Shown here: one piece after another, positions 1 to 33,144 of the stretch
How positions within the stretch are numbered: position 1 is the stretch's first letter
How the letters are laid out: each line of letters begins with the position of its first letter
Origin: a virus
Direction: 5' to 3' (one strand)
DNA length: 33,144 nt
IMG/VR virus record: IMGVR_UViG_3300042564_001259
Span: 1 to 33,144 of that record
The notes under the pieces: model-generated
The model's database searches: none
Seen by the model: only the letters and a program-made list of their open reading frames with translations
Told to the model about the DNA's origin: nothing
Translations under genes and position numbers: made by a program

Positions 1-839
1 GTCACGATCACCGAAGCAACCACAACCTGTTGGGCCTGTTCTCTAACTTCCGGTGTCATGTCTGACCCGATTGAGCGTAGGTTATCTACAAGTTTACCGA
101 CAGCTTCTAACGCTAGTTCGATGCTTACTATTACCTCTGGCAACTCAGGCTCAGGCGTAGGCTCGCTCGGAATTGTCGGCTCTGTGGGGCTCGTAGGGGG
201 CTCAGTAGGCTCTGGGGTAGGTGTTATGACCTCTGGGGGCTTTGTGGGCTCTACAGGCTTTACAGGGCTTGTGGGACTAGGTTCTGGTTCTGGCGTAGGT
301 TCTGGGGTAGGTTCTGGAGTAGGTTCGGGCTCTGGGGCTATGGGAGCCACCGGAGCCACTGGCTCAGGCTCTCTGACAACTTCCTCAGTGCGAGCCACAT
401 CCTCTGTGCGTTCAACTGTTTCGGTTCTTTCAACATCTCGACTCACATCCTCGGTGCGTTGGACTTGCTCAGTTTCTGGTGCAGTTTCAGGGCTAGGAGT
501 GGGACTGATAGGACTAGGAGCAATGTAGCCAGGATGGAAAAGCAAAGCAGGATCCAGCTCAGTGCCGTCACTAGATACAACACCAACAAAAGTGGTGAGC
601 TGGCCAGCCCAACCACCCTCGCAAAAGTGCTGGGCAATGTTGCCTTTATCCAAGAAGTAGTTGTTTTCATTGTTCCATCCTGTCGCATAGCTTTGTTGAT
701 TGCCAGTTGAGTCGGCACAGGTAATTGTGGCTATAGCTTGAGCAGCATAAGCAGGGGTTGGTTGCCAGACCATAAAGAAAAGAAAAAAGCCCACAAACAT
801 AAGTCGTAGGCTTTTCTTTTTGGCTAGTTTACTTACCAA
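1..839 (-). CDS. Secreted proline-rich protein, runs off the left edge (partial)
   Basis: An open minus-strand frame with no stop runs from a TTG at 839 (or ATG at 800) to the window edge, so only the N-terminal 279 codons are present. From TTG the protein begins with a basic segment (KLAKKKSLRL), a hydrophobic core (MFVGFFLFFMVW) and a signal-peptidase-like AYA-A site, then a domain of about 70 residues with two cysteines and many aromatics. A charged repeat (RTEDV, RDVERTETV, RTEEVV) follows, then about 80 residues of PEPT/PEP repeats, and a helical-looking segment before the edge. The start overlaps the endolysin gene end. Signal peptide plus proline-rich spacer suggests export, perhaps to the cell wall or outside. 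Its place right after the endolysin is compatible with a lysis accessory or an envelope-acting protein, but I recognise no family. Confidence 0.75.
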   Translation of the reverse strand, partial: MVSKLAKKKSLRLMFVGFFLFFMVWQPTPAYAAQAIATITCADSTGNQQSYATGWNNENNYFLDKGNIAQHFCEGGWAGQLTTFVGVVSSDGTELDPALLFHPGYIAPSPISPTPSPETAPETEQVQRTEDVSRDVERTETVERTEDVARTEEVVREPEPVAPVAPIAPEPEPTPEPTPEPTPEPEPSPTSPVKPVEPTKPPEVITPTPEPTEPPTSPTEPTIPSEPTPEPELPEVIVSIELALEAVGKLVDNLRSIGSDMTPEVREQAQQVVVASVIV

Positions 840-1452
840 GTTTGGGTTGCACCTTTGGGGGTTTAGGGGCTTTGACTACTGGCACTGGCTCGTGAACTGG
901 GGCAGGGGCAACCTCACCTGTGTCAGGTGTTGGTAGTCCAACCTCAGCATCGAGTTCCCACTTAGCAATAGTGGCTTTGACAAACTTTAGAGGGTCAACA
1001 TAGCCCTTGCCATCAGAGGTCCACTTTAGGTACTTGCCCTTGCAGATCTCAAAGTGTAGATGTCTGCCAGCCGATGCACCGGTATTGCCCATGATGCCTA
1101 GTCGAGTTCCAGCCTTGACCTTCTCGCCCTTGACAACAGTTAGTGAGTTCTCAACCATGTGTGCGTAGCGAGCTGTGTACCACTCGCCATTTATCTTTGA
1201 GCGAATGTCAACATAGTAGCCAACCCCACCGAGAGAGCCGTCTGGGTTCTTTAGCTTTGAGGTGCCGGCAGCAACGACTGTGCCGTCATGCCAGGCTTCG
1301 TTCCAAATCTTTGCCTTTGGTCCCCATAGATCTACACCATTGTGGTGTTTTTTATACTTCTCGATTGGGTGGATTCTCCAGCCAAAAGGTGAGGTGACTT
1401 TCCAGTCTTTACCAAACTTGCCATCTAGGGGCATCTGAGGCTTTGTTTTCAT
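829..1452 (-). CDS. M23-family peptidoglycan endopeptidase, phage endolysin
   Basis: 207 residues with the LytM/M23 zinc-metallopeptidase signature: SPFGWRIHP near residue 21, HNGVD (zinc ligands H37 and D41), YAH near 96-98, and HLHFE with HxH at 131-133. M23 enzymes cut peptide cross-links in peptidoglycan, so this is the likely lysin that releases progeny. No signal peptide is seen, so a holin would normally be needed. The catalytic domain takes up about residues 15-155; the C-terminus is a lysine- and proline-rich tail (PAPVHEPVPVVKAPKPPK) that could be a linker or a weak wall-binding element, with no separate binding domain. The start ATG overlaps the upstream stop (ATGA), implying translational coupling in the late operon. 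Confidence 0.9.
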   Translation of the reverse strand: MKTKPQMPLDGKFGKDWKVTSPFGWRIHPIEKYKKHHNGVDLWGPKAKIWNEAWHDGTVVAAGTSKLKNPDGSLGGVGYYVDIRSKINGEWYTARYAHMVENSLTVVKGEKVKAGTRLGIMGNTGASAGRHLHFEICKGKYLKWTSDGKGYVDPLKFVKATIAKWELDAEVGLPTPDTGEVAPAPVHEPVPVVKAPKPPKVQPKLGK

Positions 1453-1694
1453 CTGTTTACAACTCCAATAATTAGGCCAATAAGGGATACAACTGATGCA
1501 GCTAAACCTGTGTAGGCAATCTTTTCAATCCAAGCCAGGCGAGCAAGTGTCAGCTCTACCTCTCTCAAGCGTGCAGGAACCTCGTCTAGGTGGTCCAGCT
1601 TCTCAAGGATCTTGACAAGGGTTTCTCCATGCTCAAGTTGCTTGGCGTAAATTGCTTGCTGGGTAATGCGTACCCCAGTTGTTTCCTCAGCCAT
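1449..1694 (-). CDS. Small coiled-coil protein with C-terminal membrane helix (holin or lysis-associated candidate)
   Basis: 81 residues. Residues about 15-55 are rich in L/E/K with heptad spacing (coiled-coil-like), followed by one strong hydrophobic segment, about 58-78 (IAYTGLAASVVSLIGLIIGVV), ending in NR. This puts a helical domain on one side of the membrane. It lies directly upstream of the endolysin and overlaps it by 4 bases; small proteins with this architecture next to phage lysins are often annotated as holin-like. One transmembrane helix with an N-terminal coiled coil could also mark a structural or assembly protein. Function is inferred from position and topology only. Confidence 0.65.
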   Translation of the reverse strand: MAEETTGVRITQQAIYAKQLEHGETLVKILEKLDHLDEVPARLREVELTLARLAWIEKIAYTGLAASVVSLIGLIIGVVNR

Positions 1695-1927
1695 TATGCG
1701 GTGATAGCAGCGATTTCAGAGTCAGTCAGACCCAGAGCTTTTAGCTTGGCATTAGCAGAGGCTTTAGCTGTTTCTTTTGCTTCCTCGGCAGCTAGGCGTG
1801 TTGCTTCCTGAGCTTCGTAAGCTAGGCGGTCAGTTTCTCGCTGTGCTAGTTCCTCGGCTGTTAGAGGTACTTCTGTTGCTTCGCCTGTTGAGCAGTCCAC
1901 TACTAGCTTGGTGATTACTTCTGTCAT
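1694..1927 (-). CDS. Small alanine/glutamate-rich protein after the tail-fibre genes
   Basis: 77 residues. The N-terminal part (TKLVVDCSTGEATEVPLTAEE) resembles the short beta segment found at the start of many small proteins encoded after phage tail-fibre genes. Residues 24-65 are a long A/E/K/R helix, and the end (LGLTDSEIAAITA) looks like a small helical cap. The start ATG follows a purine-rich stretch (AAGAAAGAAAAGAAA), and its end overlaps the next gene start by one base. A virion-associated or fibre-chaperone role is plausible from position; no catalytic motif is visible. Confidence 0.65.
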   Translation of the reverse strand: MTEVITKLVVDCSTGEATEVPLTAEELAQRETDRLAYEAQEATRLAAEEAKETAKASANAKLKALGLTDSEIAAITA

Positions 1928-1943
1928 TTTCTTTTCTTTCTTG

Positions 1944-2471
1944 TTATGAGGTGGTGACTATTCCGTCAGAGCCTTTTAGTATTCCGTAAAGAGAAACTGT
2001 TGAACCGATAGCAAGGTTTCCAGCGTTGGCGGCAACGGCTAAAGATGTGATAGCAGCAGTATCTGACCAAAGTAAAGCAACAATTATTTGCATGGCAGAG
2101 GTAGCGTTGTTTTCGTTTACACCATCGCCAGAAGCACTTTTGTTTGTTGAGCCTGTGTAGTTTGGAATGTAAATAGAGCTATTGCCAAAAGTGTTAGCGG
2201 TTTGAGATGACTGTCCAGAAGCTCCAAAGATACGAGCAAAAGTGCCAGAGGTAAATGAAGCAGAATCAACGCTTGAACCGCTGCCTCGCAAAAATCTTTC
2301 AGAAAAATTGCTTGTTGAGCCGTTGAAAGAAAGGATTGCCAAAGCCTCGTCATTGACACTTCGCAATGAAGTCAAGACAACAAGGTCAGTAAAGGTCTGT
2401 GGGATTGCTGTGAACTCCAGCGATGCTTGTGCTGTGCCTAGGGTTTTTGTTTCTATAAGAGTCATTGTCAT
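1944..2471 (-). CDS. Tail-fibre-like protein, paralogue C of a three-gene set
   Basis: 175 residues, beta-rich, low in cysteine and rich in S/T/N/G, as in phage fibre or receptor-binding domains. It shares an ordered set of motifs with the next two upstream genes: an N-terminal strand on the pattern A-S-hydrophobic-x-F/L (ASLEFTAI), LVVLTSLR, a short sequence around LSFNGS, and a C-terminal GSTVSLYGI. The shared LYGI ending and common order suggest one fold copied three times. The window shows no chaperone or enzyme motif. Likely located at the tail tip or on side fibres; receptor contact is an inference. The start could be either of two close ATGs (2471 or 2465). Confidence 0.7.
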   Translation of the reverse strand: MTMTLIETKTLGTAQASLEFTAIPQTFTDLVVLTSLRSVNDEALAILSFNGSTSNFSERFLRGSGSSVDSASFTSGTFARIFGASGQSSQTANTFGNSSIYIPNYTGSTNKSASGDGVNENNATSAMQIIVALLWSDTAAITSLAVAANAGNLAIGSTVSLYGILKGSDGIVTTS

Positions 2472-2474
2472 TTT

Positions 2475-2969
2475 CTAGCTCGCTATTCCGTATAGTGCTA
2501 TGGTCGCTCCAGCTTCAAGCGTTCTTCCGTTGGTTTGCAGCAAAGTAATTGAGTTTATAGCCGCTGTGTTAGCCCATCTAATAGCACTAGCGTCTACTCC
2601 TGAATCGGCTCTGTTGCTTCTTGCCAAGCTTGTTTTATGCTTGTCAGTTGCAGAGTAATCCATAATCTGAACTATCCCAACATGGTTTCCAGCAGTTGTA
2701 GACCCAGAGCCATAGTAGCTAATTCTCATTGTGTTGCTCGTGTAGTTGTCACTAACAGCAGATGAGCCGTTTCCAGCCATAACAACATGAGAATAGTTGT
2801 TGCCTGTATCTCCGTTGAATCTAAAGTCAATGTCTGCTGCTATGTTGTAGCGAATACTTGTGACGATTACAAGGTCACGATAGGAAGCTGGGATTGAACT
2901 TAGGGTTACGGAAGCGGTTGATGTGGCGATAGTCACATTAGCTAAAGGTATGTATGTAGGTGTTGGCAT
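2475..2969 (-). CDS. Tail-fibre-like protein, paralogue B of a three-gene set
   Basis: 164 residues starting at an ATG with a good ribosome site (AAAGGGATAACAA). It contains ASVTLSSIPASYRDLVIVTSIR, DFRFNGDTGNNYSH, a variable glycine/serine-rich middle and the ending GATIALYGI. Those motifs fall in the same order as in both neighbours, with spacing of about 30-40 residues between the first strand and the RFNGD block. This is the shortest and cleanest copy. No enzymatic residues are recognisable. Position after the tail-tip genes and before lysis genes fits receptor-binding or fibre proteins of siphoviruses. Confidence 0.72.
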   Translation of the reverse strand: MPTPTYIPLANVTIATSTASVTLSSIPASYRDLVIVTSIRYNIAADIDFRFNGDTGNNYSHVVMAGNGSSAVSDNYTSNTMRISYYGSGSTTAGNHVGIVQIMDYSATDKHKTSLARSNRADSGVDASAIRWANTAAINSITLLQTNGRTLEAGATIALYGIAS

Positions 2970-2972
2970 TTG

Positions 2973-3554
2973 TTATCCCTTTATTCCGTAGAGAGAGAAG
3001 CGAGAACCAGTCAAAAAGTTCCCAGCAGTATTGGTTATTTCCATAGATGTTATTGAACCTGTGTTTCGCCAAAGTCCAGAACCAAAAATAATTGGGTCAT
3101 CTCCCCCTGGTCTACGACCACCAAAGTTTCTAAGAGTTTTATTTTTTGTTGTTGAGTAAGCGTCAAGAATGTCTACTACTGAAGCACCAAACGCTCCTGA
3201 AGTTCCGCTATTGCCGGTTTGTGTTTGTCCGTCCAAAAATCCGCTGTCGTTTACATGAGCCGTTGCCCCAACAGTTCCAGCACTTCCAAAAAAGAAATGT
3301 CTGTCATAGCTAGTCGTGCCATCACCATTGAATCTCAATCTGTACTGAGTCCAAGGATTAGAGTTGCTTCCCCTAGAAACAATTCTTAGTTGTAAATGCT
3401 TATAGGTAGATGAGTAAGTGCCTAAACTGGTAAAGTCAATCGTTGCTTGGTCAGAACCAAGAATTGAAGATTGAATAAGCTCATAGGCTCCCCCACCAGC
3501 AACTCCCCCACCAGCCCCAGCAGCACTAAAAATACCTAACGCTGAGAGAGTCAT
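2973..3554 (-). CDS. Tail-fibre-like protein, paralogue A of a three-gene set
   Basis: 193 residues. A short N-terminal glycine/alanine-rich segment (FSAAGAGGGVAGGGAYELI) precedes the shared fold: ATIDFTSLGTYSSTYKHLQL, YRLRFNGDGTTSYDRH, a variable middle, then GSRFSLYGI. The glycine-rich leader is absent from the other two copies and may be a flexible link to the tail or to the preceding protein. The ATG overlaps the upstream stop (TAATG), so translation is coupled. The YxLRFNGD block is seen in many phage fibre-like proteins; assignment as a virion fibre component is from motif and position. Confidence 0.72.
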   Translation of the reverse strand: MTLSALGIFSAAGAGGGVAGGGAYELIQSSILGSDQATIDFTSLGTYSSTYKHLQLRIVSRGSNSNPWTQYRLRFNGDGTTSYDRHFFFGSAGTVGATAHVNDSGFLDGQTQTGNSGTSGAFGASVVDILDAYSTTKNKTLRNFGGRRPGGDDPIIFGSGLWRNTGSITSMEITNTAGNFLTGSRFSLYGIKG

Positions 3555-3943
3555 TAGACCGCCGTTGCGTTACCAATAATGCGGTAAGAGTTAGTACCCA
3601 CACAGACAACAGATACAGCGTCATAACGCTGACCAATTCTGTAGGCGGTGCCAGCGGTTCCTCGACCTGCAAGGCTAACGACTGTGCCATCCCTAGTGAT
3701 CGTGACAGTTCCGGCACCATCCTGCAAGATGTCAATACGCTCGCCAGCCTGGAAAGCTGTTGCGGTTCCAATGGTCACTGTGACTGCTGAACCAGAGTCA
3801 AACTCTAGAATCTTGTAGCGGTCAGAGGTTGTGACTGTGTAAGTAGTAGCGGTAGAGGCAGTGAGTGAAATCTCATTTGACAGATATTGATTGACATCTG
3901 CGGCAGCGAGCACTTCGCCCGCTGTAAAGGTTTTTCTTGGCAT
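3554..3943 (-). CDS. Minor tail / tail-tip protein
   Basis: 129 residues. The opening, RKTFTAGEVLAAADVNQYL, is a recurrent phage module at the N-terminus of tail-tip and fibre proteins. It is followed by beta-rich sequence with alternating T/V strands (TYTVTTSDRYKILEF, VTVTIGTA, GTVTITRDG) typical of a small beta-sandwich, and it ends YRIIGNATAV. The ribosome site AAAGGAACCCC sits just before the ATG. It is the first gene after the larger minor tail protein and may serve as the adaptor between tail tip and the three fibre-like proteins downstream. Confidence 0.7.
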   Translation of the reverse strand: MPRKTFTAGEVLAAADVNQYLSNEISLTASTATTYTVTTSDRYKILEFDSGSAVTVTIGTATAFQAGERIDILQDGAGTVTITRDGTVVSLAGRGTAGTAYRIGQRYDAVSVVCVGTNSYRIIGNATAV

Positions 3944-3972
3944 GGGGTTCCTTTGTTGTTGTTTTTAGTTTA

Positions 3973-5220
3973 CTACTCGTAGGCAAGGCGGTCATTGTCG
4001 AGCTGGCCCAGCACAGCGTCATCAAGGATAAAGATGGCAAAGTCAAGGCGTTCTAGGCTAAAGCTAATGTTCTTGTTGTTCGGGTTCCAGTCATGGTTTA
4101 TACCGATAATCCGGCAATACTGCTCAATGGCTGGGGGGATGTCAGAAGGCTCGAACCTGACCAGCACAATGTCACCAATCTCAAGATCTAGCACCTTGTC
4201 TTGGTTCTCTGTGGTCAGGGTGTCCATTACAACTGTGACAGTTTCAAAGCGATACTGAGGCTCTTTGTACCTGGCAAGCAAGAACTCGGCAAGGAACTCT
4301 AGTTGAGATGGGTCTTGGATTAGCAACCCAGTCTGGGAAAGGCTTCTTGGGCCATACAAGGCTTGTGAGTCTGAGTCCTCGGCAAAGGCTTGCTCAGGGA
4401 TAAGGTCAGCGTTTTCTAGCGTGATTCGGTTGTAAAGGTTCTCTGATCCGTAAACAATGTTGACATCTGCAAACTGAATACCTGTGTAATCGCCGTCAAC
4501 TATCTCATCGCTGAATACGATGTCAGGCACATTCGGGACAGCGTTTCGCTCTCGGTAGGCAATCTTGCCGTCTTTTGCCAGAAACAAAGTACCAAACTCA
4601 GAGTCAGATACAAGCTGTAGATACTCAAGGGTTCCTGTGCCCTCAGCCACATCGGTGTCAAGCATTACTGAGTTGCCAGGGTCAATGTCCCTAAGCTCGG
4701 CTGGCCAGTCAACTTCGGGTCTGTCTAGGACTGTGTTGATTCGAGCACCCGACAACTCTGAGTCGGGGGTAAACTCCTCAAGCCCTGAGTTAGCCAAAAC
4801 AGAGAAGGCATCTGATACCTGTATCTGGACAACAGACTGCTTGCCAGGTTCGTACTGGATGTCAAAGTCGTCAATAAAGCCAACAAAGACTGGGTAGTCA
4901 TTGGCCGACACCCTTACAGAGCGTCTAGGTACAAGCTGTCCGTAGTAAGGGCCGTTTTCATAAAGGGGGTCAAACTCTCTGTCTGAGTTGTCAACAACGA
5001 TTGTGACGATACCTGCGTCAATGCGATCTAGGGCATTGTTCTTGCCTCGCCTGACAGTTGTAGTGACTAGGCGTGGGGTGATGTCAAACAATCGCTCACC
5101 ACCAAGGGTAAAGCTTGTGTTGTCTAGGACACCTCTAATTGGGTCATCAAGCACAAAGGCAAAAGGGTCACGCTGGCCAAGGTCAAGACCTAGCTCAACT
5201 TTGACTGAGGGGGCTGACAC
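3973..5220 (-). CDS. Minor tail protein (distal-tail / tail-hub type)
   Basis: 415 residues from GTG at 5220, which overlaps the tape-measure stop by one base and has AGGG six bases upstream; a TTG at 5235 would add five residues. It follows the tape measure, where siphoviruses encode distal tail and hub proteins. Visible signals: an N-terminal tag FVLDDPIRGVLDN, a block about TTVRRGKNNALDRIDAGIV leading to YGQLVPRRSVRV, which matches a common minor-tail fold in actinophages, and a C-terminal tag FILDDAVLGQLDN. The two LDD...G.LDN tags at opposite ends are alike and may be an internal repeat or docking element. No peptidase motif is seen. Confidence 0.78.
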   Translation of the reverse strand: MSAPSVKVELGLDLGQRDPFAFVLDDPIRGVLDNTSFTLGGERLFDITPRLVTTTVRRGKNNALDRIDAGIVTIVVDNSDREFDPLYENGPYYGQLVPRRSVRVSANDYPVFVGFIDDFDIQYEPGKQSVVQIQVSDAFSVLANSGLEEFTPDSELSGARINTVLDRPEVDWPAELRDIDPGNSVMLDTDVAEGTGTLEYLQLVSDSEFGTLFLAKDGKIAYRERNAVPNVPDIVFSDEIVDGDYTGIQFADVNIVYGSENLYNRITLENADLIPEQAFAEDSDSQALYGPRSLSQTGLLIQDPSQLEFLAEFLLARYKEPQYRFETVTVVMDTLTTENQDKVLDLEIGDIVLVRFEPSDIPPAIEQYCRIIGINHDWNPNNKNISFSLERLDFAIFILDDAVLGQLDNDRLAYE

Positions 5221-7529
5221 TAGGCACCCTGCCAAACAGCACCAGAGGTACGCTCGTAGGCCTTGATAGCGTCAACGATAGCCTTACCGATAGTTGAGCC
5301 TGAGCCAACACCGCCGTCAACATTTATGTTGTAGATGCTTTGCTGCCCTGACTGGTTGAATAGGCTCTCTGTGCCTGTTTGAGCAATCTGGGATGATAGG
5401 GCACCAAACTCTGAGTAGCCAGCGTTAAGAGCAGATAGGCCACCAGCTCCACCCATAACAAGAGCCTCAGCTAGTCGGGCACCACCCATAGGGCCGGCAG
5501 AAATTACCTGTTGTAGCAGGGCTGGGTTTAGTCCCATTGTGGCTAGGTTTTTTACATTGTCTGCAAAGGCTCTTAGTCGAACCAGTAGCTTTTCCATGTT
5601 GCGAGTGATGGCGTTGCTTGATCCACCTAGCTCAGTAAGGTCAAAGGCGTTGATAATGCCGTTTTTCATTCCTGCAAAAGTAGCTTTTACTGAGTCAGCA
5701 AATGACTTGAATACACGCTCACGCTCGGCTAGTGCAGCGGCTTCTTTGTCTGCTGTGTCATCGTAGGCAACAGTAAATGATTCAGTGATCTCAGAGGCAG
5801 CGGCAGCGGCAGCGGCAGCTTGTCCGGCAGCAGAGTTTGTGTAGGCCTTAGTTAGGTTTCCGATAGCCTTGTTGCCGTTTTTGCTAATCCTTGCTATTGC
5901 CTCATTAGCAGCTTTTACAGGCTTATTGCTAGAGGTCACCCAGGCTGCTACTTCTTTAGACAAGCCCTTGCGTTCAAGAACTGACTGCTTTTGAATTACC
6001 TTGGCATTTTGTTTTGATTCAGCAATTATCTGCTGTAGTGGTGACACTGGTTGTGCAACAGATCCAACAGTTTTTGAAGGGGTCTTTGTGTCCGTACCAG
6101 CTTTGTAGCTGGCACCAGTGTCTGAAATCCCGCCAATGTCGCCTAAGAACCCAAGATAGCTTTGTAGCTCTCTGTTTCTGATTCTGTTTTCAAGCTGGAC
6201 ATCTATGACTACATCTACATTTATTTTCTTTGGCAGGTCAAGTAGCTCTGCCTTTAGGCCGCTAGTTTCTCCCTTAGCATCTCGAATCAGTCCAATGTAA
6301 ACCTTGCCAGGGTTGACTGCTTGCTTGAAGGGGTTAGCAATTAGGTCTGAGCGAGTTTCCTCGTACAGGCTCTTGACCCCACTTGAAGCCAAGCGAGAAT
6401 CTTTGGCTACTGCCGACATTGCCGTAGCAATCGCTGCAATACCAGCGGCTACTGCAAAAGGGGCAAAGGCCATAAAGACAGCCTTGAGGCCAGACACAGC
6501 CAATGAAGCTATCGTTGCCCCTGCTGCCAACTTTGCTTGCACATAGGTGTAGGCTTCCATAACTAACTTGCCAGTTATAAACAAAACATTTAGTGCTTTG
6601 ATGGTGGTAGACAAGAGGAATAGTGCTGTAGTGACCTTTGCAATGGTTGCAACATTGTTGACAAACCAAGTACCAAAAGCAACTAGATCGTTTAGCAGTG
6701 CTTTCCAGTCAATAGCTTTTACAGCGTTTTTTAGGGTTGTGCCAAACTCTTTAGCAATGTCCCTAATGTCGGGCATAAGTTCCTCAAGCACTGGCAATAG
6801 CTCATCACCAATAGCTCGCTCCATGTTTGCCCACTCAGCTGTGAGGCTCTTTACTTGGTTGCCATAAGTATCTGAATAGTTGATAAAGTCATTAGCCTTT
6901 ACACCCATCTGATCCATAAGCTCTGCATGAGTAGCCAAGACCTTTTGCTGTGGGGTTAGTGCAGTCTTTGTAGTGTCAGTAAGTTCCATCGCAAAAGCAC
7001 GCTCACGCAGAGTGACATCGCTAAGCAAAATCTGAAAGTTTCTTAGAGGCTCTGTCTGTCCTGCAAGTCCCGATTGAATAGCAGCAAGGGCTTCCTCGAC
7101 TGGAACATCGGCAAAGGAACCTAAGTCACCAGCTGCTTTTACAAGCTCGATGGCAAAGTCAGCGGCAGCTTCTCCTGAAAGTCCAGCAGAGGTAGCAAAC
7201 CCACCAAAGTTTTTAGCAGCATTTAGAGCTTGTGTTTCAGAAATACCTGAAAGCGTTGCAGCTTGAGCTGCGTAATCCTGCACAGCCTTTGCACCTCTAC
7301 CAAAGGTTTGGTTTACACCTTCAAACTGAGCTGAGAAGTTAGAGGCAGCATTTACTGTCCTGTTTAGGTAGCCACTGATTCCAGCGATACCTGCACCCAA
7401 AACAGCAATGTTTGTTCCAAGGGAACTGACCGAACCCGATAGATCTCTCTTTAGGGTTCCAAGCTCACGCTTTGCACTTCTTACACCAGCCGAGTCAAAC
7501 TTGGTGGCAATGTTGATGTTAATTCCCAT
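5220..7529 (-). CDS. Tape measure protein
   Basis: 769 residues, the longest gene in the window, alanine-rich and mostly helical. It starts with a motif typical of tape measures (FDSAGVRSAKRELGTLKRDL), includes the conserved helical region around GVNQTFGRGAKAVQDYAAQ and a TMP-core-like stretch near residue 240 (MERAIGDELLPVLEELMPDI), then hydrophobic segments around residues 330-375 (SLAVSGLKAVFMAFAPFAVA...). Tape measures set tail length at about 0.15 nm per residue, so about 115 nm is expected. Hydrophobic segments fit a role in membrane passage of DNA. The lengthy poly-alanine run near residue 570 is encoded by GCN repeats. It overlaps the next gene by one base. Confidence 0.93.
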   Translation of the reverse strand: MGININIATKFDSAGVRSAKRELGTLKRDLSGSVSSLGTNIAVLGAGIAGISGYLNRTVNAASNFSAQFEGVNQTFGRGAKAVQDYAAQAATLSGISETQALNAAKNFGGFATSAGLSGEAAADFAIELVKAAGDLGSFADVPVEEALAAIQSGLAGQTEPLRNFQILLSDVTLRERAFAMELTDTTKTALTPQQKVLATHAELMDQMGVKANDFINYSDTYGNQVKSLTAEWANMERAIGDELLPVLEELMPDIRDIAKEFGTTLKNAVKAIDWKALLNDLVAFGTWFVNNVATIAKVTTALFLLSTTIKALNVLFITGKLVMEAYTYVQAKLAAGATIASLAVSGLKAVFMAFAPFAVAAGIAAIATAMSAVAKDSRLASSGVKSLYEETRSDLIANPFKQAVNPGKVYIGLIRDAKGETSGLKAELLDLPKKINVDVVIDVQLENRIRNRELQSYLGFLGDIGGISDTGASYKAGTDTKTPSKTVGSVAQPVSPLQQIIAESKQNAKVIQKQSVLERKGLSKEVAAWVTSSNKPVKAANEAIARISKNGNKAIGNLTKAYTNSAAGQAAAAAAAASEITESFTVAYDDTADKEAAALAERERVFKSFADSVKATFAGMKNGIINAFDLTELGGSSNAITRNMEKLLVRLRAFADNVKNLATMGLNPALLQQVISAGPMGGARLAEALVMGGAGGLSALNAGYSEFGALSSQIAQTGTESLFNQSGQQSIYNINVDGGVGSGSTIGKAIVDAIKAYERTSGAVWQGA

Positions 7530-8101
7530 TAGATTCTTTCGATAGTCCTATTCACCTTGGCGGCATAGCGTTCTAATACGGCTAGTGTTTTTAGGCTCAT
7601 TGAGGGGATAGAACGCTCAACACCTGGATAAACAAACCGAGAGGCTTTACGGCTGAGTGCTCTAATCATTGCCTGACCCTGCCCATTCTTACGATAGCGA
7701 TAGGCGGCAACGCCTTCTTTAGTAATCTCAGCAGACATTGTGCTGGCCCTGCGACCCTTGCCACTTCCCCTACCTGCCATGTCAGCTACTAGCAAACCAG
7801 CAGCACCCTTAGGGCTTTTGACTTGTATCTGCACTAGGGGGTGAACATCTGCGTTGTAGATAATCTTTGTAATCGGGAAGGCTAGATTAGATTTAGCCCC
7901 ACCATACTGAGTGCGGCCACTGTGAATCATTCCTGTAAGAGGTGATACCACAGGGATGTTGGAGTCTATCTTTGTCAGGGCTGGTCCCACAATCCCCTTG
8001 ACTTCTTTTTTCATCTCTTTGACGGCATTAGGCATAAAGATTTCAAGCTGACGCAGAACCTCAGGTACGCCTGTTAGCGTGACTGTGCTTTTAGTTTGCA
8101 T
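7529..8101 (-). CDS. Tail-region protein between chaperone and tape measure (minor tail candidate)
   Basis: 190 residues starting at the ATG at 8101, chosen because AAGGAG lies just upstream; a longer frame to 8131 would run into the terminator. The protein is basic, with GVPEVLRQLEIFMPNAVKEM near the N-terminus and GMIHSGRTQYGGAK in the middle. The opening resembles HK97 gp10-like and tail-completion proteins, but the position after the tail chaperone is not where gp10 homologues usually sit. Its mRNA probably starts at a -10-like TAGAAT (8121-8126) just after the terminator, giving a very short leader. Function is uncertain. Confidence 0.65.
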   Translation of the reverse strand: MQTKSTVTLTGVPEVLRQLEIFMPNAVKEMKKEVKGIVGPALTKIDSNIPVVSPLTGMIHSGRTQYGGAKSNLAFPITKIIYNADVHPLVQIQVKSPKGAAGLLVADMAGRGSGKGRRASTMSAEITKEGVAAYRYRKNGQGQAMIRALSRKASRFVYPGVERSIPSMSLKTLAVLERYAAKVNRTIERI

Positions 8102-8120
8102 AAGGCTCCTTGTTCTTACC

Positions 8121-8126
8121 ATTCTA
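8121..8126 (-). promoter_or_regulatory. Candidate -10 hexamer after the chaperone terminator
   Basis: TAGAAT on the minus strand lies directly after the terminator T-run and about 20 bases before the ATG at 8101, whose ribosome site is AAGGAG. No good -35 is visible at 17 bases. The same terminator-then-hexamer layout recurs at two other late-region sites. Confidence 0.35.
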
Positions 8127-8130
8127 CCCA

Positions 8131-8155
8131 AAAGAAAAACCCCCTTTTGGGGGGC
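8131..8155 (-). terminator. Rho-independent terminator after the tail assembly chaperone
   Basis: Minus strand: CCCCCC, loop AAAA, GGGGG, then TTTTTCTTTT. It begins right after the frameshifted chaperone stop (8156) and precedes the 190-residue tail gene. Classic GC stem plus T-run. Confidence 0.85.
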
Positions 8156-8571
8156 TTATCTTTTAGAGCTACGGCTTTGATTCTTATGAATCAAATACCG
8201 ACTGAGTGTCCAGAGCATTCTTTCATCAAGTTCTAACAACTCTCTGGGGCTTATACCTGTTTCGATTGCCAGAGATGCTATAAACCAATGAGCTGACTGA
8301 TCCCCTAGACCCTTTATGCTTTTGGGTCGTCAGAGGCCGATACGGATACTACTCCGTCAATCCACTCATCGAATGTTTTAGCAGTTGCCTTGGTGCGTGT
8401 TTCACTTGCCCAAGCTAGGAAAAGCAGGTGAGTGATTTTGAGGTCTTTGTCTAGATTCGCAATGGAGATGTTGAAGTTTGTTTCGAACTTCACCATGTCG
8501 GATGCTAGGCAGATGATCTGTTTAGTTTCACCAGGCTTGTCGCTGAACTCTACTTGTAGGTTTATTTTCAT
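8156..8571 (-). CDS. Tail assembly chaperone, -1 frameshift fusion product (G-GT type)
   Basis: The upstream frame (8571 to 8314) encodes an 85-residue protein, stop TAA. A second frame without its own good start runs on to TAA at 8156 and carries the motif WFIASLAIETGISPRELLEL, the hallmark of the downstream half of siphovirus tail chaperones. The frames are related by -1 and meet at CCCAAAA (8320-8326), which fits the X-XXY-YYZ slippery rule: C-CCA-AAA re-reads as CCC-AAA. The fusion would be 138 residues, ending SRSSKR. It lies between the tail tube and the tape measure, the canonical place. The 85-residue and fusion forms are expected in unequal amounts and act together to fold the tape measure. 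Confidence 0.85.
8314..8571 (-). CDS. Tail assembly chaperone, unshifted product
   Basis: 85 residues from ATG at 8571, ending SDDPKA-stop at 8314. The sequence (LQVEFSDKPGETKQIICLAS, then a helical region to HLLFLAWASETR) fits the small product of the chaperone gene. Ribosomes that do not slip at CCCAAAA, seven bases before the last sense codons end, yield this form. The ribosome site upstream is weak (AAGAG). Its presence just after the tail tube gene and before the tape measure supports the call. Confidence 0.82.
   Translation of the reverse strand: MKINLQVEFSDKPGETKQIICLASDMVKFETNFNISIANLDKDLKITHLLFLAWASETRTKATAKTFDEWIDGVVSVSASDDPKA
8320..8326 (-). other. Programmed -1 ribosomal frameshift site, CCCAAAA
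   Basis: On the minus strand the zero frame reads GAC CCA AAA GCA TAA. Slipping back one base on C-CCA-AAA gives CCC AAA AGC ATA AAG and enters the frame with the chaperone WFIASL motif. It is the only position between the two open frames that fits the canonical slippery heptamer. Confidence 0.85.
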
Positions 8572-8583
8572 GCTCTTAGCTTA

Positions 8584-8994
8584 CTATGCTGCTGTGGCTC
8601 TGGTGACTTCGCCAGATACAGGCCAAGTGACAGATAGGGTAGCAAGGTCACCAACGGCACCGGCGAATGGCTGGTACTGGGTGACTAGAGCTGTGAAACG
8701 GTACTCAGGGTTGGTTGCGGTGACTGTACCTGATGTAGGTGCAATCTTTACAGCAACTGTTGAACCCATAAGTGGGAATAGTAGAGCGTCAACCGATCCT
8801 GCACCAAAGTCCTGGTGGAAGTCTAGGGATACAGATGCATCACGAAGGCCCCCGATCCTTGTGCGATAGGTCTGCCCGAAAGCCGTTGTTTCGATTTCGT
8901 CTGTTGTGATGTCAAGAGTCACAGAAGCGATGTCCTCGCTTAGTACGGCTGTGCCGATAGTGATCTTGTAATCTTGTGCGTAAAACTTTGCCAT
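8584..8994 (-). CDS. Major tail tube protein
   Basis: 136 residues with the beta-rich layout of siphovirus tail tube subunits: N-terminal YKITIGTAVLSEDIASVTLD, then TTDEIETTAFGQTYRTRIGGL, a pattern seen in many actinophage tail tubes. DASVSLDFHQDFGAGSVDAL follows, and a C-terminal strand LATLSVTWPVSGEVTR. AGGAG sits just before the ATG. It comes immediately ahead of the chaperone gene, the standard place for the tube subunit. Hexameric rings of this protein would stack around the tape measure. Confidence 0.87.
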   Translation of the reverse strand: MAKFYAQDYKITIGTAVLSEDIASVTLDITTDEIETTAFGQTYRTRIGGLRDASVSLDFHQDFGAGSVDALLFPLMGSTVAVKIAPTSGTVTATNPEYRFTALVTQYQPFAGAVGDLATLSVTWPVSGEVTRATAA

Positions 8995-9004
8995 GTTATT
9001 TCTC

Positions 9005-9406
9005 CTAGTTTGCTATGACTGTGACTGTGAAGTCAGCAGCCAAGTATGTGTTATCGCTGATTGACAATGAACCTATTGAGTTCATTGACACTACTCGGCA
9101 ATCGTAGGCATTACCACCGAGAGTCTTATCTGATTCTACTGCATACTTGACACTGCTAGACCCAGTAGAAATGTAGGCATCAAGCCGTCTTTGTGCTTCT
9201 CTCTCGGCAACCCTGCCCACAACGACAGTGACTAAAAAGTTATACCTGGTCAGGCCTTTGTTGAAAGCCCCATCAAAGTCAACCGAGCTTAGGGATACAA
9301 CTGCTATTGGTGGACTTGGGTTATCTGGTATCTCAGCGGCGGTTCTAAGCCCTGCGATAGTTGCAAGGTTAGTGGCTATGCCCTGCCTAATTAGGCTGAT
9401 GCTCAT
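9005..9406 (-). CDS. Head-tail joining / tail terminator protein
   Basis: 133 residues, ATG overlapping the upstream stop (TAATG). The pattern of an N-terminal helix (SLIRQGIATNLATIAGL), PSPPIAVVSLSSVDF, then a strand-rich middle (FLVTVVVGRVAEREAQRRLDAYIS) and a C-terminal ending TFTVTVIAN matches phage tail terminator or tail completion proteins. Gene order (connector, this, tail tube) agrees. The exact role, tail-end cap versus neck protein, cannot be settled by sequence inspection alone. Confidence 0.72.
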   Translation of the reverse strand: MSISLIRQGIATNLATIAGLRTAAEIPDNPSPPIAVVSLSSVDFDGAFNKGLTRYNFLVTVVVGRVAEREAQRRLDAYISTGSSSVKYAVESDKTLGGNAYDCRVVSMNSIGSLSISDNTYLAADFTVTVIAN

Positions 9407-10005
9407 TAGCCGAAGTTCCTCATAATTCTGTATGGCATGACTAGCTGCTCAACATCTGGATCAAGATAACGGCTTACTCTTATCTGGCCCAAATCCCCCA
9501 TACCCAAGACCCCCAAAGGCGAGTCGAGCCGCTTGTAGAGCCTAGAGGCCTGGATGATGGTTGCTTGTTTGACAGCAGTAGGAATAGTTGGCCAGCCCCA
9601 AGTGCCGGTAATCTTTACAAGTGCCTGGTAGTCAACGACTGGCCAAGTGTAAGTGTTGACAGCTCTAATTCCTGTGTAAGGCGAGTAGAGGCCATCAGCC
9701 CTGCCGTTTACTGGCTCAAGCTGGTAGTCGGTGGCTGTCCACTCTGTGTAAGTGTCACCAATCTCATCAGTGGATTCGACCTTTGTGACAGTGATTGCAT
9801 CGTCAATTATTAGGTTGATGGCATCAGTAGCTGCAAAGTTTCTTACTGCTGTACCTGCGTTAGAAAAGGTGCGAGCCGTAAAGCCGTCAATCATTCTTGA
9901 GGCAGACTCGATTGCTGTTTCCAATAAAGAATCGTCAATGCTGTCTGTGATTCTTAGAGCAGCTTTTACATCTAGAAGTGTGGCGTAGCCGTTTGTAATT
10001 GCCAT
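9406..10005 (-). CDS. Head-tail connector (gp6-like)
   Basis: 199 residues. The N-terminal segment YATLLDVKAALRITDSIDD followed by LLETAIESASRMIDGFTAR is the recognisable signature of gp6-like head-tail connectors, helical proteins that form a ring under the portal. The C-terminal half has WPVVDYQALVKITGTWGWP and VKQATIIQASRLYKRLDSPLG, also characteristic. It is the first virion gene after the sugar-modification cassette, so the usual capsid-to-connector adjacency is broken by that insertion. Confidence 0.82.
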   Translation of the reverse strand: MAITNGYATLLDVKAALRITDSIDDSLLETAIESASRMIDGFTARTFSNAGTAVRNFAATDAINLIIDDAITVTKVESTDEIGDTYTEWTATDYQLEPVNGRADGLYSPYTGIRAVNTYTWPVVDYQALVKITGTWGWPTIPTAVKQATIIQASRLYKRLDSPLGVLGMGDLGQIRVSRYLDPDVEQLVMPYRIMRNFG

Positions 10006-10024
10006 AATGCCTCTAGTCTATCTG

Positions 10025-11044
10025 CTATTTGGTATCCCAAGTCGTTCCTCGGTTAGCCCTAAACCACTCTACTGTTTCGGCAATACCCTCGGACAAAGGC
10101 TTGAAGCTTGAAGGGTCAATGCCGATAGCCTCAAGGGTTGAGATGTCTGCACTAACTACTGTGCCAAGCTCTCTGACAACACGCCTGACATCGGCTGGCC
10201 TTAGCTTAGGGTTAGCAGTCTTGACTGCTTCAACGACTTTCAGCAGTTCTGCCTGAGTGCTCATAGGCCCACCAAAAGGTTCACCGGCTCTCATGGGGAC
10301 AGTTTCGATTGTGCCCTTTATTACATTCTTGATAACTTCATTGGCAACATCTAGGACTGTTGTTGGAAACTCGTTGCCTACATCTATTGGGTGTGTTGGC
10401 ACAATACCCTCGGCTGCCTTTTCTAAGGCTGTCACAAAGACCCTGGCAACATCGCCAACCCAGACTGAATCGCTCACCTGACTGCCATCGCCATAAACCA
10501 TCAGAGGGTCGCCAGCTAGGGCTGAGCATACAAAGCTTGGGACAATCTTTCGGACCTTTGCTGCACCATAAGGCTCTGGGGCAGACTGCCTTGGGCCGTA
10601 GGCGTTCATAGGTCTAACGCTTGTGACTCTTAGCCCACGATCCTCTCGGTACATCTCAACAAATCTTTCAGAGGCAGACTTGGTGATGCAGTATGTTCCT
10701 CTGGCAATGTTGGCATTACCGACAGCTGCAAACACTACTGGCAGGTCATAGCGAGATGCTGCCTCAAATACATTGAGAGTTCCAATGATGTTTGTTTCTG
10801 CTGCTGGCAAGGGTCGGTCAATAGTTTCGACTGTGCCCAAGACTGCTGCTAGATGGATGATGCCGTCAACATGAGCTGCAAACTCCATGACTGCTGTTTC
10901 ATCCCTGACATCTCCAAGCATTACATTGTCAGCGTGGGTGCGTACTCGATGATCTAGGCTCAGGACTGAGTGGCCACGCCTCTCTAGTTCCTCGGCTACC
11001 CAAGACCCGATAAAGCCTTGACCACCTGTGATACCTACCTTCAT
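10025..11044 (-). CDS. NAD-dependent nucleotide-sugar epimerase/dehydratase (extended SDR)
   Basis: 339 residues. GITGGQGFIG at residues 4-13 is the Rossmann nucleotide-binding motif (GxxGxxG), and Y118-x3-K122 (YCITK) is the SDR catalytic pair. HLAAVLG near 64-70 and SVRPMNAYGPRQ are conserved epimerase landmarks. The family converts UDP- or GDP-linked sugars; the substrate cannot be read off here. AGGAGAGAG precedes the ATG. It is the last gene of a four-gene sugar cassette and probably supplies an activated sugar to the three transferases upstream. It is full length for the family. Confidence 0.9.
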   Translation of the reverse strand: MKVGITGGQGFIGSWVAEELERRGHSVLSLDHRVRTHADNVMLGDVRDETAVMEFAAHVDGIIHLAAVLGTVETIDRPLPAAETNIIGTLNVFEAASRYDLPVVFAAVGNANIARGTYCITKSASERFVEMYREDRGLRVTSVRPMNAYGPRQSAPEPYGAAKVRKIVPSFVCSALAGDPLMVYGDGSQVSDSVWVGDVARVFVTALEKAAEGIVPTHPIDVGNEFPTTVLDVANEVIKNVIKGTIETVPMRAGEPFGGPMSTQAELLKVVEAVKTANPKLRPADVRRVVRELGTVVSADISTLEAIGIDPSSFKPLSEGIAETVEWFRANRGTTWDTK

Positions 11045-11053
11045 TGCTCTCTC

Positions 11054-11740
11054 CTAAAAGCCAAGCTCTTGTCGAACTTTAGCGATTGCATCTTGGCCAA
11101 TGCTGTCGTTTATCCTTGGCCTGTTTACTCCACTGAGGGTCACTCTGTCGTGTCCTAAGTCGTGGATAAGCCTAACAGTAGTGGCATGGAATGGCTTGGC
11201 ACCAGCAGCAACACATCTAATGTAAAGCTCCCAGTCATCGTAGAAACTGCCACCTGTAGCACCACCGGTTTTTGCATACAGCTCTCGCTTGATAGGGGCA
11301 TTACCTGGGCAGGTCATTCTGTAAGGGATGTGCTCAGGTTCCCAAGCACCTTCCATGATTGAGCTGTCATGCTTGAATTGCACCTTGTCAATGTAGATGT
11401 CGCAACCCTCAGCATGGGCTTGGTCTAGCTCATCAAAGGCACCTGGCAGATACTGGTCATCAACATCGCCGACAGAGATCCAGTCAGTTGTTAGTGCCCC
11501 CTGCATGGCAAGCCTAAAGTCTGAGTAGTTGCCGGTCATCTCTATTGTCTTTGTTATTGACTTGTAATCTTTCGGGATGTTGGCCAGCACTTCATCCTTG
11601 TTTGCAGGGTCATGGACAATAACTATCTCGGCTGGTTGCTTATTGAGGGATTGGATACCTGCCCACCATCTTGGGTAAAAGCCAGAGTAGCCAGTGCCAA
11701 ACAAGCTTGAGCAGATGCCTATTGTAGGACTGTGTTCCAA
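11054..11740 (-). CDS. Glycosyltransferase, GT-A fold (GT2-like)
   Basis: 228 residues from TTG at 11740, chosen for AAGGAA six bases upstream; it overlaps the preceding gene by 22 bases. The start TIGICSSLFGTGYSGFYPRW and AEIVIVHDPANKDEVL match the nucleotide-binding half of GT2-like enzymes. DVDDQY near residue 93 is the metal-binding DxD, and FYDDWELYIRC fits the later acidic acceptor-site motif (ED/DD-W-x-L). It would use a nucleotide-sugar to glycosylate an unknown acceptor. Second-to-last gene of the cassette. Confidence 0.85.
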   Translation of the reverse strand: MEHSPTIGICSSLFGTGYSGFYPRWWAGIQSLNKQPAEIVIVHDPANKDEVLANIPKDYKSITKTIEMTGNYSDFRLAMQGALTTDWISVGDVDDQYLPGAFDELDQAHAEGCDIYIDKVQFKHDSSIMEGAWEPEHIPYRMTCPGNAPIKRELYAKTGGATGGSFYDDWELYIRCVAAGAKPFHATTVRLIHDLGHDRVTLSGVNRPRINDSIGQDAIAKVRQELGF

Positions 11741-12459
11741 AATAATTCCTTAGAGTTGCTGACTAAGTTTGCCAGTGTTTCTGGGTCTTGCCAGTTAGGG
11801 ATTGAAGTGATGCCAGCTAGGTCGTTTGTGTGAACCTGGCAACCCGACAGGACTGCCTCGATAATTGTGCGTGGCTCGGCATCAAAGCTAGTTGGCAGGA
11901 ATACAAAGTCTTTCGCTCGGCTCATGGCCTCTAAGACTTCTGCCCTTGTCTTGTCATACATCATTAGCAAAGGGATTGAGTTTTGACTGGCCCACTGTAT
12001 TGCTTGTAGTGGCCCCTTTTGCTCATGCCATCTTGCAGCCCAAAGTGCAAAGTTTTCTTTTGGCTTGGCTGTGAACTGGCTTGGGTCATGTGGGCTGATG
12101 ATCCAAGTGCTTTGCTTTGGCTTGGTCCAAGACAGCTCTAGCTCTAAGTGCTTAGGGCTGTGGCAAATAAGGGTTGAGGCAGAGCTAAGTAGTTCGGCTC
12201 TTTCCTCAGTTCTTGTTTGCAAGTGATGCACGGCAACAACAGGCTTTCGCCTAGCAAGCTGTGTCATGGCAAAAGGGCTAAGTAGATCTGTGCCAGTAAT
12301 GACTATCTTGTCAAACTCTAGAGCTTGCTTCCAGTTGTCGGGGGTGATGATTGTGTATTCGGTTGGGGCATCTGTTAGCAATGCCACATCGGTCATCTCT
12401 GCCCCACCGACTAGCTTGCCGTCTTTGTCAGGTAAGTGATGAGATACCCAGGCAATCAC
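11719..12459 (-). CDS. Glycosyltransferase, GT-B fold (GT4-like)
   Basis: 246 residues from GTG at 12459, which overlaps the upstream stop (GTGA); a longer frame starting at ATG 12501 is possible but lacks good ribosome-site spacing. The N-terminal WVSHHLPDKDGKLVGGAEMT is a GT-B-like glycine-rich entry. The C-terminal part has FLPTSFDAEPRTIIEAVLSG, the typical acidic E-x7-E donor-binding region in shortened form. It is short for the GT4 family (usually 350-400), so the N-terminal domain is reduced. Donor and acceptor are unknown. Confidence 0.8.
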   Translation of the reverse strand: MIAWVSHHLPDKDGKLVGGAEMTDVALLTDAPTEYTIITPDNWKQALEFDKIVITGTDLLSPFAMTQLARRKPVVAVHHLQTRTEERAELLSSASTLICHSPKHLELELSWTKPKQSTWIISPHDPSQFTAKPKENFALWAARWHEQKGPLQAIQWASQNSIPLLMMYDKTRAEVLEAMSRAKDFVFLPTSFDAEPRTIIEAVLSGCQVHTNDLAGITSIPNWQDPETLANLVSNSKELFWNTVLQ

Positions 12460-13643
12460 TTGAGTAGTTTCTTTAGCACCGGCATCCAGTTCTCTTGCCA
12501 TACCTTTTCGTGATCATAGTTTTGTGCAAACTTTACAGCCTTGGCTGACTTGTTCTTGCCCTTAGCGTAGGCCTGTTCTAAGGCTTCGACTATCTCTGGC
12601 ACCGATGGGATGTTCCAGAATGAGTGCTGGGCTGGATCGTAGAGTGGCTGACCTGATACTGCCCAACCATCTCCGACTAGCTCAGGTGAGGCAGCAAACT
12701 TGCTAACAATAACTGGAACACCACAAGCCTGAGCCTCAACTGTTGGAATACCAAAGCCCTCGCCATAGCTTGTAGCAAGCATGACATCCCAGCTTGAGTA
12801 GATACCTGCAAGGGTAGATTGTGGCATTCCGTACTTGTAAGCAAGTGGGTCAGGGAATGTCATGTTGTCAATCGGGATACCTAGCAACTGACCCAGTGCC
12901 ATAAGGTTCCAGCCATGAGGTGAGCTGGCATCTGCGTGGATGTAAAGCATTGCGTCTGGGTGCTTTCGGGCAAACATTGCAAAGGCCATCATGTTCTCTG
13001 AATAGGCCTTGCGGTGCAAGATACCTGATGCCTTGTTAGCAGCATTCATGCCAACTACAAAGCGGTCATTCTCAAAACCCATGTATTTGTCAACTGGCAA
13101 GCCGTCAATCTTGTCTGTGAACTTGAATACCTTGGTGTCAATACTGTGAGGGATGTAGTGACCCTCAACACCTGCCTTGTTTATCTGCTCTAGGCCAAAC
13201 TTGCTCATAGCAAGCGGTGTGACATTTTCTTTTTTTAGCCACTTCAAAACTGCTGGTGGGATTGGGTTGTGGTCAATCGGGGTCCAGCTTGCGATAGGGA
13301 TAGTGTCAAAGCCCTTAGCGTTTAGAACCCAAACATCGTAAAGGGTAATCATCAAGTCAGGCTGGTCAGCGTTTAGGGCTTTCCAATGCTTGTGGTGAGA
13401 TGGGGTCACATCATTTGAGTAGGCTTCTGAGCCTCTGGCATAGATTGGAATCTCGCCATACTCGGTGTGGTAGATCGTGTTGATGCCTTCATGCCCATAG
13501 TTAGACAGAGATGCAACATTTGCACCATCACGCTTTAGAAGTTTGACTAGGGCATCGGTGGCTTGGCCGTATCCGGTTGGCTGTCCTGGCGAATTGCTAA
13601 AGACAGATACAGTGCCCTTTAGTTTTCTTTTGGTCTTGCTCAT
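12456..13643 (-). CDS. Glycosyltransferase family 4-type enzyme
   Basis: 395 residues from ATG at 13643, preferred because AAGGGAG lies eight bases upstream; upstream in-frame codons near 13667-13685 lack spacing. The GT-B donor site is clear: SYGEGFGIPTVEAQACGVPV (E-x7-E type), preceded by GIYSSWDVMLATS. The N-terminal domain holds SNSPGQPTGYGQATDAL. Full length for the family. It is the first gene of the sugar cassette, downstream of the capsid terminator, and probably has its own promoter (TAGGAT, 13669-13674). Acceptor could be capsid or fibre protein; that is an inference from position. Confidence 0.88.
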   Translation of the reverse strand: MSKTKRKLKGTVSVFSNSPGQPTGYGQATDALVKLLKRDGANVASLSNYGHEGINTIYHTEYGEIPIYARGSEAYSNDVTPSHHKHWKALNADQPDLMITLYDVWVLNAKGFDTIPIASWTPIDHNPIPPAVLKWLKKENVTPLAMSKFGLEQINKAGVEGHYIPHSIDTKVFKFTDKIDGLPVDKYMGFENDRFVVGMNAANKASGILHRKAYSENMMAFAMFARKHPDAMLYIHADASSPHGWNLMALGQLLGIPIDNMTFPDPLAYKYGMPQSTLAGIYSSWDVMLATSYGEGFGIPTVEAQACGVPVIVSKFAASPELVGDGWAVSGQPLYDPAQHSFWNIPSVPEIVEALEQAYAKGKNKSAKAVKFAQNYDHEKVWQENWMPVLKKLLK

Positions 13644-13668
13644 GTAGGTTTCTCCCTTTGTTGCCATA

Positions 13669-13674
13669 ATCCTA
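13669..13674 (-). promoter_or_regulatory. Candidate extended -10 before the glycosylation cassette
   Basis: TGC-TAGGAT on the minus strand (extended -10 form TGnTAnnnT) begins right after the capsid terminator T-run, about 25 bases upstream of the start at 13643. No convincing -35 is visible. Confidence 0.4.
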
Positions 13675-13718
13675 GCAAAAGACAAGCCCCAAGCGAACCT
13701 ACACGCTTGGGGCTTGTC
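13674..13718 (-). terminator. Strong rho-independent terminator after the major capsid gene
   Basis: A perfect 15-bp inverted repeat (arms 13681-13695 and 13704-13718, loop of 8) is followed on the minus strand by TTTTGC. It begins about 20 bases past the capsid stop and is the strongest hairpin I see in the window. Confidence 0.92.
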
Positions 13719-13739
13719 AGCTTATTTAGCTAGGGCTAA

Positions 13740-14882
13740 TTACTTACCCTGGAAGAAACCAATGTGAGAAGCGTGGGTTAGTCCACCATCTACTCGCATT
13801 AGGCCTCGGTAGGTTACAGTGTCAGTGTTGAAAGCGAAGTCAGATGACTGGTCAACTCTCATTCCACCTGCTACACGAACCTTGAATGATGGCAGGTGTC
13901 CGAACAATACTGACTTAGCAGCAGTTCCAACAGCGGCAACATTTGGGTTCTCGAACACTGGGTAGCCAAGCAAGGTAGCTGCCTGTCCTGGGACTGCAGA
14001 GTCGGTCCAGATGTAAGCACCTGAGCCGTCCTTCATCTTACGAGCAGCAGCAATACCAGTCTTGCTCATCATAAATCCGAGCCCTGGAAGCACTCTCGCT
14101 CCGTCGGCGATTCCGTACACAAGCGATACAAGATCTTCGTACTCAGCTGCAAAGTTAGTTGCAGTTCCACGAACTACTGAGCCAGCGGCTGCAGATAGCT
14201 TTGTGGTTAGAACATCGTTGACCTTTAGACCAAGGCTCGTTCCGAGCTGTTGGGCCAAATAGGAGCTGATGTTAAAACCGGCATCTGTCACAAGTTCCTG
14301 AGCAACCTGTACTAGAGCACCATACTTCTCAGCACCAAGGGTGATGGATGAGAATGTTGGGTTGGACTCTGAGATGGTTCCTGCTGCTGCAACTGAACCA
14401 GAGGTTGAGGTTGCGGTGACAGTTGGGATAACTAGGTTCTCGCCAGATGTGGTGTTGAATACCTCAGAGGTAGTTAGCATTGGGCCAACTAGCTGTGCTA
14501 TTTCAAATACCTGGTCGTAGAAGCTCTGGCCAACAGTGTTGCTAGATGGAACTAGAGTACGAGCCTCACGAGCGAACTCGTAGCCACGAATCTCACCTGT
14601 TGCAATAGAGCGAAGGATGTCAGCGTCAGTGTTAGCTGGTGCTGATGCCTGTGGTGTGAATGATGCTGCTGCCTCTGCTGCACGAGCTTCACGCTCTGCA
14701 ATGCTACGAGCAGTTGAGATAGCTGTGTCGGCTGAGTCAATGTCAGCTTCGATACGGGCAATCTTCTGGTTTTCTTCTGCTGATAGACCACGCTTTTCAG
14801 CCTCTGCGAAGTCTAGGACTTCTCTCGCCTGAGCGATGAGGTTGTTGCGAGCATCCATCTGTGACTTGATAAAGTCTGACAT
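13740..14882 (-). CDS. Major capsid protein, HK97 fold with N-terminal scaffold (delta) domain
   Basis: 380 residues from ATG at 14882, which has AGGAG upstream; the longer open frame to 14933 crosses a direct repeat and has no ribosome site. The first 80-100 residues form a charged helical region (SQMDARNNLIAQAREVLDFA onward) typical of the HK97 delta domain that is cut off by the prohead protease. The rest is the HK97 shell: FYDQVFEIAQLVGPMLTTSEV, VPT/TSGSV region, AEKYGALVQVAQELVTDAGF, and C-terminal RVAGGMRVDQSSDFAF. It lies between two terminators, which isolates it transcriptionally. Confidence 0.93.
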   Translation of the reverse strand: MSDFIKSQMDARNNLIAQAREVLDFAEAEKRGLSAEENQKIARIEADIDSADTAISTARSIAEREARAAEAAASFTPQASAPANTDADILRSIATGEIRGYEFAREARTLVPSSNTVGQSFYDQVFEIAQLVGPMLTTSEVFNTTSGENLVIPTVTATSTSGSVAAAGTISESNPTFSSITLGAEKYGALVQVAQELVTDAGFNISSYLAQQLGTSLGLKVNDVLTTKLSAAAGSVVRGTATNFAAEYEDLVSLVYGIADGARVLPGLGFMMSKTGIAAARKMKDGSGAYIWTDSAVPGQAATLLGYPVFENPNVAAVGTAAKSVLFGHLPSFKVRVAGGMRVDQSSDFAFNTDTVTYRGLMRVDGGLTHASHIGFFQGK

Positions 14883-14916
14883 GATTCTCCTAATAATTTG
14901 ATTTGAGGGGGTTCCT

Positions 14917-14959
14917 GCGGTGCTGACACTCAACAGACACAGCGGTGCTTACACTCAAC
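14917..14959 (-). repeat. Two direct repeats of 18 bp upstream of the capsid gene
   Basis: GCGGTGCT(G/T)ACACTCAAC occurs at 14917-14934 and 14942-14959 (as read on the plus strand), one mismatch, 25-bp period. The pair lies in the probable 5' leader of the capsid transcript, after the terminator and before the ribosome site. Confidence 0.85.
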
Positions 14960-14972
14960 TGCTACTCACAAG

Positions 14973-14978
14973 TTTATA
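14973..14978 (-). promoter_or_regulatory. Candidate -10 hexamer for the capsid transcript
   Basis: TATAAA on the minus strand (5/6 match to TATAAT) begins just after the T-run of the terminator at 14981-15024. A transcript would have a leader of about 85 bases that contains both direct repeats. No good -35 is visible. Confidence 0.4.
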
Positions 14979-14980
14979 GG

Positions 14981-15024
14981 CAAAAGAAAACCCCAGCTCA
15001 GGAAGGGGGACCGAGCTGGGGCTA
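14981..15024 (-). terminator. Rho-independent terminator upstream of the capsid gene
   Basis: Minus strand stem CCCCAGCTC / GAGCTGGGG (15013-15021 with 14991-14999) followed by TTTTCTTTTG. It lies about ten bases past the stop of the 58-residue gene and separates portal-protease genes from the capsid. Confidence 0.9.
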
Positions 15025-15034
15025 AAGAAACTAG

Positions 15035-15211
15035 TTAGCGAGTTTCTTTACTGTCAATAACCCTTACTTCTTTGGCAGGGTTTATCGAGTTTTTGTTGTC
15101 TAGCTCCCAGACTGCCTGAGCAAAGTCATCGGCTAGATCTCTAATGATACCTGTTGATGGGTTGCCAGCTGCCTTTAGTAGAGCTGCTTTGATTTCATCT
15201 TTGGTTGCCAT
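15035..15211 (-). CDS. Small protein between prohead protease and capsid
   Basis: 58 residues, too short for many gene callers. ATG at 15211 follows the protease stop by two bases. Sequence starts MATKDEIKAALLKAAGNPST, with a helical, acidic middle (DLADDFAQAVWELDN) and ends DSKETR. Codon pattern matches the neighbours and it fills the gap exactly up to the terminator. In HK97-like phages small genes here can be scaffold or head accessory proteins; no family recognised. Confidence 0.75.
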   Translation of the reverse strand: MATKDEIKAALLKAAGNPSTGIIRDLADDFAQAVWELDNKNSINPAKEVRVIDSKETR

Positions 15212-15213
15212 GT

Positions 15214-16671
15214 TTAGATCCTTTTCAGTAGTAGGTCAAATTGCTTTTTCTTTAGGTCCAGCAAATCAAGGCCGTTGTCGATAACTTCCTCAACCCCTGG
15301 ATTGGCTTTTAGCTTATTGACAACCTCGGTAATCAAGGTTGCGTTTGCCTCGTCTAGTTCCTCACCGGACTCTAGCTTTAGCAAAGCATCGGCAAGCTGG
15401 TCAGGGTTGATGGTTGGCTGAGAGCGTACCTGAGCTGTAGTTGCCTCATAAGCTGGGAAGCTCACGATTGACACCTCAAATAGTCTGACTGAATCAAGTG
15501 TGCGAGTCTGACCATCCCTTGACCAAGTGTCTTTGATCACATTGAAACCAAAGCTCATAGAATCGATTACCTTTGTGCGAAGAAGCTCGGCAACATCTTT
15601 TCCTCGGCTGGTCTGTGGCAAAGTAGCTGTGACCTTTAGGCCTCGGTCATCCTCGACAAGTTGCATGGTGCCGCCTCTTAGTGAGGCAAGTGGCTCACCG
15701 CTGTCGTGGTTCCAAAGTAGCTTTACTTCATTGCGAGATTGTAGGGAACGCTTGAAAGCACCAGGGGCAACATACTCGATGAAGCCGCCAAGGTCTTGTG
15801 ATGGGCTGTTGAACACAGAGGCATAGCCAGTAAAGGTCATGCCATCGCCCTCAGCCCTGACTTCAAACTCAACGCTGTTGGTTCTAACCTCTGGCTCTTG
15901 AGCCTTTGGGCCGTCAATCTTTAGGGCAATGGCTCTCGCCACATCTAGCCACTTATTGTTATTGTCCATGCTGTTAGTTTCCTCTGCTCTGATTCTAGCA
16001 ACTACTGAATCAGCGTAGTCTTTGGTGCGTTGTGCGGCTCTCTTAGATGGGCCTGATCCCCAAAGCAAGTGAGCAACTACACCTGCGGAAGGGTAGCCCT
16101 CTGAGTCTGGGTCTGCATCTGGGGCATCTAGGTCTGGTAGGTGTCGAGCAATCCAAGCTGCAATCCTGACCCACTTGTCATCGCTGACTGTGCCCTCTGC
16201 CATCGCTCTAGCTTCTCTAATTGTCTTAGGGGTCACACCATCACCGGCAAGACCTTCCTCGTAATACTCAAGTCCACGCCGAGCTGCTGCCCTCATGTAG
16301 GCAGGTGCCTCTTGGTTTATTGCTCGTTCCTCATTATTTGATTCCCAAGCGTTGCAGTAGTAGCCACCATCAACAAACTCATCCCAACGCTCACACCAAG
16401 CCTTGTCGCCTTCCTCGTTGACTCTTGACTCGTCAAAAAAGAAACAGTTGCCACAAGCTCTGCCTTCTGGCACATCCTCGGCTAGGGCAGGTCGGTAGTT
16501 GTCTGGTAAATCTCTTAGCTCGCCACCTGGCTCAAGTTCCTCGGCTAGGGATAGTGCGACCATCTGGTCAATGGCTGATTGTTTTGAGTCTTGGCAAGAT
16601 ACAACTGAGCCATCCTCTTTGACCACTGCCCAGTCAGGGCAATCTGTGTTGTCTGAGATGAAGTAGGGCAT
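15214..16671 (-). CDS. Prohead protease (S78/HK97 type) with a three-part N-terminal extension
   Basis: 485 residues from ATG at 16671, overlapping the upstream stop (TAATG), with GAGG eight bases before. The protease domain starts about residue 267 (VEFEVRAEGDGMTFTGYASV), with catalytic-type H322 in LLWNHDSGEPLAS and serine in IDSMSFGFNV near 371-373. The preceding 230 residues hold three blocks: a motif CPDWAVVKEDGSVVSC (11-26), a four-cysteine cluster (C73, C76, C93, C106) that resembles small metal or iron-sulfur folds, and a helical block about 148-230 with YPSAGVVAHLLWGSG. Typical S78 proteases are about 200 residues, so this is a fusion. It should cleave the capsid delta domain and itself. 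Confidence 0.88.
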   Translation of the reverse strand: MPYFISDNTDCPDWAVVKEDGSVVSCQDSKQSAIDQMVALSLAEELEPGGELRDLPDNYRPALAEDVPEGRACGNCFFFDESRVNEEGDKAWCERWDEFVDGGYYCNAWESNNEERAINQEAPAYMRAAARRGLEYYEEGLAGDGVTPKTIREARAMAEGTVSDDKWVRIAAWIARHLPDLDAPDADPDSEGYPSAGVVAHLLWGSGPSKRAAQRTKDYADSVVARIRAEETNSMDNNNKWLDVARAIALKIDGPKAQEPEVRTNSVEFEVRAEGDGMTFTGYASVFNSPSQDLGGFIEYVAPGAFKRSLQSRNEVKLLWNHDSGEPLASLRGGTMQLVEDDRGLKVTATLPQTSRGKDVAELLRTKVIDSMSFGFNVIKDTWSRDGQTRTLDSVRLFEVSIVSFPAYEATTAQVRSQPTINPDQLADALLKLESGEELDEANATLITEVVNKLKANPGVEEVIDNGLDLLDLKKKQFDLLLKRI

Positions 16672-18152
16672 TAGGCAAGCCTCGCATTTATTGTTATGGT
16701 CCCACCGAGTGCAACAGCGGTGCCGTTTATTGTGACTGTTTGGGTTTGTGAAGTCCAAAGGCTTGTAGCTGTTGAGTAGGTTAGCACTTGATTGTCGGTA
16801 ATGGTTTCATAGTTTAGAGATACATCGTGTAGCCACTCAAGATGGAAGTTGCCCGGCACAATGCGAATAGCAATCTGACCTGATGATGCGTGTCTAACTG
16901 TGATAAAGGCAACGGCTAGATCGTGTTGAGGTCTGACCTTAGTGAGCTTGCCATCAACTGTTGGGTGAGCGTAAAGAATGTCACCCTCAGCCCAAGTTTC
17001 ATCGCCTACTGCTATTGCACTAGCAACATTGCCTCTAGTGTCTATGTTGCGTAGAGTTCCAAAGCTCATTACAGTGCCATTCACACCACTAGTGATGTTG
17101 GCTGTTGCAACTCCCATAACCCTAAGTTCTGAGTCCTGTAAGCCTGTGACCTCAAAAGGTGCTACATCTATGCGACCACTTGGCTCTGCATCAACAGCAG
17201 CTAACAGTGTGCCTTTGAGGATAGTTGAGCCAGTGTTGTTTCTTACTAGGTAGAAGGTGGACTCGGCTGAGTTGTCTGCCCAAATTGTGTTGTAGTCAGT
17301 GCCATCCACTTTGAGTAGTACCTGACCTTCAGTGCCACCAGCGGCTACACCTGCCCCTGTTGCACCTGTGGCACCAGTGGCTCCGGTTGCACCTGTAGAA
17401 CCCGTTGCACCTGCTGGGATTGTAAAATCAAACACTGCTGCGGAGCTTGTCCCAGAGTTTGTGACGCTAGCACTCGATCCTGGTGCACCTGTTGTTGTAG
17501 ATCCTGCTGTGATTGTGGCTGCGGTTCCAGCGGCTCCAGTTTGACCTGTATCGCCACGAGGAATTGTAAAGTTAAATGTGGCCGCTGAGCTAGTACCAGA
17601 GTTAGTGACAGTTGCACTTGATCCTGCTGTGCCTGTAGTTGTAGTGCCTACTGCAATAGTTGCTGCTGACCCAGGTGCACCAGTTTCTCCAGGGTCACCT
17701 TTAGCCCCAGTAGCACCAGTGTCCCCACGAGGAATTGTAAAGTTGAAAGTTGCTGCCGAGCTACTTCCAGAGTTAGTGACAACAGCGGTTGACCCAGCAG
17801 TTCCAGAAGTAGTAGTTCCCACTTCAATAGTTGCAGCAGCACCAGCAGAGCCAGTGTTTCCTGTGTCGCCTTTTATTCCCTGAATACCTTGCAAGCCTCT
17901 TGGCAATACAAAGTCAATGGTCTGATTTGGAGAGGTTCCAGTAATTGTGACAACAGCAGTATCATCGGGTGCCTTAGTGACTGTGCCAACAGTTAGTGTG
18001 TTTGCTGGACCAACCTCGCCCTGAATACCTTGAAGTCCAGTTGTGGCAGCGGTGATTACAGCAGGTTGCTCTGTAATAGATACAGTGACATCCTGTTCGG
18101 CAACAGTGACCTTTGTGACCGACTCAACTACTGAAACAACTGTTTGACTCAT
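16671..18152 (-). CDS. Collagen-like fibre protein with four beta/Gly-X-Y modules
   Basis: 493 residues. After a beta N-terminus there are four modules, each a 30-40 residue beta segment (TVTNSG.SSAATFNFTIP) followed by a Gly-X-Y stretch (PRGDTGATGAKGDPGETGAP type), repeating at about 57 residues; the second to fourth are close copies. The longest collagen block ends ATGATGATGATGAG near 268. The C-terminal 220 residues include a WAEGDILYAHPTVDGKLTKV motif and DVSLNYETITDNQVLTYS, both usual in phage fibre and head-decoration proteins. It lies between portal and protease rather than in the tail region, which suggests a head-associated fibre. Repeats are recombinogenic, so length may vary between relatives. 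Confidence 0.82.
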   Translation of the reverse strand: MSQTVVSVVESVTKVTVAEQDVTVSITEQPAVITAATTGLQGIQGEVGPANTLTVGTVTKAPDDTAVVTITGTSPNQTIDFVLPRGLQGIQGIKGDTGNTGSAGAAATIEVGTTTSGTAGSTAVVTNSGSSSAATFNFTIPRGDTGATGAKGDPGETGAPGSAATIAVGTTTTGTAGSSATVTNSGTSSAATFNFTIPRGDTGQTGAAGTAATITAGSTTTGAPGSSASVTNSGTSSAAVFDFTIPAGATGSTGATGATGATGATGAGVAAGGTEGQVLLKVDGTDYNTIWADNSAESTFYLVRNNTGSTILKGTLLAAVDAEPSGRIDVAPFEVTGLQDSELRVMGVATANITSGVNGTVMSFGTLRNIDTRGNVASAIAVGDETWAEGDILYAHPTVDGKLTKVRPQHDLAVAFITVRHASSGQIAIRIVPGNFHLEWLHDVSLNYETITDNQVLTYSTATSLWTSQTQTVTINGTAVALGGTITINARLA

Positions 18153-18493
18153 CGAGTGACATTGCCTGTCACTACAAACGAGCCTTCAAGCAATCTAGTC
18201 ACCACTCCACCTGAGCTGATTTCTAGATCGTAGGAATAGGCACCAGCAGGTACGGCTGATGATGCGGTGTTAGAGATAACAACGCCGATAGTGCCAGCGG
18301 TTCCACCGAGCGTAATACCTGAGCCGTTTGTCAAGCTGACTAGGGCAGAGGTCGCATCGTATGACTCTCTGACCTGCATTGCAGCGGTGTAGCTGGTCAG
18401 GTTTAGCGGTGCGTTGTTGACATTTATAGTAAATGTGCGGTCAAAGGTTGCACCTTGTGGGCAGACAATGTTGTAAGTGCCTGGGTTGATCAT
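18149..18493 (-). CDS. Small beta-sandwich virion protein (BppU-N-like)
   Basis: 114 residues. FDRTFTINVNNAPLNLTSYT, AAMQVRESYDATSALVSLT and AGAYSYDLEISSGGVVTRL are the ordered motifs of a widespread phage virion domain seen at the N-termini of baseplate and appendage proteins. Here it stands alone upstream of the collagen-like protein, whose start overlaps its stop by four bases (ATGA), so the two may form one appendage in which this is the anchor. Overlap with the portal end is a single base. Attachment to head or neck is an inference from gene order. Confidence 0.75.
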   Translation of the reverse strand: MINPGTYNIVCPQGATFDRTFTINVNNAPLNLTSYTAAMQVRESYDATSALVSLTNGSGITLGGTAGTIGVVISNTASSAVPAGAYSYDLEISSGGVVTRLLEGSFVVTGNVTR

Positions 18494-19836
18494 TAGTTAG
18501 CCTCGTAAACTGCTGTAGGGTCCTCTGGGTCAATCTGGGCAACACCTTGCAACATTACGCTCGGTACGCCTGTGTGTTCGATTGGCGGTAGTCCAAGAGC
18601 TGCCAATACTTGCTCTGGCTTGAATCCTGATGTGACTAGGCGGTTAGCCATTAGAACCTTGCGGTCCTCTGTCACTACATTGGCATCTACTAGGTTGATG
18701 TTAGCTAGTGGTACTCGGTACTGGTCGCCACCTTCAACAGGTGCCATGTCCTCTAGTTTTCTTACATCGTTTGTTGAGTAGAAACCAGCTTGGGTTCCTA
18801 CTGAGTAAGACCTGACTCTGGCTTCGACATCTGCTCTTAGTAAGTCGGCAAAGTTGAACTTGATAAAGGCATCACCAGGTAGTAGGCGTGAGAATGCTGC
18901 CTCAACCTTTTCTGCTAGTGGCCTAAGAGTCATCGAAACAAACTGCAACGCATTCTGCTCGACTGAGGCGTAGCTTGCTGTGCCTGGTACGCCCATTAGG
19001 TGTAGTGGCACATTGAAGGCTCTGGCGATTTCCTCTACTGCAAACTTGCGTGATTCTAGAGCTTGGCTTGCTTCTGGGTCAGTCTGAGTTGCAACAAACT
19101 TAGCTCCACCAGATAGGACACCTGTGCGGTGTGCTCTGCGTGTGCCGTTGCGGTGTCTTGCATCAAAGCCGTCAGCTAGTTGTTTTGCTTGCTCGCTTGT
19201 TAGGTTGCCTGGGAACTCGATTACACCTGATGCACTTGCACCAGTTCCAAAGAATCTTGCAGCGTAATCGCTGAGTGCGATGTTTAGACCTAGTGCTTGC
19301 TTTAGAGTTTCGACTCGGCTTAGACCCTTTAGCTCACCTGGCAAGATTAGATCAACGATGTGAATGACCTCATCGCCTGAAAGCATACGGCCTTCGTTTT
19401 GCACTTTGTAAACTTTGCGACCAATAGCCGAACGCTCAACTTCTACCTTCTCAGGATCAAGGTTGACTAGGTTTACAACCTGACCTTGTGCATCTCTAAA
19501 GACACGAGTGTAAGAATTGCCATGTACCAACAAGCTAGAAAAGACCTGCTGAAAGAACGCTGCCCTTGTGCTTAGGTCTACATCTGGCTGGTCCAACCAA
19601 ACTGGTCGTGGGTTCAAGGGCTGGCGTGTATTGCCAAGCCTTAGATAAGCCCCACATGGCAAAGTCGAGATGGTGTCAGAGATAAGGCTGACAGCAGAAA
19701 AGAATGCAACAATCTCAAAGGATTTTTTTGTGGTGACATTGACACCGGACTCTGACTGCAAGCCCCAAGGCTCACCTGCACCCCAAACAGTTTGAAAGCT
19801 AACAGCTCTCTGCTCGCCAAAAAGATTACCTAGCAT
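18493..19836 (-). CDS. Portal protein (HK97-type)
   Basis: 447 residues. Family landmarks in order: VAFFSAVSLISDTISTLP near residue 43, PVWLDQPDVDLSTRAAFFQQ, LLVHGNSYTRVFRDAQGQV, YAARFFGTGASASGVIEFPG around 195, RKFAVEEIARAFNVPLHLMG and TASYASVEQNALQFVSMTLRPL around 285-310. These match HK97-type portals, which form the dodecameric DNA gate at one vertex. Length is usual. The ATG overlaps the stop of the upstream small membrane protein by one base (TAATG). The gene comes after TerL, the standard order. Confidence 0.93.
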   Translation of the reverse strand: MLGNLFGEQRAVSFQTVWGAGEPWGLQSESGVNVTTKKSFEIVAFFSAVSLISDTISTLPCGAYLRLGNTRQPLNPRPVWLDQPDVDLSTRAAFFQQVFSSLLVHGNSYTRVFRDAQGQVVNLVNLDPEKVEVERSAIGRKVYKVQNEGRMLSGDEVIHIVDLILPGELKGLSRVETLKQALGLNIALSDYAARFFGTGASASGVIEFPGNLTSEQAKQLADGFDARHRNGTRRAHRTGVLSGGAKFVATQTDPEASQALESRKFAVEEIARAFNVPLHLMGVPGTASYASVEQNALQFVSMTLRPLAEKVEAAFSRLLPGDAFIKFNFADLLRADVEARVRSYSVGTQAGFYSTNDVRKLEDMAPVEGGDQYRVPLANINLVDANVVTEDRKVLMANRLVTSGFKPEQVLAALGLPPIEHTGVPSVMLQGVAQIDPEDPTAVYEAN

Positions 19837-19973
19837 TACTTACCTCGCTCAATAGCTATACCAAAAGTGAGGATGCCAGCACCAAGCAAGATAAGTCCTG
19901 CTGGTGGGTAGATTAGACCTGCACCTAGAGAGATAGTAAAGATGCCGATAGCTTGTAGGATTGTCGCTGTCAT
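19836..19973 (-). CDS. Small membrane protein between terminase and portal
   Basis: 45 residues with ATG at 19973 and stop overlapping the portal start. MTATILQAIGIFTISLGAGL and IYPPAGLILLGAGILTFGIA are two hydrophobic halves joined by a YPP turn: a helical hairpin, two transmembrane helices, then a basic end (ERGK). Small two-helix proteins between terL and portal occur in several actinophage groups, role unknown. It fills the entire gap, uses the same codons as its neighbours and was too short for usual length cut-offs. Confidence 0.78.
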   Translation of the reverse strand: MTATILQAIGIFTISLGAGLIYPPAGLILLGAGILTFGIAIERGK

Positions 19974-19980
19974 TACCAAC

Positions 19981-21516
19981 CTAAATAAAGAATTGCGGGA
20001 GTAGTTCCTCAGCCTCTACTCTACCAACAGTCGCCCTATCAAAGGCAATGACGGCTGCAACGGCTGCGTCAATCTTTCGGGGTGATCCTCGATGCTCTTT
20101 TACAATTCTTGGACCCAAGCGATCTACCTTGATTACAGCATTTGTCAGGTGTCTAGCAAGCAAGGGGTCACCATCGTGTATCACTTTGTTTTCGGTGACA
20201 GCGGTGTAAAACTTGCTGCAAGCTTGCACCATACGAGTTGGGCTGGTCGAAGGGTACTCAACAACTGGCAGACCCATCTCCATCATGGCTTCCATAGAGC
20301 GTTGCCACCTAAAGGGGTCACAGACAATCTCTTTGACATTGTGCGTTTGGCAGAACTGAATAATGGTGTCCTCAACCTCTTGTGTGCTGACACGCCAATC
20401 ATCCCCATCCTCAGGTTGCTTTTCCCAAGCTCTTAGTAGTCCAACATAAGGGCTTTCATCACCTTCTGGAATAGTCACATAAGTAAGAGCTGTGCAGTCA
20501 CCTGAGAATGAACCATCAAAGCCAACGATTACTGGTGTGTCTGCTGTTATCTGTTTATCACCAGCTAGGCCTTCCCACTTGCCGGTTGGTAGCCAAGCAT
20601 TCATCGAGCTGACCCATTGGTTTAGTCTTTTGGTTCTAAACTCTGGCTCAGGTGTTCTTTTGACAGCAGAGGCAAAGTCATCGGATGCTACAAGGTCATT
20701 GAAGCCAGGGTTGGCTGATTCCCATGTTGACTCAAGTCTGTGATCTGCTTCTGGCTCAGCTTCCCACCAAGACATAAAGAAGGTTGGGTCATCTATCTCA
20801 CCAGTAGCAACTCTCTTGCCGTACTGATACAAGTTATAGGCGATTGAGTCTTGTCCTGTTTGGTCTGTCTTTTGTCCTGCGGTTGTGACTGCCAATAGTT
20901 GTGCAATCTTGCCTCGGTTTCCCATTGAAAGCGAGAGCACATCAAATAGCTCACGAGTCTTGTGGGCATGGATCTCATCAACAATCGCTCGGCTAACATT
21001 CAGACCTTCTTTGGAAAAAGCCTCGGCAGATAGCACTTTCATTACAGAGTTAGTGCTTGGCACATAGATGGCATCTCGATAAAGGGTGCACATCTCAGAC
21101 AGCTCGCTTGACTCGACCATACGCTTTGCCTCGCCAAAGATGATTCGAGCCTGTTCCTTTTCAGCAGCAGCAACTACAACTTCGCCACCGTCTATCCCCT
21201 CGGCAATCAAGCTGTAAAGAGCCAAGGTTGAGGCCAAGGCACTTTTGCCTGATTTTCTTGGAGTACCTACAAGGGCAACTCTTGCTCTTAGGCCACCATC
21301 TGCATCTCTAGCAAAGATGCGTTTGACTAGCTCTTTTTGCCAGGGTCTGAGCTTTAGGGCTTCGCCTGTTCTGCCAGCAATTCCGTCTTTACCGATAGTG
21401 CCAAAAGCCTCGGCAAACTCAATGGCATAGTCACCATCACCAGCCAAGATAGCTTCATCGGGTACAGGGGTCAGCCATCTAGGTGGCCAGCTACTGCCTA
21501 GATTCTCGCTTGGCAA
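19981..21516 (-). CDS. Terminase large subunit
   Basis: 511 residues. ATPase: Walker A GTPRKSGKS at 84-92, a variant of the terminase P-loop, and Walker B AIVDEIH with D180 E181. C-terminal nuclease: D334 in VGFDGSFSGD, D400 in VCDPFRWQ, and D483 in KIDAAVAAVIAFD, the RNase H-like acidic triad. The protein pumps DNA into the prohead and cuts it. Length agrees with HK97-like terminases. The start overlaps the small-subunit end by 26 bases, a normal arrangement. The presence of an HNH gene just before TerS supports cos-type packaging. Confidence 0.95.
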   Translation of the reverse strand: MPSENLGSSWPPRWLTPVPDEAILAGDGDYAIEFAEAFGTIGKDGIAGRTGEALKLRPWQKELVKRIFARDADGGLRARVALVGTPRKSGKSALASTLALYSLIAEGIDGGEVVVAAAEKEQARIIFGEAKRMVESSELSEMCTLYRDAIYVPSTNSVMKVLSAEAFSKEGLNVSRAIVDEIHAHKTRELFDVLSLSMGNRGKIAQLLAVTTAGQKTDQTGQDSIAYNLYQYGKRVATGEIDDPTFFMSWWEAEPEADHRLESTWESANPGFNDLVASDDFASAVKRTPEPEFRTKRLNQWVSSMNAWLPTGKWEGLAGDKQITADTPVIVGFDGSFSGDCTALTYVTIPEGDESPYVGLLRAWEKQPEDGDDWRVSTQEVEDTIIQFCQTHNVKEIVCDPFRWQRSMEAMMEMGLPVVEYPSTSPTRMVQACSKFYTAVTENKVIHDGDPLLARHLTNAVIKVDRLGPRIVKEHRGSPRKIDAAVAAVIAFDRATVGRVEAEELLPQFFI

Positions 21517-21931
21517 TGATTTCCTCTAGCTTTGTTTTGGTCTTGGCAGATACTAGGCCAAGGCGAGTTCTGTCGGCTGGGCTAAACCCTAGCAAGCTAA
21601 GCCCTTGAATAATGGCCTTTTCAATCTCGTTTGCTTGTCTAAACCAAGTCGGGTCTGTTGGGTCAGCTTGGATTTGTTCTTTGATTACTTCACGCCTATC
21701 AAGTTGCTCACAGACAAGCTGCACAAGTTGAGTGTCAGTCTTGATGCTGATCCACAGCTCACCTGCACCAAAGATCGAATCCCAAAACTTCTTGCCAACC
21801 TCGCCTAGTTCAACAGGTGGCTCTATGTAGCCGTACTCAAGTGGGGCAATAGCGTCATTTGTGCGTATTGGCCTTCTGCCTGGATTGCCTTGAATCATTT
21901 TTAGCTCGGCTGGCTTTGGTGGGTTCGGCAT
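21491..21931 (-). CDS. Terminase small subunit (P27-like)
   Basis: 146 residues starting PNPPKPAELKMIQGNPGRRP, the well-known start of P27-family small terminases. A helical core follows (FWDSIFGAGELWISIKTDTQ, LVQLVCEQLDRREVIKEQI), ending in a charged helix (SAKTKTKLEEIIAKRESR). The subunit binds the packaging site and loads TerL. Directly upstream is a 162-base GC-rich gap that may hold that site. The gene overlaps terL by 26 bases. Confidence 0.88.
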   Translation of the reverse strand: MPNPPKPAELKMIQGNPGRRPIRTNDAIAPLEYGYIEPPVELGEVGKKFWDSIFGAGELWISIKTDTQLVQLVCEQLDRREVIKEQIQADPTDPTWFRQANEIEKAIIQGLSLLGFSPADRTRLGLVSAKTKTKLEEIIAKRESRQ

Positions 21932-22093
21932 GGGTCAAGCCTACCCCAAAGCTTTTGAACTGCTACTCTGCACAGAAGCCTTGCGTGCGGGGTGTCGGCG
22001 GAATGCCTTATGTTTGTTGGTATCCACCCCCATTAGATGTCGTAGGGGGGCGTAGGTAGGTTGTTCGGCGTGTTGCCTAGTAGCTGCTAGGGC
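21932..22093 (-). other. Non-coding gap between HNH and TerS, candidate cos/packaging region
   Basis: The longest non-coding stretch in the window. It is more GC-rich than its surroundings near 21984-22006 (GCGTGCGGGGTGTCGGCGG) and 22025-22060 (CCACCCCC ... TAGGGGGGCG, an imperfect CCCCC/GGGGG pair). A small stem CCTAG-TAGCTG-CTAGG lies at 22076-22091. No frame with a ribosome site is visible. HNH nuclease plus P27-type TerS next to it is the known context for cos sites in HK97-like phages. Confidence 0.45.
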
Positions 22094-22420
22094 TTATAGG
22101 GGCTTATTGCCACGCTTTTGATTGCAGCTTCTATGTGCTGCTGCTAAAGGACTTGACTTATCTCCTGCAAGCAAGTGATCAGCCTCAAAGGGGTCATTGT
22201 ATCGAGCTGGCTCGTGGCAGAGGTGACAGATGATTGCTGATTCTCTAATTGCTTTTGCCCTCTTACGGTAGTCATAGTCGTAGATGTTGGGCTTACGCTT
22301 CTTATACTCTTGCAGTCGGACAGCGTTGAGTTTATCTTTTTGTTCTTGATGAGTTGTGCAGTAGCTAAGGCCTTGGGTTAGGGCACCACACACTAGGCAG
22401 GGCTTAGGGAACCTACCCAT
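22094..22420 (-). CDS. HNH endonuclease, packaging-associated
   Basis: 108 residues from ATG at 22420 (GGGGA upstream); it overlaps the previous stop by eight bases. CLVCG (8-12) and CHLCHEPARYNDPFEADHLL give the two CxxC zinc knuckles and the DH of the HNH motif; AAAHRSCNQKRGN supplies the final H and N. It stands next to TerS, the position of HK97 gp74-like HNH proteins that work with TerL in cos cleavage. An ordinary homing role is possible but the gene is well integrated in the operon. Confidence 0.88.
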   Translation of the reverse strand: MGRFPKPCLVCGALTQGLSYCTTHQEQKDKLNAVRLQEYKKRKPNIYDYDYRKRAKAIRESAIICHLCHEPARYNDPFEADHLLAGDKSSPLAAAHRSCNQKRGNKPL

Positions 22421-22589
22421 CTTTTCCCCAACCTTTTCCAAGGAATGTGACAGCAGGGGCAGAGTCGTAGCTCCTAGTCATCTCTGCCTGGCACTTGACA
22501 CAGATTGGCTTTAGCTCATCCTCTGTTATCCCTCTAAGGATTGTCATGGTTAGGTCACAGGTGTTGCACTTGTAGTCATAGGCTGGCAT
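22413..22589 (-). CDS. FmdB-like small zinc-ribbon protein
   Basis: 58 residues from MPAYDYKCNTCDLTMTILRG. The pattern PAYDY-K-C-x2-C ... IC-x2-C (CNTC and CVKC) followed by a hydrophobic end (VTFLGKGWGKDG) matches the FmdB/zinc-ribbon family of small regulatory-type proteins. The start was chosen at 22589 because earlier codons overlap the upstream gene without ribosome-site spacing. The family is found in bacteria and actinophages, often of unknown role. A link with the adjacent Mom-like gene is possible, since it overlaps its end by 14 bases. Confidence 0.8.
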   Translation of the reverse strand: MPAYDYKCNTCDLTMTILRGITEDELKPICVKCQAEMTRSYDSAPAVTFLGKGWGKDG

Positions 22590-23313
22590 GGTTTTCTTTT
22601 CTTTCCGGCAACTTAGGGAATGGCTGTGCCATTGAAGCAAGCTCTCTGTTTATAGTTCTCTTACCCTTGTTGATTCCCAAAGCGTATCTGTGCTTAGCGT
22701 GTGATTTGATTGCTGTCCAGCCTAACTCGTTGCGTATCTCCGTAAGTGACTTGTCGGCAAACTTGTCAGGGTTCCTCATGCGGTACACATTAGCCAGCCT
22801 TCCTGTCACCTCTGTGCCGGTGCTGTCAACATACCTGATGCCCTCATTGCTCATGCCTAAGTAATAAAAGTTCAAGGCTTGATAGACATAGCCAGCATGG
22901 TTCTGTCCACTGTCAGCAAAGCTAACTACAAGCTCTACCTCTTTAGGTAAAAGCTTGAGCGACTTAGACACTGTGTAGCTGGCTGTGTTCTTAGGTGCAT
23001 CTGGGTGAACCCATAATCTAATAAGTTCCCTGCCAGTTGTATTGTTTATGCCCTCAATGATTGCTGATAACGCTTTGCTGTTTCCACCTGGGCCATAGGC
23101 AACAGCAGCAACTAGCTTCTCATCCTGGTAAGCACCAAAGGCATCTTGAGTTGCATCTGGCATCACACCTGAGTAATGGCCAGTCACTACAGCTCTGCGT
23201 ATCTCTTTGACTGGGACACGCCTGACTTCGACCTTGTCCAGAGTTATCTCATCAAGTAGCAAGTCAAATAGGTCTGGTCTGGCTGTTGCTGATAAGTCAA
23301 AAGCTCTTGTCAT
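22576..23313 (-). CDS. Mom-like DNA-modification acyltransferase (GNAT-related)
   Basis: 245 residues. Features: H46-Y47 in AVVTGHYSGVMPD; GRELIRLWVHPDAPKNTASY (95-113), a common Mom-family segment; D134 and Y144 in SFADSGQNHAGYVYQALNF. The histidine-tyrosine pair and the D/Y pair spaced ten apart correspond to residues reported as important in phage Mu Mom (from memory: H48, D139, Y149). Mom converts adenine in phage DNA to a carbamoylmethyl form and so protects it from restriction. The length also matches Mu Mom. Gene follows the phosphoesterase-like gene and precedes a zinc-ribbon gene. Mu needs the Com activator; FmdB-like Zn protein next door might act like it, which is speculative. Confidence 0.82.
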   Translation of the reverse strand: MTRAFDLSATARPDLFDLLLDEITLDKVEVRRVPVKEIRRAVVTGHYSGVMPDATQDAFGAYQDEKLVAAVAYGPGGNSKALSAIIEGINNTTGRELIRLWVHPDAPKNTASYTVSKSLKLLPKEVELVVSFADSGQNHAGYVYQALNFYYLGMSNEGIRYVDSTGTEVTGRLANVYRMRNPDKFADKSLTEIRNELGWTAIKSHAKHRYALGINKGKRTINRELASMAQPFPKLPERKENHASL

Positions 23314-23330
23314 CTCTCTTTTCCTGCAAC

Positions 23331-24485
23331 TTAGAGTTTGTAAACAGTACCTTGGAAGTGTGTGTCACGCTCTAGCTCGAAACAGACAATGCCAGTTGTG
23401 CTCTCAGTTCCTGCCTTGAGTCGAAACCAGTCAGAGCCGTTATCGCTTGTCGAAGCCTGTACCCAATACCTAGATCCACCATTACTTGCTGGGGCCAGTT
23501 CCTCGACCCTGACATGATGGAAGTGACCAGTCACAATGGTGGTATAGCCCGAGATTGGGCCTTGGGAGTAGGTCTGCTTGATAAGCCAATCAGGTACTCC
23601 GTTTGGTCGAGCAGCTTGATGCCCATGAGCTAAGGCAAGGATGTGGAAGCTATCGCCAAACACATCAAAGGCAAGTGATTCATCGTAGGGGTCAGGCACT
23701 AGGTAATTGACATCCATGCCCAGCTCGGTGCTTAGTCTGCGAAGCTGTTGCAGAATCACAATGCCCCAGTCATCAACACCTGGCTTACCGACTGTCTGGC
23801 CGTTGACTCTGAGCTGGCAATGGTTCGAGCCAACTGAGGCATAAGTAACAGGTGCGTATTTGTGCGCAATCTTGATTAGATCCCAGAGCAAGGCAGCTGC
23901 CATGTCAACCTGTTGCATTGGGCTTAGGTCGTTGCTCTCAAGTTGAGCCATGCTCGCCTTGTTAGACACTGACTCAATCATGTCGCCGGCATCGAGGATA
24001 ACTACCTTCTCGTACTTGCCTTGTTTTAGTTTCTGCTCAATGCGTTTGTAGCTCTCAAAGACCCTGGCGATTAGGTCTTGGGTGTTTCCTCTGCTTGCCA
24101 CTTTGCCGACTTGATAATCTGATGGGACAATGACAAGGGCTTTGCCTTCTTTGTTATCTCTGGCAACTTTGCCTACTGACTTTTTAGCCTGAGCATAAAG
24201 CGTTGGTAGGTCAACCTCTAGCTCTGTCTTGAGTCGGAAGTTGAACCGCCAGCTAACCAGCCAGTCCCCACCCTCTCGCTGTTGCCAGCGTGAAGTTCTA
24301 ACAGGACCATAGATCTCTACTCTCTCAGGGTCAAAGCCTTGGTCTATTAGAAACTGGGTGAAGTCTGGCTGGTTGCCGGTTGTCGGTGGGGTTGTAGCCT
24401 GTCCGTTGGTACCGTCAAACTCAACGGCAGGTCGCCAATCCTTTGGGGCCGTAATCCTCGGAGTTGGCTCAAGATTTTCTAACAC
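23331..24485 (-). CDS. Metallophosphoesterase-like protein
   Basis: 384 residues from GTG at 24485, with GGAAGG seven bases upstream. Calcineurin-like motifs in order: SDYQVGK (122-128, in place of D-x-H), DAGDMI (165-170), GSNHC (219-223, degenerate form of GNHD), AHGHQ (286-290), GHFHH (320-324). This is the order of metallophosphoesterases, but the first motif lacks the usual DxH, so one metal site may be altered. The N-terminal 100 residues are an extra domain. Homologues are widespread in actinophages near the packaging genes; substrate unknown (DNA end processing or nucleotide hydrolysis possible). Confidence 0.78.
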   Translation of the reverse strand: MLENLEPTPRITAPKDWRPAVEFDGTNGQATTPPTTGNQPDFTQFLIDQGFDPERVEIYGPVRTSRWQQREGGDWLVSWRFNFRLKTELEVDLPTLYAQAKKSVGKVARDNKEGKALVIVPSDYQVGKVASRGNTQDLIARVFESYKRIEQKLKQGKYEKVVILDAGDMIESVSNKASMAQLESNDLSPMQQVDMAAALLWDLIKIAHKYAPVTYASVGSNHCQLRVNGQTVGKPGVDDWGIVILQQLRRLSTELGMDVNYLVPDPYDESLAFDVFGDSFHILALAHGHQAARPNGVPDWLIKQTYSQGPISGYTTIVTGHFHHVRVEELAPASNGGSRYWVQASTSDNGSDWFRLKAGTESTTGIVCFELERDTHFQGTVYKL

Positions 24486-24696
24486 AGCTGCACCTTCCGA
24501 TTCTGTGGGTGCGAACTGGTTGCTCGCTGATTGTGATGCCTCGTTTGTTTAGCTCATGTGTCAATGTCGAGTGTGGCCACTCTACATCGGCCAAAGCGTT
24601 TTTTAGAATCTCTTGATCTTTTGGTTCTAGCGATTCAATCACAGACCTAACTTTACAAGCTGGCTGTCTTTTTGGTGGTGTTAGCCCTTCAAGCAT
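24469..24696 (-). CDS. Small helix-turn-helix-like protein
   Basis: 75 residues. LEPKDQEILKNALADVEWPH followed by LTHELNKRGITISEQPVRTH gives a helix-turn-helix-like pattern (LxxELxxRGIxISxxxVRxHR). A ribosome site GAGGGGGC sits before the ATG. It overlaps the phosphoesterase gene by 17 bases. A DNA-binding role, perhaps regulatory, is likely from the pattern; targets unknown. C-terminal CSC is unpaired with other cysteines apart from C14. Confidence 0.7.
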   Translation of the reverse strand: MLEGLTPPKRQPACKVRSVIESLEPKDQEILKNALADVEWPHSTLTHELNKRGITISEQPVRTHRIGRCSCVRKS

Positions 24697-24708
24697 TTCT
24701 GCCCCCTC

Positions 24709-24819
24709 TTACTTTGTACCTCTAGTGATGTAAGCCCTAACAAGTCTGCCAAGGTAAAACTCGATGCGGTATCTGTACCAGCGTATTACAAAAGGCCAGT
24801 TAGTCTTGGCTCTGATCAT
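24709..24819 (-). CDS. Very small basic protein
   Basis: 36 residues, MIRAKTNWPFVIRWYRYRIE then FYLGRLVRAYITRGTK: rich in R/Y/W, strongly basic, amphipathic. It fills the gap between its neighbours and starts inside the previous gene. No clear Shine-Dalgarno is visible, so this is less certain; codon use resembles the neighbours. Could act on nucleic acid or membrane; no family known to me. Confidence 0.45.
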   Translation of the reverse strand: MIRAKTNWPFVIRWYRYRIEFYLGRLVRAYITRGTK

Positions 24820-25057
24820 TCGGTGTTTTGCCAATGTATTTCACCGCCTCAACAATCTCTACGACACGCTCAATGGTGTCGGTATCAGCAGTCATGCTCA
24901 AAACTGCATCGTTGATAATCTCGTTGATTACCCTGTCTGTGAAGTAGTCAATGCCGTCAGTGTGACCCTCTTTGTATCCGGCAGCAAAGCCTCGGTACCA
25001 GATGTCGGTAGCTCGGCGTTGTAGCCACTCACGCCAAGCCAGCCTAAACATTGCCAT
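24800..25057 (-). CDS. Small acidic/helical protein of unknown function
   Basis: 85 residues from MAMFRLAWREWLQRRATDIW (ATG 25057, AGGA upstream); an alternative earlier start at 25084 would enlarge overlap. The N-terminal third is basic and aromatic, the rest acidic and helical (TDRVINEIINDAVLSMTADT, DTIERVVEIVEAVKYIGKTP). No motif recognised. Part of the small-gene cluster with tightly overlapping ends. Confidence 0.65.
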   Translation of the reverse strand: MAMFRLAWREWLQRRATDIWYRGFAAGYKEGHTDGIDYFTDRVINEIINDAVLSMTADTDTIERVVEIVEAVKYIGKTPNDQSQD

Positions 25058-25163
25058 CCTGCAATTCCTGTGCTCGTGCGTCAATCTCTTGCAGAATCTT
25101 GGCCAGCTCTTTTAGCTCAATGCTGAGTAGTTCAAGCCTCATCTCTATCTCTGCCAGGTTCAT
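25044..25163 (-). CDS. Small coiled-coil protein
   Basis: 39 residues, MNLAEIEMRLELLSIELKEL then AKILQEIDARAQELQDGNV: near-perfect heptads of L/I, one coiled coil. ATG overlaps the previous stop (ATGA), and its stop overlaps the next gene. Too short for common cut-offs. Function unknown; similar short coiled-coil proteins occur in phage early clusters. Confidence 0.6.
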   Translation of the reverse strand: MNLAEIEMRLELLSIELKELAKILQEIDARAQELQDGNV

Positions 25164-25330
25164 TTGGTGCCACCTAACTTGACTCTCATGTCAGAGTTGT
25201 ATCTGCCCTCAATCTCGGCAGCAATGTCCTCGGCTGTAGCCTCTGGATGGTAAGCGATGTATTCAAGGATGGCCTCACGCTCATAGCGTTTGCCGTTGTT
25301 GAATCCTGATGTGTATTCGCTGTCAGTCAT
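25160..25330 (-). CDS. Small protein of unknown function (early cluster)
   Basis: 56 residues starting MTDSEYTSGFNNGKRYEREA, with ILEYIAYHPEATAEDIAAEI and ending VKLGGTK. The YxSGFNNGKRYEREAIL block resembles the small phage proteins with pattern F-x-G-x2-x-ERE-x-I-L found in early regions (compare the 65-residue neighbour: FNHGMKAEREHILRVL). That shared F-N-x-G-x-K-x-ERE-I-L indicates two distant copies of one family side by side. ATG overlaps the previous gene. Confidence 0.68.
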   Translation of the reverse strand: MTDSEYTSGFNNGKRYEREAILEYIAYHPEATAEDIAAEIEGRYNSDMRVKLGGTK

Positions 25331-25520
25331 GGATCTTGTTCTCGATTCTGGCGATTACAAAGTCCAAGGCGTTCATCCATTCCTCACAGCCATGACAGGT
25401 GCAAAGGGTCTGGTCTTTTGTTTCTGCCAGCACTCTAAGGATGTGCTCACGCTCGGCCTTCATGCCATGATTGAAAGCTTTGATGGAGCTGGTTGCAATG
25501 ATGTCCTGTAGCTCGCTCAT
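25323..25520 (-). CDS. Small protein with FN-G-K-ERE motif and cysteines
   Basis: 65 residues, MSELQDIIATSSIKAFNHGM then KAEREHILRVLAETKDQTLC, a CTCHGC cluster, and NALDFVIARIENKIHD. The AFNHGMKAEREHIL section is matched in the next small gene (GFNNGKRYEREAIL), a probable old duplication. The cysteine trio (CTCHGC) could bind metal. ATG overlaps the upstream stop (ATGA). Role unknown. Confidence 0.68.
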   Translation of the reverse strand: MSELQDIIATSSIKAFNHGMKAEREHILRVLAETKDQTLCTCHGCEEWMNALDFVIARIENKIHD

Positions 25521-25711
25521 GCTTCCACCTTTGGCCTTCTGTCAATAGTTGCTAGGTAGCCCATAATCATGTGGCCTGTTGCGATGTCAAGAGTCCGGTC
25601 AATCTGCATCGCCTGGATAAGCGACTCAACTGCCTTCTGCTCATCTCTGCGACCCTTGATGTAGGCAGCGAGTTTATCTTGTGGAATCTGAGAAACGGCT
25701 ATCTGGATCAA
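25517..25711 (-). CDS. Small helical protein of unknown function
   Basis: 64 residues. The start is ambiguous: TTG at 25711 has GAGGGGG six bases upstream and is favoured; TTG 25726 would add five residues. It contains YIKGRRDEQKAVESLIQAMQ and ATGHMIMGYLATIDRRPK. The GRRDEQKA-x-I pattern again resembles the ERE-x-I block of the two following genes, so it may be a third member. Overlaps the previous gene by 38 bases. Confidence 0.58.
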   Translation of the reverse strand: MIQIAVSQIPQDKLAAYIKGRRDEQKAVESLIQAMQIDRTLDIATGHMIMGYLATIDRRPKVEA

Positions 25712-25916
25712 CTTGCACCCCCTCAATTAGGTCAATGATGATTGCGATTGCTTTGGTTGGCTGTGGGTAAGCAGCGTTGATAAGTCTTAGGACTTCATCC
25801 TTCATCATCTTTCGGCCCATGTAGATGCCGTCAGACTTAGCCACACCAAAGTTGTATTGGTTCGGGTTGTAGTCCATGACTGCAAACTCGATTGGTTCGG
25901 GGTTATAGTTGGCCAT
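25674..25916 (-). CDS. Small protein of unknown function
   Basis: 80 residues. ANYNPEPIEFAVMDYNPNQY then GRKMMKDEVLRLINAAYPQP and AIAIIIDLIEGVQVDPDSRF. Includes the recurrent G-R-K-x-x-K-D-E-V-L-x-x-I block, so it shares the same gene-family pattern as its downstream neighbours. It starts 14 bases before the previous stop. No function known. Confidence 0.65.
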   Translation of the reverse strand: MANYNPEPIEFAVMDYNPNQYNFGVAKSDGIYMGRKMMKDEVLRLINAAYPQPTKAIAIIIDLIEGVQVDPDSRFSDSTR

Positions 25917-26088
25917 TTTCTCTCTGTTCTATGTAGGTATCTGCGATGTGTTGTAGCAGGGTAAGTCGGGCAAGTTGTTTCTGGATGTGGTACTTGTCAG
26001 TTTCAGGGTTGCCCCCTTTAGCTTCGTACTCAGCGTTGGTCCAAAGCCTTGCTTCCTCTATGACTTGTGCGAGATGTTTCTTATTCAT
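25903..26088 (-). CDS. Small helical protein of unknown function
   Basis: 61 residues from ATG at 26088 (AAGGG seven bases upstream), which overlaps the stop of the small membrane gene. Sequence NKKHLAQVIEEARLWTNAEY then GGNPETDKYHIQKQLARLTL and DTYIEQRENGQL is almost entirely helical and charged. No family recognised. Confidence 0.62.
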   Translation of the reverse strand: MNKKHLAQVIEEARLWTNAEYEAKGGNPETDKYHIQKQLARLTLLQHIADTYIEQRENGQL

Positions 26089-26246
26089 CTGGCACCCTTG
26101 CGAGTGAACCAAAGTGCGATTACTAGGAAGTGAATTGCAATCAGGACTGCACCGGCGTAGTAGCCAATGGTGAAGTTGTATTGCTGAATGGCCAACACCA
26201 TCCCAAAGGATAGAAAGATGCTGACTGTTAGCAGCCAGCCCCTCAT
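26085..26246 (-). CDS. Small two-helix membrane protein
   Basis: 53 residues, start ATG overlaps the previous stop. Two hydrophobic segments: WLLTVSIFLSFGMVLAI (4-20) and YAGAVLIAIHFLVIALWF (30-47), joined by a short polar turn (QQYNFTIGY) and ended by basic residues (TRKGAR). Charge distribution suggests both ends in the cytoplasm. Too short for usual callers. Possibly a membrane-active early protein (superinfection or host takeover); no evidence beyond topology. Confidence 0.7.
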   Translation of the reverse strand: MRGWLLTVSIFLSFGMVLAIQQYNFTIGYYAGAVLIAIHFLVIALWFTRKGAR

Positions 26247-26404
26247 GCGTTGGTCCTAGCTTCGTAGATTGCTGACCAGAACTTGCTCTTGTAGTAGTGG
26301 GTCCAGTTGTCTAGCTGTGCGTAAACATCTGCCATCTCTCCAAGACCTGCGTTGAAGTAATCGTTGACTAGATCCTGGAACTCTGACTTGCTTGGCTTGT
26401 TCAT
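26243..26404 (-). CDS. Small early protein
   Basis: 53 residues from ATG at 26404, chosen for the excellent AAGGAG ribosome site; the longer frame to 26437 runs into a hairpin. Sequence MNKPSKSEFQDLVNDYFNAG then LGEMADVYAQLDNWTHYYKS and FWSAIYEARTNA: aromatic, helical. First gene after the A-tract region, so likely the first of the small-gene operon. Function unknown. Confidence 0.72.
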   Translation of the reverse strand: MNKPSKSEFQDLVNDYFNAGLGEMADVYAQLDNWTHYYKSKFWSAIYEARTNA

Positions 26405-26425
26405 TTGGTACTCCTTCTTTGACCC

Positions 26426-26440
26426 CCCTTGGGTCATAAG
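26426..26440 (-). other. Short hairpin upstream of the small-gene operon
   Basis: GACCC-AAGGG-GGGTC on the minus strand, 5-bp arms and loop of 5, lies some 20 bases before the first small gene and includes the purine-rich AAGGGGGG. Could affect translation of the first gene; may equally be chance. Confidence 0.3.
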
Positions 26441-26450
26441 ACAACAGTAG

Positions 26451-26498
26451 CACCTTTTTTGGCTTTTTTTGGTATTTTTTGTGTTTTTTTGCCTTTTT
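26451..26498 (-). repeat. Five phased A-tracts (predicted curved DNA)
   Basis: Minus-strand A-runs of 5, 7, 6, 7 and 6 lie at 26498-26494, 26490-26484, 26480-26475, 26470-26464 and 26460-26455. Their centres are 9-10.5 bases apart, close to one helical turn. This is the standard pattern for intrinsic bending. It fills the gap between RusA and the small-gene cluster. Confidence 0.8.
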
Positions 26499-26508
26499 CG
26501 GCGTGTCG

Positions 26509-26907
26509 TTATTCTAGGCTTTTGACAGTAATTGTGGCCCCTGGCTCAATGCCTTGGGCATACAGCTTTCGGGCTGAGATTCGGGTGATTCGGCTGTCAT
26601 CGGTGTAGACCCCTGCAATGGCTAGGGCATCGCCTACTGACCGGACCAGCTTGTCTAGATCTGGGGCTACTGAGGGGGATGAGCGTTTGACGGATGCTGG
26701 CTTTGCCATGTAGAAGTTGACTATCAGCTCGCAGGGGCCGTCTATCGGCTCCCAGTCGGCTGGCAAGGTCGCAATGACCTCGTTGACTATTGCTGCTCGC
26801 CAAGCCTTGTGTTTCTTGCTGTTGACCTGGACTATGCGGCCATTCATGATGGCGTGTGAGCCTTGGCTTGCTGGATCACCAGTAATGCTAAAGCTTACCT
26901 CTGCCAT
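26509..26907 (-). CDS. rusA: RusA-type Holliday junction resolvase
   Basis: 132 residues. N-terminal FSITGDPASQGSHAIMNG matches the RusA substrate-binding loop (often PxSxNxxY form), and APDLDKLVRSVGDALAIAGV then YTDDSRI carries the acidic active site: D83, D85, and D103/D104 (RusA of E. coli: D70, D72, D91). It resolves recombination intermediates before packaging. Neighbours: SSB-like protein and DnaB upstream. Length normal for the family (about 120). Confidence 0.9.
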   Translation of the reverse strand: MAEVSFSITGDPASQGSHAIMNGRIVQVNSKKHKAWRAAIVNEVIATLPADWEPIDGPCELIVNFYMAKPASVKRSSPSVAPDLDKLVRSVGDALAIAGVYTDDSRITRISARKLYAQGIEPGATITVKSLE

Positions 26908-27055
26908 ACAAGTCCCATGCTCCCATTATGGCAGCGATGCTGTAGATAAGGCCGAAGGCTAGTGCCAAACCCCCAAGAACGCTAGTCGTGTTCAAAGATA
27001 GGTTTATTAGTATGCCGGCGGTGAGAGCTGGCACTAACCATCGGAGATTTTTCAA
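26888..27055 (-). CDS. Small membrane protein in the replication operon
   Basis: 55 residues from TTG at 27055, which overlaps the upstream stop (TTGA); it ends inside RusA by 20 bases. Two hydrophobic segments: WLVPALTAGILINLSL and VLGGLALAFGLIYSIAAIMG (near 26-45), then WDLYGRGKL. Codon use like the neighbours. Role unknown; possibly membrane anchoring of the replication machinery or superinfection exclusion, both speculative. Confidence 0.65.
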   Translation of the reverse strand: MKNLRWLVPALTAGILINLSLNTTSVLGGLALAFGLIYSIAAIMGAWDLYGRGKL

Positions 27056-27381
27056 AAAGGGCTTGGCTCGTGGGTTGGCTCAAACAACGACTTGACTACC
27101 TGAGCTGCGTCAGCTGGGGTGATGTAAGGGTTGTTGATGCTTACCTTGATGGACTGCTTAGGTTCGCCCTCTTTGTTGGTCCAGTTGTCAATCTCGGCTG
27201 AGTAAAGACCCTCAACCTGTAGCTCATCGCCAACATCCCAAGTAGTAGGTGCCTTGAGCCATACTGTGTATCGCTTGTTGATTGTTTCGCCAGCCTTTGT
27301 GGTGTAAGCCTCGGTCAGCTCAATGCCCTTGCCTTCGTAAAATACTCGGCTAACAGTGCCCTTTACTTTGATACTTGCCAT
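27052..27381 (-). CDS. OB-fold single-stranded-DNA-binding-like protein
   Basis: 109 residues from ATG at 27381 (AAGGA upstream; the open frame to 27426 lacks a better site). MASIKVKGTVSRVFYEGKGI, EAYTTKAGETINKRYTVWLK and TTWDVGDELQVEGLYSAEID read as beta strands of a single OB fold with VxG.V... onset, as in small phage SSB or SSB-like proteins. C-terminal SLFEPTHEPSPF is acidic/aromatic, comparable to SSB tails ending in phenylalanine. Location between helicase and resolvase supports a ssDNA role. Not a standard bacterial SSB. Confidence 0.72.
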   Translation of the reverse strand: MASIKVKGTVSRVFYEGKGIELTEAYTTKAGETINKRYTVWLKAPTTWDVGDELQVEGLYSAEIDNWTNKEGEPKQSIKVSINNPYITPADAAQVVKSLFEPTHEPSPF

Positions 27382-27415
27382 CTCTTTTTCCTTATCTCTT
27401 GTTGTTTTGTTTACT

Positions 27416-27691
27416 CTAGTGGTCACCTAAGACATGATTGGGGTTGGTGCAGTCGCTGTGGCCACAGTATCTAATGCCAGGTAAGACAGGCTGACCATCA
27501 AAGATTGGCACAGTGAGGGTTGCCTTGTCAAACTCACCTTGCCAAGGGATGCACTTTTCAGAGCCATACTTGATAACCAAGGCTCGGTGCATACGGCAGG
27601 ACTGGCACTTGAGGTCTTTCCTCTTGCGTTTATGGGTGTTGACCTTCCAGGTAGCACCACATCGGCAACACAGTGCCACATTGTCATCCAC
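27416..27691 (-). CDS. Zinc-binding protein with degenerate HNH ending
   Basis: 91 residues from GTG at 27691. CCRCGATWKVN (8-18) and CQSCRMHRAL form a zinc-finger pair, and the C-terminal RYCGHSDCTNPNHVLGDH matches the last part of HNH nucleases (C-x3-C-x-NP-x-H). No classic His-metal-site first half (such as W.RP or HR) is apparent, so catalysis may be lost or altered. An overlapping 95-codon frame lacks cysteine order and is rejected. Placed between helicase and SSB-like gene, it may bind DNA at the fork. Confidence 0.68.
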   Translation of the reverse strand: MDDNVALCCRCGATWKVNTHKRKRKDLKCQSCRMHRALVIKYGSEKCIPWQGEFDKATLTVPIFDGQPVLPGIRYCGHSDCTNPNHVLGDH

Positions 27692-27700
27692 GCCATAATC

Positions 27701-28933
27701 TTAGCCTTCGACAACTCTGGACAGGTGACCCTCGAACTTGAGTCCTACTTCACCTAAGCCACCTTGTCGGTTCTTAGCAACCTTCATAATCATCCAGCTC
27801 TTTTGCCACTCAAATTGGTCCTCAGCGATTGACTCTCGGTGAAGCAGAATTACTGCATCTGCATCCTGCTCAATTCCACCTGAATCTCTTAGGTCAGCTA
27901 GGTCAGGCTTAGAGTCTTTGCGTTGCTCTGGTCCTCTGTTGAGCTGGGCTAGAGCAATGACTGGAACCTCTAGATCTCTGGCAAGGTTCTTTAGACCGAT
28001 GGAGATGTCAGTAATCATCTCGTAGCGTTTGCGGCCCTTTTCGGTGTCCTGAATCAAGCCCAGATAATCAACAACGATTGCTTGAAGCTGGCCGTTAGAT
28101 TTGACTCCATTTGACATAGCCCTAATCTGCAAAAGGTTTTGTCCTGACTTATCATGGATGGCAAGCTGATGGCTGGTTATCTTTTCTTTAGCTCTTGCAA
28201 TCTTGTCCCAGTCAATGTCTTTGAGTGTTCCCTTTTCAATGTTGCCGATGTAAACCTCGGCTTCCATGCTGATGATGCGATTGTAAAGTTCTGCTTTGCC
28301 CATCTCAAGGCTGTGAAAGCTGACCGGACCTTGCTTTGATAGTTCCCAAGCAATCTGCAAACCAACGATGGTCTTACCGATACCAGGTCGAGCACCGATG
28401 ATGTAAAGGGCACCTGGTCTAAAGCCCCCAAGGATGTCGTTGAGGTCTTTCCAAGGGCTAAGTGGATAGTTCTTTGGCTTGTCAATCTCATCTAGGTAAG
28501 GGATTAGCTCATCGCTGACATAGCTTGGTCGGCTGGCTGTGTTGCGATCACTTAGGTTGTCAATTTCTTTTTTGGCTTGGTCAATGACTGTTGCCAAGTC
28601 CTCATGCTGAGCTTTGATGTTTATTACTTGTCCGGCATGAGCAAGCTTTCGCCTGGTGACTTCCTCAATCACTCGCTCGGCATAGTAGCCAACAGAAGCA
28701 GCAGTTGGTGTTGCGGTTATGCAGTCATGTAAGTAGCTGGCAAGCTTTGGCAGCATTGCTCCGACTGTGATCACATCTATTGGCTGGCGAGCTTGTTTCA
28801 TCTCCAGCATTGTTGCGTAGATTTTCTCGTGCCCAAGATCGTCAAAGTCTTTGGCTGTGAGCGTCAGGTCATCGAGTGCCTTGCCGTTTGTCAGCAAGAC
28901 AGAGCCGATGACTAGCTGCTCAAACTCGCTCAC
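27701..28933 (-). CDS. dnaB: Replicative DNA helicase, DnaB type
   Basis: 410 residues. Walker A GARPGIGKT at 180-188, Walker B AIVVDYLGL with D289, the H3-type segment VIALAQLNRG (325-334), and LRDSGGIEQDADAVILLHRE (from 348) near the C-terminus, all typical of the RecA-like ATPase of DnaB. The N-terminal domain (VIGSVLLTNGKALDDL) is also the DnaB kind. The ATG overlaps the initiator stop by four bases, so initiator and helicase are made together. It unwinds DNA at the fork; the initiator upstream may act as its loader. Confidence 0.93.
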   Translation of the reverse strand: MSEFEQLVIGSVLLTNGKALDDLTLTAKDFDDLGHEKIYATMLEMKQARQPIDVITVGAMLPKLASYLHDCITATPTAASVGYYAERVIEEVTRRKLAHAGQVINIKAQHEDLATVIDQAKKEIDNLSDRNTASRPSYVSDELIPYLDEIDKPKNYPLSPWKDLNDILGGFRPGALYIIGARPGIGKTIVGLQIAWELSKQGPVSFHSLEMGKAELYNRIISMEAEVYIGNIEKGTLKDIDWDKIARAKEKITSHQLAIHDKSGQNLLQIRAMSNGVKSNGQLQAIVVDYLGLIQDTEKGRKRYEMITDISIGLKNLARDLEVPVIALAQLNRGPEQRKDSKPDLADLRDSGGIEQDADAVILLHRESIAEDQFEWQKSWMIMKVAKNRQGGLGEVGLKFEGHLSRVVEG

Positions 28934-29607
28934 TTGATTCTGCCAAAGATAGGTTTGCTGGCCTGTTTAGGTTTCTCGTTCTCGACTGCTTCGTAGAGCC
29001 CTTTGTTAAGCCAAGAGGCTGGGTAGGGAATGTAGGTCATGTCGGGTAGCTTACTTTCAGAATAAGCTTTGGTGATGCCAATCATCTCATCAGCGGTTTT
29101 CTTTTTTAGCACTTGCTTCCATGCTTTTAGGGCATCAGCTTTAGCTACCTTTTTAGGGTAAAGATTCCAGAAAGTTTCAAACGATTCATCAGCCTGTTTA
29201 GTTAATGTTTCTTTTAGGGTTCTATTAAGGGTTAACACGCCACCTGCTGTCACCTCTGAAGCCGATTCTGTCACCTCTGACTCCAAATCTGTCACCTCTG
29301 AAGCGGTTTTTGTCACCTCTGAAACCTCATTTGTCACCCCTGGCAGGTTCACAAAATACCGGTTGGCTTTGTAGGGTCCATAGGTCGGTGCAGACCTAAA
29401 CTCGACCACTAACTCACCCAGCTCAATGAGCTCTTGGATGTCACGCTGGACAGATCTAGGCGATGAGTTGACCATCTTTGCCAAGGTTTCGATTGAAGGC
29501 CATGCACCTAATTCGCCTTGGTGGTCAGCGATAGATAGCAGGACCAATCTGGCTCGGCCTTTTGATTTACTCTCACGCCAAACAGCGTTCATAATTTGGA
29601 TGCTCAT
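28930..29607 (-). CDS. Replication initiator with winged-helix N-terminus and iteron-encoding middle
   Basis: 225 residues. Residues 15-85 carry a winged helix (RLVLLSIADHQGELGAWPS, LAKMVNSSPRSVQRDIQELI). Residues 90-124 are five seven-residue repeats (EVTKTAS, EVTDLES, EVTESAS type), and the C-terminus has ETFWNLYPKKVAKADALKAW, a segment common to phage replication initiators/helicase loaders. The repeat is encoded by the DNA iterons, so initiator and probable origin overlap, as in lambda O. Ends four bases inside dnaB. Upstream gene overlaps by four bases. Confidence 0.85.
   Translation of the reverse strand: MSIQIMNAVWRESKSKGRARLVLLSIADHQGELGAWPSIETLAKMVNSSPRSVQRDIQELIELGELVVEFRSAPTYGPYKANRYFVNLPGVTNEVSEVTKTASEVTDLESEVTESASEVTAGGVLTLNRTLKETLTKQADESFETFWNLYPKKVAKADALKAWKQVLKKKTADEMIGITKAYSESKLPDMTYIPYPASWLNKGLYEAVENEKPKQASKPIFGRIK
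29150..29240. other. A/T-rich stretch beside the iterons (candidate unwinding element)
   Basis: Coding, but visibly richer in A/T than flanking sequence (AAGATTCCAGAAAGTTTC, TTTAGTTAATGTTTCTTTTA, GTTCTATTAAGGGTTAAC). It directly adjoins the five iterons. The combination of iterons plus A/T-rich element is the usual phage ori layout. Confidence 0.5.
29248..29343 (-). repeat. Five iterons, 21-bp period, inside the initiator gene (candidate origin)
   Basis: The 12-mer TGTCACCTCTGA (plus strand) starts at 29248, 29269, 29290 and 29311, exactly 21 bases apart; a fifth diverged copy (TGTCACCCCTGG) starts at 29332. All four perfect copies use the same codons TCA GAG GTG ACA, although synonyms exist, suggesting a DNA-level constraint. 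Two helical turns per repeat puts sites on one face. Confidence 0.82.
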
Positions 29608-29801
29608 CTTGCAGCTGCTCTCTCAGCCATTAGCATCATGACAGTTGGGCTAATGACTCTGTTATCGTAGCCCTCTTTGACCAGCATTACCCATTGGCCG
29701 TTGTCGAGTCCCATGGCCTGGTAATCCATCTCAGCCATAAAGATGTTGCCGCCGTAGTTTTCTAGAACCTCGGCAAGGTTTTTATTGTCCCAGTTAAACA
29801 C
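29604..29801 (-). CDS. Small protein upstream of the replication initiator
   Basis: 65 residues from GTG at 29801 with AGGAAGG about eight bases upstream. MFNWDNKNLAEVLENYGGNI then FMAEMDYQAMGLDNGQWVML and SPTVMMLMAERAAAR; the VMLVKEGYDNRVISP middle has no known fold to me. It overlaps the initiator start by four bases, and begins right after a set of inverted repeats, so it is likely the first gene of the replication operon. Confidence 0.7.
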   Translation of the reverse strand: MFNWDNKNLAEVLENYGGNIFMAEMDYQAMGLDNGQWVMLVKEGYDNRVISPTVMMLMAERAAAR

Positions 29802-29821
29802 AAATGTGCCTTCCTATTCAG

Positions 29822-29866
29822 GTTGGCACACTAGAATTGTAGCGATGCCAACAGTCTACTTGTTGG
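29822..29866. other. Two overlapping, mutually exclusive stem-loops
   Basis: GTTGGCA (29822-29828) pairs with TGCCAAC (29846-29852), loop of 17. CCAACA (29848-29853) pairs with TGTTGG (29861-29866), loop of 7. The two stems share CCAAC, so only one can form at a time. The 17-base loop holds TCGCTACAATTCTAGTG, with a TACAAT -10-like string on the minus strand. Confidence 0.65.
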
Positions 29867-29872
29867 TTTCAC

Positions 29873-29915
29873 GCCGTCTAGAGGTTCCGATCTCTAGGCG
29901 GCACTTTTATTTAGT
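29873..29915 (+). terminator. Possible bidirectional or plus-strand terminator hairpin
   Basis: Arms GCCGTCTAGAG (29873-29883) and CTCTAGGCGGC (29892-29902) pair over 11 positions with one G-U, loop of 8. On the plus strand ACTTTTATTT follows, giving a terminator-like form, but no plus-strand gene is known upstream. On the minus strand it is the hairpin directly after HNH. Confidence 0.5.
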
Positions 29916-29935
29916 TATGGTTTTACCTTAGCACC

Positions 29936-30277
29936 CTAAAAGTATTCGATGTCATGCTCTACCTCGTGCGTGTTGTAATCGTTGTCCAGCAGAAACCAGC
30001 CGTTGCCCATGTAAACAGGGGTGCTTTCAGGCTCTTGCCATCTCTCTAGCTTCCAGCCAAACTTCCTGCCCAGCTCAGCAAACTTACTGTTTGACTCAAG
30101 CAAGCCGTTAGCCTCTGAGCAAAGCACAATGATGTTGCTAGGTCGGTCTAGGTCTTTACTGCCACCCATGCCTCGGTTCTTTCGGTGCTGAGGGATAAGC
30201 GTGTCATCTGTAGTGCCACAATGCGAGCAACACTTGTCACGATCTAGAAACTTTTGAAAGCTTTTCTTATTCATCAT
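29936..30277 (-). CDS. HNH endonuclease / zinc protein
   Basis: 113 residues. CSHCGTTDDTLIPQHRKNRG shows a CxxC and the H of the HNH core; GGSKDLDRPSNIIVLCSEAN supplies the N and further C. Two adjacent ATGs (30277 and 30274) fit; overlap with the previous stop. C-terminal half has aromatic strands (TPVYMGNGWFLLDNDYNTHE). As it sits in the early operon away from terminase, it may be a homing or recombination nuclease rather than a packaging nuclease. Confidence 0.8.
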   Translation of the reverse strand: MMNKKSFQKFLDRDKCCSHCGTTDDTLIPQHRKNRGMGGSKDLDRPSNIIVLCSEANGLLESNSKFAELGRKFGWKLERWQEPESTPVYMGNGWFLLDNDYNTHEVEHDIEYF

Positions 30278-30488
30278 CGCCCCAAGGGTCGTACTCTTTA
30301 GCAGGGATGTCTAGGCCTGTGCCTTTGTAGTCTGCACTAAAGCCGATGGTGCTTGTTGTTTCGATGTCACGCAACTCATCTGCACTGTCTTGGCAGGTGT
30401 GTTTCCTTCGCCATTCTCTGACTAGCACAATGGGATTAGGCTCGTCAGTCTTGAACTTAGCCCCACAGCTACAGGTTTCGGCAATCAC
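30267..30488 (-). CDS. Small cysteine-containing protein
   Basis: 73 residues from GTG at 30488. TCSCGAKFKTDEPNPIVLVR then REWRRKHTCQ gives a C-x-C ... H-x-C arrangement that could bind one zinc. Acidic C-terminus (AKEYDPWGDDE). Similar tiny zinc proteins are often found in actinophage early operons; role unknown. Overlaps the HNH gene by 11 bases. Confidence 0.68.
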   Translation of the reverse strand: MIAETCSCGAKFKTDEPNPIVLVREWRRKHTCQDSADELRDIETTSTIGFSADYKGTGLDIPAKEYDPWGDDE

Positions 30489-30504
30489 CCAAGTAGGCTA
30501 CCAG

Positions 30505-30843
30505 CTAGGCGTGTTTCCACTGTATTTCGACATTTTTGCTGATTACAGCCATGATTGTGGCTTGGTCTGACAGGGTTTTTAGCTTGGTTCGGACCCTGTT
30601 GTATTCGGCTCTGGCTAAGTCAGCCTTTAGCTTTTCCTCTACCGACTGCAACTTAGCCACAGCTTGCCGGTCTGCAACAGTGCCAGCGTTGTTGATAAAG
30701 GCTAAAGATACTGCCTTGTCATAAGCAGCCTCAGCATCTGCCATCTTGCACTCGGCATCATAGAGAGCGTTAGCTCCCTTGTCCATCTCGCTTGTCAGGC
30801 GTTGTAGCTCCTGGACTATGTGGCCTGGTGTAATAATTTCCAT
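30505..30843 (-). CDS. Helical coiled-coil early protein
   Basis: 112 residues, IVQELQRLTSEMDKGANALY, CKMADAEAAYDKAVSLAFIN and QAVAKLQSVEEKLKADLARA: nearly all helix, with periodic A/L/K/E. Ends NVEIQWKHA. Purine-rich GAAGGCTAAGAG precedes the ATG. It belongs to a type that commonly follows annealing-protein genes in actinophages, perhaps assisting recombination, but I recognise no motif. Confidence 0.72.
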   Translation of the reverse strand: MEIITPGHIVQELQRLTSEMDKGANALYDAECKMADAEAAYDKAVSLAFINNAGTVADRQAVAKLQSVEEKLKADLARAEYNRVRTKLKTLSDQATIMAVISKNVEIQWKHA

Positions 30844-30985
30844 CTCTTAGCCTTCTAGCTTTCTCTCTTTGTAATCGCCATAGGTCGGTAAGGATGTCTA
30901 GCTCACCTTTGTCGTATTGCTCATGCAGACACTCTTGCACTTCGAGTATGGAACTAAGCAGAATCCTTTGAGCCTGATAGTCCAT
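30770..30985 (-). CDS. Small early protein overlapping both neighbours
   Basis: 71 residues from ATG at 30985, with AAGGAA exactly seven bases upstream; a TTG at 30991 is less well placed. It overlaps the annealing-protein end by 32 bases and the next gene by 74 bases. MDYQAQRILLSSILEVQECL, DILTDLWRLQREKARRLRDG. The strong ribosome site and the gap it fills support reality; the C-terminal 25 residues (GNYYTRPHSPGATTPDKRDG onward) lie entirely in the overlap and may be unconstrained. Function unknown. Confidence 0.6.
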   Translation of the reverse strand: MDYQAQRILLSSILEVQECLHEQYDKGELDILTDLWRLQREKARRLRDGNYYTRPHSPGATTPDKRDGQGS

Positions 30986-31472
30986 TGGCAATTTCCTTGA
31001 TCTTGTCTAGCGTTGCTAAATCAGCCCCACCAGTCTTGGCCTCGCTGTAAAGCAAGCGTAAACCATCAAGGTCATTGCCTAATTCTGATGACATTGCCAG
31101 CCAATCTCTAGCTGTTGCACTTGGTTTTTTATCCCTTGCAACCTTGGCCATTTCCTCTCGGCTGGCTCTCTTGTTGCCTGAGTATCCGGCATTAGCAAGT
31201 GCTCTACCGATGGCAGATGTTTCTGCGTTCTCTAGTGCAGATGTTTTGTTAGCCATACCTTGACCATCAACCTCAAAAGCTAGACCTGTTGCCTTTGCCT
31301 TGTCGGTTTCGCTGTCTAGGTACACGCTTGCCATGACAACCCAAGTGCTGACCTGTCGGTCTTGTAGTGTTGTCTGATTCTCGGTGATGATTCTGCCGTC
31401 AGGGTTGTCTGTGTAGAACCGCCTGATGCGTTGCTCAACTGTTTCGTAATCGTTGAGATTGAACTGTGCCAT
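30954..31472 (-). CDS. Single-strand annealing protein candidate (ERF/Rad52-like)
   Basis: 172 residues. Central motif NKTSALENAETSAIGRALAN (about 76-95) followed by AGYSGNKRASREEM resembles the conserved core of phage ssDNA-annealing proteins of ERF type and their actinophage relatives. The N-terminal part (QRIRRFYTDNPDGRIITEN, VSTWVVMASVYLDSE) reads as beta sheet. It lies right after the YqaJ exonuclease, the usual partner: exonuclease makes overhangs, this protein anneals them. I call the family from the motif and context; exact subtype uncertain. Confidence 0.75.
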   Translation of the reverse strand: MAQFNLNDYETVEQRIRRFYTDNPDGRIITENQTTLQDRQVSTWVVMASVYLDSETDKAKATGLAFEVDGQGMANKTSALENAETSAIGRALANAGYSGNKRASREEMAKVARDKKPSATARDWLAMSSELGNDLDGLRLLYSEAKTGGADLATLDKIKEIANGLSGSKDSA

Positions 31473-32363
31473 TTATTTCCCCTTTTCGTGGTGCAAGTAA
31501 GGTGCTCCACCGGCTCTTGATCTAAGACTGAGCAGGTGCTCGCCGTAGATGATGCCTCGCTTTTTACCTTCCATTGCTTTAATAACTCTAGCCTTGAGGT
31601 CTGTCATTAGCTTGTTAGCCTTCTCGTAATCTTGCACAGAGTTGAAGTAATGCACCCCAAGCTCATCCAGGTCAGCCTCGCCATCCTCGATGTTTGGGCT
31701 GAGTGCTCGGATAGTTTCTAGTGTTGAGTTAGACCCATCCCAGTCAGGCATCTTTAGATCTAGGCAAGCTTGCCGGAATCTAAGAGCAGCATCCCAAAGT
31801 GTGTTTGCCTCAAACTCATCCCACTCAATGTCAAACTCCATGTAGCTAGAGCCAGCAAGTGCTACAAGCTTTGCTCGCCTAATGCCAAACACCTTCATGT
31901 ACCAAAGCACTTGTGCTCGGTAGGACTGTGGCACTTGTGTCCAGTAGTCACGAGAGAACTTGACCTCAATAATGCCCCAGTTGCCATTGGCGTCTTTGTA
32001 AAGTCCGTCAAGGTTTGCTCTTGCCCAGTCGTAAGTCTTGTTTGCCCATGTGCCTGTTTCGTAGATTTCTAACTCAGGGTGCTCATCTGCAAACAGTTCC
32101 AAAATAGGTGCCTCAAGTTTTGTGCCGAGCTTCATGCTCATGTTGGGTTCGACTTCATCAGGAATCTGACCTGTCTTTTTAGCCCACTTAGTTATGGCTG
32201 ATTCCCAAGTGCTGAGTCCGGCGATAGCAGCGATGTCTGACCCACCGACTGCACCTGGTTGATTGCGTAGCTCGTGCCACTCATCAGAGCCGTTAGCAAA
32301 GTCGCCGAGTAGGACAGCATCATGCAACTCGTTTATCTCGGTTGGTAGTTTTAGAACTGGCAA
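31473..32363 (-). CDS. YqaJ-type recombination exonuclease
   Basis: 296 residues from TTG at 32363 (GAGGAG just upstream); a GTG at 32396 would place the start inside the 5' hairpin. AVGGSDIAAIAGLS near residue 38 is the YqaJ onset. Active-site residues of the lambda-exonuclease type: E84 in TKLEAPI, D119 in LDGLY, and IIEVK (E133, K135), then QSYRAQVLWYM. It degrades one strand of DNA for recombination. First gene of the early operon, next to the annealing protein. Full length. Confidence 0.9.
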   Translation of the reverse strand: MPVLKLPTEINELHDAVLLGDFANGSDEWHELRNQPGAVGGSDIAAIAGLSTWESAITKWAKKTGQIPDEVEPNMSMKLGTKLEAPILELFADEHPELEIYETGTWANKTYDWARANLDGLYKDANGNWGIIEVKFSRDYWTQVPQSYRAQVLWYMKVFGIRRAKLVALAGSSYMEFDIEWDEFEANTLWDAALRFRQACLDLKMPDWDGSNSTLETIRALSPNIEDGEADLDELGVHYFNSVQDYEKANKLMTDLKARVIKAMEGKKRGIIYGEHLLSLRSRAGGAPYLHHEKGK

Positions 32364-32388
32364 GGTTCTCCTCTCTTTCCTTGTCGGC

Positions 32389-32419
32389 AAGCCCACGCTA
32401 ACTCTCTCGGCGTGGGTTT
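32389..32419. other. Inverted repeat between the divergent early promoters and the exonuclease start
   Basis: AAGCCCACGC (32389-32398) pairs with GCGTGGGTTT (32410-32419), 10 pairs including one G-U on the plus strand, loop of 11. On the minus strand it lies in the probable leader of the exonuclease mRNA. May be a leader hairpin or an operator. Confidence 0.65.
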
Positions 32420-32447
32420 GCTATTTGTCTTGAGATTACTCTAATCT
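32418..32447 (+). promoter_or_regulatory. Candidate promoter for the WhiB gene (leaderless)
   Basis: TTGCTA (32418-32423), spacer of 18, TAATCT (32442-32447). A start seven bases further would fall at 32454, the A of the WhiB ATG, so the mRNA would have no leader. No Shine-Dalgarno is seen before that ATG, in contrast with the minus-strand genes. Leaderless mRNA is common in actinobacteria. Confidence 0.55.
32433..32447. promoter_or_regulatory. Palindrome AGATTA-CTC-TAATCT, shared -10 / operator candidate
   Basis: Perfect 6-bp arms with a 3-base spacer. It contains the -10 of both the plus-strand WhiB promoter (TAATCT) and a minus-strand early promoter (TAATCT with TTGTCA -35 at 32455-32460, spacer of 16). 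A protein bound here could switch both. Confidence 0.55.
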
Positions 32448-32460
32448 GACCCTATGACAA
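32433..32460 (-). promoter_or_regulatory. Candidate early promoter for the exonuclease operon
   Basis: On the minus strand TTGTCA (5/6 match to TTGACA) at 32460-32455, spacer of 16 bases, TAATCT at 32438-32433. Transcription would begin near 32426 and pass through the 32389-32419 hairpin to the ribosome site before 32363. It overlaps the WhiB promoter face to face. Confidence 0.5.
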
Positions 32461-32720
32461 GACAGCTTGAAAGAAAATACATTGAACTACAACACGCCAT
32501 AACTGAGAATGGGGGTGTTCAATGTAGTCAGTTGCCTGAGTGCTTTTTCCCAGAGGATGAGCCAGATGTGTACCTGCGTAAAAAGCTGATTGCCGTAGCT
32601 AAGGAAGTCTGCAACGACTGTCCGGTCAGACTAAGGTGCTTTGACTATGCCTTATCAGCAGGGATGGTAGGCATTTGGGGTGGCACTACCGCTGAGGAAC
32701 GCTCGAAGCTGAGGTCTTAG
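32454..32720 (+). CDS. whiB: WhiB-family iron-sulfur transcription factor
   Basis: 88 residues, the only plus-strand gene. Cluster ligands C24, C53, C56, C62 (CNDCPVRLRC plus upstream C24, with C30 as an extra) and the GIWGG turn (73-77) followed by TTAEERSKL. FFP at 31-33 is also typical. WhiB proteins bind a 4Fe-4S cluster and the primary sigma factor; phage copies can interfere with host WhiB action, as reported for the mycobacteriophage TM4 protein. The start has no ribosome site, consistent with a leaderless mRNA. It ends in a 4-base overlap with the convergent holin-like gene. Confidence 0.95.
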   Translation: MTRQLERKYIELQHAITENGGVQCSQLPECFFPEDEPDVYLRKKLIAVAKEVCNDCPVRLRCFDYALSAGMVGIWGGTTAEERSKLRS

Positions 32721-32959
32721 CTTTTCTTGTCAGTCTTTTCGGCAATCTTGCCAAATGACTTGTTGATCTCATCAGCGTCAAGCTGGCCATCAGCCAGGTA
32801 TGAGCGAGATAGTTCCTGAGCTACATCTATGATTCCAGCGAAAGCTGCCATAGCTACTGCCTGAGCTACCTCAAGACCGATAACTGCTCCACCGACAAAG
32901 ATGCCTGTGACCTTTAAGATGATTACAGCTAGGGTTCTGCGTGCGATGTCTAACCACAT
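32717..32959 (-). CDS. Small membrane protein, holin candidate
   Basis: 80 residues, AAGGAC upstream of the ATG. One or two hydrophobic segments: RTLAVIILKVTGIFVGGAVIG (8-27) and AQAVAMAAFAGIIDVAQEL (32-50); the tail is hydrophilic (YLADGQLDADEINKSFGKIA). The architecture (hydrophobic hairpin followed by LADGxLxxxEIxxxF) is one often seen in actinophage holins. It follows a second small membrane gene. If the genome closes across the window ends, both would come directly after the endolysin. Confidence 0.72.
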   Translation of the reverse strand: MWLDIARRTLAVIILKVTGIFVGGAVIGLEVAQAVAMAAFAGIIDVAQELSRSYLADGQLDADEINKSFGKIAEKTDKKS

Positions 32960-32962
32960 AGG

Positions 32963-33121
32963 TCAGTCCTTTCGTAGGGGGTAAGTTGCTGCCCAGATCG
33001 TGATTGTTATGAGAATGGCCCAGCCAGCAAAGTCTTTAGCTGTGCCTTCGAGTACGACCCAAGCGATGCCTAAGCCAAGAATTGTCCATACCTGGTCAAG
33101 CTGGTCTTTCAAGAACTTCAC
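32963..33121 (-). CDS. Small membrane protein, holin or lysis candidate
   Basis: 52 residues from GTG at 33121 (AGGAAA upstream): KFLKDQLDQVWTILGLGIAW then VVLEGTAKDFAGWAILITIT and WAATYPLRKD. Two hydrophobic stretches, VWTILGLGIAWVVL and FAGWAILITITIWAATY, flanked by charged ends. Codons and ribosome site agree with a real gene, though it is below usual length limits. The GTG overlaps a TAG stop in another frame, which may be the end of an upstream gene that lies off the right edge. Confidence 0.72.
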   Translation of the reverse strand: MKFLKDQLDQVWTILGLGIAWVVLEGTAKDFAGWAILITITIWAATYPLRKD

Positions 33122-33144
33122 TAGGGTTTCCTACCTGCCAAGGC

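Follow-up and report, generated by a model that had tools for sequence, protein, structure and literature searches.

Five copies of a nonamer, GRGGTGACA, lie within the replication initiator gene of a freshwater phage and constitute a DNA element under selection, independent of coding frame and strand and tied to the family of O-like winged-helix initiators. The array is most probably the replication origin of the phage, of the lambda/P22 type, located in the initiator gene and bound by the winged helix of its own product (probability roughly 0.86). The DNA analysed, hereafter the window, comprises an entire IMG/VR virus record (33,144 bases), which is classed as linear and may be a fragment.

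The initiator gene and its iteron array

The initiator gene (28930..29607, minus strand) encodes a protein of 225 amino acids composed of a winged-helix N-terminus, an iteron-encoded linker and a helical C-terminal domain. The protein matched PHROG 270 (3.7e-35), 8540 and 391, annotated as 'replication initiation O-like', and the Pfam helix-turn-helix family HTH_36 at residues 17-64 (29416..29559, minus strand; 4.7e-11), a stretch that includes R55 of the recognition helix (codon at 29443-29445, minus strand). An AlphaFold2 model predicted a confident winged helix at residues 1-90 and a helical C-terminal domain at residues 132-210. By PHROG, HTH_36 and the model, the gene thus encodes an O-like initiator with an N-terminal DNA-binding domain. 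Residues 96-131 between the two domains (29215..29322, minus strand), which overlap iterons 2-5 and are largely iteron-encoded, were modelled with low confidence (pLDDT <50) and are predicted to be disordered, so the protein may be able to tolerate a constraint on the DNA at this place. The winged-helix matches from a fold search of the PDB were all weak (best E 0.013), with plasmid initiators and the DnaD N-domain among them, and a PDB sequence search with the initiator gave nothing useful. The window protein did not qualify as a DnaD-type helicase loader, as its DnaD_N match (E=0.042) reached 14.5 bits against a cut-off of 27.

Directly downstream lies a gene for a DnaB-type replicative helicase (27701..28933, minus strand; Pfam DnaB_C 5.9e-74, DnaB N-terminal 1.4e-15), the start of which overlaps the initiator stop by 4 bases. 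The open reading frames downstream of the initiators of L013, L014 and L118 were likewise read as helicases. Elsewhere in the window, translations alone pointed to a small gene reading as a WhiB-type regulator (32454-32720, plus strand), which suggests an actinobacterial host, and to epimerase-like and glycosyltransferase-like frames amid structural genes (10025-13685, minus strand). An intergenic segment at 26454-26502 contained A-tracts (T-tracts on the plus strand) recurring about every 10 bases, an arrangement that would be expected to make the DNA curved, and similar stretches with small changes were present in L008 (about 5900) and L009 (about 4560).

The five GRGGTGACA copies occupy 29248-29340 on the minus strand, with start-to-start distances of 21, 21, 21 and 21 bases. 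In gene order, iteron 1 (29332..29340) reads GGGGTGACA, and iterons 2 (29311..29319), 3 (29290..29298), 4 (29269..29277) and 5 (29248..29256) read GAGGTGACA. The first-pass annotation had described five copies of a 12-mer at an exact 21-base period, four of them with identical codons. The number of copies, their period in the window and the identical codons were all recovered, four of the five copies being exactly TCAGAGGTGACA (TCA GAG GTG ACA; 29311-29322 in the case of iteron 2). The length of the unit was revised, since the first copy in gene order, CCAGGGGTGACA, carries 2 mismatches and the core common to all copies is therefore the 9-bp GRGGTGACA. Direct repeats spaced by ~20-24 bp are accordingly present within the coding region, in the part that encodes the interdomain linker.

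The tandem repeat score of the window was 106 at period 21 and 129 at period 42. Seven core matches were observed in the 33 kb against 0.64 expected, a number reached by none of 100 dinucleotide shuffles. Among 20,000 synonymous-codon shuffles of the initiator gene, five copies never occurred and four copies occurred once. GTG is the rarest valine codon in the window (17%), and the codon usage of the window gives TCA-GAG-GTG-ACA a probability of 0.015 per copy for the peptide S-E-V-T. A second GRGGTGACA array was not found in the window.

Conservation of the core in every open frame and on both strands

A set of homologues selected by protein similarity was compared codon by codon. In pairwise comparisons among the window, L011, L012 and L013, the last three sharing 76-79% protein identity with the window, the core codons exhibited 0 synonymous differences at 106 comparisons (which are not independent of each other), whereas 340 of 857 differed outside the array. 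The spacers between the cores had synonymous differences at 7 of 52 comparisons in the same sequences. For the single pair of window and L013, the values were 0 of 17 in the core and 56 of 137 outside. In the 65%-identical L014-L022, the in-frame form is TCA GGG GTG ACA, and the third copy has slid by one base to AGC AGG GGT GAC AGC, with spacings of 21, 22 and 23. This out-of-frame copy indicates that the DNA was kept and the peptide was not.

The wider distribution of the core was investigated by scanning IMG/VR, by DNA pattern alone, for three copies of GGGGTGACA with gaps of 8-20 bases. At least 120 stretches were retrieved, compared with 3 for the reversed string ACAGTGGGG. Among the matches listed, the arrays lay in sense at 107 of 118 loci, and when the encoded proteins were clustered at 60% identity, the 131 sense arrays, homologue set included, gave 30 clusters, of which L137 probably reflects a wrong choice of frame. 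Two reading frames were mixed within one gene in 22 of the 30 cluster representatives; the third frame was never used by sense arrays because it is closed by the TGA stop. Among the 11 remaining arrays, those of L064, L066, L076, L086, L100 and L122 lay within an initiator-like frame but in the opposite orientation (TGTCACCCC). Apart from L066, these carry TGTCACCCC in all three frames between them and encode proteins matching O-like initiator PHROGs. The repeats are thus conserved as DNA whatever the coding frame, and these frame shifts and strand reversals in other initiator genes identify the DNA as the unit of selection. Arrays in L027, L059, L074 and L137 were excluded as support, as each apparently reflects chance, low sequence complexity or an incorrect choice of frame.

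Among the 98 pairs of neighbouring copies spaced by no more than 28 bases, 91 were 20-25 bases apart, mostly 21-23. The array spacing is about two helical turns, and exactly 21 bases are not required; the 'exact' helical phasing put forward in the first-pass annotation was therefore overstated. A fuller dyad, GGGGTGACA-N3/4-TGTCACC, was present in several loci and in phage PMBT6; in the window iterons only one half-site is well kept and the second is not evident. In L032 (4930-5060), dyad copies related to GGGGTGACATCATGTAACCC occur in an intergenic region; a possible initiator gene begins shortly downstream and is followed in turn by a helicase-like gene. This arrangement only hints at a non-coding version of the array, since the possible initiator has no PHROG match.

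In a scan of genome contigs, most of the arrays retrieved had no sense reading frame and many were simple tandem repeats; a sense mixed-frame subset resembles prophage initiators, with a PHROG 270 match in 5 of 8 genomes tried. Genomes of Candidatus Chloroploca (L195, L204, L209, L212, L214, L227, L232 and L243) contained many GGGGTGACA arrays, several per genome, at 21/22/28 spacing and without a sense ORF. A scan for GGCGTCACC, which encodes GVT with other codons, was rejected as a synonymous-peptide control: most of the initiators it retrieved contain the reverse complement GGTGACGCC, another GTGAC iteron, so that the control is not clean.

These comparisons bear on three readings that place selection elsewhere than on a DNA site or dispense with it. 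All five window copies share one frame and their period is a multiple of three, as would be expected if GVT/EVT heptapeptides were selected as protein, with codons alike by chance or through recent duplication. This reading is refuted by other genes, in which the change of frame or strand turns the nonamer into RGD/GGD or CHP/VSP/VTP; the cores also lack synonymous change across homologues while the remainder diverges, the encoded peptide is predicted to be disordered, and we consider a peptide repeat extremely improbable. The inference of DNA-level selection from codon conservation was thus borne out, and the normal synonymous divergence within the repeat that would have spoken against it was absent. 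Tandem repeats do homogenise, and recent duplication or gene conversion might hold copies alike without any function, but the 9-12 nt spacers vary from copy to copy with constant cores, every copy retains its own spacer across homologues, and elsewhere the spacing shifts by single bases with the core unchanged; the chance of this explanation is negligible. An element acting in RNA, such as a Shine-Dalgarno-like GAGGTGA that slows translation, has in its favour that GAGGTGA reads like a ribosome binding site. However, the mRNA of L064, L076, L086, L100 and L122 contains the complement TGTCACCCC with the place and spacing of the array unchanged, and GGGGTGACA, the commonest form in the other phages found, is a poorer match to a ribosome binding site, which leaves this reading scarcely credible.

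Initiators that carry the array and residue R55

The selection of most arrays relied on a DNA pattern and on nothing else, and the initiator gene context was thus not built into it. Among 56 aligned array-bearing initiators, 55 matched PHROG 270 and 1032, and 54 matched HTH_36. Bifidobacterium phage PMBT6 is a cultured carrier of the core. Other cultured relatives have different in-gene repeats, namely GGGGTGAACG at 22-base steps in Renna12, ACCCCCGCAG in CUB19, AAAGGGTGCAA in PHB09, CCCCTATGCC in RothD and GGGTAGTGACAC in mEp044. In initiators picked from genomes by protein family, repeats spaced by 21-24 bases were common and the GRGGTGACA core was rare, which makes this core one iteron type of several and not a constant of the family. 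Many protein-picked prophage initiators had no repeat that beat the synonymous-codon shuffle with the detector used here, so it does not follow that every member of the family has an array within its gene. Arrays of the GGTGACGCC type in R55 initiators (L152, L157, L161-L165, L170 and L172) represent a sister iteron type. Two genes, L024 (969-1655) and L025 (5698-6378), encode a window-like C-terminal domain with different N-terminal DNA-binding domains and contain no iterons; the missing array despite the same C-terminus suggests that iterons travel with the DNA-binding domain. In both genes a domain exchange appears near the linker/iteron region.

R55 was the sole invariant residue across the 56 aligned array-bearing initiators, and among 107 clusters every GTGAC-array gene had it except L316, a weak case. 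Among protein-picked clusters, R55 occurred with an array in 8 and without one in 16, whereas clusters with another residue had an array in 0 and none in 34 (8/24 versus 0/34; Fisher p=0.0004). Contrasts on the tree, for example L380 versus L300/L377/L379/L381, L302 versus the SfV-like group and L072 versus PHB09, ran in the expected direction in 4-5 of 5-6 supported pairs and were hardly ever opposed; the covariation of R55 and array is not significant once corrected for phylogeny (p about 0.06). The sequence pattern supports, but does not prove, that a window-type initiator reads its own in-gene sites. A recognition code, to which we give an even chance, would have R55 O-like winged-helix initiators read GTGAC cores (GGGGTGACA, GAGGTGACA, GGGGTGACGCC and GGGTAGTGACAC) and relatives with another residue read other, often G-rich, cores. 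If this code is true, sequence alone would suffice to locate the origins of uncultured phages and to predict cross-talk between them.

The array as a putative replication origin

An A/T-rich flank adjoining the repeats, claimed in the first-pass annotation, was confirmed, though it is modest in the window. The 60 nt 3' of the array contain 60% A+T compared with 53.7% for the initiator gene, and 7% of the 60-nt stretches of the window are at least as A/T-rich. The A/T maximum of the gene (29169..29228; 70% A+T), a candidate DNA unwinding element, begins 19 nt past the array. Across clusters an A/T-rich stretch beside the repeats was evident, as the 60 nt after the array were A/T-richer than the gene in 23 of 27 (p=1.6e-5). 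At third codon positions after the array, A/T content was 53% versus 30%, and the difference held in 25 of 27 clusters (p=1.3e-6), GC-rich genomes included.

The reading of the array as the phage ori is supported by analogy, since the identity of the gene, the neighbouring helicase, the A/T-rich flank and the predicted disordered linker all fit an origin of the lambda/P22 type. That the same protein binds the array, that the DNA is unwound and the helicase loaded, and that the array acts as an origin, we infer from lambda, P22, phage L and SPP1. The winged-helix N-terminus would bind the five iterons in the linker-coding part of its own gene, with R55 of the recognition helix probably reading part of GTGAC. 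Bending or wrapping of the DNA by the iteron-bound proteins may open the A/T-rich stretch, and the DnaB-type helicase that the phage itself encodes in the adjacent gene may be recruited by the C-terminal domain. The GC skew around 29 kb, proposed earlier as a check, gave no clear turning point in the window; because one-sided gene orientation confounds it, it carries no usable origin signal and was rejected as evidence.

The main rival is an autoregulatory operator, at which the initiator would limit transcription of its own gene and of the downstream helicase gene, with the origin elsewhere. An operator bound by the initiator at the DNA level predicts identical sequence evidence, and the helicase gene does lie downstream of the array and is transcribed in the same direction. 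Such a role would leave unexplained the 3' A/T-rich stretch in 23 of the 27 clusters and the match to the mapped layouts of lambda, P22 and SPP1 (PMC7466680, PMC8022706, PMC6316719). We regard it as unlikely in place of an origin, and the two roles are compatible and may coexist. Less likely still is a partition or other centromere-like site of a plasmid prophage. Direct repeats adjoining a winged-helix gene are known at partition sites too, but a scan of neighbouring proteins revealed nothing recognisable as ParA/ParB-like, and arrays accompany this O-like initiator family in many phages, together with the A/T-rich flank.

Comparison with known phage origins

In-gene origins of this kind are already known from lambda, P22, phage L and SPP1 oriL. 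Within the reach of our searches, the new elements are the window member, the GTGAC core common to many phages and its occurrence in each of the open frames and in either orientation, together with R55 as a candidate specificity residue. No earlier account of the GRGGTGACA core as a phage iteron was found among the top matches in the open-licence literature. The array provides a sequence-only origin call for a group of uncultured freshwater and other phages, and the recurrence of one iteron core in the initiator genes of many phages offers a natural experiment on a regulatory DNA site kept inside coding sequence. The R55 candidate adds a testable link between initiator and origin, the specificity of which was not decoded in the cited work on P22-like phages (PMC8022706).

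The HTH-domain protein gene of PMBT6 (MH444512.1) shares the core, as CGGGGTGACACCCATGTCACC, and encodes R55; its spacings are 32, 22, 23 and 22 with mixed frames, and each iteron forms a fuller dyad, whereas the window iterons have one well-kept half-site. The actinophage HTH initiators of mycobacterial prophage RepA replicons have an origin suspected immediately upstream of or within repA (mBio 2020, PMC7157519), without repeats found. In SPP1, oriL lies in gene 38, within which the initiator binds direct repeats; an A/T-rich unwinding element is present as well, and the helicase is a DnaB-type enzyme of the phage (PMC6316719). SPP1 differs in having another origin, oriR, and in using gp39 as a separate loader, whereas the window yielded a single GRGGTGACA array.

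The earlier statement that lambda O and related initiators carry iterons inside their genes agrees with the annotations of lambda and P22 and with published work (PMC7466680, PMC8022706). The lambda O gene has four annotated mid-gene iterons spaced by 20, 24 and 23 bases in frames 0, 2, 2 and 1, an array type like that of the window; an A/T-rich tract lies beside the iterons, which are bound by the O protein (PMC7466680). The lambda iteron, ATCCCTCAAAACGAGGGA, is unlike the window core, and lambda encodes the helicase loader P next door and no DnaB helicase of its own, whereas the window phage has a DnaB-type helicase. The iterons bound by the initiators of lambda, P22 and L, each within its own coding region, seem to differ from one phage to the next, and the link between initiator and origin is known to be specific in P22-like phages (PMC8022706). 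P22 gp18 was absent among the relatives listed for the window protein, and the P22 iterons differ, for example ATTTACCAGATCGGTAAAAC, and are without the GRGGTGACA core. In its layout P22, with which gene 18 of phage L is grouped, resembles the window: the O-like initiator gene 18 contains ~20-bp iterons, annotated as rep_origin, at spacings of 20, 24 and 23, and the DnaB-type helicase gene 12 adjoins it with the same 4-base overlap.
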